In this document: positions 1 through 64,000 of the stretch, piece after piece | Numbering within the stretch: position 1 is the first letter of the stretch | Layout of the letters: the number at the start of each line of letters is the position of its first letter | Notes under the pieces: generated by a model | Databases searched by the model: none | Seen by the model: the letters and a program-made list of their open reading frames with translations, nothing else | What the model was told of the DNA's origin: nothing | DNA from: Sinorhizobium fredii | Lineage (GTDB): Bacteria; Pseudomonadota; Alphaproteobacteria; Rhizobiales; Rhizobiaceae | DNA length: 64,000 bases | Direction of reading: 5' to 3' | NCBI RefSeq assembly: GCF_002944405.1 | Contig: NZ_CP024307.1 | Span: 268,501 to 332,500, forward strand | Program-made: the position numbers and the translations under genes

Positions 1-1596
1 CAGAGCCTTGATCGACAGCTGGATCTTGCGGTCCTTCTTGGAGAAGTTGGTGACGCGGGCGTCGACAACCTGACCGACCGAGAAGCGCTCCGGACGCTGT
101 TCGTCGCGGTCACGCGACAGATCGGCGCGGCGGATGAACGAGGTGATGTCTTCGTGGTTGACGAGCTTCACTTCAATGCCGCCATCGTTGACGCCGATGA
201 CTTCGGCCGAAACGACGGCGTTCTTGCGCAGTTCGCCGGAAGCAGCCGCTTCACCGACGGCGTCCTTGCCGAGCTGCTTGATGCCGAGCGAGATCCGCTC
301 CTTCTCGACGTCGACATCGAGAACGACAGCACGGACGACATCGCCCTTGTTGTATTCCTCGATGACCTGCTCGCCCGGACGGTTCCAGTCGAGGTCTGAA
401 AGGTGGACCATGCCGTCGACGTCGCCGTCGAGGCCGATGAACAGGCCGAATTCGGTCTTGTTCTTGACTTCGCCTTCGACTTCGGTACCAGCCGGATGGC
501 TATGCGCGAAGGCCTGCCACGGGTTCTCGAGCGTCTGCTTGAGGCCGAGCGAGATACGGCGCTTGGTCGGATCGACTTCGAGAACGACCACGTCGACTTC
601 CTGGCTGGTGGACAGGATCTTGCCGGGGTGAACGTTCTTCTTGGTCCAGGACATTTCGGAGATGTGGATCAGGCCTTCGATGCCCGGCTCCAGCTCGACG
701 AACGCACCGTAGTCGGTGATGTTCGTGACCGTACCGGTGATCTTCTTGCCGACCGGGTACTTCGCACCGATACCATCCCACGGATCGGACTCGAGCTGTT
801 TCATGCCGAGCGAGATGCGGTGGGTTTCCTGGTTGATGCGGATGATCTGAACCTTGACCTGCTGGCCGATGCTCAGGATCTCCGACGGATGGTTGACGCG
901 GCGCCATGCCATGTCGGTGACGTGCAGCAGGCCGTCGATGCCGCCGAGGTCGACGAACGCACCGTAATCGGTGATGTTCTTGACGACGCCCTCGACAACC
1001 TGGCCTTCCTCGAGGTTCTGAACGATTTCAGAACGCTGCTCGGCGCGCGACTCTTCGAGAACCGTGCGGCGCGAAACGACGATGTTGCCGCGGCGCTTGT
1101 CCATCTTGAGGATTTCGAAGGGCTGCGGATTGTGCATCAGCGGCGTGACGTCGCGGATCGGACGGATGTCGACCTGCGAACGCGGCAGGAAGGCTACGGC
1201 GCCGTCGAGATCGACGGTGAAGCCGCCCTTGACCTGGTTGAAGATGATGCCTTCGACGCGTTCGCCGGCTTCGAACTTCACTTCCAGGCGCTGCCAGCTC
1301 TCTTCGCGGCGAGCCTTCTCGCGCGACAGAACGGCTTCGCCGAGCGCGTTTTCGATACGCTCGACATAGACCTCGACTTCGTCACCGACCTTGAGCGAGC
1401 CGTCCTTGGCCTTGGCGCCGAATTCCTTCAACGGAACGCGGCCTTCGACCTTCAGACCGACATCGACGATGGCGACGTCCTTTTCGATGGCCGTGATGAC
1501 GCCCTTGGCGACATAGCCTTCGGCGAGGTCCGTCTTGGCGAAGGACTCTTCGAGAAGTGCGGCGAAATCATCACGGGTGGGGGTGGTTGCAGACAT
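1..1596 (-). CDS. rpsA: 30S ribosomal protein S1 (3' end cut by window)
   Basis: RNA-binding ribosomal protein that helps the 30S subunit engage mRNA leaders. The reading frame starts at ATG 1596 (MSATTPTRDDFAALL) and stays open to base 1, giving 532 residues. Rhizobial S1 proteins are about 568 residues, so roughly the last 36 lie outside the window. Repeated S1 (OB-fold) modules are visible: the N-terminal pair (VITAIEKDVAIVDVGLK and a GFTVDLDG region), then four typical ones with ITDYGAFVDLGG, ITDYGAFVELEPG, KTEFGLFIGLDG and a final VIGVNDGGIEVKL copy. It follows cmk on the same strand with 166 bases between them, the conserved cmk-rpsA order of proteobacteria. Identity is certain. The high density of long open frames on the opposite strand is a GC effect. 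Confidence 0.97.
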   Translation of the reverse strand, partial: MSATTPTRDDFAALLEESFAKTDLAEGYVAKGVITAIEKDVAIVDVGLKVEGRVPLKEFGAKAKDGSLKVGDEVEVYVERIENALGEAVLSREKARREESWQRLEVKFEAGERVEGIIFNQVKGGFTVDLDGAVAFLPRSQVDIRPIRDVTPLMHNPQPFEILKMDKRRGNIVVSRRTVLEESRAEQRSEIVQNLEEGQVVEGVVKNITDYGAFVDLGGIDGLLHVTDMAWRRVNHPSEILSIGQQVKVQIIRINQETHRISLGMKQLESDPWDGIGAKYPVGKKITGTVTNITDYGAFVELEPGIEGLIHISEMSWTKKNVHPGKILSTSQEVDVVVLEVDPTKRRISLGLKQTLENPWQAFAHSHPAGTEVEGEVKNKTEFGLFIGLDGDVDGMVHLSDLDWNRPGEQVIEEYNKGDVVRAVVLDVDVEKERISLGIKQLGKDAVGEAAASGELRKNAVVSAEVIGVNDGGIEVKLVNHEDITSFIRRADLSRDRDEQRPERFSVGQVVDARVTNFSKKDRKIQLSIKAL

Positions 1597-1762
1597 GTAA
1601 TCTCCTGCTGCATCTCCTGGCGGAGACGCATGTGCGCCGGGGGCTAGCGTTAAAAGGGCCTGAACCCAGTCCGCCCTTCTTAAAGGGCAATCCGGCGCAT
1701 GGACGGAATTTCAGGCTTTTCGAGAAAGACGGTTTCGGCCGGAACCGGAAACAGGGCTTTCT

Positions 1763-2398
1763 TCAAATCTTCTCTTTCAGGGCAGCGTCGATCAGCGTCT
1801 TCGCCGCCTGGAATGCGGCCTCTATACCCATTTCGGACGTGTCGAGCAAGTGCGCATCCTCGGCGGGCTTCAGCGGGCTGTCGGCCCGGCCCATGTCGCG
1901 CTCGTCGCGCTTTTTGACGTCCTCGAAGATCGCCCCGTAATCGGCCGTGCCGCCGCCGGCAATGATCTCGTCATAGCGCCGCTTGGCCCGCACTTCCGGC
2001 GAGGCGGTGACATAGAGCTTTACCGCCGCATCCGGGCAGACGACGGTGCCGATGTCGCGCCCGTCGAGCACGGTCCCGGGCTCCCTCAGCGAAAAGCCAC
2101 GCTGCGCCTCGACCAGCGCTCGCCGCACCGCCGGCATGACGGCGATCTTCGAGGCCGCCTCGCCGATCTGATGCGCGGACAGTACCGAACGATCGAGTCC
2201 GGCAAGCTCGATCTCGCGCGCCATCCTCTCGGCCACCGCCTCATCATCGAGCGACAGCCCAGCATCGAGGAGCGCCTTGGCCGTGGCACGATAGGTGAGC
2301 CCCGTGTCGAGATGGTGGAAGCCGTATTCCTCGGCGATGCGGCGCGAAAGCGTGCCCTTGCCGGAGGCGGCGGGTCCGTCGATGGCGATGATGATCAT
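1763..2398 (-). CDS. cmk: (d)CMP kinase
   Basis: Cytoplasmic nucleoside monophosphate kinase that phosphorylates CMP and dCMP with ATP, feeding CTP/dCTP pools. The 211-residue product has an N-terminal P-loop ([19 protein letters not shown], residues about 4-22), the LDTGLTYRA substrate region, the [13 protein letters not shown] motif and the lid-type RAKRRYDE segment, all diagnostic of Cmk. The frame is open further upstream, but ATG 2398 is chosen because the family begins MIIIAIDGP and an AGGACC ribosome-binding site lies just before it. The gene is upstream of rpsA on the same strand and probably shares its transcript. Confidence 0.96.
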
Positions 2399-2745
2399 AT
2401 TTGGTCCTGCGGTCGTTTCTGCGGGGCCTGTTAGATCAAAATCGACGGAGAATCCACGATCATTCGATAATTTACGGTTTGCCGGCCTGTTGCGTATGGG
2501 CCGGGTAGGGCGCTGATCAGCGGTGGTACTATTCAGAGCGACATCCAACTGCATGCCGGGCAAACAATAGGGGAATTCTTTCGTCCGACTGAAGAAAACC
2601 ACGATTATTTCGCGTCAAACTATTTAAACGTGATTTCAAACCCGTCCACGGGCTCATATCGTACCGCTTTGCCGTCCTTGTTCTTGGTGGAACCTAAATC
2701 ACTCCTGTGAGTTTTGCCACAGCGTGAAGAATAAGGAGAAGTTAA
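2399..2745. other. Intergenic region between cmk and the small membrane protein gene
   Basis: These 347 bases lie between two divergent genes and should contain both promoters. The centre is AT-richer than the surroundings. I see no convincing small gene, tRNA or strong hairpin. The only clear signal is the AAGGAG ribosome-binding site just before ATG 2746. Confidence 0.5.
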
Positions 2746-3033
2746 ATGGCTGATAGAGGTCCAACAGTTGTGAATACTGGTAGTGGCGGCGGCTGGGCCG
2801 TGGCTATAGTGTTGGTTCTGCTTGTCGTCGGCGCCTTGTTCCTCTTTGGCGGCGACCTGTTCGATGGTGCCGGCGGCGGAGGTGACACGGATGTCAATGT
2901 CAACGCCCCGACCATCGAAACACCGGCTGGTGGGCAGGGAACGCAACAGGCGCCTGAAGGCGGGCAAACCACGCAACCCGCTCCCACAGGAGGACAGGGT
3001 ACTCAGCAAGCCCCATCGGGTGGCACGCAGTAA
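2746..3033 (+). CDS. Small single-pass membrane protein with Pro/Gly/Gln-rich tail
   Basis: A 95-residue protein of unknown function. It has a short polar N-terminus ending in GGG, one strongly hydrophobic segment (WAVAIVLVLLVVGALFLF, about residues 16-33), a Gly/Asp-rich linker, and a disordered tail with imperfect repeats of the type GGQGTQQAPEGGQTTQPAP. The likely topology is N-in with the tail outside. The start is well supported by AATAAGGAGAAG seven bases before ATG, and a perfect hairpin follows the stop. It is the only plus-strand gene between aroA and cmk. The tail repeats may vary in length between strains. No function can be assigned. Confidence 0.75.
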   Translation: MADRGPTVVNTGSGGGWAVAIVLVLLVVGALFLFGGDLFDGAGGGGDTDVNVNAPTIETPAGGQGTQQAPEGGQTTQPAPTGGQGTQQAPSGGTQ

Positions 3034-3035
3034 CG

Positions 3036-3067
3036 TATGAGCCGTCGCTTTCGGGCGACGGCTCATA
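3036..3067 (+). terminator. Hairpin terminator after the small membrane protein gene
   Basis: A perfect 13-base-pair inverted repeat (TATGAGCCGTCGC at 3036-3048, complement at 3055-3067) with a six-base TTTCGG loop begins two bases after the stop codon. No long T run follows, so termination efficiency is uncertain. Confidence 0.7.
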
Positions 3068-3187
3068 AGCGAGGCTGCGGGGAAGGTCGGCTACAGGGGT
3101 GCTCATGACACCGCGTCAGCCTCGTTGCGACTTCGCTTTGCAGAGATTTGGTTCCACGCGAGTCCGACCGATGTCCTGTTATATCGA

Positions 3188-4624
<1,437 letters not shown>

Positions 4625-4817
4625 CTAACATAAAGAGCAATAGGGGTCATCCTCCCCCAAGAAGAAAATCCGGCGCAGCCGGCCCCGGAAGTTTGCCTTT
4701 GACAGACGACACCAAGACGATTATGGGGACCGGCTAATCATCATCAGCTTGATACCTTTCTAACCGCCGGCTTTACCGGCAAGAGCCGGCTCGCCGGCCA
4801 TTCAAGAGGCTTTGACT

Positions 4818-5207
4818 GTGGCAAAACCGGAACTTGGAACAAAGCGCATCGACCCGGAAACGGGGCGCAAATTCTACGATCTGAACCGTGACCCGATCGT
4901 CTCCCCCTATACCGGCAAGTCCTATCCGCTGTCGTTCTTCGAGGAAACCTCCGTCGCCAAGGTGCTCGAGAAGGAGGAAGAGGAAGACGTCACGGAAGTC
5001 GATGCAGAGAACACCGAAGTCGAACTCGTTTCGCTCGAGGATGCCGACGACGAGGCATCGGGCGGCGACGACCTGCCGGATCTCGGCGATGACGACGTCG
5101 AGATCGACGGCGACGACGACGACACCTTCCTCGAGGCCGACGACGAAGACGATGACGACGACATGAGCGACCTTATCGGCGTCTCCGACGAGGACGAGGA
5201 CGTCTAA
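4818..5207 (+). CDS. TIGR02300 family (FYDLN acid) protein
   Basis: A 129-residue protein of unknown function, conserved in alphaproteobacteria. The N-terminus contains GTKRIDPETGRKFYDLN and DPIVSPYTGKSYP, which define the family. The C-terminal half is extremely acidic (runs of Asp/Glu from about residue 50 to the end) and surely disordered. GTG 4818 is chosen over TTG 4812 because the AAGAGG site at 4804-4809 is eight bases before the GTG and too close to the TTG; relatives also begin (M)AKPELGTKR. It is divergent from aroA, as commonly seen in rhizobia. Confidence 0.88.
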   Translation: MAKPELGTKRIDPETGRKFYDLNRDPIVSPYTGKSYPLSFFEETSVAKVLEKEEEEDVTEVDAENTEVELVSLEDADDEASGGDDLPDLGDDDVEIDGDDDDTFLEADDEDDDDDMSDLIGVSDEDEDV

Positions 5208-5235
5208 GGCGTTCAAAAGTCGGATAAAAGCTGCT

Positions 5236-5262
5236 CCGGCCGCGCGATCATGCAGCGGCCGG
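5236..5262 (+). terminator. Terminator-like hairpin after the FYDLN gene
   Basis: Inverted repeat CCGGCCGC (5236-5243) and GCGGCCGG (5255-5262) around an 11-base loop, 28 bases after the stop. No T tract follows, so the role is tentative. Confidence 0.4.
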
Positions 5263-5405
5263 GCGGCCGGCCGGAAAGGAAGATAAAATTTCTCCGGCCT
5301 TTAATTTTCGGCTTGCCATCTGCCAAAAGCAGAAGTAATAAGCCGCCACTCGCTGGGCACGACGCCCGACGAACTTCCCGGAACCGGCACTGCCGGACCC
5401 TTGAT

Positions 5406-5481
<76 letters not shown>

Positions 5482-5499
5482 AAATTTCCCAAGCAGCCC

Positions 5500-6621
5500 T
5501 CAGTCCGCACGAACCCCGGCTACTGACGTAAGATTTGCCTTCGTGGGGTTGCGCGCCTCGAACATCAGGCACATTCCGTTTCGATAGAACGAAAAGCCTT
5601 GGCAAGATGGAGTGAGGACGCACTGATCCTGACAGGCGGCCAGACTGAAGTTCTTGATCCTCGCGAACGGTTTGCCCACGATCTCGACGTTTCTGCTCGT
5701 CCGAAATGCGACCGAAGGGCCAAAATCGTGGCCGACCCTGCTGATGTCGCTCGTCTGACCATAGTAGCCGGAAACGGCGCCCGAAAACTGTAGCGCTTCG
5801 GTGGCCATTCCTTTCAGGAAGCAAGCGCTGTGAATTTGATTGAAGGTGAAGGCAGAGCAGCGGTCGGTGGCTTGGCAGGCCGACTGGCACTGCGCGGCGG
5901 TCTCGAGCTTCAGCGGCATGCCGGGTAGGTCGTAGCCCGGAAGATCGGTGTAGTCGAAATAGAGCCAGCTTCGCTGCGGGACAGTGGATTCCGGCACGGA
6001 GAGATTGGCTTGTTCTTCTGCGGCTCCGCCAAAGGGCACTGGTGCACCTGCGGCGGTGTCACCTAGATGCAAGACCTTCACATCCAGGCCGATCCGCTCC
6101 GCATCATCCGCCGTCAGCCACTGCATGGAGGAGGGGCCGGTCGCGGTGACATAGACGATGATATTCGGATTAAGGTTGAGCTGCTGGAGGTATGAGCCGA
6201 CCAGGGCATTGCCCGCACTGCTTACATCTTGCCGACCCGCCTCGTTGACGAAGGCTGCATGAAATCCGATCTTGGATGTTGGAGAAAGCAGCCGTTTGTG
6301 GCCAGCCAGCCAAGCCAACCCACATGACGATGCACACACATGTTGATCCGCAACGGCCGTATAGAAGCCTTTGATCGCAATCGTTCGGCCGATCTCAATA
6401 CCGACTTGTACAAGGCCACCGGGGCTGTTGAACGCAACGACGGCTCGTTCGGCCGTGATCGCCATATTCTTGAAACGGGTGTCGTCGCCTTCGATAAATT
6501 CGCCGTCGACAAGGATCAGATGAATGCTCTCCGAGAGCTTCTCCATTTGAAGCTGTGCGGCGCCGGCATTGAGCGGCATCATCCACAGGAAGCCAAGTAC
6601 TAAAGCTAAGCGTTTGAACAC
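5500..6621 (-). CDS. Secreted ClpP/crotonase-fold serine peptidase-like protein with two PAN/Apple domains
   Basis: A 373-residue exported protein. Residues 1-22 are a signal peptide ending AGAA. Residues 30-190 look like a ClpP/SppA-type fold: NSPGG at 65-69, CASSCG at 96-101 (candidate nucleophile Ser98, or Ser99) and GFHAAF with candidate His121, the order and spacing seen in ClpP-like proteins of this kind. Residues 225-290 and 310-360 each carry a PAN/Apple-like cysteine pattern (for example ETAAQCQSACQATDRCSAFT and AACQDQCVLTPSCQGFSF), modules that usually bind carbohydrate or protein. I infer a periplasmic or secreted peptidase targeted by the PAN modules; substrate unknown. It stands alone between tRNA-Ala and a divergent YdcF gene. 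Confidence 0.75.
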   Translation of the reverse strand: MFKRLALVLGFLWMMPLNAGAAQLQMEKLSESIHLILVDGEFIEGDDTRFKNMAITAERAVVAFNSPGGLVQVGIEIGRTIAIKGFYTAVADQHVCASSCGLAWLAGHKRLLSPTSKIGFHAAFVNEAGRQDVSSAGNALVGSYLQQLNLNPNIIVYVTATGPSSMQWLTADDAERIGLDVKVLHLGDTAAGAPVPFGGAAEEQANLSVPESTVPQRSWLYFDYTDLPGYDLPGMPLKLETAAQCQSACQATDRCSAFTFNQIHSACFLKGMATEALQFSGAVSGYYGQTSDISRVGHDFGPSVAFRTSRNVEIVGKPFARIKNFSLAACQDQCVLTPSCQGFSFYRNGMCLMFEARNPTKANLTSVAGVRAD

Positions 6622-6784
6622 GAACGCCCCTCAACGCGATCCCAAGGTTGAGTGAAGTCCGCTTTGCATCCGGAGTCAAAACGGACAAATTGATGAGAGA
6701 CTTAGTCGAGAGTGGCATGTCTGGACGGTGAAGCCGCCTAAGGACTTTGCGAAATCTTAACCGACCGGAACAAGAACGATCATC

Positions 6785-7573
6785 ATGTTCCTCGCCTCCA
6801 AAATCTTCTGGCTCATTGCCCAGCCGCTCTCCGTTGCTTTCTTCAGCATCCTCTTCGGCGTGCTGCTGATCTTCTCCCGCTTCCGCCGGAGCGGCGGCAT
6901 CTTCGCTTCGCTCGGTCTCTTGGTGCTGTTCCTCAGCCTGTTCACCACCGCCGGCCCCTATTTCCTGCAGATCCTCGAAGACCGGTTTCCCCGACCCTTG
7001 GCCCCGCCGGCGGGAATCTCCTGCATCATCGTGCTCGGCGGCGCCTTTGAGAATGTGGTGATCGCAAGCCGCGGCGGTATCGAGTTCAACCAGGCGGCCG
7101 ATCGCTTCATCGAGGCGGTCCGGCTCGCCAAGGCCTATCCGGCGGCGCGCGTTCTGGTTTCGGGCGGCGACGGCTCGATCACAGGCGCCTATGAAGGCGA
7201 TGCGCGGGCCTCGCAAGGCTTTTTCGGCGCCTTCGGGATCGCGGCCGATCGGGTGATCCGCGAGGAAGCCTCGCGCACGACTTTCGAGAACGCCCGCTAT
7301 ACGAGGGATCTCCTCGCGACGAACGGGCTCGAACGCTGTGCTTTGGTCACTTCGGCCTATCATATGCCACGCTCGATCGGCCTCTTCCGCGCCAACGGCA
7401 TCGAGGTCGTGCCCTGGCCGGCGGACTACCGGACGAGCGGCAAGGTGCGGCTCGTCTTTGATTTCACTCAGCCCTTGCTCAATGCGCAGCTGGCGACGAC
7501 GGCCGCCAAGGAATGGACGGGGCTTCTCGCCTATTATCTGCTCGGCCGCACGCAGACGCTGCTGCCAGAGTGA
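6785..7573 (+). CDS. YdcF family membrane protein (DUF218)
   Basis: A 262-residue protein with two hydrophobic N-terminal segments (about residues 8-30 and 37-56) followed by a DUF218 domain: CIIVLGGAFE, a LVSGGDGS loop, EASRTTFENARYT and LVTSAYHMPRSIGLF are the typical conserved blocks of the ElyC/SanA/YdcF group. Some members act in envelope or undecaprenyl-carrier metabolism; the role here is unknown. It is divergent from the ClpP-PAN gene and upstream of the UPF0126 gene on the same strand (114 bases apart). Confidence 0.85.
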   Translation: MFLASKIFWLIAQPLSVAFFSILFGVLLIFSRFRRSGGIFASLGLLVLFLSLFTTAGPYFLQILEDRFPRPLAPPAGISCIIVLGGAFENVVIASRGGIEFNQAADRFIEAVRLAKAYPAARVLVSGGDGSITGAYEGDARASQGFFGAFGIAADRVIREEASRTTFENARYTRDLLATNGLERCALVTSAYHMPRSIGLFRANGIEVVPWPADYRTSGKVRLVFDFTQPLLNAQLATTAAKEWTGLLAYYLLGRTQTLLPE

Positions 7574-7687
7574 TACAGGCGTGGACGGCAATACGGCAGC
7601 GAGAGCGCGCGTGCCTCCTGACTTGTCGGCGACGCCGCGTTAATGATCTTGAATTGCCAATTCGGGCGTCGTCCAAGCGGAGCATCC

Positions 7688-8323
7688 ATGCCGATCCTCG
7701 AAATTCTCGACTATGCCGGCATCGCCGTGTTCGCCGCGACCGGCGCGCTTTCTGCCTCGCGCAAGCAACTCGACATCGTCGGTTACCTGTTCCTCGCCTC
7801 CGTCACCGGCATCGGCGGCGGCACGATGCGTGACGTGATCCTCGGCGCGACGCCGGTTTTCTGGGTGATGAACCCCGCCTATGTCTTGGTCTGCGTCGCG
7901 GTCGGGTTCCTGGTGTTCCTGACATCGCACCGTTTCGAGTCGCGTTACCGGCTGCTCGTCTGGCTCGATGCGGTCGGGCTTTCCGCCTATTGCGTCATGG
8001 GCGCGGCGAAGGGATTGGCGGCGACCGGCTCGCCGACGGTTGCGATTGTCACCGGCATGCTGACGGCGACCTTCGGCGGCATCCTGCGTGATCTCTTGGC
8101 CGGTGAGCCGTCAGTGCTGTTGAGGCCGGAAATCTATGTCACCGCCGCACTCGTCGGCGCCGGCGCCTTCGTGGTGGCGACGCTGATCGGCCTGCCACTT
8201 GCCGCGAGTTCAGCGCTCGGCGTTGCGGCTGCCTTTGCGGTCCGCGGGGGGGCACTTCGCTATGGCTGGACGCTGCCGGCCGGCAAGGCCGGGCCAGGCC
8301 GTGATCCAGACGAGGTCATGTAG
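7688..8323 (+). CDS. Trimeric intracellular cation (TRIC/UPF0126) channel family protein
   Basis: A 211-residue integral membrane protein with about six or seven hydrophobic segments and two internally repeated glycine signatures (GIGGGTMRDVILG near residue 45 and FGGILRDLLAGEPS near residue 130). These are the duplicated UPF0126 motifs of prokaryotic TRIC potassium/cation channels. ATG 7688 (MPILEILDYAG) is preferred to the earlier in-frame ATG 7643 because the family begins with the first helix. The stop is only two bases from the convergent irr stop, so the two transcripts must overlap at their 3' ends. Confidence 0.87.
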   Translation: MPILEILDYAGIAVFAATGALSASRKQLDIVGYLFLASVTGIGGGTMRDVILGATPVFWVMNPAYVLVCVAVGFLVFLTSHRFESRYRLLVWLDAVGLSAYCVMGAAKGLAATGSPTVAIVTGMLTATFGGILRDLLAGEPSVLLRPEIYVTAALVGAGAFVVATLIGLPLAASSALGVAAAFAVRGGALRYGWTLPAGKAGPGRDPDEVM

Positions 8324-8325
8324 AC

Positions 8326-8748
8326 TCAGCGGTGGGTCTTGCGGCGCAGACGGACGACCACGTCGACATGGGAGATCTCCATGCCTTCCGGCGCCTCCGG
8401 GAGGTTGCCGATCTGGATGTTGCTCACCGGAATGTCGAGGACCTCGTTCTGGCCCTCGATAAAGAAATGGTGGTGATCCGAAACATTCGTGTCGAAATAG
8501 GTCTTGGCGCTCTCGACGGCGAGAACACGGATCATGCCGGCTTCGGTGAACTGGTGCAGGGTGTTGTAGACGGTTGCGAGCGATACGGGCACGCCCGCCT
8601 CGACCGCCTCCTCATGCAGTTCCTCGACGGTCAGGTGACGGTCGCCCTTGGCGAAAATCAGATCCGCGAGCGCGATGCGCTGGCGCGTCGGGCGCAGGCC
8701 CGAATTGCGCAGCCTCTCCTGCGAAGAGATTTCCGTTGCTTTCGTCAT
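8326..8748 (-). CDS. irr: Iron response regulator Irr (Fur superfamily)
   Basis: Heme-responsive transcription factor of rhizobia that controls iron uptake, storage and heme genes when iron is low. The 140-residue product has a Fur-type winged helix (LRPTRQRIALADLI, then LATVYNTLHQFTEAGM) and the triple histidine DHHHFF at residues 91-96, the heme-binding site. The N-terminal heme regulatory motif of Bradyrhizobium Irr (GCPWHD) is absent, as in Rhizobium/Sinorhizobium. ATG 8748 is chosen; a TTG 27 bases upstream is in frame but weaker. It is divergent from fabA, and a matching operator lies before mbfA nearby. Confidence 0.93.
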   Translation of the reverse strand: MTKATEISSQERLRNSGLRPTRQRIALADLIFAKGDRHLTVEELHEEAVEAGVPVSLATVYNTLHQFTEAGMIRVLAVESAKTYFDTNVSDHHHFFIEGQNEVLDIPVSNIQIGNLPEAPEGMEISHVDVVVRLRRKTHR

Positions 8749-9124
8749 GCGCAGCCGTTCCGATATTCCTGCCAAGATTATGGAGTATCAGCTTGCGATA
8801 TAACTTCTGCCGCCGAGGCTTTCAATAGATTCCGCCCCTGGAAGGACCTGCAAAGGCCTGAAAAACGGCCTAAAGGGGGGGAAGGCTGGCATTTAACTCT
8901 GGCAGAGGCCACATACATACTGTAAGCGACGGCGGAACGCCATCGCCTAGGGAGCGGCGCTTAGGACAATGCGAGACGGGTTTTTCCACCCGCATGTCGC
9001 TCTGCTTGGACGACGGTGACAGACTGCAACCGGCAGCGACCATAACGGGCCGCGCTTCAATTCAGGCCGAACTTGCTCTAAAGCAGGTCGGAGAACTTTT
9101 GAGAACTCGGGGAAGCAACCATTC
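8749..9124. other. Divergent promoter region irr / fabA
   Basis: These 376 bases separate two divergent starts. There are G-rich and A/T-rich runs and a GGGGAAG ribosome-binding site before fabA, but I find no perfect Irr-type palindrome or clear RirA box here. Nothing else is recognisable. Confidence 0.4.
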
Positions 9125-9640
9125 ATGACCACCAGGCAATCCAGCTTCAGCTATGAGGAAATCCTTGCCTGCGGCCGAGGCGAACTGTTTGGCCCCGGCA
9201 ATGCGCAGCTGCCGCTGCCGCCGATGCTGATGGTCCATCGCATCACGGAGATTTCCGAAACGGGCGGCGACTTCGACAAGGGATTTATCCGCGCCGAATA
9301 CGACGTCAGTCCGGACGACTGGTATTTCCCATGCCATTTCCGGGGCAACCCGATCATGCCCGGCTGCTTGGGCCTCGACGGCATGTGGCAATTGACCGGC
9401 TTCTTCCTGGGCTGGCTCGGCGAACCGGGCCGCGGCATGGCGCTGTCGACCGGCGAAGTGAAGTTCAAGGGCATGGTTCGTCCCCATACCAAGCTGCTTC
9501 AATACGGAATCGACTTCAAGCGGGTCATGCGCGGGCGCCTCGTCCTCGGCACCGCCGACGGTTGGCTGAAGGCCGATGGCGAGACTATCTATCAGGCGAC
9601 CGATCTGCGTGTCGGTCTGTCCAAGGACAAGGCCGACTAA
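9125..9640 (+). CDS. fabA: 3-hydroxydecanoyl-ACP dehydratase/isomerase FabA
   Basis: Dehydrates 3-hydroxyacyl-ACP and isomerises trans-2- to cis-3-decenoyl-ACP, the branch point to unsaturated fatty acids. The 171-residue protein has the family length, the active-site helix and loop [20 protein letters not shown] with catalytic His71, and Asp85 in LGLDGMWQ. It heads the fabA-fabB-fabI operon, 50 bases before fabB. Confidence 0.97.
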
Positions 9641-9690
9641 GCCGCGGGACGTCTCCCGCATCCAGCGAGATAAAGAAAAGGTCATCTACC

Positions 9691-10911
9691 ATGAGACGGG
9701 TTGTTGTAACGGGCCTCGGCATCGTTTCCTCGATCGGTAACAATGCCGACGAAGTCACCGCGTCGCTGCGCGAAGCGAAGTCGGGCATCACCTTTTCCCC
9801 GGATTTCGCCGAGCACGGCTTCAAGTGCCAGGTCTGGGGCCAGCCGACGCTCGACCCGGCCGAACTCGTCGACCGGCGTGCCATGCGATTCCTGTCGCAG
9901 GCGGGTGCCTGGAACCATGTGGCGATGAAGCAGGCGATTGCCGATGCGGGCCTCGATGCCGCCGACATTACCAATGAGCGCACCGGCATCATCATGGGTT
10001 CCGGGGGCGCCTCGACGCGCACCATCGTCGAGGCCGCAGAGATCACCCGCAAGAATGTCAGCCCCAAGCGCATCGGCCCCTTCGCGGTGCCGAAGGCGAT
10101 GTCCTCGACCGCTTCCGCGACGCTTGCCACCTGGTTCCAGATCCACGGCGTCAACTACTCGATCTCGTCGGCCTGCTCGACCTCGGCGCATTGCATCGGC
10201 AATGCCGCGGAAATGATCCAGTGGGGCAAGCAGGACGTGATGTTCGCCGGCGGCCACGAAGATCTCGACTGGACCATGTCGAACCTCTTCGACGCCATGG
10301 GCGCCATGTCCTCCAAGTACAACGACACGCCGGCCTCGGCCTCGCGCGCCTATGACGTCGACCGCGACGGTTTCGTGATCGCCGGCGGCGCCGGCGTCCT
10401 CGTGCTCGAGGAGCTGGAGCGCGCCAAGGCCCGCGGCGCCAAGATCTATGCCGAGATCGTCGGCTATGGCGCGACCTCGGACGGCTACGACATGGTGGCC
10501 CCCTCCGGCGAGGGCGCGGTGCGCTGCATGCGCCAGGCGCTCGCGACCGTGAAGGGCGAGGTCGACTATATCAACACGCACGGAACCTCGACGCCGGTCG
10601 GCGACCAGAAGGAGATCGGCGCCATCCGCGAGGTGTTCGGCGAGAAGATGCCGCACATCCAGTCGACAAAATCGTTGACCGGCCATTCGCTCGGGGCTGC
10701 CGGCGTGCAGGAATCGATCTACGGCCTGTTGATGATGCAGGCCGGCTTCATCGGCGAAAGCGCCCATATCGACACGCTCGATCCCGAATTCGAGGGCGTG
10801 CCGATCGTCCGCAAGCGCATCGACAACGCCAAGATCGACACGGTTCTCTCGAACTCCTTCGGTTTCGGCGGCACCAATGCCACGCTCGTCTTCCAGCGCT
10901 ATAACGGATAA
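9691..10911 (+). CDS. fabB: 3-oxoacyl-ACP synthase I FabB
   Basis: Condensing enzyme that elongates cis-3-decenoyl-ACP toward cis-vaccenate. The 406-residue product begins [16 protein letters not shown], with catalytic Cys162 in [14 protein letters not shown] and the two histidines in [11 protein letters not shown] and [15 protein letters not shown] 9691 is chosen, with AAAGAAAAGG upstream, rather than the longer open frame overlapping fabA. Four bases separate its stop from the fabI start, so the two are translationally coupled. Confidence 0.97.
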
Positions 10912-10915
10912 CCAG

Positions 10916-11722
10916 ATGAACGGACTGATGAACGGAAAGCGCGGCCTCATCATGGGGGTGGCCAACAACCATTCTATTGCCTGGGGAATTGCCAAGGCCC
11001 TCGCAAGCCAGGGCGCCGAACTCGCCTTCACCTATCAGGGCGAGGCGCTCGGCAAGCGCGTCAAGCCGCTTGCCGCGGAGCTGAATTCCGACTTCCTTCT
11101 CCCCTGCGACGTCGAGGATATCGCCTCGGTCGACGCCGTCATAGACGCGATCAAGGAGCGCTGGGGCAAGCTCGACTTCGTCGTCCATGCCATCGGCTTC
11201 TCCGACAAGAGCGAGTTGAAAGGTCTCTACGCGGATACGTCGCGGGAGAATTTCAGCCGCACCATGGTGATCTCCTGCTTCTCCTTCACCGAGATCGCCA
11301 GGCGCGCCGCCGACCTCATGAGCGATGGCGGCACGATGCTGACGCTGACCTATGGCGGCTCGGTGCGGGTGATGCCGAACTACAATGTCATGGGGGTCGC
11401 CAAGGCGGCGCTCGAAGCCTCGGTGCGCTACCTTGCGGCCGACTACGGAACCCGCAGCATCCGCGTCAACGCCATCTCCGCCGGCCCGATCCGCACGCTC
11501 GCCGGCGCCGGCATTTCCGACGCCCGCGCCATGCTCTCCTGGCAGCAGAAGAATTCGCCGCTGCGCCGCACGGTCACCATCGAGGACGTCGGCAGTTCGG
11601 CGCTCTACTTGCTTTCCGATCTTTCCCGGGGCGTCACCGGTGAAATCCATTACGTGGATTCCGGCTATAACATCACCTCGATGCCGACGCTCGAGACGCT
11701 CCGCGTCGCCGACGCGGAATGA
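10916..11722 (+). CDS. fabI: Enoyl-ACP reductase (NADH), FabI type
   Basis: Last step of each fatty-acid elongation cycle; an SDR-family reductase. The 268-residue protein has the FabI nucleotide loop GKRGLIMGVANNHSIAWGIA, the CDVED segment, HAIGFSDKSELKG and the atypical SDR catalytic pair Tyr156-X6-Lys163 (YNVMGVAK) that distinguishes FabI from FabG. Start ATG 10916 follows fabB by four bases; ATG 10928 is a possible alternative. Sinorhizobium has two fabI paralogues; this is the copy in the fabAB operon. Confidence 0.94.
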   Translation: MNGLMNGKRGLIMGVANNHSIAWGIAKALASQGAELAFTYQGEALGKRVKPLAAELNSDFLLPCDVEDIASVDAVIDAIKERWGKLDFVVHAIGFSDKSELKGLYADTSRENFSRTMVISCFSFTEIARRAADLMSDGGTMLTLTYGGSVRVMPNYNVMGVAKAALEASVRYLAADYGTRSIRVNAISAGPIRTLAGAGISDARAMLSWQQKNSPLRRTVTIEDVGSSALYLLSDLSRGVTGEIHYVDSGYNITSMPTLETLRVADAE

Positions 11723-11846
11723 AGCGAGGCTCACCGCGCCAAGCCTGAATTGGGAGAAACCTTGCCGGTGGGTCGGAGAATGGCGGCGGCGCTGCGTCGG
11801 CTGCCTACCGGCCCACGGCCTTGACGCCTGAGGATGAGCCGCCTAT

Positions 11847-11869
11847 TTCTTTAGAATAATTCTAAAGAA
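11847..11869. promoter_or_regulatory. Irr-type iron control element upstream of mbfA
   Basis: A perfect 23-base palindrome with a single central base; its core is TTTAGAATAATTCTAAA. This matches the TTTAGAA-N3-TTCTAAA iron control element bound by Irr in rhizobia. It ends 11 bases before the mbfA ATG, a repressor-like position. The gene for Irr is 3 kb upstream. Confidence 0.88.
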
Positions 11870-11880
11870 GGCTGCTATCG

Positions 11881-12864
11881 ATGTTTTCCCGTCTCTTCTC
11901 CCGCTCGAAGCGTCCGTTTCTGTCGCTGGGCGAACAGGATATTCTGGCACTCGCCATTTCTTCCGAAGAAGACGACGGACGCATTTACCTCGCCTATGCG
12001 GATGCGCTGCGCGAAAAATACCCGCATTCCGCCCGCGTGTTCGAAGGCATGGCCGAGGAAGAGAGCCACCACCGACAGGCGCTGATCGACCTGCACGTGG
12101 CACGCTTCGGCAGCCGGATTCCGCTCATCCGGCGCGAGCATGTGCGCGATTTCCCGGAGCGGAAGCCCGATTGGCTCATTGCCGAGATGCCGATCGAGAA
12201 AGCGCGCGCAGAGGCGGAAGCCATGGAGGAGGCTGCCCACCGCTTCTATCTCGAGGCGGCAGCACGCACGCGGGACGCGGCGACGCGCAAGCTGTTGGGG
12301 GATCTGGCGATTGCCGAGAAGGCACATGAGTCTCTCGCCCGCCGGCTCGGCGAAAGTCATGCGCCGGCGCAAGTGCGGGCCGAGGAAGACCGAACGTCGC
12401 ACCGACAGTTCATCCTTACCTATGTGCAGCCGGGTCTCGCAGGTTTGATGGACGGTTCGGTCTCGACCCTGGCGCCGATCTTCGCTGCCGCTTTTGCAAC
12501 CCAGGATACCTGGCAGACCTTCTTGGTCGGGCTGTCGGCCTCGGTCGGTGCCGGCATCTCCATGGGTTTTACCGAAGCCGCCCACGACGACGGTAAGCTT
12601 TCCGGCCGCGGCTCACCGGTCAAGCGCGGTCTCGCCTCCGGCGTGATGACCGCGCTCGGCGGCCTTGGCCATGCGCTTCCCTATCTGATCCCGCATTTCT
12701 GGACGGCGACGGTGACCGCGGTGGCGATCGTCTTCTTCGAGCTCTGGGCCATTGCCTTCATCCAGAACCGGTTTATGGAAACGCCGTTCCTCAGGGCGGC
12801 CTTTCAGGTCGTGCTCGGCGGCGGCCTGGTGCTCGCGGCGGGCATCGTCATCGGCAATGCGTGA
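11881..12864 (+). CDS. mbfA: MbfA-type membrane-bound ferritin / iron exporter
   Basis: A 327-residue fusion of an N-terminal ferritin-like diiron domain and a C-terminal VIT1/CCC1-type transporter. The ferritin part (about residues 15-165) shows carboxylate/histidine helices such as EEDDGRIYLAYADAL, MAEEESHHRQAL, EAMEEAAHRFY and AIAEKAHESL. The rest has the conserved GLMDGSVSTLAPIFAAAFAT start of the VIT domain and hydrophobic helices to the end. MbfA exports iron and protects against iron and peroxide stress, and Irr represses it when iron is low. The Irr-type palindrome right before the ATG fits this. Confidence 0.93.
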   Translation: MFSRLFSRSKRPFLSLGEQDILALAISSEEDDGRIYLAYADALREKYPHSARVFEGMAEEESHHRQALIDLHVARFGSRIPLIRREHVRDFPERKPDWLIAEMPIEKARAEAEAMEEAAHRFYLEAAARTRDAATRKLLGDLAIAEKAHESLARRLGESHAPAQVRAEEDRTSHRQFILTYVQPGLAGLMDGSVSTLAPIFAAAFATQDTWQTFLVGLSASVGAGISMGFTEAAHDDGKLSGRGSPVKRGLASGVMTALGGLGHALPYLIPHFWTATVTAVAIVFFELWAIAFIQNRFMETPFLRAAFQVVLGGGLVLAAGIVIGNA

Positions 12865-12903
12865 TGCGACGACGGCGCAGCGGAATTGGGAAGAGACGCC
12901 ATG

Positions 12904-12932
12904 AAGAAAGGGCCGCTGACCGGCCCTTTCTT
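12904..12932. terminator. Bidirectional terminator between mbfA and the cysteine peptidase gene
   Basis: A perfect 12-base-pair hairpin, AAGAAAGGGCCG (12904-12915) and its complement (12921-12932), with a CTGAC loop. It lies between two convergent stops and ends in TTTCTT on both strands. Confidence 0.85.
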
Positions 12933-12951
12933 GATCGAATTGTCCGGCGGT

Positions 12952-13572
12952 TCAGTTGCCGACCGAACCGACCAGCACCTCGGCGCTGTTGTCGATCGTC
13001 ACCCAGCGGCCGCTATTGCTCGAAGCCTGGCGCTTCAGGAAGCGGTAGTGCGTGTTGGTCCAGAGCTTCACGCCGTTGTCGAGATTGTCGAGGATAAAAT
13101 CGCCCTGGGCGGTGCGCACCGTCAGAACGGCATGACCCTCGCCGTCGGGCTTGCGCACTACCGTCAACAGCAGATTGCCGGCCGCGAAGCCGCGCTGCAT
13201 CAGGCGCCGGCGCTTTTCAAGCGCGAAATCCTCGCAGTCGCCCCGGCCCTTCGGATAGGACCAGACCTCGTCGCGGCCGAGAAGCTCCTGGTCGGTGACC
13301 GGCGAGATCTCGCGGTTGACGGCTGCGTTCACCTGCCGGATGACCGCCCAGCCGCTCGCCGTGACGCGCGGCGGCGCGCCCGCCCGAGACCGGACGCCGC
13401 ATTCGCTTCTGTTCTTCTGACAGAATTCGAAATGCCCGATTGGCTGCGAGGTTGCAGAGCCGGTCTGCATCCAGGGAGTGGATCCCGACTGAGCGGGAAC
13501 CGCCATGCTTGCCGAAATGAAAAATGCGCAGAATCCCGCGACGCCTGCCTTTACCCCGGTCCAAAATGCCAT
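12952..13572 (-). CDS. Bacterial transglutaminase-like cysteine peptidase (BTLCP, C93)
   Basis: A 206-residue exported protein of the BTLCP family. It has a signal peptide (about residues 1-27, ending VPA), then a papain/transglutaminase-like core with candidate catalytic Cys113 in KGRGDCEDFAL, His147 in GEGHAVLTV and Asp162 in FILDN. Relatives occur in envelope or type I secretion contexts (LapG group), but no GGDEF/LapD partner is nearby. A TTAA-N7-TTAAC motif, the CtrA consensus, lies about 85 bases upstream and suggests cell-cycle control. It is convergent with mbfA. Confidence 0.87.
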   Translation of the reverse strand: MAFWTGVKAGVAGFCAFFISASMAVPAQSGSTPWMQTGSATSQPIGHFEFCQKNRSECGVRSRAGAPPRVTASGWAVIRQVNAAVNREISPVTDQELLGRDEVWSYPKGRGDCEDFALEKRRRLMQRGFAAGNLLLTVVRKPDGEGHAVLTVRTAQGDFILDNLDNGVKLWTNTHYRFLKRQASSNSGRWVTIDNSAEVLVGSVGN

Positions 13573-13656
13573 ACAAATCCCCTGCAGCGCGTGCGTGCAC
13601 GCGCAATCTCAAGTTGATGACAGCTTTTGTAGGCTTCCCCTAGCGCTGCTCTAATC

Positions 13657-13672
13657 GTTAATAAAGTGTTAA
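13657..13672 (-). promoter_or_regulatory. Candidate CtrA-binding site upstream of the cysteine peptidase gene
   Basis: On the minus strand the bases read TTAACACTTTATTAAC, a full match to the TTAA-N7-TTAAC consensus of the alphaproteobacterial cell-cycle regulator CtrA. It lies 85 bases upstream of the ATG at 13572. The match is direct; binding is inferred. Confidence 0.55.
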
Positions 13673-13825
13673 TATGGCGGGGCGGTTTGAGTCAATCTAC
13701 CGATTCGTCTGATTGACCTTTATGGTTAAGATCATCCACTATAAGTCAGCGGAAGCCTTGCACCCCGGGCTGTCCGGGATGGTTCCGAAAACGGGGCGGT
13801 TTGTTGACGAGTGCCGGCCCGGAAG

Positions 13826-14632
13826 TTAGGCCTTGGCGAGCATGGCGCTGATCGCCTGTTTCAGTTTGAAGACGTCTTCCTCGCGCGACAACCGGTGGTC
13901 GCCGTCGCGAATGAGGGTCATGACGACATCGTCCGCCGGCATGTGCTCCATGAGCTTCAGCGCATGCGTATAGGGCACATCGGGATCGCGCATCCCCTGG
14001 AGAATATGCACCGGGCAGCCGGTCGCGATCGGCCCTTTAAGGACCCGATTTTCCCGCCCGTCCTCGATCAGGGCGCGGGTGAAGACATTCGGCTCCGGGC
14101 TATATTCCGACGGCTCCTCGAAATAGCCGCGTTCGGCGAGCGAAGCCCGTTCGGCCGGCGACAGGTTGGGCTCGATCAGCTCAGCGGTGAAGTCGGGGGC
14201 AGGGGCGATCAGCACCAGGCCGGCGATGCGCTTCCCCTCACCGCGTGCTCTCAGCTCTTCGATGAGGCGCAGTGCCACCCATGCGCCCATGGAGGAGCCG
14301 ATCAGGATCATGCGCCCGGCGACCGCGTGATCGACGACGGCAAGGCTTTCCTCGAGCCAGCGCGAGATCGTGCCTTCCTTGAAGTCGCCGCCGGAAGCGC
14401 CGTGGCCGGAATAGTCGAAGCGGACGCAGTCCGTTCCGATCGCTTGCGCATGGCGTTCGACTTCGAGCGCCTTCGTGCCGGTCATGTCGGACCGGTAGCC
14501 GCCGAGCCAGACGAGCGCCGGGCGGTTTGAGGGGAGTTCGGCGCGGAAAATCCGCACGGCGATGTTGCGCGCCGAGGCTTCCGCGCCCACCTTTACATGC
14601 GTGACTTCGGTTTCGGCCGGCATGGCTGGCAT
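13826..14632 (-). CDS. Alpha/beta hydrolase
   Basis: A 268-residue cytoplasmic serine hydrolase. The core shows the oxyanion region LVWLGGYRSDMTG, the FDYSGHGASGGDF loop, the nucleophile elbow GSSMG (residues 112-116, Ser114), an acidic segment GMRDPDVPY and a C-terminal DGDHRLSRE that supplies the histidine. It resembles the ABHD10-like esterase group; substrate unknown. It is transcribed away from infC. Confidence 0.85.
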   Translation of the reverse strand: MPAMPAETEVTHVKVGAEASARNIAVRIFRAELPSNRPALVWLGGYRSDMTGTKALEVERHAQAIGTDCVRFDYSGHGASGGDFKEGTISRWLEESLAVVDHAVAGRMILIGSSMGAWVALRLIEELRARGEGKRIAGLVLIAPAPDFTAELIEPNLSPAERASLAERGYFEEPSEYSPEPNVFTRALIEDGRENRVLKGPIATGCPVHILQGMRDPDVPYTHALKLMEHMPADDVVMTLIRDGDHRLSREEDVFKLKQAISAMLAKA

Positions 14633-14850
14633 CGCTTAATTCCTCGCAAGCACCCGTTTCGTTCAGATATCCCGCTAAAAACAGATTCGCCAGAGCCTGG
14701 AAGAGGTGATTTTCCTTGCGACCCATGCTATTGACTCTGGAGCCGCAATTCACACATTGCCGTCAGTGACTGTTTCAAGCGCTAGTTTGAGATGACGCTG
14801 ATCGTTTGATCGACCACTATTACCGAAAACAGCTCGAGGAGAGTACGACC

Positions 14851-15387
14851 ATTCGCAGACCGTTCAAAGCGGACGCCCCAGTCAAGGAAGGCCCGCGCGC
14901 AAACAAGGAAATCCGGGTTCCCCGGGTTCAGCTCATCGACGCCGAAGGCCAGAACATGGGCAACGTGCCGATCGACCAGGCGCTCCGCATGGCGGAAGAG
15001 GCCGGTCTTGATCTGGTGGAGATCGCACCGAATTCCGAACCGCCGGTGTGCAAGATTCTCGATCTTGGCAAGTTGAAATACGCCAACCAGAAGAAGGCGG
15101 CCGAGGCGCGCAAGAAGCAGAAGATCGTCGAGATCAAGGAAATCAAGATGCGCCCGAACATCGACACCCATGATTACGAGGTGAAGATGAAGGCGATGAA
15201 CCGCTTCTTCGAAGAGGGCGACAAGGTCAAGGTGACGCTGAAGTTCCGCGGCCGCGAAATGGCCCACCAGGAGCTCGGCATGAAGCTTCTGCTGCAGGTC
15301 AAGGACGATACGCAGGCGATCGCCAAGGTCGAAGCCGAGCCGAAGCTCGAGGGCCGCCAGATGATGATGGTGCTCGCGCCGAAGTAA
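14851..15387 (+). CDS. infC: Translation initiation factor IF-3 (probable ATT start)
   Basis: Binds the 30S subunit, prevents premature 50S joining and checks the initiator codon. The 178-residue product contains [13 protein letters not shown] at the N-terminus, [30 protein letters not shown] and the C-domain block [15 protein letters not shown]. The frame has no ATG or GTG near the expected start. ATT 14851 has an ideal GAGGAGAG site eight bases upstream, while TTG 14806 has none, so I place the start at ATT. IF-3 genes of enterobacteria use the same rare codon for autoregulation. A strong terminator follows, and rpmI-rplT lie 3.7 kb away. Confidence 0.93.
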
Positions 15388-15423
15388 GCACGAAGGCGTG
15401 GGCCGCACGCGAAATCCCAAGTG

Positions 15424-15447
15424 AAAGCCGCCGTGAGGCGGCTTTTT
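15424..15447 (+). terminator. infC terminator
   Basis: AAAGCCGCC (15424-15432), GTGA loop, GGCGGCTTT (15437-15445) followed by further T residues: a classic intrinsic terminator 37 bases after the infC stop. Confidence 0.92.
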
Positions 15448-15452
15448 GCGTT

Positions 15453-15552
15453 CTACAGCGCCGCGCGTCTTATCAGACGCGCAAAGGTCGCTGTAGCACT
15501 TTGAATTGCTGCATGTCTCCTTAAATCGAGGTCGATTTAAGGAGACATGCAG
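15453..15552. repeat. RIME-type palindromic element, copy 1
   Basis: A 100-base element made of two hairpins. The first has CTACAGCG/CGCTGTAG ends and GCGCGTCT/AGACGCGC inside. The second is a perfect 21-base-pair stem (15509-15529 with 15532-15552) that starts CTGCATGTCTCC. The same layout recurs at 47411 and 56956, and in decayed form at 62166. It matches the rhizobial intergenic mosaic element described in Sinorhizobium and sits directly after the infC terminator. Confidence 0.85.
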
Positions 15553-15659
15553 TGGCGCATCGTTGGCGGGCCTGACAGAATGCTGACAGCCGCGCTCAGC
15601 CGCCTGTCAGTTGCCGGATGCCAGTCTCTGCCCGTTCCAAAACAAGGAAGGGTATAGAT

Positions 15660-16205
15660 ATGCACAGCGCATTCAAAAAAGTGCTGCTCGTTTCCACAGT
15701 GAGCTTGATCGGCGTCGTTGGAGGACCCGTGACGATGGCTCTTGCGGATACCGGCGCGGCCAGCAGCTTCGAAGCCGGACCTAATGGCGGCTTCGACACG
15801 AGCAGCCCCACTACAGGTGGCGAAGGTGGATCCGGCGGCGGACAGGACACCGGCACAGGCGGTGGACAGGATACCGGTACGGGCGGTGGACAAGACACTG
15901 GCGGCGGCACTGGCGGCGAAGGTGGCGGCACCGGCGGCGAAGGCGGCGGCACCGGCGGCGAAGGCGGCGGCAGCGGCGGCGAAGGCGGCGGCAGCGGCGG
16001 CGAAGGCGGCGGCAGCGGCGGCGAAGGCGGCGGCAGCGGCGGCGAAGGTGGCGGCAGCGGCGGCGAAGGCGGCGGCAGCGGCGGCGAAGGCGGCGGCAGC
16101 GGCGGCGAAGGCGGCGGCAGCGGCGGCGAAGGTGGTTCCGGTGGCGGACAGGATACTGGTACCGGCGGTGGACAAGACGGTGGCGGAACGCCGACGGCGA
16201 ACTGA
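15660..16205 (+). CDS. Secreted Gly-rich tandem-repeat protein
   Basis: A 181-residue exported protein of unknown function. It starts at ATG 15660 (AAGGAAGGG ribosome-binding site seven bases upstream) with a signal peptide of about 29 residues ending TMALA. The mature part is almost only Gly, Ser, Thr, Glu, Asp and Gln: first three GGGQDTG-type repeats, then two GGEGGGT and eight GGEGGGS heptads plus a partial one, then GGGQD repeats again. It has no cysteine and is surely disordered, acidic and flexible. It precedes the PepSY/two-component operon, which may sense or control the same envelope function. Repeat number is likely to vary between strains. Confidence 0.75.
   Translation: MHSAFKKVLLVSTVSLIGVVGGPVTMALADTGAASSFEAGPNGGFDTSSPTTGGEGGSGGGQDTGTGGGQDTGTGGGQDTGGGTGGEGGGTGGEGGGTGGEGGGSGGEGGGSGGEGGGSGGEGGGSGGEGGGSGGEGGGSGGEGGGSGGEGGGSGGEGGSGGGQDTGTGGGQDGGGTPTAN
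15912..16140 (+). repeat. 21-base coding minisatellite
   Basis: Ten complete and one partial copies of a 21-base unit (GGCGGCGAAGGCGGCGGCAG plus C or its ACC-ending variant) lie in frame and encode GGEGGG(S/T). Copies 3 to 10 are almost identical at DNA level, with one or two synonymous GGT/GGC changes, indicating recent expansion or ongoing homogenisation. Confidence 0.93.
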
Positions 16206-16391
16206 TCCGATTCCGGGCTGAGCCCTGAACTGCGGCGGTGGCTGTCGCCATCGCCGCAGACTTATCATATTCGTGCCTCTTGCATCATCCTGCTGCGAGG
16301 GGCACGCCCGTTTCAGCAAGAAAATCGAAGTTCCACCCCTGTTTCCGTCACTTTTCTGGCGGATGCTGCGGCGACCTGTGTTGAGGGGATA

Positions 16392-16862
16392 ATGAGAGAC
16401 CATATCTGCCTGGAGCGCGCTGCGCCGCCCCGTCCCGCTTCGCTCATGCGCCGGAGTCTGGCCGCATTCGTTTGCTGGTCGGTCGCCTCCTGTGTCCTGC
16501 CGTTGTCCGCGAGCGGTGCCGCTTTGGCCGAGGACGGAAAGGACAGCCGCGACACCTCGGATACCGGCGGCAGCGGCGATACCGGCACCCGAGGCGACCG
16601 CAGCACGGCGGCCCCGGAGAACGACAGGACCCGGGAAACCAGAAGCCAGGAGGATGCGCGGGACGCGGTCGCCAGGGGAGAGATCCTGCCGCTCAGCAAG
16701 CTGCTCGCCCTGGTCGATCGCGATCTTTACGGCATGGTCATCGCAGTCGAGCTGGTACGATACATGGGCAGCGACGTCTACCGGCTGAGGACGCGCGATG
16801 GCACAGGCGTCATCCGCGATCTCGGGATCGATGCGCGCACCGGCAGATTCGTGAATTTCTGA
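16392..16862 (+). CDS. Exported PepSY-domain protein
   Basis: A 156-residue exported protein. A GAGGGG site precedes ATG 16392. The signal-like hydrophobic stretch spans about residues 21-46, so ATG 16446 is an alternative start giving a more usual signal peptide. Residues 50-85 are a polar Asp/Gly/Thr linker. The C-terminal 70 residues form a PepSY-like domain (ARDAVARGEILPLSKLL, then VYRLRTRDGTGVIRDLGID). Small periplasmic PepSY proteins are often encoded with two-component systems and can modulate the sensor. Its stop is seven bases before the response regulator start, so it belongs to that operon. Confidence 0.8.
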   Translation: MRDHICLERAAPPRPASLMRRSLAAFVCWSVASCVLPLSASGAALAEDGKDSRDTSDTGGSGDTGTRGDRSTAAPENDRTRETRSQEDARDAVARGEILPLSKLLALVDRDLYGMVIAVELVRYMGSDVYRLRTRDGTGVIRDLGIDARTGRFVNF

Positions 16863-16869
16863 GGCAGAC

Positions 16870-17535
16870 ATGCGCATACTTCTGGCAGAAGACGATCCCA
16901 ATATCGCGGGCCATGTCCGCGGCAAGCTCGAGGCCGAAGGCTACGCGGTCGATACGCTGGCGCACGGTCCCGACATCTGGGAGCGCGGTGAAGACGGCGG
17001 CTATGCCGCCATCATCCTCGACCTCGGTCTGCCCGGTCTCGACGGATTGTCGATCCTCAAGCGGTGGCGCCACGACGGTGTGGAAACGCCCGTCGTGGTC
17101 CTGACCGCCCGCGGATCCTGGATGGAGCGCGTCGACGGCTTCGAGGCCGGCGCCGACGACTATATTCCCAAGCCGTTTCGGGCCGAGGAATTGCTGGCGC
17201 GGCTGAGGGCGCTTCTGCGGCGCGCCGGCCCGCGATTCCAGATCACCAAATCGGCGGGCCGGTTTACGCTCGACGAGGCGACCCGCCGGGTGACGTTCGA
17301 CGGAGAGGCGCTCGAACTCAGCCCGCTCGAATTCCGCATGGTCGCCTACTTCATCGAGCGCAAGGGCGAAGTGCTGACCTCGCTCGAACTGGCAAGCCAT
17401 GTCCAGGGACGCGACGACGATTCGGCCAAGAACGCGGTCGAGGCGATGATCGCCCGCCTGCGCCGCAAGACCGAAAGCGGCGCCATCGAGACGCGTCGCG
17501 GCTTCGGCTATCTGCTGCGTGACGATCCCTCATGA
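16870..17535 (+). CDS. OmpR/PhoB-family response regulator
   Basis: A 221-residue two-domain regulator. The receiver domain has the acidic pair EDD (residues 7-9), phospho-acceptor Asp51 in AIILDLGLPG, Thr79 in VVLTARG and Lys101 in IPKPFRAEE. The C-terminal winged helix includes LELSPLEFRMVAYFIERKGE and the end RRGFGYLLR. It is the middle gene of a PepSY - regulator - kinase operon and overlaps the kinase start by four bases. It resembles FeuP/PhoP-type regulators, but I do not think it is FeuP itself, so no symbol is given. Confidence 0.93.
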   Translation: MRILLAEDDPNIAGHVRGKLEAEGYAVDTLAHGPDIWERGEDGGYAAIILDLGLPGLDGLSILKRWRHDGVETPVVVLTARGSWMERVDGFEAGADDYIPKPFRAEELLARLRALLRRAGPRFQITKSAGRFTLDEATRRVTFDGEALELSPLEFRMVAYFIERKGEVLTSLELASHVQGRDDDSAKNAVEAMIARLRRKTESGAIETRRGFGYLLRDDPS

Positions 17536-18902
17536 TGCGCTCGCTGCGGCTGCGACTGGCGGTCGGAGCGGTGATCGCGATCGGCCTCGTGCTGCTCGTT
17601 GCATGGCTTTCCCTGACGCGGCTGTTCACCGACCACGTGGTCGGGCGCTACCGCAGCGAGATGATGACGACCGTCGACACGCTCGCCGCCGAACTCGCCG
17701 TGCGGGACGGCAAGCTGATGCTCACCGGAGAGCCGGCCGATCCGCGTTTCGACCTGCCGAACGGCGGCCGCTATTGGCAGATCTCGCCCATCGACGGCAG
17801 CGACATCTTGCGGTCGCGCTCGCTTTGGGACGTATCGATCGATGCCGACGCGCCGCCCAGCCCGCACTATGAGGGGTTTACCACCAGCGAGGGTCCCGAC
17901 GGTCGTCTGATGCTGGTGCACAGCCAAACGCTGTCGCTCGGCGAGGATGCCCGGCCGGTCCGCTTCGTCGCGTCGGCGGCGTTTCCGCAGCGGGAACTGG
18001 ACGAGGCGCTGGGGGATTTCCAGGCGCCGCTGCGGCTGATGCTGCTTGCCACCGCCGGGGTCCTTGCCGCCGCCGCCTTTTTCCAGAATGCCATAGGGCT
18101 CGTACCGCTCCGCCGCCTCAGCGAGCGGGCGGCCGCAGTGCGCGCCGGCCGCGAACGGGATTTCGGGACCTCCGGCCCGAGCGAAGTGCAGCCGCTGGTC
18201 AGCGAGATCAATCTCCTCCTCAAGGAACGCGAAGTGGCGGTCGAGCGCGCGCGTGCCCGGGCCAGCGATCTCGCCCATGGCCTTAAGACGCCGCTGACGG
18301 TGCTCGCGCAGCTTGCCGACCGGCTTCCGCCCGAGGATCGCGCCCTTGCGCTCAGACAGGTGGAACTCGCCCGTCAGCGGGCCGACCGGCAGCTGCAGGC
18401 CGCGCGCATGGGCGTCGAGCGGATGGCGACGACGTCGGTCATGGGCCTTGGCGGCAAGCTCGTCAGCGTCCTTCGTCCGGTCACCGCCGAGCGGAATGTC
18501 GCCTGGGAGGTCTCGATCGACAGCTCGCTTTCTCTCGACGTCGATCCGGCCGACCTCGCCGAGTGCCTCGGCAATCTCCTCGATAACGCCGCCAAATGGG
18601 CCCGTTCCTTCATCCGCTTCTCGGCACGCCGGGCGAACGACGCGATTACCATCGTGATTGAGGACGACGGGCCCGGCATTGCCGAGCAGGACCGCGAGGC
18701 GATCCTCAAACGCGGCGCGCGAATCGACAGCAGCGACGAACGAGAGCCGGAAGGCACCGGGCTGGGTCTGGCGATCAGTGCGGATATCGCCGACGCCTAC
18801 GGCGCCTCCTTGACCATCGATCAATCTGATCTAGGAGGGCTGAGAGCGCGGCTGACCTTTCCTGTCAGGGTCGTGCGGCGTCCGTGGCGCGATCCCGTCT
18901 GA
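17532..18902 (+). CDS. Sensor histidine kinase
   Basis: A 456-residue inner-membrane kinase. One transmembrane helix lies at about residues 8-28, a periplasmic sensor region of about 135 residues follows, and a second helix is at about 166-186. A HAMP-like linker (PLRRLSERAAAVRAG) leads to the H-box DLAHGLKTPL (His249), the N-box NLLDNAAKWA (about 348-357), and ATP-binding glycine motifs DDGPGI and EGTGLGLAI. The ATGA overlap with the response regulator makes them a cognate pair. The upstream PepSY protein is the natural candidate ligand for the periplasmic domain. Confidence 0.93.
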   Translation: MMRSLRLRLAVGAVIAIGLVLLVAWLSLTRLFTDHVVGRYRSEMMTTVDTLAAELAVRDGKLMLTGEPADPRFDLPNGGRYWQISPIDGSDILRSRSLWDVSIDADAPPSPHYEGFTTSEGPDGRLMLVHSQTLSLGEDARPVRFVASAAFPQRELDEALGDFQAPLRLMLLATAGVLAAAAFFQNAIGLVPLRRLSERAAAVRAGRERDFGTSGPSEVQPLVSEINLLLKEREVAVERARARASDLAHGLKTPLTVLAQLADRLPPEDRALALRQVELARQRADRQLQAARMGVERMATTSVMGLGGKLVSVLRPVTAERNVAWEVSIDSSLSLDVDPADLAECLGNLLDNAAKWARSFIRFSARRANDAITIVIEDDGPGIAEQDREAILKRGARIDSSDEREPEGTGLGLAISADIADAYGASLTIDQSDLGGLRARLTFPVRVVRRPWRDPV

Positions 18903-18930
18903 CGTCGTGGGCGCAGGATCGACGCGCGGC

Positions 18931-18959
18931 TTGCGCTTTTGCAAGACTTCGGCTACAAG
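18931..18959 (+). promoter_or_regulatory. Candidate housekeeping promoter for rpmI-rplT
   Basis: CTTGCG (18931-18936) and CTACAA (18954-18959) with 17 bases between them resemble the alphaproteobacterial sigma-70 consensus CTTGAC-N17-CTATAT. The position leaves a leader of about 100 bases before rpmI, long enough for ribosomal-protein feedback control. Confidence 0.4.
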
Positions 18960-19062
18960 CCCCCGGTCCGAACGGTCCGGCAGGGCATGCCGTGGCCGTT
19001 CTTAACGCTGGAAACCAGCCTCGTCAGCCGGTTTCAGATATCAAGAACAATGGAGTAGCAAA

Positions 19063-19266
19063 ATGCCCAAGATGAAGACGAAGTCGTCTGCCAAGAAGCG
19101 GTTCAAGGTAACCGCGACCGGCAAGGTGCGCGCTGCCGCTGCCGGCAAGCGCCACGGCATGATCAAGCGTACCAACAAGTTCATTCGCGACGCGCGCGGG
19201 ACCATGGTTCTCGCCGAGCCTGATGGCAAGAAGGTCGTCAAGAACTACCTGCCGAACGGTCTCTGA
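19063..19266 (+). CDS. rpmI: 50S ribosomal protein L35
   Basis: A 67-residue basic protein with the L35 signature [17 protein letters not shown] and a C-terminal NYLPNGL. A GGAG site precedes the ATG. It is followed after 38 bases by rplT. In many bacteria infC, rpmI and rplT form one operon; here infC is 3.7 kb upstream, separated by other genes. Confidence 0.97.
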
Positions 19267-19304
19267 GACTTCAGGCATATTGGACACGTTAAGGAGATCA
19301 TGAC

Positions 19305-19709
19305 ATGGCACGTGTAAAACGCGGCGTTACCGCCCACGCCAAGCACAAGAAGACGCTGAAGGCCGCCAAGGGTTTCTACGGCCGCCGTAAGAACACGATC
19401 CGCGCCGCCAAGGCAGCGGTCGACCGTTCCAAGCAGTACGCCTATCGCGACCGCAAGGTTAACAAGCGCAACTTCCGCGCCCTCTGGATCCAGCGCATCA
19501 ACGCTGCTGTCCGTGAATTCGGTTTGACCTACGGCCGCTTCATCGACGGCCTGAACAAGGCTGGCATCGAAGTAGACCGCAAGGTTCTGTCCGACATGGC
19601 GATTCATGAGCCGGCAGCATTCGGCGCGCTCGTCGAGGCTTCCAAGAAGGCGCTCGCCTATCTCAAGGAAGCCGGCACGGCAAACGAGTTTGAGAGCGCT
19701 GTCCGTTAA
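19305..19709 (+). CDS. rplT: 50S ribosomal protein L20
   Basis: A 134-residue 23S rRNA-binding assembly protein. It starts [19 protein letters not shown] and has the conserved [19 protein letters not shown] block. It is co-transcribed with rpmI and followed by an intrinsic terminator. Confidence 0.97.
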
Positions 19710-19747
19710 GCCAGCGTTTTCCCAAGACCGTTTCTGAAATTGTTGGG

Positions 19748-19780
19748 AAACCCGCGCTGGCAGGGCTGGCGCGGGTTTTT
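19748..19780 (+). terminator. rpmI-rplT terminator
   Basis: AAACCCGCGC (19748-19757) pairs with GCGCGGGTTT (19769-19778), 11-base loop, followed by more T residues. A strong intrinsic terminator 38 bases after rplT. Confidence 0.9.
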
Positions 19781-19863
19781 CTTGTTCGGCTCGATCGCCG
19801 GCGATCACATCGCTGCAGTGTTGAACCGATAAAACAAACCATTTCCGCATCGAGGCAGACAGA

Positions 19864-20946
19864 ATGAGCGAACTGGAAACATTGGAACGGACATTGCTGG
19901 CGGAAATCGATGCCGCCGCCGACGAGGGGGCGATCGAGGCGTTGCGCGTCGGTGCCCTCGGCAAGAAGGGTTCGATCTCGGAGCTTCTGAAGACGCTCGG
20001 CACGATGAGCCCGGAGGAGCGGCAGACCCGCGGCGCCCGCATCAACGCGCTGAAAAACATCGTCACAGAGGCGATTTCGGCCCGTAAGTCAGCGCTGAAG
20101 GATGCGGCGATCGCCGAGCGGCTGGCGCGCGAGACGGTCGATATCAGCCTGCCGGTTCGCTCCTCGCCGGCCGAGCGCGGCCGCATCCATCCGATCAGCC
20201 AGATCGTCGACGAGATCACCGCGATTTTCGGCGACATGGGCTTCTCGATCGCCGAGGGGCCCGACATCGAGACGGACTATTACAATTTCACCGCGCTCAA
20301 TTTCCCCGAGGGCCATCCGGCCCGCGAGATGCACGACACGTTCTTCTTCCAGCCGGACGAGAAGGGAGAACGCAAGGTGCTGCGGACGCACACATCGCCG
20401 GTGCAAATTCGCACGATGGAGGCTCAGAAGCCGCCGATCCGCATCATCATTCCGGGCAAGACCTATCGCCAGGATTCCGACGCCACCCATTCGCCGATGT
20501 TCCATCAGGTCGAAGGCCTGGTGATCGACAAGGCGGCGAACGTCGCAAACATGCGCTGGGTGCTGGAGGAATTCTGCAAGGCGTTCTTCGAGGTCGATCA
20601 GGTGACGATGCGCTTCCGGCCGTCCTTCTTCCCCTTCACCGAGCCGTCCTTCGAGGTCGATATCCAGTGCGATCGCTCCGGCCCGATCGTCAAGTTCGGC
20701 GAAGGCAAGGACTGGATGGAGATCCTCGGCTGCGGCATGGTGCACCCGAACGTGCTGCGCGCCGGCGGCCTCGATCCGGACGAGTACCAGGGTTTTGCCT
20801 GGGGTATGGGCCTCGATCGTATCGCCATGCTGAAATACGGCATGCCGGACCTGCGCGACTTCTTCAACGCCGATGTCCGCTGGATGACCCATTACGGCTT
20901 CCGGCCGCTCGACATGCCGACGCTGTTCGGCGGTCTCTCTGCTTAA
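19864..20946 (+). CDS. pheS: Phenylalanyl-tRNA synthetase alpha subunit
   Basis: Catalytic subunit of the (alpha-beta)2 enzyme that charges tRNA-Phe. The 360-residue product has an N-terminal coiled-coil tRNA arm (about residues 1-90), class II motif 1 near [19 protein letters not shown], motif 2 in the [12 protein letters not shown] and [18 protein letters not shown] region, and motif 3 [14 protein letters not shown]. It is followed by pheT after 33 bases. Confidence 0.97.
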
Positions 20947-20979
20947 TTTGGCGTGAATACTTAGGACACAGGTGAAATC

Positions 20980-23406
20980 ATGAAGTTCACGCTTTCCTGG
21001 CTGAAGGACCATCTCGAAACCGACGCCTCGCTCGAGGACATCTGCGCCCGCCTGACGATGATCGGGCTGGAGGTCGAGGACGTCGACGACAAGGCGGCCT
21101 TCAAGCCCTTCGTCATCGCCAAGGTCGTCTCCGCCGAGCAGCACCCGAATGCCGACAAGCTCAAGGTATTGAAGGTCGATACCGGCTCCGGCGAGCCGGT
21201 GCAGGTCGTCTGCGGCGCGCCGAACGCGCGCACCGGCCTCGTCGGCGCCTTTGCCGCCCCCGGCACCTACGTGCCCGGCATCGACACGCCGCTTTCCGTC
21301 GGCAATATCCGCGGCGTCGAAAGCCGCGGCATGATGTGCTCGGAAAAGGAGCTGGAGATTTCCGACGACCACACCGGCATCATCGACCTGCCCGAGGATG
21401 CGCCGGTCGGCACGAGCTACGCGGCCTATGCGGGCCTCGACGATCCGGTCATCGAGATCAATCTGACGCCGAACCGGCCGGATTGCACCAGCGTTCACGG
21501 CATTGCCCGCGATCTCGCCGCCTCCGGCCTTGGAACTCTCAAGACGCGGCCGGCGCCGTCCTTCCCGGTCGAAGGCTCAACGCCGGTCAAGGTAACACTC
21601 GATCTTGGCGAAGACAGGCATCTCTGCCCCGGTTTCGCGCTGCGCCTTGTGCGCGGCGTCAAGAACGGCCCGAGCCCGGCTTGGATGCGCCAGCGGCTGG
21701 CGGCGATCGGGCTTCGGCCGATCAACGCGCTCGTCGACATCACTAATTACTTGACCTTCGATCAGGGCCGGCCGCTGCACGTTTTCGACGCGGCCAAGGT
21801 CACCGGCAGCCTGACGGTCCGCCGCGCCACGGAAGGCGAGAAGGTGCTGGCCCTCGATACGCGCGAATACACGCTGTCGCCGGCCAACGTGGTGATCGCC
21901 GACGAGGACGGGATCGAATCGATCGGCGGCATCATGGGCGGCGAGCATTCCGGCTGCGATGAGGCGACCACCGAAGTGCTGATCGAATCGGCGCTCTGGG
22001 ATCCGATGAACATCGCCAAGAGCGGCCGCACCCTCGGCATCATCACCGATGCGCGCTACCGCTTCGAGCGCGGCGTCGATCCGGAATACATGGTGCCGGG
22101 CATCGAACGGGCGACCGAACTGGTGCTGGAGCTCTGCGGCGGCACGGCCGCCAGGCTGGATGTCGTCGGCTATGAGGGCCACGCGCCTAAGGTCGTCGAA
22201 TTCCCGGTCTCGGAAGTGAAGCGGCTCACCGGCCTCGAGGTCTCTCCCGAGGAGAGCGTGTCGATCCTGCAAAAACTCGGCTTCGGCGTCGAGGGCTCCG
22301 GCGAGCGCTTCCGCGTCACCGTGCCCTCCTGGCGGCCGGACGTCGACGGCAAGGCGGACCTCGTCGAGGAAGTGATGCGCATCCATGGCGTCGACAACAT
22401 CGTCGCCGCGGCCTTGTCGAGCCACAACGCCGTCAACGGCAAGATCCTCACGACGCTGCAGATCCGCACCCGCCAGGCGAGACGTGCGCTTGCAAGCCGC
22501 GGCATGCTCGAAGCCGTCACCTGGTCGTTCATCTCGGAAGAGCAGGCGACGCTCTTCGGCGGCGGCCGGCCGGCGCTGAAGCTCGCCAATCCGATCGCCG
22601 CCGATATGTCCGACATGCGGCCGTCGCTGCTGCCGGGTCTTCTGACCGCGGCGCAGCGCAATGCCGACAAGGGCTATGGCGACGTGGCAATCTTCGAGGT
22701 CTCGGGCATCTATGAGGGCGACACGCCCGAGGCGCAGCGCCGCGTCGCCGGCGGCGTCCGTCGTGGCACCGCGTCGCTCAACGGCGCCGGCCGGCTATGG
22801 TCGAATGCCGCCAAGGGCGGCGGCAAGCCGGTCGACGTCTTCGACGCCAAGGCCGATGCGATCGCCGTGCTCGAAGCCTGCGGCGTGCCGATGGCCAATG
22901 TCCAGCTCGAGGCCGGCGGCCCGGCCTGGTATCATCCGGGCCGTTCCGGCACGATCAAGCTTGGGCCGAAGATCGTGCTCGGCGCCTTCGGCGAGTTCCA
23001 CCCGAAGACGCTCGACACGCTCGACGTTTCCGGTCCGATCGCCGGCTTCGAGATCTATGTCGACGCCATGCCGGAGCCGAAGAAGAAGGCGACGCGCACC
23101 AAGCCGGCGCTCGAGCTCTCGCCCTTCCAGGCGGTCAAGCGCGACTTCGCCTTCGTCGTCGACAAGGCGGTGGAGGCCGCTGCAATCGCGCGGGCGGCAT
23201 CCGGCGCCGACCGAAAGCTGGTGACAGCGGTCAACGTCTTCGACGTCTTCGAGGGGGCCTCGCTCGACGAGGGCAAGAAGTCGGTCGCCATCGAGGTGAC
23301 GATCCAGCCGGTCGAGCGGACGCTCACCGACGAGGATTTCGAGGCGCTGACCTCGCGCATCGTCGCCAACGTCGCCAAGAGCACGGGCGGCGTGCTGCGC
23401 GCCTGA
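20980..23406 (+). CDS. pheT: Phenylalanyl-tRNA synthetase beta subunit
   Basis: An 808-residue partner of PheS. The N-terminal tRNA-binding OB domain (about residues 38-150) contains [19 protein letters not shown] and [10 protein letters not shown]. Then come the B3/B4 editing region with [20 protein letters not shown], the B5 domain, the catalytic-like core, and a C-terminal FDX-ACB anticodon-binding domain ([18 protein letters not shown] to the end). Full length. The gene ends with a terminator. Confidence 0.97.
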
Positions 23407-23414
23407 GGAATTCG

Positions 23415-23444
23415 AAGGCCGCCGTTTCACCGCGGCGGCCTTTT
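23415..23444 (+). terminator. pheST terminator
   Basis: AAGGCCGCCG (23415-23424) and CGGCGGCCTT (23433-23442), eight-base loop, followed by TT. It lies nine bases after the pheT stop. Confidence 0.88.
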
Positions 23445-23465
23445 CGCTCCGAAGGCATTGCCGGA

Positions 23466-23825
23466 TTATGCGTGGCGATGCCAGACCTTGTTGACGATCA
23501 GCCAGCGGCCGTCGACCTTCAGCAGCGACAGGTAGTCCGTATAGCGCGCGCCGCCGAATTCATCGATGACCTTCACGCTCGCGGCGTCGCCGGTGATGTG
23601 GATCAACTCCACCTCCATCAGGGGCTGCGTTTCCGGCGGTGCCGAGCCTTCCTTGGAAACGGCGGCAATGAAGGCATCGCGTGTGAGCCATTCGACCGAG
23701 TCTTGGTAATTGCCAACGATCGAGGCGCTCGGGTGAAATGCCTTACGCAGCGCCGCCTCATTGGCGAAAGCCATGCCGTCGACATAGAGATGGATGACCG
23801 CGCTGATGGCCTGCTCATCGGACAT
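23466..23825 (-). CDS. NTF2-like (SnoaL / putative lumazine-binding) protein
   Basis: A 119-residue small alpha+beta-barrel protein. ATG 23825 (MSDEQAISAVIHLYVDG) has a GGAGGAA site; longer in-frame starts lack one. Conserved features are LYVDGMAFANEAALRKAFHPSA, the VSKEGSAPPE region, and the strand SVKVIDEFGGARYTDYLSLLK followed by GRWLIVNKVW. It belongs to the nuclear transport factor 2 fold used by enzymes and binding proteins; substrate unknown. It is convergent with pheT. Confidence 0.82.
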   Translation of the reverse strand: MSDEQAISAVIHLYVDGMAFANEAALRKAFHPSASIVGNYQDSVEWLTRDAFIAAVSKEGSAPPETQPLMEVELIHITGDAASVKVIDEFGGARYTDYLSLLKVDGRWLIVNKVWHRHA

Positions 23826-23931
23826 GCCTGATTCCTCCATTCCCGAAGCGGCCAAGACCCGACGCTCTGCGCATGGTTTCTCCCGCCTCCGATGCCGCTC
23901 CAACCATTCGAGGCGAACACCTGATAGTTAG

Positions 23932-23956
23932 GGTATCGCAACGGAATTGCGATACC
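23932..23956. promoter_or_regulatory. Inverted repeat upstream of the NTF2-like gene
   Basis: GGTATCGCAA and TTGCGATACC, perfect ten-base arms around CGGAA, lie 107 bases upstream of the NTF2-like ATG. It may be an operator or a short hairpin; nothing in the sequence decides which. Confidence 0.4.
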
Positions 23957-24058
23957 TCGGGGGCCGGGAGCGGCCTCAGCGGTTGGGTGGGAGATGGAAA
24001 TAGGTGAACCGCGCGGGGATTGTGCGTCCGGCGCTCAAAGCGCTCATCGACTTCATTG

Positions 24059-24090
24059 ACCGGCGACCGGCCCCTTCGCCGGTCGCCGGT
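24059..24090 (-). terminator. Hairpin after the DUF892 gene
   Basis: A perfect 13-base-pair stem (ACCGGCGACCGGC at 24059-24071 with its complement at 24078-24090) and a six-base loop sits seven bases beyond the DUF892 stop. There is no T tract, but stem strength suggests 3' end formation. Confidence 0.65.
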
Positions 24091-24096
24091 AGCAAG

Positions 24097-24588
24097 TCAG
24101 GCGGCCTTCCTGTTCGCTTTCGCCGTCGCAAGCTTCGTCAGGTCCTGGTCGGTGACGACTTCTTCCTTCAGCGTTGCGTCGAGAAGCGGGACCGCATCCT
24201 TGAGGCCGATGGTCTGTGCCCATGTCTTCAGGGTGCCGTAGCGAGCGATCTCGTAGTGCTCGACGGATTGCGCGGCGGAGATCAGGCCGGCATCAAGTGC
24301 CTGCGTGCCCTTGAACTCGTCCATGATTTCCTCGCCCTCTGCAATGATACCTTCGATCGCTTCGCAGGTTTTGCCTGTCGCGCGCTTGCCGATCAACTCA
24401 AAGACCTGCTGCAGCCGCTCGACATGGGTTTCCGTCTGTTCGCGGTGCTTTTCGAAGGCTGCCTTGAGCTCCTGTGCTTGCGCGGCACGCGCCATCTTCG
24501 GCAGAGCCTTCAGGATCTTGCGCTCGGCATAGTAGATGTCCTTGAGCGCGTCGTAGAACAGATCGTCCATTGTCTTTTCCTTGGGCAT
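24097..24588 (-). CDS. DUF892 / YciE-YciF family ferritin-like protein
   Basis: A 163-residue four-helix-bundle protein. ATG 24588 (MPKEKTMDDLFYDALKDIYY) with AAGGAAGGAA upstream is clearly the start, although the frame stays open much further. Typical blocks are AERKILKALPKMARAA, FEKHREQTETHVERLQQVF, CEAIEGIIAEGEEIM and SAAQSVEHYEIARYG, providing Glu/His of a diiron-type site. Members are induced by general stress in several bacteria. It is divergent from the broken SDR gene. Confidence 0.9.
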   Translation of the reverse strand: MPKEKTMDDLFYDALKDIYYAERKILKALPKMARAAQAQELKAAFEKHREQTETHVERLQQVFELIGKRATGKTCEAIEGIIAEGEEIMDEFKGTQALDAGLISAAQSVEHYEIARYGTLKTWAQTIGLKDAVPLLDATLKEEVVTDQDLTKLATAKANRKAA

Positions 24589-24807
24589 TGTCGAATTCCT
24601 TCCTTGTCCGGTGGGTGCTTGGCTGTGACGCCCAATCAACATCAGACAGAGGCATTTGTTCCTTTCTTCGGGGAAAATGCGTGGACGCCCTTGTCTCCCG
24701 TCGATCTCCAATGAGCGCGTCCGCTTCCTCTGCGCTGAAATCGGGTGGCCGCGACCGCCGCCAGCTGGAATCTTCCATGCGTCGATAACAATGGTGAGGA
24801 AGATCAA

Positions 24808-25577
24808 ATGCTGAGACTTGCAGGAAAGGTGGCGATCGTGACGGGTGCGAGTTCGGGAATAGGCCGTGCGGCCGCCTCTCTCTTTGCGCGGGAAGGCGCA
24901 AAGGTCGTGATCGCCGCAAGGCGCGCCGAGGCCCTCGAGCAGCTCGTTTGCGAGATCGCGCAAGCGGGCGGTGAAGCGGCAATGCTTTCCGGCGACCTGC
25001 GCGACGAAGGTTTGAACGAGGCGCTTGTCGATCTGGCGCTGACCCGCTTCGGCGGGTTGGACGTCGCCTTCAACAATGCCGGCGCACTTGGCACTGTGGG
25101 TGAGGCCGTGTCGCTCTCGATCGAGGGATGGCGCGAAACGCTCGACACCAACCTGACCAGCGCCTTTCTCGCCGCCAAGCACCAGGCTCCGGCATGATTG
25201 CGCGTGGCGGCGGTTCGCTCGTCTTCACCTCGAGCTTCGTCGGTCACACGGCAGGTTTCCCGGGGATGGCCGCCTACGCGGCCAGCAAGGCGGGGCTGAT
25301 CGGCCTGGTGCAGTCCTTGGCGGTCGAGTTTGGAGCGCGTGGGGTGCGGGTCAATGCGCTGCTGCCGGGCGGCACCGACACGTCGTCCAATGCCGCGAAC
25401 CTGCCGGGTGCTCCGCCCGAGACGCGCGGCTTCGTTGAAGGTCTGCATGCGCTGAAGCGCATGGCGCAGCCGGCGGAAATTGCCGAGGCCGCGCTTTACC
25501 TCGCCTCCGACGGTGCTAGCTTCGTCACCGGTACCGCGTTGCTGGTGGATGGCGGCGTTTCGATCAGCAGGACATGA
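24808..25577 (+). pseudogene. SDR-family oxidoreductase broken by a frameshift
   Basis: The first part (ATG 24808 to TGA 25195-25197) encodes the N-terminal half of a short-chain dehydrogenase: VAIVTGASSGIGRAAA cofactor loop, DLRDEG and NNAGALG. The second half continues in another frame from about 25194 (MIARGGGSLVFTSSF, then YAASKAG with the catalytic Tyr-X3-Lys, VNALLPGG and a C-terminal LLVDGGVSI). Joining them needs one extra base near 25190-25196 (PA-MIARGGG). Both halves show normal rhizobial codon use, so the lesion is recent or a sequence error. An intact protein would be about 256 residues. Confidence 0.85.
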
Positions 25578-25597
25578 ACGGGCGGAAGGAAGGAAGA

Positions 25598-26221
25598 ATG
25601 AGGAAGCCTGGGTCGATGAAGTCGCTGGAGGATCTCGGCCGGGTGCGCCTGTCCAAAAACTTCTTCCTGCGCGATTTCCTGCATTCTGAGATCGCCGAAT
25701 TCTATCGCCTCCCGAACATCCCGGACGACCCGGAGCTCGCCATCGCAGCGGGTCGCAGGCTCTGCGAGGAACTTCTCGAGCCTCTGCAGGCGACGTTCGG
25801 GCGGCTTCACATTCGCTCCGCCTATCGCAACGGCGTTGTCAACGACTTCGGCAACAGGAACAAGCTCAACTGCTCGACCAATGCGGCGACGGCGGCCGAC
25901 CATATCTGGGATATGCGCGACGCAGACGGTTGCATGGGGGCGACCGCCTGCATCGTCATTCCCTGGGTATGGGACCGGGAGCGCGGCGAGGGCGGTTGGC
26001 AGAGTCTGGCCTGGTGGATCCATGACCACCTGCCCTATGCCTCGCTCTGCTTTTTCCCGAAGCTTTGGGCCTTCAACATCCAATGGCATGAGCGGCCGCA
26101 GCGGCGAATCCGGAGCTTCGCCGAGCCGCGCGGCCTCTTGACGAAGCCGGGCATGGCCAACCACGAGGGCAGCCACCAGCATTTCTACGCCGGGTTTCCT
26201 ACGCTCGTGAGGGCGTCGTAA
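25598..26221 (+). CDS. Putative M15-like peptidase fold protein
   Basis: About 207 residues, soluble, no signal peptide. Residues 15-115 resemble D-Ala-D-Ala carboxypeptidase-type (M15) domains: LSKNFFLRDFLHSE, a FGRLHIRSAYRN strand, then NAATAADHIWDMRD, where metal ligands of the H-x-D type would lie. A late WWIHDHLPYA could supply another histidine. Function is a weak guess. ATG 25598 is preferred (AGGAAGGAAG upstream); ATG 25574 overlaps the SDR stop as ATGA and ATG 25616 is also possible. It may be translationally coupled to the broken SDR. Confidence 0.6.
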   Translation: MRKPGSMKSLEDLGRVRLSKNFFLRDFLHSEIAEFYRLPNIPDDPELAIAAGRRLCEELLEPLQATFGRLHIRSAYRNGVVNDFGNRNKLNCSTNAATAADHIWDMRDADGCMGATACIVIPWVWDRERGEGGWQSLAWWIHDHLPYASLCFFPKLWAFNIQWHERPQRRIRSFAEPRGLLTKPGMANHEGSHQHFYAGFPTLVRAS

Positions 26222-26229
26222 CGATGTCT

Positions 26230-26267
26230 CCTCCCCAAACCGTGCCACCTTGGATGGGTTGGGGAGG
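26230..26267. terminator. Terminator-like hairpin between convergent genes
   Basis: CCTCCCCAA (26230-26238) pairs with TTGGGGAGG (26259-26267). It lies between the convergent M15-like and aldo/keto reductase genes and could serve both. Confidence 0.5.
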
Positions 26268-26281
26268 GGCGTTGTTGGACA

Positions 26282-27232
26282 TTACTGGCTCACATCGTTC
26301 AGCCGCTGGATCGCCTCCTCCGAGAGCTTGAGATGCGCCGATCTCACGAGGCTTACCAGCTGATCGAGATTCGTGGCGCTGGCGATCGGCGCGGTGACGC
26401 CGTCGCGGGCGATGATCCAGGCAAGGGCGATCTCCGCCTGTTTCGCGCCGGTCTCCTCGGCGATCTCGTCGAGCACGCCGAGAATGCGCATGCCGCGCCC
26501 GTCCAGATATTTTTCGACCCCGCCACCGCGCGCAGTCCCTTCAAGATCCTTGTGCGAGCGGTACTTGCCGGAAAGAAAGCCCCGGGCGAGGCTGAAATAG
26601 GTGATTACGCCGATCTCCTCGGCGATGCAGAGGTCGCGCAGCGGTCCGTCATAGGCGGCCCGATCGTAGAGATTGTATTCCGGCTGCAAAACGTCATAGC
26701 GCGGCAGGTCCTTCGCCTTCGCGACGGCGAGAGCGTCGCCGAGTTGCCCTGCATCGAGGTTCGAGGCGCCGATCGCCCGCACCTTGCCCTGGGTGAGGAG
26801 CGCGTCATAGGCGGCGAGCGTCTCCTCATTGGGCACTTCCGGATCGGGCCAGTGCGACAAGTAAAGGTCGATATGGTCGGTCTGCAGGCGCTTCAGCGAC
26901 TCTTCGACCGCCTGCAGGATCCAGCGGCGCGAGAGTCCCTTGCGTCCGGGTCCGAGGTCGGAGCCGACCTTGGTGACGATGACGGCCCGGTCGCGCGGGC
27001 GTCTGGATTGCTTCAGCCACTTGCCGATGATCGTCTCGGACTCGCCGCCCCGGTTTCCGGGCACCCAGGAGGAATAGACATCCGCCGTATCGACGGCATT
27101 GAAGCCCGAATCGAAAAAGGTATCGAGGAGGGCGAAGGAGGTTTTCTCGTCCGCCGTCCAGCCGAACACATTGCCGCCGAAGACCAGCGGGGCAATGGAA
27201 AGACCCGTACGGCCAAGTCTGCGCATTACCAT
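26282..27232 (-). CDS. Aldo/keto reductase
   Basis: A 316-residue NADPH-dependent oxidoreductase of the AKR superfamily. It begins [21 protein letters not shown]. Family marks are [13 protein letters not shown] (catalytic Asp and Tyr), [15 protein letters not shown] (catalytic Lys), [12 protein letters not shown] (His) and the C-terminal cofactor region [17 protein letters not shown] with [13 protein letters not shown] 27232 with a GGAG site is preferred; ATG 27226 is close behind. Physiological substrate unknown. It is divergent from the Gfo/Idh/MocA gene. Confidence 0.9.
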
Positions 27233-27541
27233 GGTTTCGCTCCATGTGGTTGGATGAAAACGAGCTGCGATCGGGAGGATTGCTGGGGAAACATAGGACA
27301 GCTTCCGGTCCAAGGACACCTGCTGCCGCCGATTTTCCGGTCCGCGCACGGCTTGCTAGGCACGTACCTCGGCGATAGTGTCGGTTCGCTTGATCGCGCG
27401 ATTTGGAATCGTACCGCGATCGGTCCTCGCCAGGTGCGAGCCGTTTTCCGCCCGCGTCCCGCTCCGACCTGCAGCAATCGAACAGGATGCGGGCTCGTCA
27501 ACAGCCTTACTCATGTTCCGCTCGAAAAAGGAGACTGCCCC
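27233..27541. other. Divergent intergenic region AKR / Gfo-Idh-MocA
   Basis: These 309 bases should hold the promoters of the two divergent oxidoreductase genes. A long frame runs through it but has no coding character. The only clear signal is AAAAAGGAGACTG before ATG 27542. No operator-like palindrome was found. Confidence 0.45.
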
Positions 27542-28528
27542 ATGTTGCGCTTCGGAATTCTGTCGACGGCCAGGATCGGCCGCGAACTCGTCGTGCCCGC
27601 CATTCAGGATGCCGAGAATTGCGTGGTCACGGCAATCGCCAGCCGCGACCAGGCGAAAGCACGGGCGATGGCCGACCGCTTTTCGGTGCCGCATGCCTTC
27701 GGCTCCTATGAGGAGATGCTTGCCTGCGACGTGATCGACGCGGTCTACATTCCGCTCCCGACCTCGCAGCACGTCGAGTGGGCGATTAAGGCGGCCGACG
27801 CCGGCAAGCATGTGCTTTGCGAAAAGCCGCTGGCGCTCAAGGCCGAGGAGATTGACGCGGTGATCGCGGCGCGTGACCGCAACAAGGTGCTGGTTTCGGA
27901 AGCCTATATGGTCACCTACAGCCCCGTCTGGCGGAAGGTGCGCTCGCTCATCGCCGAGGGAGCGATCGGCAAGCTCCGGCACGTTCAGGGTGCTTTCACC
28001 TATTACAACCGCGATCCCGGCAACATGCGCAATGTCCCGGCGCTCGGCGGCGGCGGCCTGCCGGATATCGGCGTCTATCCTGCGATCACCACGCGCTTCA
28101 CGACCGGCAAGGAGCCGCTGCGCGTCCAGGCCAATACCGACCGCGATCCTGAATTCGGCACCGACATCTATTCGAGCGTGCGTGCCGATTTCGGCGATTT
28201 CGAGCTGAGCTTCTACATCTCCACCCAGCTCGCCGCCCGCCAGGTCATGGTGTTCCACGGCGACCAGGGGTTCATCGAGGTGAAATCCCCCTTCAATGCG
28301 GATCGCTACGGCCGCGAGGAAGTGGAACTCACCAACCAGAACCACGCCCAATCGCAGCTTTTCCGCTTCCAGGATGCGCGCCAGTACAAGCTCGAGGCGG
28401 AAGCCTTCGCGCGTGCGGCGAAGGGCGAGGCGGAAGAGGTGGTGACGCTCGAGAGCTCGCGCCTCAATCAAAAGTTCATCGACGCGATCTACCGCGCCAG
28501 CGAGAAAGACGGTTGGGAAACGGTCTGA
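27542..28528 (+). CDS. Gfo/Idh/MocA family oxidoreductase
   Basis: A 328-residue NAD(P)-dependent dehydrogenase, probably on a sugar or polyol. The N-terminal Rossmann domain has [44 protein letters not shown] and the catalytic [16 protein letters not shown] (Lys in EKP). The C-terminal domain includes [12 protein letters not shown], the [13 protein letters not shown] motif, and ends after [12 protein letters not shown]. The true start is ATG 27542 behind AAGGAG, although the frame is open far upstream. Confidence 0.92.
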
Positions 28529-28540
28529 GGTAAATTGAAA

Positions 28541-28566
28541 GACGGTCCGCCAAATGGCGGGCCGTC
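28541..28566. terminator. Terminator-like hairpin between convergent genes
   Basis: GACGGTCCGCC (28541-28551), AAAT loop, GGCGGGCCGTC (28556-28566), an 11-base stem with one G-T pair, between the convergent Gfo/Idh/MocA and membrane protein genes. Confidence 0.7.
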
Positions 28567-28584
28567 GCATTCGTTGCCTGGACG

Positions 28585-28995
28585 CTAAGTGGCCGGTCGT
28601 ATGCCCACCTGGGCGGCACCTTTGAGTTTCAGGAAGAGAAAGTCGGCGACGCCGACCATCGCCGCCACGATCAATCCAATGCCGATTGCCGTCAGCGACG
28701 CATAGGCAAGCGCGAGAATGGCGAGACTGGCAACCTGCCAGAGGATGTCGCCGGCGATGCTGATGCGGGCCGCCGGCGCGCTCGGGCCCCCTTTTCTTGC
28801 CGAGACAAGATGGAAGGCGCCCCAGAGCAACAGCCCGGTACCGAGAAGCCCGATGACCCCCGGGGCAATGACGGGGCTGACGAGCGATGCCAGCGGTGCG
28901 GCGTCGACGATCAAAACCGTGCCGGCGACGAGCGAGACGATGCCGTCGGCAAGGAATGCCTTGTTGAGAAGCGAGCGGTGGGAAAGGGCGAGCAT
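28585..28995 (-). CDS. Four-helix membrane protein of unknown function
   Basis: A 136-residue integral membrane protein with about four hydrophobic segments (starting FLADGIVSLVAGTVLIV, then IAPGVIGLLGTGLLLWGAF, ILWQVASLAILALAY, and IGIGLIVAAMVGVADFLFL). ATG 28995 is chosen; upstream in-frame ATG 29094 would run across the divergent regulator start. It is divergent from an XRE regulator, with a 17-base palindrome between them, so it is probably the regulator's target. Confidence 0.75.
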   Translation of the reverse strand: MLALSHRSLLNKAFLADGIVSLVAGTVLIVDAAPLASLVSPVIAPGVIGLLGTGLLLWGAFHLVSARKGGPSAPAARISIAGDILWQVASLAILALAYASLTAIGIGLIVAAMVGVADFLFLKLKGAAQVGIRPAT

Positions 28996-29052
28996 GTCGG
29001 TCTCCTTCGGTTGTCGATGGAGCAATGCTGGCCTGATGCGGTCATCAAACCA

Positions 29053-29069
29053 ATTACCTCTGAGGTAAT
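29053..29069. promoter_or_regulatory. Palindromic operator between the membrane protein and XRE regulator genes
   Basis: ATTACCTCTGAGGTAAT is a perfect palindrome with one central base, 58 bases from the membrane protein ATG and 52 from the regulator ATG. The position suits autoregulation and control of the divergent gene by the XRE protein. Confidence 0.7.
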
Positions 29070-29120
29070 GGATTTCCCGCTGTGTTCGGCCCATTCTTGC
29101 CGCGCAACGAGGAGGGCGCC

Positions 29121-29915
29121 ATGGGATTCGGCAGTCAGTTGAAGGAATGGCGTGGTCACCGCCGCATGAGCCAGCTGGATCTTGCGACCGCGGCGGGTAT
29201 TTCCACCCGGCATCTTTCCTTTCTCGAAACCGGGCGTTCGCGGCCGACCGAGGGCATGATCCTCCGGCTTGCGTCGGTGCTCGATATTCCGGCGCGCGAC
29301 CAAGGCTCGCTCTTTTCCGCGGCCGGCTATCGGCCGCGCATGGCGACGCGTCCGGCCTCCGGCCTGGACGCGATGCCGGCCGCCATCGCCGGCGCGATCC
29401 GTTTGATGCTGGACCGGCACGACCCTTATCCGGGCCTCGTCCTCGATCATCAGTACAGCGTACTAATGGCCAATCCGGCCTTTGCAGCGCTTGCCGCGGT
29501 CGCCGATGCGCCGTTCGGGCCGGGGGAGAATTTCCTCGACGCCTTCCTGGGCGCCGAGAGCGTCCGTACCCTCGTCGTGAATTGGGAGGCGGCAGCCGCG
29601 GACCTTGTCCAGCGGGTTCGGACGGAGGCCTGGCTGCAGGGGCCTCGCAGTCCGCTGCAGCGCCGGCTCGACCGGCTCACTGCCGATCCGGCGGTCGTCA
29701 AGGCGCTCGACAGCTATCCCGCGACGGATCGTTTGCCCGTGCTGCCGATCGAACTGCGTGTCGGCGATACGGAACTGCGCTTCATCACGACGCTGTCGAC
29801 CTTCGGTTCGACCCAGGATGCGCTGGTGGAGGGCGTGCTGATCGAATCCTTCTTCCCGGCGGACGACGCGACGCGACGCTTTTTCGAGAAGGTCACCTCG
29901 CCGGAAAAACAGTAG
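29121..29915 (+). CDS. XRE-family regulator with MmyB-like ligand-binding domain
   Basis: A 264-residue regulator. The N-terminal helix-turn-helix includes [20 protein letters not shown] and [20 protein letters not shown]. The rest is an MmyB-like (MLTR) domain with the marks [33 protein letters not shown] and the C-terminal [19 protein letters not shown]. Such regulators typically control one divergent gene. ATG 29121 ([11 protein letters not shown]) is preferred to ATG 29082, which overlaps the operator side. Confidence 0.88.
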
Positions 29916-29967
29916 AAAGGCGCCACGGAGTGCTGATCTTCGTCGCCCGGTCGGCTACAAAGGGCTC

Positions 29968-31551
29968 ATGACGTCGTTCTTCGAATCCGATTCTTCATCC
30001 AACGTCGCCGAATATTCGGTGTCGGAACTGTCCGGCTCGATCAAGCGCACGCTCGAGCAGGCCTTCGAGCATGTGCGGGTGCGCGGGGAGATTTCCGGCT
30101 ATCGCGGGCCGCATTCCTCCGGCCACGCCTATTTCGCGCTGAAGGACGATCGCGCCCGGATGGAGGCGGTGATCTGGAAGGGCACCTTCGCGCGGCTGAA
30201 ATTCCGGCCGGAGGAGGGGATGGAAGTGATCGCGACCGGCCGGGTCACGACCTTCCCCGGCTCGTCGAAATACCAGATCGTCATCGACTCGCTAGAACCC
30301 GCCGGTGCCGGCGCGCTCATGGCGATGATCGAGGAGCGCAAGCGCAAGCTCGCGGCAGAGGGACTGTTCGATGCGGCAAGGAAGCGGCCGCTGCCCTTCA
30401 TGCCAAAGGTGATCGGCGTCGTCACCTCGCCGACAGGCGCCGTCATCCGCGACATCCTGCACCGGATTGCCGATCGCTTCCCGGTCCATGTCGTCGTCTG
30501 GCCGGTGCGCGTCCAGGGTGACGGGGCGTGCGACGAGATCGAGGCGGCGATCCGCGGCTTCAACGCGCTCGAGATTGGCGGCGCCATTCCGCGACCGGAC
30601 GTGCTGATCGTCGCGCGCGGCGGCGGCAGCCTCGAGGATCTCTGGTGCTTCAACGACGAGGCGGTGGTGCGCGCGGCGGCGGCCTCCGCCATTCCGCTGA
30701 TCTCAGCCGTCGGTCACGAAACCGATTGGACGCTGATCGACTACGCGGCCGACCAGCGGGCGCCGACGCCGACCGGTGCGGCCGAGATGGCGGTTCCGGT
30801 GAAGGCAGATCTCGAGGCGCAGACCGCCAATCTTTCGGCTCGCCTGCAGGCGGCCGCCACACGGCAGATGGATCACCGCCGCCACGCGCTGCGGGCGGTC
30901 GCCCGGGCGCTGCCGTCGCTCGATCAGTTGCTCGCCCTGCCAAGGAGACGCTTCGACGAGGCGGCCGCCGGGCTTGGCCGCGGTCTGCAGATGAACACCG
31001 CCAACAAGCGCCGCAGCTTCGAGCGCATCGCGGCCCATTTGCGACCCGAACTCCTGACGACGAAGATCCGCGAGCAACGCCGGCATCTTCTGGAGGCAAT
31101 GAACAAGGCCGAGCGCTGCGTGGAGCGCCAGCTCGACCGTCGGCAGGCGCGCGTTTCCGCCGCCGATGCGTCGCTTCGTGCGCTGCCGTCGCGGCTCGTC
31201 AGCCAGATCCACCGCGCGTCGGACCGTGTCTCGGGCTTGAGCGCGCGCGCCGATGGAGCCATGGCCGCGGAAATGCGCCGGCTGAAGGGCGCGCTCGCGG
31301 CGCAGGACCGGGTGCTGCAATCGCTGTCCTATCGCAACGTCCTGCAGCGCGGTTTTGCATTGGTGCGTGATGCGGCGGGCGAACCGGTGAAGCAGGCGGC
31401 GGCAGTGACGGAGGGCATGACGCTGTCGCTCGAATTCGCCGACGGCCGGGTCTCGGCCGTAGCGGGCGAGGGCGGCTCGCCGGCGGCGCCGGCGCCGAAG
31501 AAACGATCGGCCCGGACGGCCGAGCCGACAAAGCAGGGCAGCCTGTTCTGA
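29968..31551 (+). CDS. xseA: Exonuclease VII large subunit
   Basis: Catalytic subunit of the single-strand-specific exonuclease used in repair. The 527-residue protein has an N-terminal OB domain ([43 protein letters not shown] split over residues 15-60), the catalytic core with VITSPTGAV-type block [34 protein letters not shown] and [12 protein letters not shown], and a long C-terminal coiled coil. A lysine/arginine-rich tail ends the protein. AAAGGG precedes ATG 29968. Confidence 0.96.
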
Positions 31552-31561
31552 GAGGGGGGCG

Positions 31562-32152
31562 ATGCGAATTCTGATGGTGCTCGCCCACCCGCTCGAGGAC
31601 AGCTTTGCGGCGAGCGTCGCGCGCGCCGCCAAGGAGACCCTGGAAAGCCGCGGCAACACCGTCGATCTGCTCGATCTCTATCGCGAAGGTTTCGATCCGT
31701 GCCTGAGCGCTGCCGAGCGCGCCAGCTATTTCTCCCAGCGATATGATGCCTCCGAAGTTGCCGGCTGGATCGGGCGGCTGCAGGCGGCCGACGGGCTGAT
31801 GCTCGTCTTTCCACAATGGTGGTTCAATTTTCCGGCGATCCTGAAAGGCTTCTTCGACCGGGTCTTCGCTCCAGGTGTCGCCTTCGACCATGATCTAGCG
31901 GGCGGATGCATCATCCCGCGGCTCACCAACATTAAGCTCTTTTGCGCTCTGACGACCACCGGCTCGCCCTGGTGGGTCGTCCATCTCTATATGGGCAACC
32001 CGGTTCGCCGCCTGCTGAAGCGCGGCATCGCCGCCTTCTGCAGCAAGGATGTCAGGTTCCGCATGGTCAGCCTTCACGATATGGATCGGGCGACTGAGGC
32101 GAAGCGCAAGCGCCATATCGAGCGCGTCCGCGCCCTGATGAGCCGGATCTGA
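31562..32152 (+). CDS. Flavodoxin-fold NAD(P)H oxidoreductase (NQO/Kef-ancillary type)
   Basis: A 196-residue flavoprotein of the NAD(P)H:quinone oxidoreductase family. Signals are the N-terminal MRILMVLAHPLEDSFAAS, the DLLDLYREGFDP segment, LMLVFPQWWFNFPAILKGFFDRVF (in two parts: quinone/flavin pocket) and ALTTTGSPWW. Probable FMN- or FAD-dependent two-electron quinone reductase. It starts ten bases after xseA and is likely co-transcribed. It is convergent with a MarR gene. Confidence 0.88.
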   Translation: MRILMVLAHPLEDSFAASVARAAKETLESRGNTVDLLDLYREGFDPCLSAAERASYFSQRYDASEVAGWIGRLQAADGLMLVFPQWWFNFPAILKGFFDRVFAPGVAFDHDLAGGCIIPRLTNIKLFCALTTTGSPWWVVHLYMGNPVRRLLKRGIAAFCSKDVRFRMVSLHDMDRATEAKRKRHIERVRALMSRI

Positions 32153-32157
32153 TCAGC

Positions 32158-32655
32158 TCATTCGAAGGTCGCGAGGAATTTCCGGAGCAGCGCGTCGAGC
32201 GCCTCCCGTTCCTCGGGCTCAAGGCCCGCGATCAGGCGCTGCTGGTTGGCGACGTGCGCCGCCGCCGCTGCATCGATGCGCTTCAAGCCGTTCGGCGTCA
32301 ACGCGATGATCACGCCGCGTCGGTCTTCGGGATTGTCCAGGCGCTCGACGAGGCCTGCTCTTTCGAGTTGGTCGATGCGGTTGGTCATGGTGCCGGAGGT
32401 CACCATTGTTGCCGCAAGCAGTTCGCCGGGCGAAAGTTGAAACGGCGGACCGGAACGGCGGAGCGTCGCCAGCACGTCGAAGCTTGCCGAAGTGAGATCG
32501 TATTCGGCAAAGACTGCCTCCTGCTCCCGGGCGATATGGGCCCTGAGCCTCCCCAAGCGTCCGAGGAGACCCATGGCGGCGACGTCCAGTTCCGGCCGCT
32601 CCCGGCGCCACTGGGCCAGGATCCGATCCACGTGGTCCTTGTCGCTGTGTTTCAT
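32158..32655 (-). CDS. MarR-family transcriptional regulator
   Basis: A 165-residue winged-helix dimer. Characteristic blocks are LTSASFDVLATLRRSGPPF, LSPGELLAATMVTSGTMTNR (recognition helix) and the wing VERLDNPEDRRGVIIALTPN. ATG 32655 is chosen because GGGGG lies six bases before it; ATG 32670 has no such site. It is divergent from a DMT exporter gene; two palindromes in the 127-base gap are the likely operators. Confidence 0.9.
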   Translation of the reverse strand: MKHSDKDHVDRILAQWRRERPELDVAAMGLLGRLGRLRAHIAREQEAVFAEYDLTSASFDVLATLRRSGPPFQLSPGELLAATMVTSGTMTNRIDQLERAGLVERLDNPEDRRGVIIALTPNGLKRIDAAAAAHVANQQRLIAGLEPEEREALDALLRKFLATFE

Positions 32656-32719
32656 ATGCACCCCCGGCATGACAGGCGGAGCCGCTCCGCGCCTTCACCA
32701 TGGCACTACTAAGTGGGTG

Positions 32720-32764
32720 TCTTGACGTCAAGATAAACTCCGCTACAGTTATCTTGATGTCAAG
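32720..32764. promoter_or_regulatory. Two MarR-type operator palindromes
   Basis: TCTTGACGTCAAGA (32720-32733) is a perfect palindrome; CTTGATGTCAAG (32753-32764) is the same sequence with one mismatch. Their centres are 32 bases apart, about three helical turns, so two dimers could bind the same DNA face between the regulator and the exporter. Confidence 0.8.
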
Positions 32765-32782
32765 TTACTTTAGGCAAAGATA

Positions 32783-33655
32783 ATGAAGCAGAACCTCGAC
32801 CTTGCCTTTACCGCCATAGCCCCGGCGATCTGGGGAAGCACCTATCTGGTTACCACCGAATTTCTGCCGGCCGGCTACCCGCTGACGGTGGCTATGCTGA
32901 GAGCGCTGCCGGCCGGCCTGCTGTTGCTGCTCGTCGTTCGGCAGATACCGAAGGGCATCTGGTGGCCGCGCAGCTTTCTGCTCGGCGCGCTGAACTTCTC
33001 GTTCTTCTGGGCGATGCTGTTCGTCTCGGCCTACCGCCTTCCGGGCGGCGTCGCCGCGACCGTCGGTGCCATCCAGCCGCTGATCGTCGTCATGCTGTCG
33101 CGTGTCGTGCTTGGTTCGCCGGTCAAGGCGCTGAGCGTCATTGCCGGCATCGCCGGCATTGCCGGGGTGGCGCTGCTGGTGCTGACGCCCGGGGCTGCAC
33201 TCGATCCGCTGGGCGTCGCGGCCGGTCTTGCCGGCGCGGTCTCCATGGCCTTCGGGACGGTGCTGAGCCGGCATTGGGCGCCGCCGGTCTCGCCGCTGAC
33301 CTTCACCGCCTGGCAACTGGCGGCCGGCGGGCTTCTCCTCGTGCCCGTGGCATTGTTCTTCGAACCCTCGCTGCCACCGCTCACCGCCTCCCATTTGATG
33401 GGATTCGCCTATCTCGGCCTGATCGGCGCCGCCTTCACCTATCTTCTATGGTTCCGCGGATTGTCACGACTGGAGCCGTCCCAGGTCTCGCCGCTCGGCT
33501 TCCTGAGCCCCGTGGTGGCGATCCTGCTTGGCTGGGGCGTGCTTGGGCAGCAGGTGACGGCGGTGCAAGCGATCGGGATCGCCGTCGTGTTCGCCAGTGT
33601 ATGGATGAGTCAGCAGGCGCAGATGGCGCGGCGTGCCGAGTCCCTTAGGACATAG
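32783..33655 (+). CDS. EamA/DMT-family exporter
   Basis: A 290-residue membrane protein with ten predicted helices in two EamA repeats. The first repeat includes IAPAIWGSTYLVTTEFLPAG and MLRALPAGLLLLL; the second includes AWQLAAGGLLLVPVALFF and GAAFTYLLWFRGLSRL with SQVSPLGFLSPVVAILLGW. Related carriers export amino acids, purines or drugs. Control by the divergent MarR regulator suggests efflux of a small toxic compound. Confidence 0.9.
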   Translation: MKQNLDLAFTAIAPAIWGSTYLVTTEFLPAGYPLTVAMLRALPAGLLLLLVVRQIPKGIWWPRSFLLGALNFSFFWAMLFVSAYRLPGGVAATVGAIQPLIVVMLSRVVLGSPVKALSVIAGIAGIAGVALLVLTPGAALDPLGVAAGLAGAVSMAFGTVLSRHWAPPVSPLTFTAWQLAAGGLLLVPVALFFEPSLPPLTASHLMGFAYLGLIGAAFTYLLWFRGLSRLEPSQVSPLGFLSPVVAILLGWGVLGQQVTAVQAIGIAVVFASVWMSQQAQMARRAESLRT

Positions 33656-33722
33656 CAATCGAATTATGCAGGGGCATCGCCGCGCTCAAATCCATCCTTC
33701 GATGGCTGGACATGTGAGCTGA

Positions 33723-33780
33723 GGCACCCGGCTACACCCCCCTCTGCACGGCAGGGCAGAGGGGGGTGTAGCCGGGTGCC
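33723..33780. repeat. Long perfect palindrome (short form of the CCCCCCTCTG repeat family)
   Basis: Two perfect 25-base arms (33723-33747 and 33756-33780) around an eight-base loop. The inner part, CCCCCCTCTGC...GCAGAGGGGGG with GGCAGGGCAGAGG, matches the arms of the much larger element at 50086-50281. It lies between convergent genes and could also terminate transcription. Confidence 0.85.
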
Positions 33781-33800
33781 AGCGCAAGACTTACATAGAC

Positions 33801-35057
33801 TCAAGCCCACTCGCCCTGGCGCATGACGGGCACGCGGCCGCCATCGGCGCGCACGCCTTCGATGTCGACCTTGCCGGAGCCGATCATCCAGTCGATATGG
33901 ATCAGGCTCGAATTGCCGCCTTGGGCGCGGATCTGTTCCTCGCTGAGGCTGGCGCCGCCGAGGAAGCACTTCGAGTAGCACTGGCCGAGCGCGATGTGGC
34001 AGGAGGCGTTCTCGTCGAAGAGCGTGTTGTAGAAGAGGATGCCGGAAGCCGAGATCGGCGAGGAATGCGGCACCAGCGCCACTTCGCCGAGCCGGCGGGC
34101 GCCGTCATCGGTGTCGAGCACCTTCTTCAGCACTTCCTCGCCCCGGGATGCCTTGGCCTCGACGATGCGGCCGCCCTCGAAGCGGACCTGGATGTTGTCG
34201 ATCAGCGTGCCCTGATGCGACAGAGGCTTTGTGCTCGACACATGCCCCTCGACGCGCAAGGCATGCGGCGTCGTGAAGACCTCCTCGGTCGGAATGTTCG
34301 GGTTGCAGGTGATGCCGTTCTTCGCGCTGGAAGCGCCGCCGTGCCATTCGTGGCCGTCGGCGAGGCCGACCGTCAGGTCGGTGCCTGGGCCGGTGAAATG
34401 CAGCGCGGAGAAGCGCTCCTCGTTCAGCCAGGCCGAACGCCGGCGGAGATTGGCGTTGTGCTCCGCCCAGGCGGCGATCGGGTCGTCGGCGTCGACGCGG
34501 GAGGCGGCGAAGATGGCGCTTGCCAGCTTCTCGACGGCGATCGCCTCCGGATCGTCCGGAAACACCTGCTTCGCCCAGGAGGGATTCGGATAGGAGACGA
34601 TGTTCCAGTTGATGTCGAAATTGGAAATCTTTTCGAGCGCCGGCTTGTAGGCGATCGAGTTCGCCCTGTTGGCGCGGGCGACCTTTTGCGGGTCCTCGGA
34701 CGCAAGCAGCATCGGATTGTCGCCGGCGATCGCCAGACGCGCCGCGCCGCCGGCAAAGGCCTTCGCCATGCCCTCGTAGAGCCAGTCGCTGGCCCGGTCG
34801 AAGCTCTCGTCCGGCGCATGGGCGTAGCGGGCGAGCGTCGCCTCCTCGTCGGCATAAAAGGTCGTTACCAGCCCGGCGCCGGCCATATAGGCATGCCTGG
34901 TGATGAGACGCACCAGCGGCAGCGCGGCGATCGGCGCGGTCATCACCAGGTCCTGCCCGCGCTGCAATTGCAGGCCGACCTTGATGGCGACCTCGGCAAG
35001 CTTGTCGAGCTTGGCAGGGTCGACGGGATTTCTGGCCGACTGGAGGGGGGCGTTCAT
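33801..35057 (-). CDS. M29-family aminopeptidase (AmpS/PepS type)
   Basis: A 418-residue cytoplasmic metallo-aminopeptidase of the thermophilic-aminopeptidase family. It has LVRLITRHAYMAGAG, the metal-site blocks PNIPTEEVFTTPH (Glu and His), GEVALVPHSSPIS (Glu, His), the active-site tyrosine region LFDENASCHIALGQCY, and GNSSLIHIDWMIGS (His, Asp). Full length. The start MNAPLQSARNPVDP at ATG 35057 has GGAGCTGC upstream. Confidence 0.92.
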   Translation of the reverse strand: MNAPLQSARNPVDPAKLDKLAEVAIKVGLQLQRGQDLVMTAPIAALPLVRLITRHAYMAGAGLVTTFYADEEATLARYAHAPDESFDRASDWLYEGMAKAFAGGAARLAIAGDNPMLLASEDPQKVARANRANSIAYKPALEKISNFDINWNIVSYPNPSWAKQVFPDDPEAIAVEKLASAIFAASRVDADDPIAAWAEHNANLRRRSAWLNEERFSALHFTGPGTDLTVGLADGHEWHGGASSAKNGITCNPNIPTEEVFTTPHALRVEGHVSSTKPLSHQGTLIDNIQVRFEGGRIVEAKASRGEEVLKKVLDTDDGARRLGEVALVPHSSPISASGILFYNTLFDENASCHIALGQCYSKCFLGGASLSEEQIRAQGGNSSLIHIDWMIGSGKVDIEGVRADGGRVPVMRQGEWA

Positions 35058-35139
35058 GGCAGCTCCTTCTCGGATGTTATGCGGATACGCCCGTTTTAGA
35101 CCGCTTCCCGCAAAAACAGAAGGGTCCGTGTTTCACCAA

Positions 35140-35826
35140 TCAGGCGGCGATCCTTGCCGTTTTCAGCAATGCCGCGTCGTGCTTCTCGAGGAACGCCATC
35201 AGCCGCTCGGCGTAATCGGCGGTCACTGCCGCCCTGACGCTCGGCCGCTCGGCCAGTGCCTTGCGCCAGGCGCCGACGCGCGGCAGACCATCGAAGATGC
35301 CATGCTCCGCAACCAAGTCGAACAGGTCGAAATAGCGGAAAATCGGCGCGAAGACGGCATCGACAAGGCTGAAATCGGCGCCCGCGAAATAGGGGCCGTG
35401 GCCGAGCTCCGCTTCGACCGTCTCGAACTTGGCCTTGAGGGCATTGCCCTTTGCGCCGAGCGTGTCGGCGTCCTGCGTGGTCTCGTAGACCCAGAGATCG
35501 GAAAGGATGGAGGAGCCGAACTCCATCCAGCCGCGGTGCCGTGCCCTCGCCAGAGGATCTGCCAGGTGGAGTTTCGCGCCCGGCTGAGTTTCTTCGAGAT
35601 ATTCGCAGATGACCGTGCTTTCGAAGAGGACCGCCCCGCCCCTGTCTTGCGGAATGCGCAGCAGAGGCACTTTGCCGAGCGGCGAGATCTTCAGGAACCA
35701 ATCTGGCTTGTTCGCGAGGTCGATATAGACGCGCTCGAACGGCACGCCTTTTTCGGCAAGCGCAATCGCGGCGCGCTGCACATAGGGGCAGAGATGATGG
35801 CTGATCAGGGTCAGTGACGCGGTCAT
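35140..35826 (-). CDS. Glutathione S-transferase
   Basis: A 228-residue soluble GST. The thioredoxin-like domain includes LISHHLCPYVQRAAIAL (Cys in CPYV, typical of Omega/glutaredoxin-like classes), LGKVPLLRI with the cis-proline, and FESTVICEYLEE. The helical domain includes GPYFAGADFSLVDAVFAP. ATG 35826 is the start; a longer frame would run through the operator. It is divergent from a MarR gene. Confidence 0.9.
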   Translation of the reverse strand: MTASLTLISHHLCPYVQRAAIALAEKGVPFERVYIDLANKPDWFLKISPLGKVPLLRIPQDRGGAVLFESTVICEYLEETQPGAKLHLADPLARARHRGWMEFGSSILSDLWVYETTQDADTLGAKGNALKAKFETVEAELGHGPYFAGADFSLVDAVFAPIFRYFDLFDLVAEHGIFDGLPRVGAWRKALAERPSVRAAVTADYAERLMAFLEKHDAALLKTARIAA

Positions 35827-35850
35827 GGGAGCCTCCGCTGGTGAGAGAAG

Positions 35851-35908
35851 TATATGCAGTTGCATATATCTCGACTTGCCAACTGCGTCAAGATAGATGT
35901 AATTGCAT
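35851..35908. promoter_or_regulatory. Operator sites of the divergent GST/MarR pair
   Basis: TATATGCA-GT-TGCATATA (35851-35868) is a perfect inverted repeat, and ATGTAATTGCAT (35897-35908) is a second, weaker copy ending two bases before the MarR ATG. Placement implies that the MarR protein represses both itself and the GST. Confidence 0.72.
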
Positions 35909-35910
35909 GT

Positions 35911-36351
35911 ATGAAAGGAATAGCCGGGCCGACATCAGCGACCACCGACGCATGGATAGGGCTCATGCGGGCGCAGCAGCGCGTTCTTGCGGCCATCGAA
36001 AAGGAGTTTAAGGCGGCAGGGCTCCCTCCGCTTTCCTGGTACGACGTGCTTTGGGAACTGGTGAAGGTCGAAGCAGGCAGACTACGCCCATTCGAGATCG
36101 AGGCCCGGACGCTGCTTGCCCAATATAATCTTTCCCGTCTGATCGATCGGCTGGAAAAGGAAGGATTGGTGCGCCGCGAATCCTATGACGAGGATGCGCG
36201 CGGTTGCTGGGTCACCGTCACCGAAGCGGGGAGGGCGATGCGGGCTCGCATGTGGGAGACCTATTCGCAGTCGATCGAGACGCATGTCGGCACGAAGCTC
36301 AGTGAGCCGGAGGCCAAGGCGCTCGCCGCGCTGCTTTCAAGACTCTCCTGA
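35911..36351 (+). CDS. MarR-family transcriptional regulator
   Basis: A 146-residue regulator. It has SWYDVLWELVKVEAGRLRPF, LAQYNLSRLIDRLEKEGLVR (recognition helix) and the wing RESYDEDARGCWVTVTEAG. ATG 35911 is used; the in-frame ATG 35854 lies inside the operator. It is divergent from the GST gene and convergent with ybaK (five bases between stops). Confidence 0.88.
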   Translation: MKGIAGPTSATTDAWIGLMRAQQRVLAAIEKEFKAAGLPPLSWYDVLWELVKVEAGRLRPFEIEARTLLAQYNLSRLIDRLEKEGLVRRESYDEDARGCWVTVTEAGRAMRARMWETYSQSIETHVGTKLSEPEAKALAALLSRLS

Positions 36352-36356
36352 CCTCG

Positions 36357-36830
36357 TCAGGCGATCAGCGGAGCGCCGATCGCCTTGAGCACCGCCTGCG
36401 CGTCCTTGGGCGCAAGCCGCACCTGCAGCCCGCGCTGGCCGCCGTTGATATAGACCAGCGCCTCGCCGAATGCCGCTTCCTCGATCGCCGTCGGCACGAG
36501 CTTCTTCTGGCCGAAGGGGCTGATGCCGCCGACATGGTAGCCGGTGAACCGCTCGGCGTCGGCCGGTTTCATCATGTTCGCCGACTTGCCGCCGAAGGCG
36601 GCGGCGAGCTTTTTCATGCTGACTTCCCGGTCGGAGGGCACGATGCAGCAGACCGGCTTGCCGTCCACCTCCGCCATCAGCGTCTTCAACACGCGCGACG
36701 GCTCCTCGCCGAGCGCCTCCGCCGCCTGCAGCCCGACGCGCTCGGCGCCCGGATCGTACTCGTAGCTGTGCACCGTGAAGGAGACGCCGGCCATAGTGAG
36801 CGTCTGAGTGGCGCGGGTCGTTTTGGACAT
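36357..36830 (-). CDS. ybaK: Cys-tRNA(Pro) deacylase (YbaK/EbsC)
   Basis: A 157-residue editing protein that hydrolyses Cys-tRNA(Pro) made by ProRS. The YbaK fold is indicated by VHSYEYDPGAERVGLQAAE, EEPSRVLKTLMAEVDGKPV (catalytic Lys in VLKTL), VPSDREVSMKKLAAAFGGK and GYHVGGISPFGQKKLVPT. It is five bases downstream of the ArsC-like gene and forms an operon with it. Confidence 0.92.
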   Translation of the reverse strand: MSKTTRATQTLTMAGVSFTVHSYEYDPGAERVGLQAAEALGEEPSRVLKTLMAEVDGKPVCCIVPSDREVSMKKLAAAFGGKSANMMKPADAERFTGYHVGGISPFGQKKLVPTAIEEAAFGEALVYINGGQRGLQVRLAPKDAQAVLKAIGAPLIA

Positions 36831-36835
36831 CGCTC

Positions 36836-37186
36836 TTATGCGCCGAATTCCGCTTCGTAGAGCTCGGCCTTGAAGCCGACGACGAGCTTGCCGTCGGCTT
36901 CCAGCACCGGCCGCTTGATCATCGACGGCTGCTTGAGCATCAGCGCGATCGCCTTTTCGGCGGTGAGATCCTGCCTCTCCGCCTCAGGCAAATTGCGAAA
37001 GGTCATGCCCTGGCGATTGAGAACCGTTTCCCAGCCGAGCTCCGCGCACCAGCGCTCGAGGTGAGCGCGGTCGATGCCCTCGGCCTTGTAGTCGTGGAAC
37101 CGGTAGGTCGTGCCGCGGCCGTCGAGCCAGCCGCGCGCCTTCTTCATCGTGTCGCAGTTCTTGATGCCGTAGATCGTGACCGTCAT
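36836..37186 (-). CDS. ArsC/Spx-like protein (YffB type)
   Basis: A 116-residue thioredoxin-fold protein. It starts MTVTIYGIKNCDTMKKARGW, with a single active-site Cys in NCDTMKKA, and has FHDYKAEG, FRNLPEAERQ and the C-terminal MIKRPVLEADGKLVVGF, all typical of YffB rather than arsenate reductase. ATG 37186 is preferred to a start eight codons upstream. Exact function unknown; glutathione-dependent thiol chemistry is likely. Confidence 0.9.
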   Translation of the reverse strand: MTVTIYGIKNCDTMKKARGWLDGRGTTYRFHDYKAEGIDRAHLERWCAELGWETVLNRQGMTFRNLPEAERQDLTAEKAIALMLKQPSMIKRPVLEADGKLVVGFKAELYEAEFGA

Positions 37187-37265
37187 TGCTCGAACCTTCT
37201 TCCGCCGCATTCGGGATCACACATAGCCGCGCGCGGCGGCGGAGAAAAGTCCGGAAGCGGCGATC

Positions 37266-37895
37266 TCAGGTCACGCCGACATAGCGCCCGGGCCTGTGAT
37301 TGATCGCCAGCATCATATTGACGACGGTTGCACCGAGGACCGACAGCATCAGATTGGCGGGCGGCAGCACGAAATAAGCGGCGGCCAGGATCGCGAGGTC
37401 GACCGCCAGCTGGAAGTAGCCGGCCCGGATGCCGCTCTTTTCCTGCAGGTAGATCGCCAGGATGTTGATGCCGCCGAGGCCGGTTCGATGGCGGAAGAGC
37501 ACCAGCAGCCCCATCCCCATCAGCCCGCCGCCGACGACCGCCGCATAGATCGGGTCGAGCCGGGCGAACTCGACCCATTGCGTCGTAAGCCTGGAGAAGA
37601 GCGAGACGAGGCTGACCGCGAGGAAAGTCCGCAGCATGAAAAACCAGCCGAGACGTTTCACCGCCAGGATGTAGAAGGGCAGGTTGACGAGCGAGAACAC
37701 CAGCCAAAAGCTGGTGCCGGTCGCATATTGCAGGAGCAGCGCCAGCCCGGCAGTGCTGCCGGTCAAGAGCACCGCCTTGCTGTAGATCACCACCCCAAGG
37801 GAGACGATGAGCGTGCCGGTCAGGATGGCGAGCACGTCCTCGTATAGTTTGTGGCGTTCGACCGGGGCGTCGACCGCTTCGCTGTCGGCTGTCAT
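37266..37895 (-). CDS. YitT-family membrane protein
   Basis: A 209-residue membrane protein with five or six hydrophobic segments. Marks are LTGTLIVSLGVVIYSKAVLL, LTGSTAGLALLLQYATG, FWLVFSLVNLPFYILAVKR and the GGGLMGMGLLVLFRHRTGLG loop followed by GGINILA, characteristic of the DUF161/YitT family. Function unknown. The start is taken as ATG 37895, 13 bases after the aminotransferase stop; a start at 37937 would overlap that gene. Confidence 0.85.
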   Translation of the reverse strand: MTADSEAVDAPVERHKLYEDVLAILTGTLIVSLGVVIYSKAVLLTGSTAGLALLLQYATGTSFWLVFSLVNLPFYILAVKRLGWFFMLRTFLAVSLVSLFSRLTTQWVEFARLDPIYAAVVGGGLMGMGLLVLFRHRTGLGGINILAIYLQEKSGIRAGYFQLAVDLAILAAAYFVLPPANLMLSVLGATVVNMMLAINHRPGRYVGVT

Positions 37896-37908
37896 TCCGG
37901 CGATCCGA

Positions 37909-39078
37909 TCAGAGGCTGGTGAATTTCTGGATGACACCGGCGACCTCCGCCGTCTTCAGCCCGGCAATATTGATGCGCCCCGAGCCCGGCATGTAGATGC
38001 CGTGCTCGGTCCTGAGCCGCATCACCTCCGCTTCGGTGAGCGGCAGCATCGAGAACATCCCTTCCTGGCCGGCGATCGCGCCCAAGCTCTGCCAGCGGCT
38101 CCTGAGGCCTTCCGCGAGCATTCTGCGGATACCGGTCATGCGCAGCCGCATGCCTTCCAATTCCTCGGCCCAGTCGCGGGCAAGTTCGGGATCGGCAAGA
38201 ATCGTGCGGACGACCGCCGCGCCGTGGTCCGGCGGCATGGAATAGCTGGTGCGGGCAAGGCCGGCGAGATTGGAACGCACCGTATCGGCGGACGAGGACG
38301 AGGGGGTGATGGCGAAGATCGCGCCGGTGCGCTCGCGATAGAGTCCGAAGGACTTCGAGCAGGAAACCGCGACGAGCGCTTCCGGAACGACGGTCAAGAG
38401 GTGCCTGAGCCCGGCCACGTCCTGTTCAAGGCCGCGCCCAAAACCCTGATAGGCGAGATCGACGAGCGGCAGCAGGCCGCGCTCGGCAACGAGCGCCGCG
38501 ATCTCCATCCATTGGGGTTCGGTCACGACGCCGCCTGTCGGGTTGTGGCAGCTCGCATGCAAGAGCACCGCGTCGCCGGCGGCAGCACCTTCGAGCGTGC
38601 TGACGAGATTGTCGAAGGTCACCGATTGCGCCGGAATATCGAAGAAGTCGTAGGTGGCGATCTCGAGGCCTGCTGCCTTGAAGATCGGCGCGTGGTTCGG
38701 CCAGCTCGGCAGGCCGAGCCAGATCTTCCGGCCGCCCATGCGGTAGATCAGGTCAGCCGCAAGCCGCAACGCGCCGGAGCCGCCGGGCGTCTGCACGCCG
38801 GCCACATGGCTGCGCTCGACCGTCTCGCCGCCGACGAGGGCCCAGAGGTGGTCGAGGAACACCAGATCTCCCTCGGGGCCGACATAAGCTTTCGTCTCCT
38901 GCGTCTCGAGCAGCCGCCTTTCCGCCGCCTTGACGGCGCGGAAGATCGGCGTGCGGCCGGTCTCGTCGCGATAGACGCCGACGCCAAGATCCACCTTACC
39001 GGGGCGTTCGTCCTTGCGGAACAGGCCGATCAGGGCCAGCAACGGATCGTCGGGTTGGCGGGCGAGGGCGTCGAACAT
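37909..39078 (-). CDS. tatA: Aromatic/aspartate aminotransferase (TatA-like)
   Basis: A 389-residue class I PLP aminotransferase that interconverts aromatic (and aspartate) amino acids with their 2-oxo acids. Motifs are DLGVGVYRDETGRTPIFRAV, YVGPEGD, GGSGALRLAADL, CHNPTGGVVTEPQW, DLAYQGFGRGL and the PLP-lysine block SCSKSFGLYRERTG. It matches the TatA/TyrB group of Sinorhizobium. The start is ATG 39078. It is divergent from an Lrp-type regulator, the probable controller. Confidence 0.9.
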   Translation of the reverse strand: MFDALARQPDDPLLALIGLFRKDERPGKVDLGVGVYRDETGRTPIFRAVKAAERRLLETQETKAYVGPEGDLVFLDHLWALVGGETVERSHVAGVQTPGGSGALRLAADLIYRMGGRKIWLGLPSWPNHAPIFKAAGLEIATYDFFDIPAQSVTFDNLVSTLEGAAAGDAVLLHASCHNPTGGVVTEPQWMEIAALVAERGLLPLVDLAYQGFGRGLEQDVAGLRHLLTVVPEALVAVSCSKSFGLYRERTGAIFAITPSSSSADTVRSNLAGLARTSYSMPPDHGAAVVRTILADPELARDWAEELEGMRLRMTGIRRMLAEGLRSRWQSLGAIAGQEGMFSMLPLTEAEVMRLRTEHGIYMPGSGRINIAGLKTAEVAGVIQKFTSL

Positions 39079-39279
39079 GCTGGAGATCCTTGGAGCTGTG
39101 ACCGGTCGATAGTCGTCTTGGGTTTGTTCAAAGGCAAGCCGCATCAGGGCTTTGACGGATCCTCTGTAAGATAAGCATGGCGCAAAATCGACGACATATT
39201 TGTCTGATTTCGCTAATGCTGGCGCGTGCTTTTGCGGTATACTGGGCATCAACTGCATCCCATTTGCGAAAACTCGGGA

Positions 39280-39753
39280 ATGATGGAAATCGAACGAACG
39301 GAGCTGGATGCGACCGACCGGCGGATCATCAGGCTGCTGATCGAAGATGCGTCGCAGAGCAACAACGAACTCGCCGCCAAGGTGGGGCTGTCGCCGGCGC
39401 CGCTGTCGCGGCGGCTGGCGCGTCTCTACGCGACCGGCGTCATCCGCCAGACGGTCGTCGTCGACCCGAAGGCACTCGGCATCGGCTTCCACGCCTTTGT
39501 CGAGGTGACGCTGGAACGGACCGCCAGCAAGGTCGGGCAGCGCTTCATCGAGCTGGTGTCACGCATTCCGGAGGTGGTCGAGTGCCATACGGTCGCCGGC
39601 GATTTCGATTTCCTGCTGAAGATAGCGGTGCGCGATGTGGCGGATTACAAGCGCCTGCTCTGGAGCGAGTTCGAGCAGATCGCCGAAATCAAGACGCTGC
39701 GCTCGACGATCCTGCTCGACAGCCCGAAGCTGCAGGGTGGTTCGACGCCTTAG
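39280..39753 (+). CDS. Lrp/AsnC-family transcriptional regulator
   Basis: A 157-residue regulator: N-terminal helix-turn-helix (LDATDRRIIRLLIEDASQSN, then LSPAPLSRRLARLYATGVI) and a C-terminal RAM ligand domain (FVEVTLERTA, VVECHTVAGDFDFLLKIAV). ATG 39280 and 39283 are adjacent possible starts. Divergent from tatA, so an aromatic amino acid is the likely effector. Confidence 0.9.
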   Translation: MMEIERTELDATDRRIIRLLIEDASQSNNELAAKVGLSPAPLSRRLARLYATGVIRQTVVVDPKALGIGFHAFVEVTLERTASKVGQRFIELVSRIPEVVECHTVAGDFDFLLKIAVRDVADYKRLLWSEFEQIAEIKTLRSTILLDSPKLQGGSTP

Positions 39754-39795
39754 GAGCGGCCGGATCGTCAGGCTGAGGAAATGCCTGCGTGTGGG

Positions 39796-40884
39796 TCACG
39801 CCTCCAGCGTCCCCGGCCTGCGCCGAGCCCGCGACGGCCCGGGGCAGGCAATCTTCATCAGGTCAGATCGGCAGCGGGCGAAGCGGGTGGAGACGCGGGT
39901 GACGATCAAGCCGTCCTGCGGCGCCCGAACCTCGATCGCTCCATCAGCCACGCCGGGCCTGGCGAGGATCGTCGCCAGCAGGTCCCCGGCTTTGACCTGT
40001 TCGCCGGGGTCCCGGTGAAAGAGGATCGCCCCGGCTGCTGGCGCGCGAATCATCTCGATATTGTCGAGCGGCGCCACCACGCCGCCAAAGCTCGGGCGAG
40101 GATCGTCGTCCGCCGCGACGCCGCCGCGTCCGGCGAGAAACCGATAGACGCCCTCGGCATCCTTGCCGGCCAGGTCAGGATAGACATCGCGCGTGCCGCG
40201 CAGTTCCACGGTCACCGAAAGCCGGCCGGGCAGCGAGGTCTTCCTTTCGCCGGCGCTCCCGTATTTCCAGGCATAGGCAACGGCCTCCTCGAAGGCGGAG
40301 CTTTCCCCGTCGGAGAGGAGCACCGCCCGCATGTCGAGTGCGGCGGCGAGGTCCGCGGCCTCCGGCCAGAAGGCCTCGTCGATATAGGCGTATTGCAGTC
40401 CTTCGTCGTCGCAATGGAGGTCGAGCACTAGGTCGCAGCCGAGTGCCATGTGCAGCAGATGTCGCTTCAGCCGGTCGACCGCCGAATACTGTTCGAGATT
40501 CTCGATGAGGCCGCCGCGATCGCCAAGCCGGATCAGCGGAAAGTCGCGGTTGAAATTGGCGCGGGTGCCGAGATCGAAGCGGCCCTGCAGCTCGCCGAAA
40601 TGCGCTTGCGCAGCGCCGATCGGGTTTGCCTGGGGAAGGACGGTGATGTCGCCGAGGATCATGCCTTCCCTCTCGGCCTGGCGCAGTCGGTCCAGGAGAA
40701 AATGAAGCAGTGCCGTGCCCGGCAGTTCGTTGGCGTGGAGGGCGGCCTGAATATAGCTCCGCGGTGCCCCGGCTCTGGTTCCAGTGAACCGGAACACCGG
40801 CAGACGCCACTCGACGCCCGGCGTATCACCGGCGATGATGATCTCGGAAACTTCCACTTTGCCGTCCTCAATGGTTCGGGCCAT
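39796..40884 (-). CDS. Succinylglutamate desuccinylase/aspartoacylase family protein
   Basis: About 362 residues. Zinc carboxypeptidase fold with metal ligands in IQAALHANELPGTAL (His, Glu) and LVLDLHCDDEGL (His), and RANFNRDFP nearby. After the catalytic domain there is a barrel-sandwich-like C-terminal part (FHRDPGEQVKAGDLLATI), as in the AstE/AspA-like group. Substrate unknown; amide-bond hydrolysis of an N-acyl amino acid is likely. The start is uncertain: ATG 40884 is given, but ATG 40908 has a better upstream AGG. Confidence 0.82.
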   Translation of the reverse strand: MARTIEDGKVEVSEIIIAGDTPGVEWRLPVFRFTGTRAGAPRSYIQAALHANELPGTALLHFLLDRLRQAEREGMILGDITVLPQANPIGAAQAHFGELQGRFDLGTRANFNRDFPLIRLGDRGGLIENLEQYSAVDRLKRHLLHMALGCDLVLDLHCDDEGLQYAYIDEAFWPEAADLAAALDMRAVLLSDGESSAFEEAVAYAWKYGSAGERKTSLPGRLSVTVELRGTRDVYPDLAGKDAEGVYRFLAGRGGVAADDDPRPSFGGVVAPLDNIEMIRAPAAGAILFHRDPGEQVKAGDLLATILARPGVADGAIEVRAPQDGLIVTRVSTRFARCRSDLMKIACPGPSRARRRPGTLEA

Positions 40885-40908
40885 ACCCGCGCAAGTCGTT
40901 ATTTGCAT

Positions 40909-41420
40909 GAGCCTCGCCATGCAAGCCGATTGACTGGCCGGATCAATCCTGATCGACCGTGGGCAGGTCGAGCGCGGAGCGCAGCACTCCCTTTCCCCGC
41001 TCATAGAGCATCGCATAGCGTGCCGGCTTCAACAGGTCGGCACGCGGCGTAAATCCCGCGACGACCTTGTTGAAGGGGATTGCGCCGCAGCCTGGCGCAA
41101 GGCATCGAATTTGCCTTTGGGACACTGGCTGAACTTGCGGAGGCGCCCGAGATAACGGTTGCTTCCCGGTTCGAACAGGAAGCCATCGACTTTCCATGTC
41201 CATCCTTGCCTTGGCATGGTGCTCCCATCGCTGAAGTTTGATGGTGCAAGTAGCCTATATCGGAGTTGCTCTGAAGCAACCGCCGCACCGCCTTATCCTC
41301 AGCGAACATTCCTGGTGTTGTCGATTTGAGGACGTGAACATCAGCGCCATGCATCTGAAGAGACGGATGGCGCTGCAGACCCCACAAAACCTTTGCTGGG
41401 CGAAGCTGGAGGACTGAGCC
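40909..41420. other. Gap with possible gene remnant between the desuccinylase-like gene and guaA
   Basis: About 500 bases with no convincing intact gene. On the minus strand two adjoining frames look partly coding: one reads KVDGFLFEPGSNRYLGR (about 41180) and the other AIPFNKVVAGFTPRADLL (about 41060). They could be one small gene broken by a frameshift near 41090, but I do not recognise a family. Confidence 0.3.
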
Positions 41421-42983
41421 TCACTCCCACTCGATCGTGCCCGGCGGCTTCGAGGTCACATCGTAGACGACGCGGTTGATGCCGCGCACCTCGTTGATGA
41501 TGCGGGTCGCGGCGCGGCCCAAGAATTCCATGTCGTAGTGGTAGAAGTCGGCGGTCATGCCGTCGACCGAGGTGACGGCGCGCAGCGCGCAGACGAATTC
41601 GTAGGTGCGCCCGTCGCCCATGACGCCGACCGTCTGCACCGGCAGCAGCACGGCGAAGGCCTGCCAGATGGCATCGTAAAGGCCCGCCTTGCGGATCTCG
41701 TCGAGATAGATTGCGTCCGCCTCGCGCAGGATTTCGAGCTTTTCGCGGGTGATGCCGCCCGGGCAGCGGATGGCAAGGCCGGGGCCGGGGAAGGGATGGC
41801 GGCCGATGAAGCTGTCGGGCAGTCCGAGTTCGCGGCCGAGCACGCGCACCTCGTCCTTGAAGAGTTCGCGCAGCGGCTCGACGAGCTGCATGTTCATGCG
41901 CTCCGGCAGGCCGCCGACATTGTGGTGCGACTTGATCGTCACCGATGGGCCGCCGGTGAAGGAAACGCTTTCGATCACGTCAGGATAAAGCGTGCCCTGG
42001 GCGAGGAAATCGGCGCCGCCGAGCTTCTTCGCCTCTTCCTCGAAGACCTCGATGAACAGCCGCCCGATGATCTTGCGCTTGGTTTCCGGATCGCTGACGC
42101 CCGTAAGTTCGCCGATGAAGCGGTCGGAGGCATCGATATGGAGGAGGTGCAGGTTGTAATGCTCTTGGAACATGGCGACGACGTTGGCCGCCTCGTCCTT
42201 GCGCATCAGACCGTGGTCGACGAGGATGCAGGTGAGCTGGTCGCCGACCGCCTCATGGATGAGGAGGGCCGCAACGGAGGAATCGACGCCGCCCGAAAGC
42301 GCGCAGATCACCTTCTTGTCGCCGACCTGCTCACGGATCGCCTCGACCGCCTTGGCGCGATAGGCCGACATCGTCCAGTCGCCCTTGATGCCGGCGATCT
42401 TGTGGACGAAGTTGGAGATGAGCTTGGCGCCGTCGGGCGTATGCACCACTTCCGGATGGAATTGCACGGCGTAATATTTGCGCTTCTCGTCGGCGATGAA
42501 GGCGAAGGGGGCGTTGGACGAGGTCGCCACCACCTCGAAGCCCTCGGGCAGTGCTGTCACCCGGTCGCCATGCGACATCCATACCTGGTGGCGCGAGCCG
42601 AGCGACCAGAGTCCGTCAAAGAGGGCGCAATCCTTCTCGACTTCGAGGAAGGCGCGGCCGAATTCGCGGTGATGGCCGCTTTCCACCTTGCCGCCGAGCT
42701 GGGCGCACATGGTCTGCTGGCCGTAGCAGATGCCGAAGACCGGCAGGCCGCTTTCGAAGATCACCGACGGCGCGCGCGGCGAGCCGATCTCGAGCGTCGA
42801 GGCCGGGCTGCCGGACAGGATCACCGCCTTCGGGTTCAGGCGCCTGAAGCCCTCTTCGGCCGACTGGAACGGCACGATTTCGCAATAGACGCCGGCCTCG
42901 CGTACGCGCCGGGCGATGAGCTGCGTCACCTGGCTGCCGAAATCGACGATCAGGACGGTGTCGGGATGGGCTGTCTGGGTCAT
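41421..42983 (-). CDS. guaA: GMP synthase (glutamine-hydrolysing)
   Basis: Converts XMP to GMP with glutamine and ATP. The 520-residue protein has the N-terminal class I glutaminase (Cys in [18 protein letters not shown], His/Glu in [15 protein letters not shown]), the ATP-pyrophosphatase P-loop [14 protein letters not shown], and a C-terminal dimerisation domain ending KPPGTIEWE. Full length. The gene is alone on its transcript. Confidence 0.98.
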
Positions 42984-43089
42984 GGCGGGCCTTCAGGCAA
43001 GCTTGAACATGGCGAGCCTTTAATGAAAGGCCGCCCTTGGCGCAACGATTTCATTGCACCCCGACAATTTAGGACCTGCTGCAGAACCG

Positions 43090-43728
43090 TCAGAGCCGGA
43101 TTTGGCCCGTGTCGAGCGCCTTTTCCAGCCGGTCCACCGCGTCTGCCAGCTTCTCGTCGATGACGTGCAGATATTCCGTCCAGTCGTCGACATGCTTCAG
43201 CTCCGCCTTGCCGTCCGATATGCCGCGCAGCCCTATCAGCGGCACGTCGAAGGCCTGGCAGGCGCGCAGGACGGCATAGGTCTCCATCTCGACCATGTCG
43301 GCGTCGATCTCGTCATAGGCCTTGCCGGAGACGATACCGGCGCCGGTCGAAAGCCGCGCCTCCTTCACGCCCGGGACCCGATGCGGCAGCTTGACGACGG
43401 CGGGCAGATCGAGAAAGGGCGTCGCGCCCTTCTCGAAGCCGAGCGGCGAGGCGTCCATGTCGCGATAGCCGACCGAGGCCGCCTGGTAGATTTCCGTCTG
43501 TTCGAGCGTGGCGGAACCGGCGGAGCCGAGCGAGACGACGAGATCCGGCAGCCTGCCTGCGGCCTTGAGCTCGCAAAGCGCCTTGGTCAGGCCGACGGCC
43601 GCTTCGACCGGGCCGACGCCGGTCATCAGCGGCCTGATCCGGTGCTTGAGGCAGGGGCCGTATTCCAGGTTGACGGCCATCACGTAGAGGATGTTCTTAC
43701 CGGCGACCGGCTTCAACTCGAAACTCAT
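43090..43728 (-). CDS. 5'-methylthioadenosine/S-adenosylhomocysteine nucleosidase-type phosphorylase
   Basis: A 212-residue nucleoside phosphorylase-fold protein. Key blocks are LYVMAVNLEYGPCL, MTGVGPVEAAVGLTKAL, DLVVSLGSAGSA, the purine-site SGKAYDEIDADMVEMETYAV (Glu in VEMETYA) and GLRGISDGKAELKHVDDW. It should cleave MTA or SAH (or a related nucleoside). It overlaps the upstream thioesterase by ATGA. Confidence 0.87.
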   Translation of the reverse strand: MSFELKPVAGKNILYVMAVNLEYGPCLKHRIRPLMTGVGPVEAAVGLTKALCELKAAGRLPDLVVSLGSAGSATLEQTEIYQAASVGYRDMDASPLGFEKGATPFLDLPAVVKLPHRVPGVKEARLSTGAGIVSGKAYDEIDADMVEMETYAVLRACQAFDVPLIGLRGISDGKAELKHVDDWTEYLHVIDEKLADAVDRLEKALDTGQIRL

Positions 43729-44180
43729 CCCTCGATCCCCTCGCGGCCGCGCACCACCATCATCGTTCCGGTCATCGAGGCGATTAGCTTTGCCGGTCCG
43801 TCGGATCGGACGGCATAGGCCTTGCCGTCCGAGACAATGATCGTCGTGCCGGGCTTCGTCACCTCGCCGCGGAAGAGAAAACGCTCGCCGCGGCCGGGCG
43901 AAAGGAGATTGACCTTGAACTCGATGGTCAGCAGCGATGCGTCGGGATCGATGAGCGAATAGCCCGCATAGGTGCCGGCGGCATCGAGCGCTGCCGAGAT
44001 CACCCCGGCATGCAGCAGCCCGTGCTGCTGCGTCAGCTTGAGATCGAACGGCAATTCGATCTCCACCGTGCCCTGCTCAACGCGGGTAAGTTCCGCGCCG
44101 ATCGTGCGCATGGCGGCCTGGCGGTCGAAACTCTCCCGGATGCGGGCGCGGAAATCGTGCGGCTCGCTGTCGTGCCTCAA
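43725..44180 (-). CDS. PaaI-family thioesterase
   Basis: A hotdog-fold acyl-CoA thioesterase of about 151 residues. The core is IELPFDLKLTQQHGLLHAGV with HAGVISAALDAAGTYAG (active-site region), then LLTIEFKVNLLSPGRGERFL and the C-terminal IASMTGTMMVVRG. The start is uncertain. TTG 44180 with AAGGGG upstream fits the family length; ATG 44237 and ATG 44111 are alternatives. The last bases overlap the nucleosidase start as ATGA, so the two are translationally coupled. Confidence 0.82.
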   Translation of the reverse strand: MRHDSEPHDFRARIRESFDRQAAMRTIGAELTRVEQGTVEIELPFDLKLTQQHGLLHAGVISAALDAAGTYAGYSLIDPDASLLTIEFKVNLLSPGRGERFLFRGEVTKPGTTIIVSDGKAYAVRSDGPAKLIASMTGTMMVVRGREGIEG

Positions 44181-44330
44181 TTCAAAAAGCCCCTTGCTGA
44201 AACGGACCGGAATGCCCGATCGCGCCGACAGTTGCATGCGTCGCGACCGAGGACAAGCGCAATCGTCCGCACGGGCGAACCCGGTGCCGACGGACTTTCG
44301 GGACGCACGCCGCATCCATATATCATCCTG

Positions 44331-44885
44331 ATGAGGAACTTCAGGCGCATAGAGATCCGCCCTGCCGTACCGGACGACGTGATGATGATCGCGTCGGTGC
44401 TGGTGAACACCTGGCGCGCGACCTTCCGCGGGATCATTTCCGATGCCTATCTCGACGCCATGAAGGTCGAGGACCAGGCGATCGGCCATGCGCGGCGAAT
44501 GCGAATACCGGGCGCCTTCCTCCTGGTCGCCGTCGATCTCTCGGAAGATCGAGTGGTCGGTTTTGCGAATTACGGTCGGGCGCGGTCCATGCCGCCGGCC
44601 TTCGACCGGGAACTCTACGAGCTTTATCTTCTGCCGGAGTTCCATGGCGCGGGCATTGGTGCGGCGCTGGTGCGCACGGTCGCGGCCCACTGCCGGGAGC
44701 TGCAGGCCTCGTCGCTCTTCGCCTGGGTGCTGAAGGGCAATCCGAACCGGGCCTTCTACGAGCGGCTCGGCGCGCGGGCGGTGGGAGAGGGCCGGGTCAG
44801 CGTCGGCCGCGAGAGCCTCGAACAGATCGCCTATCGCTGGGATGACCTGGTCAAGCTTTCCGGTGCGGGAAATGTCGCGACCTGA
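44331..44885 (+). CDS. GNAT-family N-acetyltransferase
   Basis: A 184-residue GCN5-related acetyltransferase. The fold is shown by IRPAVPDDVMMIASVLVNTW, LYELYLLPEFHGAGIGAALV (acetyl-CoA pyrophosphate loop, motif A) and AWVLKGNPNRAFYERLGARA (motif B). Substrate unknown. ATG 44331 is the first good start; it is divergent from the thioesterase and convergent with the DUF1513 gene. Confidence 0.88.
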   Translation: MRNFRRIEIRPAVPDDVMMIASVLVNTWRATFRGIISDAYLDAMKVEDQAIGHARRMRIPGAFLLVAVDLSEDRVVGFANYGRARSMPPAFDRELYELYLLPEFHGAGIGAALVRTVAAHCRELQASSLFAWVLKGNPNRAFYERLGARAVGEGRVSVGRESLEQIAYRWDDLVKLSGAGNVAT

Positions 44886-44897
44886 TTTAGAAGCGTC

Positions 44898-45986
44898 CTA
44901 ATCCTTGCCGAGCCCGAGGATGTGCTGGTCCCAGGCGACGGCACTCTTCTGACCCTTGAACCGGCCATCATAAGTCGAGACGGCGAAGCCGGGTCTCGCG
45001 GCGGCAACGCCCGCCGCATCCACGACCCGTTCCTCCTTCAAGACCGCGCCCGTTTTCGCTTCGAGCGTCACGGCGACTTTGCCCTTCGGCGACGTGAGCG
45101 CGACAAGGTCCTCGCGGCGGTTGATGGCAATGGCGCCGACATAATTGGCGAGGGCGGCGGTCGTGCGCTCGGGGAGGGGGATAAAACTCAGCTCCTCCCC
45201 CTTTTTGAAATGCCCGACCAGCGGCGGCAGGTCGTTGCGCGCTCCCTCGTACTGGCAGGCAAACCAGATCCTGCCGTCGGCGCCGATATCGACGTGGCGG
45301 GTGGAAAGCTGCTTGAGCTCCGGCGGCAGGCCGTGTTTCTCGATGAGCGCGCCGGTCGCCGTATCGACCAGGGCGAGGCTCGGTTCCATGTGATCGAGAT
45401 TGAGCTTGGTGCGGCCGAAATCCGGATGGGTCTCGATGCCGCCATTGGCGATTGCGAGCGTCCGGCCGTCGGCGGTCAGCGTCATGTCGTGCGGACCGAT
45501 GCCATAGGTGGGGAATTCGCCTGTGCGGATGAAGCCGCGCGTCCCGTCGTAAACGCCGATCATGCCGCGATTGGCGGAGAAATCGTTCTCCGTGGCGTAG
45601 AGCAGCCGCCCGTCGGCGGAGAAGCAGCCGTGGCCGAAGAAGTGGCGGCCTTCGGCGGCGGAGATGACGACCGGCTCGGCGGTGCCGTCGGTCGCGAGGA
45701 TCATGGCATAGGTTCCGGGCCGGCGCGCAAAGGCGACGGCGCGGCGGGCCGCCGGCGAGAAGGCCATGCCATGCGCCCGCGCCGGCAGTAGCGTCCGTTC
45801 GACGATCTCTCCCTCCTCCGTCAGCGTCGCCACGCCATAGCTGCCGTCCGGCGCCATGAAGGCCGAGGCGAAGACGGCATCCGCCCGCTCGAGCGCGAAG
45901 GCCCCGCTTGGGGCGAGCGTCGCCATCCAGGCGGCGCCGGCCATTTTGACGAAGCTGCGTCGATCGATGAGGGTTTTGGTGCTCAT
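44898..45986 (-). CDS. Tat-exported DUF1513 protein
   Basis: A 362-residue periplasmic protein. The N-terminus DRRSFVKMAGAAWMATLA is a twin-arginine signal. The mature part is a beta-propeller-like DUF1513 domain with repeats such as FGHGCFSADGRLLYATENDF, GIGPHDMTLTADGRTLAIAN and RHVDIGADGRIWFACQYEG. DUF1513 genes usually cluster with imelysin and di-heme oxidoreductase genes in iron-related loci. Here the cluster is just upstream on the same strand, but separated by corA and two repeat elements. ATG 45986 is the start. Confidence 0.88.
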   Translation of the reverse strand: MSTKTLIDRRSFVKMAGAAWMATLAPSGAFALERADAVFASAFMAPDGSYGVATLTEEGEIVERTLLPARAHGMAFSPAARRAVAFARRPGTYAMILATDGTAEPVVISAAEGRHFFGHGCFSADGRLLYATENDFSANRGMIGVYDGTRGFIRTGEFPTYGIGPHDMTLTADGRTLAIANGGIETHPDFGRTKLNLDHMEPSLALVDTATGALIEKHGLPPELKQLSTRHVDIGADGRIWFACQYEGARNDLPPLVGHFKKGEELSFIPLPERTTAALANYVGAIAINRREDLVALTSPKGKVAVTLEAKTGAVLKEERVVDAAGVAAARPGFAVSTYDGRFKGQKSAVAWDQHILGLGKD

Positions 45987-46050
45987 GCGTTTTTCCGCGT
46001 GGCCGACGACAGTGAACGTCTCTCGGCGGAGAGGCGATCCTGCAGCGCAA

Positions 46051-46207
46051 CCCCTCCCCAACCCCTCCCCACAAGGGGGAGGGATTTACAATGCCGCGAC
46101 CGATTCGGCCGCTTAGAGCGGATCCGCGAGTTCGGATGTCGCAGATGGCGCTCGGCGGGCCGCGGCGGGCAAGCCCCTCCCCCTTGTGGGGAGGGGTTGG
46201 GGAGGGG
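46051..46207. repeat. 33-base perfect inverted repeat with 91-base spacer
   Basis: Arms at 46051-46083 (CCCCTCCCCAACCCCTCCCC then ACAAGGGGGAGGG) and 46175-46207 are perfect reverse complements. The CTCCCC-ACAAGGGGGAG core resembles the CTCCCCCACAAGGGGGGAG core of the element in the di-heme gene at 50086-50281. It fills the gap between corA and the DUF1513 gene. Confidence 0.9.
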
Positions 46208-46222
46208 TCTCGACTGCGTCAT

Positions 46223-47212
46223 CTACAACCAGCCCCTGCGCTTGAAATAGAGATACGGCAACAGCGCGGACATGACCATCAGCACCAGTGCATAGGGATA
46301 ACCCAAGTGCCAGTGCAGTTCCGGTATCGCGTCGAAGTTCATGCCATAGACCGAGGCGACCAGTGTTGGCGGCAGGAACACGACGGAGGCGACCGAGAAG
46401 ATCTTGATGATCTGGTTCTGCTCGAGATTGATCAGCCCCAGCGTCGCGTCGAGCAGGAAGTTGATCTTGTTCGACAGGAACAGCGCGTGGTCGCCGAGCG
46501 AGGCGGCGTCGCGCTGGATCAGCTTGATCCGCTGCCGACTCTCCTTGGCGGCCTTGCGTGCCGCCCTCCCTTCCACCGCGACGTGATAGGCGACGAGCCT
46601 GCCGATGCTGACAAGGCTTTCGCGGATGGTCGTCAGCAGGTCGCCCTTCTGGCCGATCTGCTCGATCAGCGACTGCAGGTCGCGCGTCTTCTTGGTGGCG
46701 CTGGCATGCGACTTGCGGAAGACCTCGCGAGAAATCGCGTCGACCTCGTTGCCGGCCCGCTCCAGCGCGTCGGCAATCCGGTCGATCATCGCCTCGAGCA
46801 GACCCAGCATGACCAGTTCGCCCGTCTCGCAGACGGCACCATTCGGCTTCTGGATGCGCGTTGCATAGAGCTGGAACGGTTTCGGGTCGGCGTGGCGCAC
46901 CGAGACGAGCGTCGCGCCCTTCAGCACGAAGGTCACCGGCACCTTGGCGGGGTAGTCGCTGTCGAGCTTGGCGGTCGCGGTCATGGTCATGAATTCCGCG
47001 CCGTCCTCCTGGTAGAGCCGGTCGGACAGCTCGATTTCCTGCATCTCGTCGCGGGTCGGAATGGCGATGCCGAGATGCTCCTCGACGAAACGCGTCTCAT
47101 CTGCGGAGGGGTTGAAGAGGTCGAACCAGGTCACCGGCTCCTGGAAGGCAGGACCGGCGGCACGATCGACGAGCACGAGATGGCCGTTCTGGCTTGTGTA
47201 GATGCGCAGCAT
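46223..47212 (-). CDS. corA: CorA-family magnesium/divalent cation transporter
   Basis: A 329-residue transporter. A large N-terminal cytoplasmic domain with a long stalk helix is followed by two C-terminal transmembrane helices, and the signature VYGMNF (GMN motif) follows the first (VVFLPPTLVASVYGMNF). The C-terminus is basic (YFKRRGWL). ATG 47212 with GGAG upstream is chosen. The gene is flanked by a RIME element upstream and a long inverted repeat downstream, and lies between imelysin-2 and DUF1513. Confidence 0.92.
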   Translation of the reverse strand: MLRIYTSQNGHLVLVDRAAGPAFQEPVTWFDLFNPSADETRFVEEHLGIAIPTRDEMQEIELSDRLYQEDGAEFMTMTATAKLDSDYPAKVPVTFVLKGATLVSVRHADPKPFQLYATRIQKPNGAVCETGELVMLGLLEAMIDRIADALERAGNEVDAISREVFRKSHASATKKTRDLQSLIEQIGQKGDLLTTIRESLVSIGRLVAYHVAVEGRAARKAAKESRQRIKLIQRDAASLGDHALFLSNKINFLLDATLGLINLEQNQIIKIFSVASVVFLPPTLVASVYGMNFDAIPELHWHLGYPYALVLMVMSALLPYLYFKRRGWL

Positions 47213-47410
47213 TCTGGGCTCCATGGGCGAGGTCATCGGACCGCCCGGAGCCCTGATCAATCAGGTCCGCACGGCCGCAAGGAAGACTCGACTTCGACTG
47301 TCGGGGTTCATCTTGGGTTAGTCCTTCGTGGGTGAAGCATGCCCGCGAGACGGGCATGGAATGCGCTTTGCTCCCATATTCGCGGCTTGTCAACCGGAGG
47401 CTTTTTCACG

Positions 47411-47517
47411 CTACTGCATGTTTCCTTGAAGCGTAGCCCATTCAAGGACAAAAACATGCAGTAATTGAAAGCGCTACCGCGTCCTTTGTGCGTCTGAAAG
47501 GACGCACGGCGCTGTAG
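47411..47517. repeat. RIME-type palindromic element, copy 2
   Basis: Inverse orientation to copy 1: CTACTGCATGTTTCCTTGAA...TTCAAGGAC...CATGCAGTA hairpin, then GTGCGTCTGAAAGGACGCAC and a terminal GGCGCTGTAG. It ends two bases before the imelysin-2 stop codon triplet (47520-47522), so it forms the 3' end of that transcript. Confidence 0.85.
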
Positions 47518-47519
47518 TG

Positions 47520-48644
47520 TCAATCGCCGTCCGCGAAGGAAAACCCGGCCCCAAGCCCGATCGCGCCGCCGAAGTCGCGGTTCAGCCGGTCGAGGAGGTC
47601 GGCCGTGTTGAGAGTGATGAAGTCGAGCCGGGAACGCTGTTTCTGATCGGCAAGCACCGCGTCGAGCGGGCCGTCGACGCGTTCGGTCATGCCGATCAAT
47701 GCTTTGAAAAGGAAATTTACCGACCCGGCAATAGAGCGGCTGTCGGCGGGAAGCAGGCTCTCCATTCCCGCAGCATTGAACAGCGTCTGCAGGCCGCTGA
47801 GGTTGCCGGCGATCGACCTCATCGTATTGCCCGATCGCCAGTAGATGGCGAGCTTGGGGCGGCCCTCGTCAGCCTTGCCGTCGATCGCGCCGGCATAGAA
47901 GGGGCGCAGCCGCTGGTCCTTGATCATTTCGACGCTGTGCACGAGAACGCCGAGCAGTTCGGTTGCCGCTTCCCTGTTGTCGCGGAAGAGGGGATTGTCA
48001 GCGCTCGGCGACTTCCAGGCGGACTGGAGGCCCTCGGGCTTCTCCCAGGCGGCGAGCAACTCGCCGGCAATCGTCGCCAGGTTCTGCGCGATCGTCGTTC
48101 CGTAAAGGCAGCGAAAGTCACCTTCCGCGCCGGTCAGCGTCTCGGCTCCCGTGCCGTAGAGAACATATTCAAGCGCGCCGAGGCCCTGCACGGCGACGCT
48201 TTTCGTTTTCAGGCTTTCCGCCTGCGTCGCGCTCTCGTCGCGCTTGGCGAGAATAGCCTGTACCTGTTTCAGGCCGGTGCTCTTGCGATCCGGATAGAAC
48301 AGGAAGCGCTCGAACCTGTTCTGTTCGAGGGCCGGTCCGAGGCGGATGATCTCGATCGTCGACCATCTTTGCACGACATCCGAAAAGGCCGCTCGCGTTT
48401 CCTCAAGTGCAGCGTCAGACGGCGTCGCACAAAGCGCGGCGCTTTTCTCGCCAAGTTCGCCCGTCGCCCGCCTCAGGTCGCGATAGCCGGGAATGATGAA
48501 GCCATCGACCGCCTTCGCCATCACGCCCGGCAGGGCGGCTTCGTCGAGAACGCGCGGCAAAAGCGCGTTGCCCTCCTGGGCCGCCGCGGGTGCGATCGCT
48601 GCAAGAAGCAGCAAGCCGAGGATCAGGGGAAGGCGCAGGCGCAT
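47520..48644 (-). CDS. Imelysin-family periplasmic protein (second paralogue)
   Basis: A 374-residue exported protein. The signal peptide spans about residues 1-22 (ends APAAA). The M75/imelysin domain contains VDGFIIPGYRDLRRATGELG, FSDVVQRWSTIEIIRLGPAL, FYPDRKSTGLKQVQA and GLGALEYVLYG (residues 154-164), where the classical GxHxxE motif has Gly instead of His. This marks the sub-group usually encoded after the di-heme protein. Probably a periplasmic iron-binding component. ATGA overlap with the di-heme gene. Confidence 0.87.
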   Translation of the reverse strand: MRLRLPLILGLLLLAAIAPAAAQEGNALLPRVLDEAALPGVMAKAVDGFIIPGYRDLRRATGELGEKSAALCATPSDAALEETRAAFSDVVQRWSTIEIIRLGPALEQNRFERFLFYPDRKSTGLKQVQAILAKRDESATQAESLKTKSVAVQGLGALEYVLYGTGAETLTGAEGDFRCLYGTTIAQNLATIAGELLAAWEKPEGLQSAWKSPSADNPLFRDNREAATELLGVLVHSVEMIKDQRLRPFYAGAIDGKADEGRPKLAIYWRSGNTMRSIAGNLSGLQTLFNAAGMESLLPADSRSIAGSVNFLFKALIGMTERVDGPLDAVLADQKQRSRLDFITLNTADLLDRLNRDFGGAIGLGAGFSFADGD

Positions 48645-50398
48645 CAGAGCGACTCCAGAAAGGAAAGCAGGGCGTTTCGGTCGTCCTTCGACATGGCGGC
48701 GAAGGCATCGCGGGCCTTTTCCGCCTCGCCGCCGTGCCAGAGGATGGCCTCGGTGAAATTCCGGGCACGCCCGTCATGCAGCAGGAACGTGTGGCCGCTG
48801 ACGGTCTTCGTCAAGCCCAGCCCCCAAAGCGGCGGCGTGCGCCATTCGCGTCCGCTGGCAATTCCGACCTGCTGGCCGTCGGCGAGCCCGTCGCCCATGT
48901 CGTGCAGCAGGAAGTCGGAATAGGGCCAGATCAGCTGGAAGGCCAGCTCCTTGTGAGGCGCATCGCGCCGGGTCACGTATTTCGGCGTGTGGCAGACCGG
49001 ACAGCCCGCTTCATAGAAAAGCCGTTTGCCCTCTAGCGTTTGCGGAAAGCTCGCCTTGCGCCGGGCCGGCACCGCGAGATTGGCGGAATAGAAGGTGACG
49101 AGGCCGAGCACCGGGTCGGGGGCCTCGACCGGACCGAGCCGCGCCTGGACACCGATCGGAAGCGTCAGGCAAGCGCCCTGCGCCTTGGTGCAGTCGCCAT
49201 GGCCGCTGTCGAAGGCCGGCGTGGAAATGCCGATATCGACCGCAAAGGCGTCTGCTGCCTGTTGGCGAATGGTCGGATTCTGAGCCTTCCAGCCGAAGCG
49301 GCCGAGCGCGATCGTGCCACTGTCCCGATCCCGGGCGATTGCCGCCCGTCCGCTGACGCCGTCACCGTCCCGGTCGTCCGGGTCGGCTTTCGCAAGAATG
49401 TCTGCCTCGTGGATCATCTCGATGAGGCCGAGCCCGATCATCGCCGGGGCGACGCGCGGCGACAGGGTCGTCATCGGGTCCATCGGGCCATAGCCGAGAT
49501 CGGTGACTCTGTAATGCGGCTTTCGGAGATGGACGATCTCGCCATCCGCAAGCGGCACCGCTTCTTCCCGGTAGCTGACCTTGAGACGGCCTTCGGCGGC
49601 AAGCCCGGGCACGGCGCTGTCCTGCAGCTGGGCGCCATAGACGGGGTCCGGGAAATTCAGTGCCTGGTGGTCAGCGATGAAGCGCCGTTCGGCTTCGTCG
49701 CGCGGCGGACGGGCGAGACGGTAGACCGTCGATGTCGAATCCACCCCCTCCGGCGGGCGGCCCCGCCCATCGCGCGGATGGCAGCTTTCGCAGGCGCGGG
49801 CGTTATAGAGAGGGCCGAGTCCATCGGAGGCTTGGGTCGAGGAGGGGGCGGAGACCCAGAGCTTTTCGAACAGCGCCTTGCCGAGCTTGAAATTCTCTTC
49901 GTCTTCGAAGGGTAGGTTGGCCGAGAACTGCTGGAAGACCCTCTGGTCGATTGGCGCGATCGTCGTTGTGGCGCCCGCCGACATCGCCTCGAACTGTTCG
50001 GCCTTGGAAAAGTCCTGGGTGGGCCGGGTGACGGTTTCGACGCGTTCGAGATCCTGTCCGGAAAGGTCGTCGCGGGCCGGGAGGCACCCCCCTCTGCCCT
50101 GCCGGGCATCTCCCCCACAAGGGGGGAGATCGGTAAGCGCCGATGTTCCGCTCAACGAATTAGGCTGCGCGTGTTCGGTTGAATTCGACAGGTTCAGTAT
50201 TTGCGCGTTGATGGGGCAGGGCTTTGCTTCCGGCCAATCTCCCCCCTTGTGGGGGAGATGCCCGGCAGGGCAGAGGGGGGTATCACCCTTCACCCCGGCG
50301 GCAGCGCCGAGGCCATCGCCTGTAGCCCAAGCCGCGGCGGCAACGCCGATAAGCGCGGCGAGCGGCAGCGCGAGGAAGCGGGCGGTCAGGACTTTCAT
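48644..50398 (-). CDS. Di-heme oxidoreductase (DUF1111/DHOR) carrying an in-frame palindromic insertion
   Basis: A 584-residue periplasmic c-type cytochrome. The signal peptide is residues 1-26. Two heme-binding motifs, CESCH (203-207) and CPVCH (466-470), and the flanks YNARACESCHPRDGRGRPP and GWKAQNPTIRQQ identify the DHOR family, encoded with imelysins in iron-related operons. Residues about 40-105 (PLCPAGHLPHKGGD ... CGGDARQGRGG) have no counterpart in the family and are the translation of the inverted-repeat element at 50086-50281. The frame stays open, so the protein may still be made with a roughly 65-residue linker after the signal peptide. Confidence 0.88.
   Translation of the reverse strand: MKVLTARFLALPLAALIGVAAAAWATGDGLGAAAGVKGDTPLCPAGHLPHKGGDWPEAKPCPINAQILNLSNSTEHAQPNSLSGTSALTDLPPCGGDARQGRGGCLPARDDLSGQDLERVETVTRPTQDFSKAEQFEAMSAGATTTIAPIDQRVFQQFSANLPFEDEENFKLGKALFEKLWVSAPSSTQASDGLGPLYNARACESCHPRDGRGRPPEGVDSTSTVYRLARPPRDEAERRFIADHQALNFPDPVYGAQLQDSAVPGLAAEGRLKVSYREEAVPLADGEIVHLRKPHYRVTDLGYGPMDPMTTLSPRVAPAMIGLGLIEMIHEADILAKADPDDRDGDGVSGRAAIARDRDSGTIALGRFGWKAQNPTIRQQAADAFAVDIGISTPAFDSGHGDCTKAQGACLTLPIGVQARLGPVEAPDPVLGLVTFYSANLAVPARRKASFPQTLEGKRLFYEAGCPVCHTPKYVTRRDAPHKELAFQLIWPYSDFLLHDMGDGLADGQQVGIASGREWRTPPLWGLGLTKTVSGHTFLLHDGRARNFTEAILWHGGEAEKARDAFAAMSKDDRNALLSFLESL
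50086..50281. repeat. 45-base perfect inverted repeat inserted inside the di-heme gene
   Basis: Arms at 50086-50130 and 50237-50281 are perfect 45-base reverse complements (outer ACCCCCCTCTGCCCTGCCGG, inner CTCCCCCACAAGGGGGGAG) with a 106-base spacer. The whole element is within the coding frame of the di-heme oxidoreductase, just after the signal peptide. Related shorter palindromes are at 33723-33780 and 46051-46207. Confidence 0.93.
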
Positions 50399-50442
50399 CG
50401 GGCAAGAGCCGGGCCGCTGTCGGAACGGCCCGCCTTTTCAGC

Positions 50443-51723
50443 TTATTGGAAAACCGCGTTAGGATTATCCAGGCTATCCGAACCTTCAAGCTCGATCGTG
50501 CCGAGGTCGAGCGCCGCGATGACCCGTTCGACGGTCTTGGCCTGGGCAATCAGCCCGTCGATCGCGGCCTGGACGGTAGCGTTACCTTCCGCATTGTTTT
50601 CGCCGATCATCTGGTCGTAGGCCTCGACGGTCTCGGCCCGCTTTGCCATCGCCTGCATCTTCTCGACCGTCGTCGCGAGATTGGCCGTCATCTCCTTGTC
50701 GAGCGCGGCGTCCTTGGCGGCGACGAGCTTGGAAAGCGACGGGCCGGTGAGCTTCGTGCCGTCGATCCGGGTGTATTCGCCCGTATAGGCGGACTGGATG
50801 CCGATCGCGTCATGCAGGTGCGAATTGTGGGTGTTGTCCGAGAAGCAATCATGTTCCTCTTCCGGATCGTGCAGCAGCAGGCCGAGCTTCATGCGCTCGC
50901 CCGCAAGTTCGCCATAGGAGAGCGAGCCCATGCCGGTGAGGATCGCCGCGAGGCCGGCCTTGGGTTCGGCTTCCACCGCCTTGGCCGCGGCACCTTCCGG
51001 TGCCCAGTTGGCGACCATTTCCTTGAGATCGGAGACGAGCAGGTCGGTCGCCGCCTTCAGGTAGGCAGCGCGGCGGTCGCAATTGCCGTTGGTGCAGGCC
51101 TTGGTGTCGAAATCGGTATAGGCGCGCTTGCCAGCGCCCGGGCCGGTGCCGTTCAGGTCCTGGCCCCAGAGCAGGAATTCGATGGCGTGGTAGCCGGTCG
51201 CGACATTCGCCTCGATGCCGCCGGCTTCCTGCAGGGTGCCGGCCAGGAATTCCGGCGTGATGTTCGTCGCGTCGACGTCCTTGCCGTCGATCTTGATCGT
51301 CTTGTTGGCGATGACATTGGCGGTGAACAGCGCGTTCTCGTCGCTCTCGGTGCCGTAGCTCGGGTCGACATAGTCGATCAGGCCCTCGTCGAGCGGCCAG
51401 GCGTTCACCTTGCCTTCCCATTCATCGACAATCGCATTGCCGAAGCGGTAGACCTCTGTCTCCTGGTAGGGGTTGCGCGCCCTGAGCCAGGCCTCGCGCG
51501 CCGCATTCAGCGTCTCCTCGTTGGGGCTGACGATCAGCGCATCGACGGCCTTGTCGAGGGCTTCGGCGGTCGTCACCGCGTCCTCGTATTTGGCATGCGC
51601 GATCGCCGCATAATGCATTACGACGGCGGCTGCGTCGGTCGCGGCGCTGGCCGGCTGCAGGGCCAGCACGGACGTGGCCGTCATGAGTGCCAGCGCGGCG
51701 GCGCGGGTGAAATTCTTGGTCAT
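50443..51723 (-). CDS. Imelysin-family periplasmic protein (IrpA-like)
   Basis: A 426-residue exported protein; signal peptide about residues 1-28 (ends PASA-A). The imelysin/M75 domain has the full GxHxxE motif GYHAIE at 177-182 followed by FLLWGQDLNGTGPG, plus KVNAWPLDEGLIDYVD and DPEEEHDCFSDNTHNSHLHD, the typical IrpA blocks rich in potential iron ligands. It heads the imelysin - di-heme - imelysin operon (44-base gap to the next gene). An Irr-like box lies about 100 bases upstream. Confidence 0.92.
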   Translation of the reverse strand: MTKNFTRAAALALMTATSVLALQPASAATDAAAVVMHYAAIAHAKYEDAVTTAEALDKAVDALIVSPNEETLNAAREAWLRARNPYQETEVYRFGNAIVDEWEGKVNAWPLDEGLIDYVDPSYGTESDENALFTANVIANKTIKIDGKDVDATNITPEFLAGTLQEAGGIEANVATGYHAIEFLLWGQDLNGTGPGAGKRAYTDFDTKACTNGNCDRRAAYLKAATDLLVSDLKEMVANWAPEGAAAKAVEAEPKAGLAAILTGMGSLSYGELAGERMKLGLLLHDPEEEHDCFSDNTHNSHLHDAIGIQSAYTGEYTRIDGTKLTGPSLSKLVAAKDAALDKEMTANLATTVEKMQAMAKRAETVEAYDQMIGENNAEGNATVQAAIDGLIAQAKTVERVIAALDLGTIELEGSDSLDNPNAVFQ

Positions 51724-51826
51724 GACCCTCTCCTTCGCTTCTTGCAGACCGGCCGAGCAAAGCGGCTCGAGGCCGGTAAAGCGCTCATGTCATGAACCAA
51801 AAGCAAACTGGTGTCAAAGCGTATAG

Positions 51827-51843
51827 TTTAGAAGATTTTCAAA
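51827..51843. promoter_or_regulatory. Candidate Irr-like box upstream of the imelysin operon
   Basis: TTTAGAAGATTTTCAAA matches 12 of 14 arm positions of the TTTAGAA-N3-TTCTAAA element found before mbfA. It is 104 bases upstream of the imelysin ATG in an AT-rich stretch. Irr can activate genes from such positions under iron limitation. Confidence 0.5.
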
Positions 51844-51930
51844 CTTGCGACTTCCCCTTGCAGCGTTCGTCTCGGTATCTGTCGTTGCCCCAAAACCGCT
51901 GCACGCTTGTGGGCGACATGCACTGGGCCG

Positions 51931-53220
51931 CTAGCTTTTCCTGCCCATCAGGCAAAAGAAAAACCCATCGGTTCCGGTTGAAGCGGGCGTCAGCGTGACG
52001 GTCTTCATATCGGCCGACCAGGGCTGTGGCTTGTCGGTACCGAACAGCGTCGCCCATGTTGCGGCGGCCGAGAGGATCTCGAACTCCGGATTGTCCTCGC
52101 AGAAGCCGTAGACCTGCGCTTCGTTTTCTTCCGGAAGCACGGAGCAGGTCACATAGATCAGGTGCCCGCCGGGGCGCACGAACTGGGCGGCGCCGGCAAG
52201 CGCCTCCTCCTGCTGGGCCAGTCGCTCCTCAAGGTTCTTCTGGGTCAGGCGCCACTTCGTGTCGGGCCGGCGCCGCCAGGTTCCGGTCCCCGTGCAGGGC
52301 GCGTCGACGAGCACCCGGTCGCAGCGGCCTGCAAGCGGGGTGAGCGCCTCCGCCGACTCGTGCACCTGGACATTGCGGGTGCCGGCGCGCTTCAGTCGCT
52401 CGATGATCGGCGCGAGACGCTTGCGGTCGGCGTCATAGGCATGCACCTGACCCTTGTTGTTCATCGCGGCGGAGATGGCGAGCGTCTTGCCGCCGCCGCC
52501 GGCGCAATAGTCGAGCACCTGCTCACCCTCGCGCGCAAAGACCAGGTCGGCGACGATCTGCGAGCCCTCGTCCTGAACCTCGAACCAGCCCTTCTGAAAC
52601 GAGATTTCGGCGGTGACGTGCGGCAGGCGCGCGGCGCCCTCGCCGGCGGGGATGCGTATGCCGTGGCGGGCGATCGCCGACGGTTCGGCACCGCTGCGCT
52701 CCAATGCCTTCAAGACCTTGTCGCGGCTTGCCTTCAGCGTGTTGACGCGAAGGTCGAGTGTTGGCCGGCCGGCGAGCGCCCTGGCTTCGTCGAGCCAGTC
52801 GTCCGAGAAGTTTTCTTCGAAAGAGGCTTGCGTCCACTCAGGGACATCGCCCTGCACATGGAGCGGCGCGTCTTCGATACGGCGCTCGCGGAACGCCCTC
52901 ATCATCTCTGCCGAGGGTGCCTGCGGGGCGAACTTGTCGTCGGAGAGTTCCGCCGCCAGCCTATCGGGCGTGAAGCCCCATTGGCGGTACATGACCGCGT
53001 GGCCGAGGGCGGCCGGGCTTTCGCTATCCATCAGATAGGCGTGGGAGAGCTTCATCCGGAGCGCGTCATAGACGATGTTGCCGATGGCGGCACGGTCGCC
53101 CGAGCCGGCAAAACGATGCGACAGGCCCCAGTCCTTGAGCGCGTCGGCAACCGGGCGCTTGCGCTTCTCGATATCGTCAAGAACGTCTATGGCTCCGGCG
53201 AGCCGTCCGCCCAATCGCAT
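51931..53220 (-). CDS. rsmB: RsmB-like 16S rRNA m5C methyltransferase
   Basis: A 429-residue S-adenosylmethionine-dependent RNA cytosine-5 methyltransferase of the Sun/NOL1/NOP2 group. It has an N-terminal NusB-like helical region, the SAM site VLDYCAGGGGKTLAISAAMN, the first catalytic cysteine in VLVDAPCTGTGTWRRRPD and the nucleophile in HLIYVTCSVLPEENE. It lies upstream of the imelysin genes on the same strand but is separated by 207 bases with a promoter-like region. Confidence 0.9.
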   Translation of the reverse strand: MRLGGRLAGAIDVLDDIEKRKRPVADALKDWGLSHRFAGSGDRAAIGNIVYDALRMKLSHAYLMDSESPAALGHAVMYRQWGFTPDRLAAELSDDKFAPQAPSAEMMRAFRERRIEDAPLHVQGDVPEWTQASFEENFSDDWLDEARALAGRPTLDLRVNTLKASRDKVLKALERSGAEPSAIARHGIRIPAGEGAARLPHVTAEISFQKGWFEVQDEGSQIVADLVFAREGEQVLDYCAGGGGKTLAISAAMNNKGQVHAYDADRKRLAPIIERLKRAGTRNVQVHESAEALTPLAGRCDRVLVDAPCTGTGTWRRRPDTKWRLTQKNLEERLAQQEEALAGAAQFVRPGGHLIYVTCSVLPEENEAQVYGFCEDNPEFEILSAAATWATLFGTDKPQPWSADMKTVTLTPASTGTDGFFFCLMGRKS

Positions 53221-53352
53221 CTTCGATCAACTCCTTTTTCGCCGTGGTAGCGGCGATGGCACCGAAGAGCAAGTGAGCGGTCGCATTATGTGCGGGAGCG
53301 ATCGCCCCGCGGAAGAGAACCGTCCAGCCTCAAGCCGGCGGCCTTCGAACGA

Positions 53353-53727
53353 TCAGGAATTGACGACCTGGTAGCAGATGCTGGCGGTGCCCGAGCGGAC
53401 CATGCCGATCTGCGAGGCGGCCGCCTTGGAAAGATCGATGACCCGGCCGCGAATGAAGGGACCGCGGTCATTGATGCGCACGACGACGGACTTGCCGTTT
53501 CGCTTGTTGGTGACCTGGACCTTGGTGCCGAATTTCAAGCTTCGGTGCGCGGCCGTCAGGCGCGCGGCGTTCATGCGCTCGCCGGAGGCGGTTTTCGAGG
53601 TGAGGGCATACCAGGAGGCGCCACCGCAACCCGTTCCCTTTGCCTGGCTGTCGGATGCCGAGACGAGACCCATCCCGACGGCGAATAGCGCTGCGGCGGC
53701 AGCAGTCTTGATTTTCGCGGGCTTCAA
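53353..53727 (-). CDS. rlpA: RlpA-like double-psi beta-barrel protein
   Basis: A 124-residue exported protein with a signal peptide (about residues 1-29) and a single DPBB domain: [58 protein letters not shown]. This is a short RlpA without a SPOR domain. RlpA proteins are septal lytic transglycosylases or structural proteins. No lipobox is seen at the signal cleavage site. A CtrA-like motif lies about 90 bases upstream. Confidence 0.88.
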
Positions 53728-54189
53728 GCGGTGACCCCTTCGGATTGAATGTTCGACTAGTTCCCTTTGCAGTTCGAGCTAATTAGGGCAAAACATGGCA
53801 AAAACGTGCTTCAACCGTTAACCAGTCATTAGGATTTATTGAAAAATGCTGTTAATTTAAAACGAGATGCCGTTTTAATTGCTTTAGAAGACCCAAGAAG
53901 TTCTTTTGAATCAGCGCCTAAACGTTTCCTGCGGGTTTTGGTTCCTCCCAACTCCCAGGCTGACGTAAAAAATCATTTAAAATTTCGATGCGCGTGAATT
54001 TCTACGAATTTCCCTCATCAAAATCCCCATCTATCGCCTAGGTTGTATAGAATGGCGAAGTATAGGTCGAAATAGGGCAGTATGAGGCAGTCAAGGTGAG
54101 TCGTCCGAATCTATTACTTTCGGATGATCTCGCAACATGCTTTCGGCGGTGGGGGATATTCTGATAAAAGTATCGGAGAGGTGGTTTTA
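53728..54189. other. AT-rich gap between the epimerase and rlpA genes
   Basis: These 462 bases have clearly lower GC than the genes and no open frame with coding character. Runs such as TTAATTTAAAAC occur. The half near rlpA holds its promoter. A small RNA gene is possible but no terminator hairpin is obvious. Confidence 0.45.
53817..53832 (-). promoter_or_regulatory. Candidate CtrA-like site upstream of rlpA
   Basis: On the minus strand the motif reads CTAATGACTGGTTAAC, one mismatch from TTAA-N7-TTAAC. It is 90 bases upstream of the rlpA ATG, nearly the same distance as the full match before the cysteine peptidase gene. Confidence 0.35.
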
Positions 54190-55062
54190 CTATCCACGCC
54201 AGGTCCCGCTTGCCCATAGCTGTGCAAGCGAAACGCGATAATTCGGATAGGCGAAGTCGAATCCGGTCTCGTGCAGACGCGCATTGGAAACGCGCTTGTT
54301 CTCACCATAGAAGGAGCGCGCCATCGGCGACATCTCCGCGCTCTCGAAGGGAATTTCCGGGGGCGGTTCGACGCCCATCAGCCGGGCGGCCTCGGCCACC
54401 ACGTCCTGCGGCGGTCCCGGCTCGTCGTCGGTCGCGTTGAAGGTCCCGCCCATGCCGCGGTCGGCAAGGAACGCGGCCGCCGCGCCGATATCCTCGACGC
54501 GGATGCGGTTGAAGACCTGGTTCGCCTTGACGACCCGTCGGGCCGTGCCTTCGGAAAGATTGCGGAAAGCGTTGCGGCCCGGGCCGTAGATGCCGGCAAG
54601 TCGAAGCACGGCGACGGGAACGCCCCGCCTGGCGCCATAGTCCGACCAGGCGTTTTCCGCCTCGACCCGTTCCTTCGAGCGCTGCGAAACCGGCTTTATC
54701 GGCGTTTCCTCGCTGACCCAGCCGCCGCCATGGTCGCCATAGACGCCGACGGTCGAGAGATAGCCGACCCAACGGAGTCGCGGCATGAGGTCGTCGAGTG
54801 GCGGCGTCGCCGAGCGGAACATCGGGTCGCCTTCGCGTCCCGGCGCGATCGATTGGATGAGGTGCGTCGTCTTGCCCATCGCCTCGGCGAGTCCCGGGGA
54901 AATGTCGTCGCCGTCGAACAGCAGCGGCTCGATGCCGGCCGCCTGGAGCGCCGTCAGCTTTTCCGGCGAGCGGGTCGTTCCCGCGACCGACTGTGCGGCT
55001 GGCGCCAGCGCCTTCGCGATCGCCGTGCCGGAATAGCCGGCACCAAGTATCAGGACATGCAT
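54190..55062 (-). CDS. NAD-dependent epimerase/dehydratase (YeeZ-like extended SDR)
   Basis: A 290-residue extended SDR. The Rossmann motif is [19 protein letters not shown]. Further blocks are [34 protein letters not shown] (Ser and Tyr of the active site) and [19 protein letters not shown] 55062 is preferred; it overlaps the end of queG by 13 bases. Substrate unknown. Confidence 0.87.
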
Positions 55063-56222
55063 CGGCTCACTCCCGCCATTTGCCATTCCGAAAGCACCTC
55101 GTCATCCGTTTCCTGCCCGCACTCCATAGCGAAGGCGGCGAGCTCGTCAGCTGCCATCAGCCGCGAAAGCGCCCAGACGGCCATCGCCCGGACCGTTGGG
55201 GAGGCATCACGCGCCAATGCCTTGCAGGCGGGTAGCAACTTCTCTTCACCGGAATTGCCGGCGGCGATCAAGACATTTCTGACGAAACGGTCGCGGCCGA
55301 TGCGTTTCACGGGAGAGCCGGAAAACAGGTTGCGGAAGGCGGCGTCGTCGAGCGTCAGCAGGGCGGCGAGCTCCGGTTCCCTGAGGTCCTCCCTGGCTTT
55401 GAGCTTCATCTCCGCGGCCGAGTGCGCGAATTTGTTCCAGGGACAGACGGCCAGGCAATCGTCGCAGCCATAGATGCGATTGCCGATCAGCGGTCTGAGT
55501 TCGGGGTCGATCGGCCCCTTGTGCTCGATCGTCAGGTAGGAGATGCAGCGCCGCGCATCGATCTGGTAGGGCGCCGGGAAAGCGCCGGTCGGACAGGCGT
55601 CGAGGCAGGCCCGGCAGGAGCCGCAATGGTCCCGCTCGGGATCATCGATGTCGAGATCGGCGGTCGTGAACAGGCTGCCGAGAAACAGCCAGGAGCCGAA
55701 TTCGCGGCTGACGAGATTGGTGTGCTTGCCCTGCCAGCCGAGTCCGGCCCTTTCCGCCAGTGGCTTCTCCATGACCGGCGCGGTGTCGACGAAGACCTTC
55801 ACATCCTCGCCGGCGCGCGCCGCAAAGCGCGTGGCGATCTCCTTGAGCCGTCCCTTGACGACGTCGTGATAGTCGCGGTTCCGGGCATAGACGGAGATCG
55901 CGCCGCGATCTTGCTTGGCGAGGATCTCCAGCGGATCGGTGTCGGGCCCGTAGTTCATGCCGAAGAGGGCGATCGAGCGGACCTCGCTCCACAGCACACG
56001 CGGATCGGCGCGCCGCTCCGCCGTCTCGGACAGCCACTCCATCGTGCCGTGACAGCCGGCGGTCAGGAATTGCCGGAGCCGCTCCGGCGCCTGCGGTATG
56101 GCATCCGCCCGGGTGATCCGACAGAGCTCGAAGCCCTTGGCCGCGGCTTCCTCCTTCAGAAAGGCGGTGAGCGTCCGGCGTTTCCTGCCCTGGTTCTCCG
56201 CCTTTGCAGCGTCGCCGGGCAT
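55050..56222 (-). CDS. queG: Epoxyqueuosine reductase
   Basis: Last step of queuosine synthesis in tRNA: cobalamin- and iron-sulfur-dependent reduction of epoxyqueuosine. The 390-residue protein has the corrinoid-binding N-terminal domain ([47 protein letters not shown]), two [4Fe-4S] clusters ([16 protein letters not shown] and [11 protein letters not shown]) and a C-terminal HEAT-like segment. ATG 56222 is the family start. It is ten bases after the FzlA-like gene. Confidence 0.95.
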
Positions 56223-56232
56223 TGTCGTGTCC

Positions 56233-56925
56233 TTAGAAATCGAGGTCCGCATAATGGGAAACGGGGGTAACGCCGCGCACCCGCTCGGCGAGCAGCGGGC
56301 GGAAGGACGGCCGGGATTTGAGCCGCTGGTACCATTCCTTGGCGGTCGGGGCGTCGGACCAGTCGATTTCGCCGAGATAGTCGAGGACGGAGACCGCCGC
56401 GGCCGCCGCGAGATCGGCGTAGGAAATCCGATCGCCTGCAAGCCAGGGACGCGAGCCGGCGAGCCAGGAGAGATACTTCATATGCTGGCGGATATTGTTG
56501 CGCGAGGTCCGGAGGATCTTCGAATCCGGCGCGCCGCCGCCCTGGTCCGGCGTCATCTGCAGCTTGTAGATGCGCTCGCGCACCAGCGGCCGGGTGACGT
56601 CGGCCTCCATCTTCTGCAGGAACCATTCGCTGAGCCGGCGGATTTCGGCGCGCTGAAAGGGATCCTCCGCCAAGAGCCGGCGATCACGCTTCATGATGCC
56701 GCTGGTCTCGTCGAGATACTCGGAGATGATCGTCGCGCCGCAAAGCGCCCGCATGCTGTCGTCGACATAGACCGGCAGGGTGCCGGCCGGGTTGAGCGCC
56801 AGGAAGTCGCGCCGGTTCTCCCAGGGCTGCTCTTCGCTCAATTCCGTCTGATAGCCATATTCTGAGAGAATAAGGCGTACGAACCGCGAGGCGGAGGACA
56901 TGGGGTGATGATACAGTGTCGGCAT
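56233..56925 (-). CDS. FzlA-like glutathione S-transferase family protein
   Basis: A 230-residue GST-fold protein. It starts [20 protein letters not shown] and has [20 protein letters not shown] with a cis-proline [18 protein letters not shown], and helices with [20 protein letters not shown]. This pattern is close to FzlA, the alphaproteobacterial GST-like protein that binds FtsZ and promotes constriction, rather than to detoxifying GSTs. It is upstream of queG in one operon. The FzlA assignment is from recognised motifs only. Confidence 0.75.
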
Positions 56926-56955
56926 CGATATCAGGGTGCAGCTGTTTTCGGGGAT

Positions 56956-57058
56956 CTACAGCGCCGTGCGTCTTTTCAGACGCACAAAGGACGCTGCAGC
57001 ACTTTGAATCGCTGCATGTTTTGATCCTTAAATCGGCTCGATTTAAGGAAACATGCAG
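56956..57058. repeat. RIME-type palindromic element, copy 3
   Basis: Same orientation and layout as copy 1: CTACAGCGCC, then GTGCGTCTTTTCAGACGCAC hairpin, GCTGCAGCACTTTGAATCGC, and a second hairpin with CTTAAATCGGCTCGATTTAAG ends and CATGCAG. It sits between the FzlA-like and uppP genes, which are divergent. Confidence 0.87.
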
Positions 57059-57182
57059 TAGGCATCGCGGCATATGCAACTGGCCACGGCTTCATACAAC
57101 GAGCTATAGGTAGTTGCGGTGGCAAACACAAGAGAATCGACTTTCTCCTCCCAAATCCAAGAATATCAGGAACCGTTCATAT

Positions 57183-57989
57183 ATGGCCGATCAATCGATC
57201 ATCAGCGCGCTCGTGCTCGGGCTCATCGAAGGCCTGACGGAGTTCGTCCCCGTCTCGTCGACGGCGCATGTGCTCCTTGCCGGACACTTCCTCGGCTTCA
57301 AGTCGCCGGGAAATACCTTCGCCGTGCTCATCCAACTCGGCGCCATCCTTGCGATCCTGCTCGTCTATTTCAAGAAGCTGCTGTCGATCGCGCTGGCGCT
57401 CCCGACAAGCGTCAAGGCGCGGCGCTTCGTCTTCTCGGTGCTCGTCGCCTTCCTGCCGGCGGCCCTGATCGGCGCCGCGGCGCATGACTTCATCAAGACG
57501 GTGCTGTTCGAGACGCCGATGCTGATCTGCGTCGTGCTGATCGTCGGCGGCGTCATCCTCTATGTGATCGATCAGCTGCCCTTGAAACCGCGCTACACTG
57601 ACGTCTTCGATTACCCGCCTTCGCTGGCGCTGAAGATCGGCCTCTTCCAGTGCCTGGCGATGATCCCGGGGACGTCACGCTCCGGCGCCACGATCGCCGG
57701 CGCTTTGCTGATGGGAACCGACAAGCGTTCGGCCGCCGAGTTCTCCTTCTTCCTCGCTATGCCCACCATGGTCGGCGCCTTCACCATCGATCTCTACAAG
57801 AACCGCAACGCGCTCTCCTTCGACGACATCAGCCTGATCGCTATCGGTTTCATCGCCGCCTTCGTCGCGGGCATCTTCGTGGTGCGCTCGCTGCTCGATT
57901 TCGTCTCGCAGCGCGGCTTCACGCCTTTCGCGATCTGGCGCATTGTTGTCGGCACCGCAGGCCTGATCGGCCTCTGGCTACTGGGGTAG
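57183..57989 (+). CDS. uppP: Undecaprenyl-diphosphatase (BacA/UppP)
   Basis: A 268-residue inner-membrane phosphatase that recycles undecaprenyl pyrophosphate for cell-wall and polysaccharide synthesis. It has the two signature blocks [20 protein letters not shown] (E-E-x-S-type) and [19 protein letters not shown], and eight or so hydrophobic segments. ATG 57183 ([13 protein letters not shown]) is chosen over the frame opening at 57114. A hairpin follows. Confidence 0.96.
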
Positions 57990-58009
57990 GCGCAGCCCGA
58001 AAAACTAAA

Positions 58010-58041
58010 GCCGCATGCGTCTCTTGCGAAACGCATGCGGC
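58010..58041 (+). terminator. uppP terminator hairpin
   Basis: GCCGCATGCGT (58010-58020) and ACGCATGCGGC (58031-58041), 11-base perfect stem and ten-base loop, 20 bases after the stop; no clear T tract. Confidence 0.75.
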
Positions 58042-58100
58042 CCCTGGCCCCCGCCAATAAACTCAAAATGTCTGCCTCACGGCCGAGGCAGTTGCCCGGC

Positions 58101-58262
58101 TTACCAGCCGGATGCGCCGATCGACGCGGTCGTGCACGGATCGACGCCATAGGCAGGCGTGCAGCCCTTGCTGCTGCTCGCCACAGTGCCCGGTGCGATG
58201 AATGAGCCAGCCAGAATGATCAGTGCCGCAGACGCAAAAAAGATTGCGATCGACTTGCCCAT
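58101..58262 (-). CDS. Small secreted peptide, 53 residues
   Basis: A short gene on the minus strand: ATG at 58262, stop TAA at 58101-58103. The product starts MGKSIAIFFASAALIILAGS, continues with a signal-peptide-like hydrophobic core to about residue 25 (FIAPGTVASS), and ends with a small polar domain with two cysteines (KGCTPAYGVDPCTTASIGAS, then GW), which could form one disulfide. AAAGGCAC lies upstream. Rhizobial genomes have many unannotated peptides of this type. Function unknown. Confidence 0.65.
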   Translation of the reverse strand: MGKSIAIFFASAALIILAGSFIAPGTVASSSKGCTPAYGVDPCTTASIGASGW

Positions 58263-58449
58263 GGGACGTTGTGCCTTTCGAGTATGAAGTTGTCACCGCC
58301 TGCGCTCGCCGCGCCGTGGGTGCGAGCGGTGTTTATTCGCCGGGCGTGTCATGATCAATATCAGGACATGCTGAATCTGCGGTAAACACCATTCCGGTTT
58401 TCGACTGCGGCAGAACTGCAACGCTGTTGCGCCAGCGCCACAAGCAAAA

Positions 58450-58470
58450 GCCGCCGGCGGGACCGGCGGC
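58450..58470 (-). terminator. Terminator of the NDUFA9-like gene
   Basis: On the minus strand: GCCGCCGG, TCCCG loop, CCGGCGGC, then TTTTG. An intrinsic terminator 30 bases after the stop of the NDUFA9-like gene. Confidence 0.85.
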
Positions 58471-58500
58471 TGGATCAGACGACAACCCCCGCGGGGATGA

Positions 58501-59481
58501 TCAGGCGGCGCGACCGCCGCGCGTGTACTGCCCCTGCGGGCGAAAACGCACCAGATAGGTCGGCAGGATCGAGTCCAACAACGTCGGCTCGATGCCGATG
58601 CCGGGGAGCGTCCGGCCTTCCGCTTCGGCGGCCGGGGAAACGACATTGTCGGATTTCAGCAACACGACCTGGTCGGCGGTGATCGGCGGCGCGATGAAGG
58701 GCACGAGCGATGCGACACTGCCGAGAAGCGACGCGATGCCGAAGGGGATCGAGACGAAGGAACGCTTGCGATCGATCGTTTCGAGCATGATCTCGAGACA
58801 TTCGCGGAACGAAAGGACCTGGGCGCCGCCGAGTTCATAGATCGTCCCGCCCTTGAGCTTGCCGTCGACGGAGCGGGCGACGGCTTCGGCGACATCCGTC
58901 ACATAGACCGGCTGGAACTTCGTGTGGCCGCCGCCGATCAGCGGCAGGGCCGGCGCGAAACGCGCCATGCTGGCGAATTTGTTGAAGAAATCGTCCTCGG
59001 GTCCGAAGATGATCGACGGCCGCAGGATGACCGCCTCTGGCACCGTTTCGAGGATGGCGATCTCGGCCCGGCCCTTGGTGCGGGCATATTGGGATTCGGA
59101 ATTCGTGTTGGCGCCGATCGCCGAAATATGCGTCAGCTGTGCACCGGCCGCGCGGGCGGCTTCGGCGACGGCCCGGGCGCCGAAGTCCTGGACCGCGTCG
59201 AAGGTGTTGCGGCCGCGCTCGAAGAGCACGCCGACGCAATTGATCACGTGATCGGCCCCCTCGACGGCGCGGTCGACGGACCGGCGATAGCGCAGGTTGG
59301 CCTGGACGAAGGAAATCTGGCCCATGGTGCCGAGCGGCTGGAGATGGCCCGCGAGGTCCGGCCGCCGCACCGCGACGCGGATGCGATAGCCTCGCTTTGC
59401 AAGCGCGCGAACCACATGACGGCCGACAAATCCGGATCCGCCGAAAATCGTCACCAGCGGCGGAAGGTTGGACAAGGTCAT
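58501..59481 (-). CDS. Complex I NDUFA9-subunit-family NAD(P)-binding protein
   Basis: A 326-residue atypical SDR. The Rossmann loop is VTIFGGSGFVGRHVVRALAK. Other typical blocks are VQANLRYRRSVDRAV, HVINCVGVLFERGRNTFDAV, HISAIGANTNSESQYARTKG and GPEDDFFNKFASMA. In alphaproteobacteria and mitochondria this family associates with respiratory complex I; the bacterial role is not settled. It ends with a clear intrinsic terminator. Confidence 0.92.
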   Translation of the reverse strand: MTLSNLPPLVTIFGGSGFVGRHVVRALAKRGYRIRVAVRRPDLAGHLQPLGTMGQISFVQANLRYRRSVDRAVEGADHVINCVGVLFERGRNTFDAVQDFGARAVAEAARAAGAQLTHISAIGANTNSESQYARTKGRAEIAILETVPEAVILRPSIIFGPEDDFFNKFASMARFAPALPLIGGGHTKFQPVYVTDVAEAVARSVDGKLKGGTIYELGGAQVLSFRECLEIMLETIDRKRSFVSIPFGIASLLGSVASLVPFIAPPITADQVVLLKSDNVVSPAAEAEGRTLPGIGIEPTLLDSILPTYLVRFRPQGQYTRGGRAA

Positions 59482-59616
59482 GGGAAGCGCACTCCTGAGG
59501 TCGTTGGCAAGAATGGATTGCTACATAGCCGAAGCAGCGGGCAAGGTGAAGGCCATTCCACGGCACGGCTTGTTAGCCTTCCGTCCGCTGCCCGCGGCAG
59601 GGCTCCCAGCTAATCC

Positions 59617-59904
59617 TCAGACGCCCTCAACCACCACCATCTCGGCGTCGGCGACCTCCTGGCGGATCGCCGCGGCGATCTGATATTCGGGGGAATTGTA
59701 GCAGTCGATCGCGGCCTGCACCGAGGGGAATTCGATCACCACGTTGCGGGCGCGCACGGCCCCCTCCAGCCGGTGGAACTCGCCGCCGCGCGCCAGGAAG
59801 GTGGCACCATATTTCACGAAGGCGGGTTTTGCGGCCGCCACATAGTCCTTGTAGCGTTCGGGGTCTCTGATATCGACCCGAGCAATCCAGTATCCCTTGG
59901 CCAT
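59617..59904 (-). CDS. DUF1330 protein
   Basis: A 95-residue dimeric alpha+beta-barrel protein. It starts MAKGYWIARVDIRDPERYKD and has the family blocks YGATFLARGGEFHRLEG, NVVIEFPSVQAAIDCYNSPE and YQIAAAIRQEVADAEM. GAGGAG precedes the ATG. Function unknown. Confidence 0.9.
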   Translation of the reverse strand: MAKGYWIARVDIRDPERYKDYVAAAKPAFVKYGATFLARGGEFHRLEGAVRARNVVIEFPSVQAAIDCYNSPEYQIAAAIRQEVADAEMVVVEGV

Positions 59905-60031
59905 GATGAGCTCCTCGTCTTTCCGAAAAGTGCAGACGGGATCGTTACTTCCGGCAATTCCTGGTCGAGGTCAAGCGTGCCGGCAGACGAGAAGTCGAAA
60001 AGCCGAGTCTGATTGCTTCCTGGCGACGGAA

Positions 60032-60736
60032 TCAACCAGGGAGGGCGCTTTTCATCTCCGCGAGGATGGCGCGGCTCGCAGCCAGCGGATCGGTCGCCTT
60101 GACGATCGGCCGGCCGACGACGAGATGGCTCGAGCCGGCGCGGATCGCCTCGGCCGGCGTCATCACCCGCTTCTGGTCGCCTTTCTCCGCACCGGCGGGA
60201 CGGATTCCCGGCGTCACCACCGCCATCTCCGCCCCGATGACACGGCGGACGGCTGCGGCTTCTTCCGCCGAGCAGACGATGCCGCCCATGCCGGCGGCGC
60301 GCGCCTGTTCGGCACGGCGCAGCACCAGTGTATGCGGATCGGTTCCATAGCCGGCATCGGCGACATCCTGGGCATCCATTGAGGTCAGCACCGTGACGCC
60401 GAGCAGGCAGAGGTCGGATCCCTTCGCGGCGTCGACGGCCGCCTTCATCGCTTTCGGATAGGCGTGCAGCGTCAGCATCGACATGCCCATCCTGGCGATG
60501 TTCTCGACGCCCTTCGCCACCGTGTTGTCGATGTCGAGCAGCTTCATGTCGAGAAAGACTTTCTTGCCGCCCGCGGCGAGATCACGGGCGAAATCCAAGC
60601 CGCCGGCGAAGACGAGCTGATAACCGATCTTGTAGAAGAGGACCTCGTCGCCAAGCGTCGAAACGATTTTCTCCGCCTCGGCGGTCGTCGGAATATCGAG
60701 GCCGACGATCAGCCGGTCACGCGCGCTTGTGCTCAT
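60032..60736 (-). CDS. pyrF: Orotidine-5'-phosphate decarboxylase
   Basis: Final step of UMP synthesis. The 234-residue TIM barrel has [26 protein letters not shown], the catalytic lysine/aspartate block [26 protein letters not shown] and [10 protein letters not shown] with [10 protein letters not shown] at the end. ATG 60736 is the family start. It is five bases after the histidine phosphatase gene, in one operon. Confidence 0.96.
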
Positions 60737-60741
60737 GTCGA

Positions 60742-61323
60742 TCACCCCTGCCAGATTTCCATCGGCGTCCAGTCGCATGTGACGCCGCGATCCGCAAGAC
60801 GGAAGGCAAAGAGATTGCCGCCGCCCGGCAACTGGTCGGCGCTGCGGGCGATCGCCGTCCCGGTCATCCGGCATTTGAGCAGCGTGCCGACGCCGCCATG
60901 GCCGACAAAGGCGATCGGGACGGCCGGATCGTGGCGGTCGAGGATGTAGAATACCGCCTTCACAATCCGCGCCTGCGCGTCGATGGCGCGCTCCCAGCCC
61001 CTGAAACTTTTCTCCGGATGGGCGAAGAATCGGTCCGCGGCCTTCTCGAAATCCTCTGGCGGCAGAAATCCGGTCGCGGAGCGGTCGTTCTCGCCGGTTT
61101 CCTCATCCGTTTCGACCGGAACGCCCGCGGCCTCGGCAAGGATCGCTGCGGTTTCCAGCGCCTTCCGTTCTCCGCTTGAGATGACGCGGCCAAGCAGCCG
61201 GACCCACGGCTGATTGGAGGTCAGGCGCGCCCGTTCCCGCCCGAGATCGGACAGGCCCCACTCCGGCACCGGGACAGCAGGATCGATCTGGATCTGCGGG
61301 TGCGTGATATAGACGCCGAACAC
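60742..61323 (-). CDS. Histidine phosphatase superfamily protein
   Basis: A 193-residue phosphoglycerate-mutase-like protein. The catalytic histidine is in [12 protein letters not shown], where the canonical RHG is THP, so the usual phosphate-binding arginine is Thr. Other blocks are [30 protein letters not shown] and the second histidine [13 protein letters not shown]. It starts at GTG 61323, 15 bases after pmtA. Substrate unknown. Confidence 0.85.
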
Positions 61324-61338
61324 GGGCGAGCCGTCCGT

Positions 61339-61941
61339 CTAATGGGCTTTGCTGTAAATCCAGAGCTGTGCCGGCGGGATGTTGCGCACGACGAAATCAT
61401 AATGCTGGATGCGATAGCGATCCGGCATGGCGACGACCGGCGACATCGGCCCATAGGAGATCTGAACGACCGGGCGGCCGAAGGGGATGCGCGAGAGCAG
61501 ATCGTCGATCAGCTCGACACGACGGTGCATCGGAAAATTAAGGAGCGGTACGGCGGAGACGACGCTGTCGAACTGCTGACAGTTCAGCGCGCCGAGCGTG
61601 CGCGAAAGGTCGAAGGCGTCGCCGTTGATGAAGTTCACACCGGCGAAATCCTGCTTCAACTGGTTGAAGAATTCGGTGGAGTATTCGATCGATACCAGCT
61701 TTTCAGGGGAGATGCCGCGCTCGAGGATCGCCTTGGTGATCACGCCCGTCCCCGGTCCGAGCTCAAGCACCGGCAAGCCGGAACGCGGATTGACGACGCT
61801 CGCCATCCGCCGCGCCGTCACCGCGGAGGTCGGCAGGATCGCGCCGACCGCGCGGGTGTTGCTCATCCAGCCCTTAAAGAAGCGAATCTCTTCGTCGAAC
61901 TTCTGACCGAACTTTTCCTTCACCTTCAGGCGCAGACTCAT
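61339..61941 (-). CDS. pmtA: Phosphatidylethanolamine N-methyltransferase PmtA
   Basis: Three-step methylation of phosphatidylethanolamine to phosphatidylcholine, a major rhizobial membrane lipid needed for symbiosis. The 200-residue SAM enzyme starts MSLRLKVKEKFGQKFDEEIR and contains AVGAILPTSAVTARRMAS, the SAM loop VLELGPGTGVITKAIL and FDSVVSAVPLLNFP. It matches the Sinorhizobium-type PmtA. It appears to head a pmtA - phosphatase - pyrF operon. Confidence 0.95.
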   Translation of the reverse strand: MSLRLKVKEKFGQKFDEEIRFFKGWMSNTRAVGAILPTSAVTARRMASVVNPRSGLPVLELGPGTGVITKAILERGISPEKLVSIEYSTEFFNQLKQDFAGVNFINGDAFDLSRTLGALNCQQFDSVVSAVPLLNFPMHRRVELIDDLLSRIPFGRPVVQISYGPMSPVVAMPDRYRIQHYDFVVRNIPPAQLWIYSKAH

Positions 61942-62109
61942 CGAATCCCCTCGGCTTCATTGTTCCCATGGCTTTGCGCGCGGTACCGCGATTCGGCGGC
62001 CGCGCGTAAGCGTCTGCTCATAATGTGCTCCCATCTGCGGCGAAAACAAGTCGGCCTGCGTCTGAAAGCGACACTTTATCAACAACCAGCGACAGTCCCG
62101 CCAATGAAA

Positions 62110-62137
62110 AACCCGCCAGGCGGCAGCATGGCGGGTT
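62110..62137 (-). terminator. dnaN terminator
   Basis: On the minus strand: AACCCGCCA, ten-base loop, TGGCGGGTT followed by TTTCA. It lies 104 bases beyond the dnaN stop, after a decayed RIME copy. Confidence 0.85.
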
Positions 62138-62165
62138 CTATCCGATTTCGCGCCGCTGCCCGCCT

Positions 62166-62232
62166 CTTTAAATCGCAGTCGATTTCGGACCGGAAACGTG
62201 CTGCAGCGACCTCTGTGCGTCTGATCGAGACG
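62166..62232. repeat. Decayed RIME-type element, copy 4
   Basis: CTTTAAATCGCAGTCGATTT, then GTGCTGCAGCG and GTGCGTCTGA...AGACG follow the RIME order, but arms are incomplete and mismatched. It lies between dnaN and its terminator. Confidence 0.6.
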
Positions 62233-62240
62233 TATTGTCC

Positions 62241-63359
62241 TCAGACGCGCATCGGCATCAGCACGTAGAGCGCGTCGTCCGCGGCAAGATCGCGCACCAA
62301 GGTCGGCGAGCCGGGATCCGCCAGCATGAAGACCGCCTCATTGCCGGTAAGCTGGGCAGTGATGTCGAGAAGATATTTGGCGTTGAAGCCGATTTCGAGC
62401 GGATCGCTCTCATAACCGACCGGCAATTCTTCCGTTGCGCTGCCGGAATCCGGATTGTTGACGGTCAGCGTCATCTGGCCGTCGGAGAGCGCCAGTTTGA
62501 CGGCCCGGCCGCGTTCGGAGGAGATCGTCGAAACGCGGTCGACGGCCTGTGCGAAGGACTGGCAGTCGACGCGCAGTTCCTTGTCATTGCCGGCCGGAAT
62601 CACCCTTTGATAGTCCGGGAACGTCCCGTCGATCAGCTTCGACGTCATGACGATCGAGCCGATCGTCAGGCGGATCTTCGCGTCCGAGACCTCGACCGTG
62701 ACCACCACGTCAGGAGTGTCGAGCAGTTTTTGCAATTCGCTGACGGTCTTGCGCGGAATGATGATGCCGGGCATGCCCTCGGAGCCGGCCGGCGCCTCGA
62801 TGTCGGCGCGGGCGAGGCGATGGCCGTCGGTAGCCACCGCCCGCAGCTTGAGCTCGCCCTTGTTCTCAACCGTGTGGAAGAAGATGCCGTTGAGGTAGTA
62901 GCGCGTTTCCTCCGTCGAGATCGCGAACTGCGTCCTGTCGATCAGCATCTTCAGATCCGTCGCCTTGGCGCGGAAGGAATGCGAGAAGCTGCCGGCCGTG
63001 AGGTCCGGGAAGTCCGATTGCGGCAGGCATTGCAACGAGAACTTGGAGCGGCCCGAGGCGACGGTCATCGCCGTGCCCTCGGCATTGGTGGCGAGCAGCA
63101 CCTCGGAACCGTCCGGCAGCTTGCGAACGATGTCATAGAGCAGATGCGCCGGAACGGTGGTTGCGCCCGCCTGTTCCACCTGCGCCGGTGTTGCCTCGGT
63201 GATCTCCAGGTCGAGGTCGGTCGCCTTCATTTCGAGGCTGGCGCCGTCGGAGCGCAGCAGCACGTTCGAGAGGATCGGGATCGTGTTGCGCCGTTCGACC
63301 ACGCGGTGGACATGGTTCAGCGATTTCAAAAGATTGGACCGCTCGAGAGTAATGCGCAT
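62241..63359 (-). CDS. dnaN: DNA polymerase III beta subunit (sliding clamp)
   Basis: A 372-residue ring-forming clamp for replication and repair polymerases. It starts MRITLERSNLLKSLNHVHRV and has three topologically similar domains, with ERRNTIPILSNVLL, QFAISTEETRYYLNGIFFH, GIIIPRKTVSELQKLL and the hydrophobic partner-binding C-terminus ALYVLMPMRV. Full length. Confidence 0.98.
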   Translation of the reverse strand: MRITLERSNLLKSLNHVHRVVERRNTIPILSNVLLRSDGASLEMKATDLDLEITEATPAQVEQAGATTVPAHLLYDIVRKLPDGSEVLLATNAEGTAMTVASGRSKFSLQCLPQSDFPDLTAGSFSHSFRAKATDLKMLIDRTQFAISTEETRYYLNGIFFHTVENKGELKLRAVATDGHRLARADIEAPAGSEGMPGIIIPRKTVSELQKLLDTPDVVVTVEVSDAKIRLTIGSIVMTSKLIDGTFPDYQRVIPAGNDKELRVDCQSFAQAVDRVSTISSERGRAVKLALSDGQMTLTVNNPDSGSATEELPVGYESDPLEIGFNAKYLLDITAQLTGNEAVFMLADPGSPTLVRDLAADDALYVLMPMRV

Positions 63360-63613
63360 GGGATGCTACCGCTTTCAACCATTGCCGGACGGGCGGGGCG
63401 CGCCTGCCGCGGCGTCAAACTGCGTGTGTCCCGGCCGGCCGGCCGGAGCGATGTGGACGGGCAAAATGGCAGAAAAATCGCCGCGAAAGCAAGCGGTTTC
63501 GCGGGCTTTTCCCAAATGCAGCAGCCTGCCGTCCCGGCCGGCCTTGCCCTGCGCTGGCCGCTCACTCATAAAGGGCGCGAATCGGCAAGCCGGGCATCAG
63601 CGGGAACAGGGCG

Positions 63614-64000
63614 TTGGAAAAGCAGCAATCGGCCGAGGCGGCGGAGAAGGAAAGACAGCGCAGCTTTCGGCTGCACAATGCAAGCGTACCGGCGCGCCCC
63701 CTGGAACCGGCGCTCTATCTGGTGGCGACGCCGATCGGCAACCTCGCCGATATCACCTTGAGGGCGCTGGAGACGATTGCCGGCGCCGATCTGCTCGCCT
63801 GCGAAGATACGCGCGTGACGCGGGTGCTGCTCGATCGCTACGGCATCGTCAATCGGCCGGTCGCCTACCACGAACACAATGCCGCCGAGGCCGGGCCGCG
63901 GCTGATTGCGGGGCTCGCCGAGGGGAAATCGGTGGCGCTCGTTTCCGATGCCGGTACGCCGCTCGTCTCCGATCCCGGGTATCGCCTGGCGCAACTCGCG
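63614..64000 (+). CDS. rsmI: 16S rRNA (cytidine1402-2'-O)-methyltransferase, partial
   Basis: The frame is open from 63614 to the window edge (129 codons). It contains [54 protein letters not shown] and [17 protein letters not shown], the TIM-like SAM methyltransferase signature of RsmI. The most likely start is TTG 63614 with GGGAACAGGG just upstream; no ATG is in frame. The remaining roughly 160 residues are beyond the window. Confidence 0.92.

Follow-up and report, generated by a model that had tools for sequence, protein, structure and literature searches.

The di-haem oxidoreductase (DHOR) gene of Sinorhizobium fredii carries, within its coding sequence and in frame, a 196-nt palindromic element at 50086–50281 of the window, by which we mean the whole 64-kb stretch of DNA analysed. 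We consider it quite probable that this is an old palindromic repeat accommodated in a tolerated linker of DHOR, the arms of which are held by a force acting at the level of nucleic acid. As an earlier sequence-only reading had described, two perfect arms of 45 nt (50086–50130 and 50237–50281) enclose a 106-nt spacer, and the inverted repeat reaches 55 nt at 93% when extended. The element, assigned to neither strand, is identified by its inverted repeat, its folding and its family copies. In the reading order of the gene, on the minus strand, the upstream arm (50237–50281) encodes TPLCPAGHLPHKGGD and the downstream arm (50086–50130) encodes (L)PPCGGDARQGRGG(C); the spacer between them (50131–50236) varies among species in sequence and length, stays open and includes an invariant cysteine. 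Two occurrences of the arm core GCCGGGCATCTCCCCCACAAGG are present in the window, whereas 100 shuffles contain it 0.00 times on average, so that it is unexpected by chance. As RNA, the 196-nt element is predicted to fold at -139.3 kcal/mol (z = -13.2), and no match to an Rfam covariance model was found in 49500–51000 at E up to 1.

Further copies of the same family between genes of the window, as previously proposed, were not recovered: full copies exist elsewhere in the genome, but the 64 kb hold no second one, the sole other match being 23 nt within a hairpin at 33723–33780. This is a compact structure with 25-nt perfect arms, the inner part of which matches the tip of the repeat arm (ACCCCCCTCTGC), and it may be a terminator or else a degenerate copy of the repeat. 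Another long palindrome at 46050–46208 (34-nt perfect arms, 91-nt spacer) differs in sequence and has only the core CCCCACAAGGGG in common with the DHOR element; it lies near the start of a DUF1513 gene (44898–46061, minus strand) and before a CorA-like gene (46223–47260). A perfect 21-nt inverted repeat with a 2-nt gap (CTGCATGTCTCCTTAAATCGA) is present at 15509–15552.

The host gene (48644–50398, minus strand; ORF and Pfam evidence) is an open reading frame of 584 residues that continues uninterrupted across the element, which contributes 66 extra amino acids (residues 40–105). Pfam places the DHOR domain at residues 140–584 (E 2.5e-89), with a Cytochrom_C match at residues 456–584, and the insert therefore lies outside the domain, in keeping with the earlier suggestion that about 65 residues have no place in the DHOR family. 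The gene is flanked by two imelysin-family genes, one upstream (Peptidase_M75; 50443–51723, minus strand) and one downstream (47520–48644, minus strand). The nearest named relatives of the protein are from Sinorhizobium/Ensifer, led by S. americanum at 91%. A PDB sequence search with DHOR gave no hits at E up to 0.01, and the AlphaFold model is of poor quality (mean pLDDT 33). The N-terminus (MKVLTARFLALPLAALIGVAAAAWA; 50324–50398, minus strand) resembles a signal peptide as judged by eye, and similar N-termini occur in most orthologues, which makes the insert a putative linker between this start and the DHOR domain. We regard it as highly improbable that translation of DHOR starts downstream of a non-coding element whose frame is open by chance, aided by G+C-rich arms: in nearly every orthologue the signal-peptide-like start comes first, ahead of the insert where there is one and otherwise running straight into the domain, and every change in insert length keeps the frame. 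Chance opening as such is nevertheless common in this family. None of the six frames is closed in the arms, and of the 25 intergenic copies 23 have one frame or more open, compared with a shuffle mean of 22.6 (107 of 200 shuffles reach 23). Long open frames also enclose the copies found upstream of smc, glgX and a PBP gene. The mean number of open frames in intergenic copies is 3.24 versus 1.92 in shuffles. Nothing supports the idea that the whole element is designed to be coding-ready, given that shuffles are open about as often as the intergenic copies. For DHOR itself, the insert is predicted to be translated, and it may be retained in the exported protein.

The DHOR gene is present in all 33 genomes of the genus, of which 30 orthologues were read (G012, G020 and G022, without a locus, were left out). 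An insert with both arms intact occurs at the same site in 20 of these 30, in-frame remnants persist in three (L044, L045 and L047) and seven have no insert; in L049 the end of the element is left as a scar. The insertion is thus not the local novelty it had appeared to be, and comparison of the orthologues indicates that it is old. Nor is it a conserved domain of DHOR, a candidate that is ruled out by the Pfam match beginning at residue 140 and by the insert-free orthologues: the segment is shared among homologues to the extent given above, close to what the sequence-only reading would have taken as its refutation, but it is missing or fragmentary in the remainder and still recognisable as repeat DNA. 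On a DHOR tree rooted with Rhizobium the distribution fits one gain followed by five losses (nucleotide tree) or four (protein tree), and a Fitch count gives five changes on both; this single-gain history depends on a single gene tree, and its nucleotide and protein versions do not branch alike. Across 394 genomes of the family, all matches listed outside the genus except that of G402 start within or after the insert region, and no arm was found in five doubtful extra-genus loci with a match extending into the insert (G402, G330, G289, G205 and G061), the G402 match itself carrying a TAG. All 20 intact inserts are open and fall into seven lengths of 64–74 residues, always in frame. In G008 (L029) a frame shift upstream of the insert puts the signal peptide out of frame, and the FtsY match of the same genome contains a TGA; these may be either draft errors or decay.

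Within the DHOR insert the arms and the spacer have diverged to very different degrees. Among 17 species pS is 0.066 (0.033–0.106) and pN 0.031 in the arms, compared with a pS of 0.404 (0.331–0.474) and a pN of 0.268 in the spacer and a pS of 0.444 (0.418–0.472) in the DHOR domain, in which the lowest pS among 408 windows of 15 codons is 0.284. These counts cover 17 of the 20 intact copies, excluding L029 (shifted frame), L037 (missed by the pattern) and L043 (3-nt arm deletion) as well as the three partial copies, and the exclusions bias the result toward conserved arms. Since the pS of the spacer is close to that of the domain, the spacer is about as old as the divergence of the gene.

Protein selection might now keep the insert because it has acquired a function in the enzyme, such as that of a linker or spacer closed by a disulphide. 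Four cysteines are found in 20 of 20 intact inserts, the distance from the first to the second is 18 in every one, one of the four is invariant and lies in the spacer, outside the arms, and the ratio of pN to pS in the spacer is below one (0.27/0.40). The spacer cysteine, however, is encoded by TGC in all 17 species counted and so lends no support from synonymous variation, and frozen synonymous sites in the arms are not explained by protein selection. Species without the insert or with fragments of it (L047 retains three cysteines) argue that a protein role is not needed. On balance we find a functional role of this kind unlikely.

A control for coding is provided by a family copy between pgm and glgX, 169 nt long here and common to many species (pgm confirmed; glgX-like domains by Pfam). 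In 14 genomes with both arms, out of 30 loci fetched (33 genomes), the arms differ at 0.12–0.14 per site, compared with 0.50 in the spacer and 0.37 at glgX third positions. A contrast similar to that in DHOR thus exists in an intergenic copy, which indicates that protein selection is not the main cause of the frozen arms; the arms are held by something independent of coding. Protein selection as the sole cause of arm conservation is ruled out by the frozen synonymous sites together with this intergenic copy. The arm difference in DHOR (about 0.04 per site) is lower than that of the pgm–glgX arms, so some protein-level constraint may add to the conservation in DHOR.

What holds the arms may be their structure. 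Within each arm there is a small covarying hairpin: among 220 twelve-base arm cores, one of its base pairs is of Watson–Crick type in 213 (166 C-G, 24 T-A and 23 G-C), G-T in two and unpaired in five, counts that do not represent independent events. No compensated changes from arm to arm were seen in the DHOR arms, so pairing between the arms is unproven as the target of selection. Alternatively, gene conversion between the arms and the numerous family copies elsewhere in the genome could have frozen them without selection. The DHOR arms are equal to the family consensus, as conversion would predict, and at the pgm–glgX copy a single arm switches between GCCC..GGGC and GGCC..GGCC as a block, with intermediates rare, which favours conversion for some intergenic copies. 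Against this stands an upstream-arm variant of FtsY, GTCCCTTCGGGAC, which occurs 39 times in 27 of the 33 genus genomes, always less than 1 kb from ftsY, and was not found away from ftsY in any of the 33. Homogenisation by a genome-wide pool should have overwritten such a variant, given the many consensus arms in these genomes, and its persistence argues against it. Gene conversion as the general cause consequently appears rather unlikely to us, though less so than a functional protein role. The covarying hairpin and the FtsY variant favour selection on structure or on a bound factor.

The element belongs to a large repeat family. With the 196-nt sequence as query, its own genome yields at least 101 matches, a list that may be incomplete as 40 of 48 first-look candidates were scored; of the copies examined, 29 have both arms, wholly or partly, and five are part copies. 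Family copies extend from ACCCCCCTCTG to CAGAGGGGGGT, and several share sequence beyond these ends. The arm-core pattern is present in all 33 genus genomes, with a reversed control pattern absent from all. A mobile, coding-compatible element had been envisaged, and copies of the family do lie in frame in five genes. As to mobility, no clear or consistent target duplication was found at the 29 copies, nor was a match to the Y1 (RAYT, REP-associated) transposase (PF01797) in the genome, the control search being positive in 5 of 14 known genomes. For these two reasons we infer entry by transposition rather than claim it, and present mobility of the family is unproven. Among annotated plasmids, no gene was found under the best match in the annotated rows of the best 60 of 182 records, many records being unannotated.

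Besides DHOR, Pfam context locates copies inside CobN (L055), FtsY (L059) and UvrB (L054) and at the N-terminus of a transglycosylase (L016). An arm lies within the open reading frame of CobN in 21 of 30 loci, 15 of which have at least two arms, within that of UvrB in 12 of the 22 loci read (of 30) and at the transglycosylase N-terminus in 10 of the 28 read (of 30). FtsY has at least two arm matches in its N-terminal region in all 30 loci read. Arm matches in this region also occur at 6 of 27 loci fetched from other genera of the family (18 read), two of the six resembling another repeat. The two FtsY arms have a pS of 0.095 and 0.114 versus 0.347 in the NG domain, values biased toward conservation because the arms, from 28 and 18 of 30 loci respectively, were chosen on amino-acid pattern. 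The reading frame is not the same throughout: the downstream arm is read as PPCGGDARQGRGG in DHOR and mostly as ISPLVGEMPGRAEGG in the other genes, and the frame used for the upstream arm in CobN is a different one.

Several observations concern the same protein segments. In L099–L128 the acidic N-terminal region of FtsY consists largely of in-frame repeat copies with acidic spacers, their number differing by species. The UvrB linker of L168, L170, L172, L174, L177, L182 and L184 contains a repeat-like peptide of another kind (SLPPVGRVGEG...GHPPHKGEG), as though a second palindromic family were using the same tolerant spot. Where transglycosylases lack the insert (L330–L344), the protein begins either with a short signal peptide of unrelated sequence or with a related N-terminus in which RAEGG persists, resembling a deletion scar.

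We posit that the element belongs to a non-autonomous, REP/MITE-like kind of rhizobial palindromic repeat and that one copy would have entered DHOR in frame, just past the region encoding the signal peptide, in a lineage ancestral to the genus Sinorhizobium. The exported DHOR may tolerate it as a linker of 64–74 residues ahead of the haem domain, and its frame would be kept because DHOR itself is under selection. The spacer would then have drifted as a loosely constrained linker, and the near-constancy observed in the arms, as in intergenic copies, would come from an action at the nucleic-acid level, for which the hairpin or some factor bound to it is the likeliest candidate. Similar insertions may have been fixed in other tolerant segments, namely the acidic region of FtsY, an internal segment of CobN, the C-terminal linker of UvrB and the transglycosylase N-terminus. 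More tentatively, and with odds somewhat below even, the family could constitute a two-code repeat, in which the arms are conserved base by base as a hairpin module of the nucleic acid, coding genes included, over the divergence of a genus, the host genes keep the frame, and FtsY copies with locus-specific arms now make up, in domesticated form, much of the acidic membrane-targeting region.

Coding palindromic repeats have so far been regarded as an oddity of Rickettsia and related bacteria, and searches of the open-licence literature yielded no report of such repeats being translated in rhizobia. The present family extends them to a free-living, genetically tractable group, with in-frame copies in no fewer than five genes, including ftsY. 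Species with and without each insertion make it testable whether selfish palindromes become lasting parts of proteins, and what holds repeat DNA constant as the surrounding protein drifts.

Among known systems, the Rhizobium-specific intergenic mosaic elements (RIME) are rhizobial palindromic repeats composed of smaller palindromes. The present palindrome is likewise built from smaller ones. Coding palindromes related to the Rickettsia palindromic elements (RPE) are known from Wolbachia. The likeness to RPE drawn by the sequence-only reading is borne out in kind, as the family is a palindromic repeat with many copies, mostly between genes, that also lies in frame in genes for the conserved proteins DHOR, CobN, FtsY, UvrB and transglycosylase. 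RPE are described, in the relevant passages of two papers, as palindromic repeats found between genes and in frame in genes for conserved proteins and kept across species (PMC10969869, PMC2229807), and the rhizobial element is similarly a palindrome of 100–200 nt, intergenic and in frame, that is kept across species. It differs in its host group, in arms that are open in six frames with more than one frame used among genes, in the presence of several copies in one FtsY domain, and in arms that are frozen at synonymous sites over the divergence of the genus; the likeness meant here is one of kind rather than descent. ERIC and NEMIS/Correia are small inverted-repeat elements that can fuse in frame to genes, according to passages of PMC2229807, but they belong to other bacteria, and the TA target sites and short terminal repeats given there are not evident in the rhizobial family. 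Closest by position is S. meliloti, for which a 'Repeat Sm-2' of 183 nt is tabulated as lying between pgm and glgX1, the Sm repeats being classed in that part of the source as non-genic (PMC2780559). With its 169-nt copy between pgm and glgX, the repeat family found in DHOR is probably the same as Sm-2, an identity based on position only and on this portion of the source.
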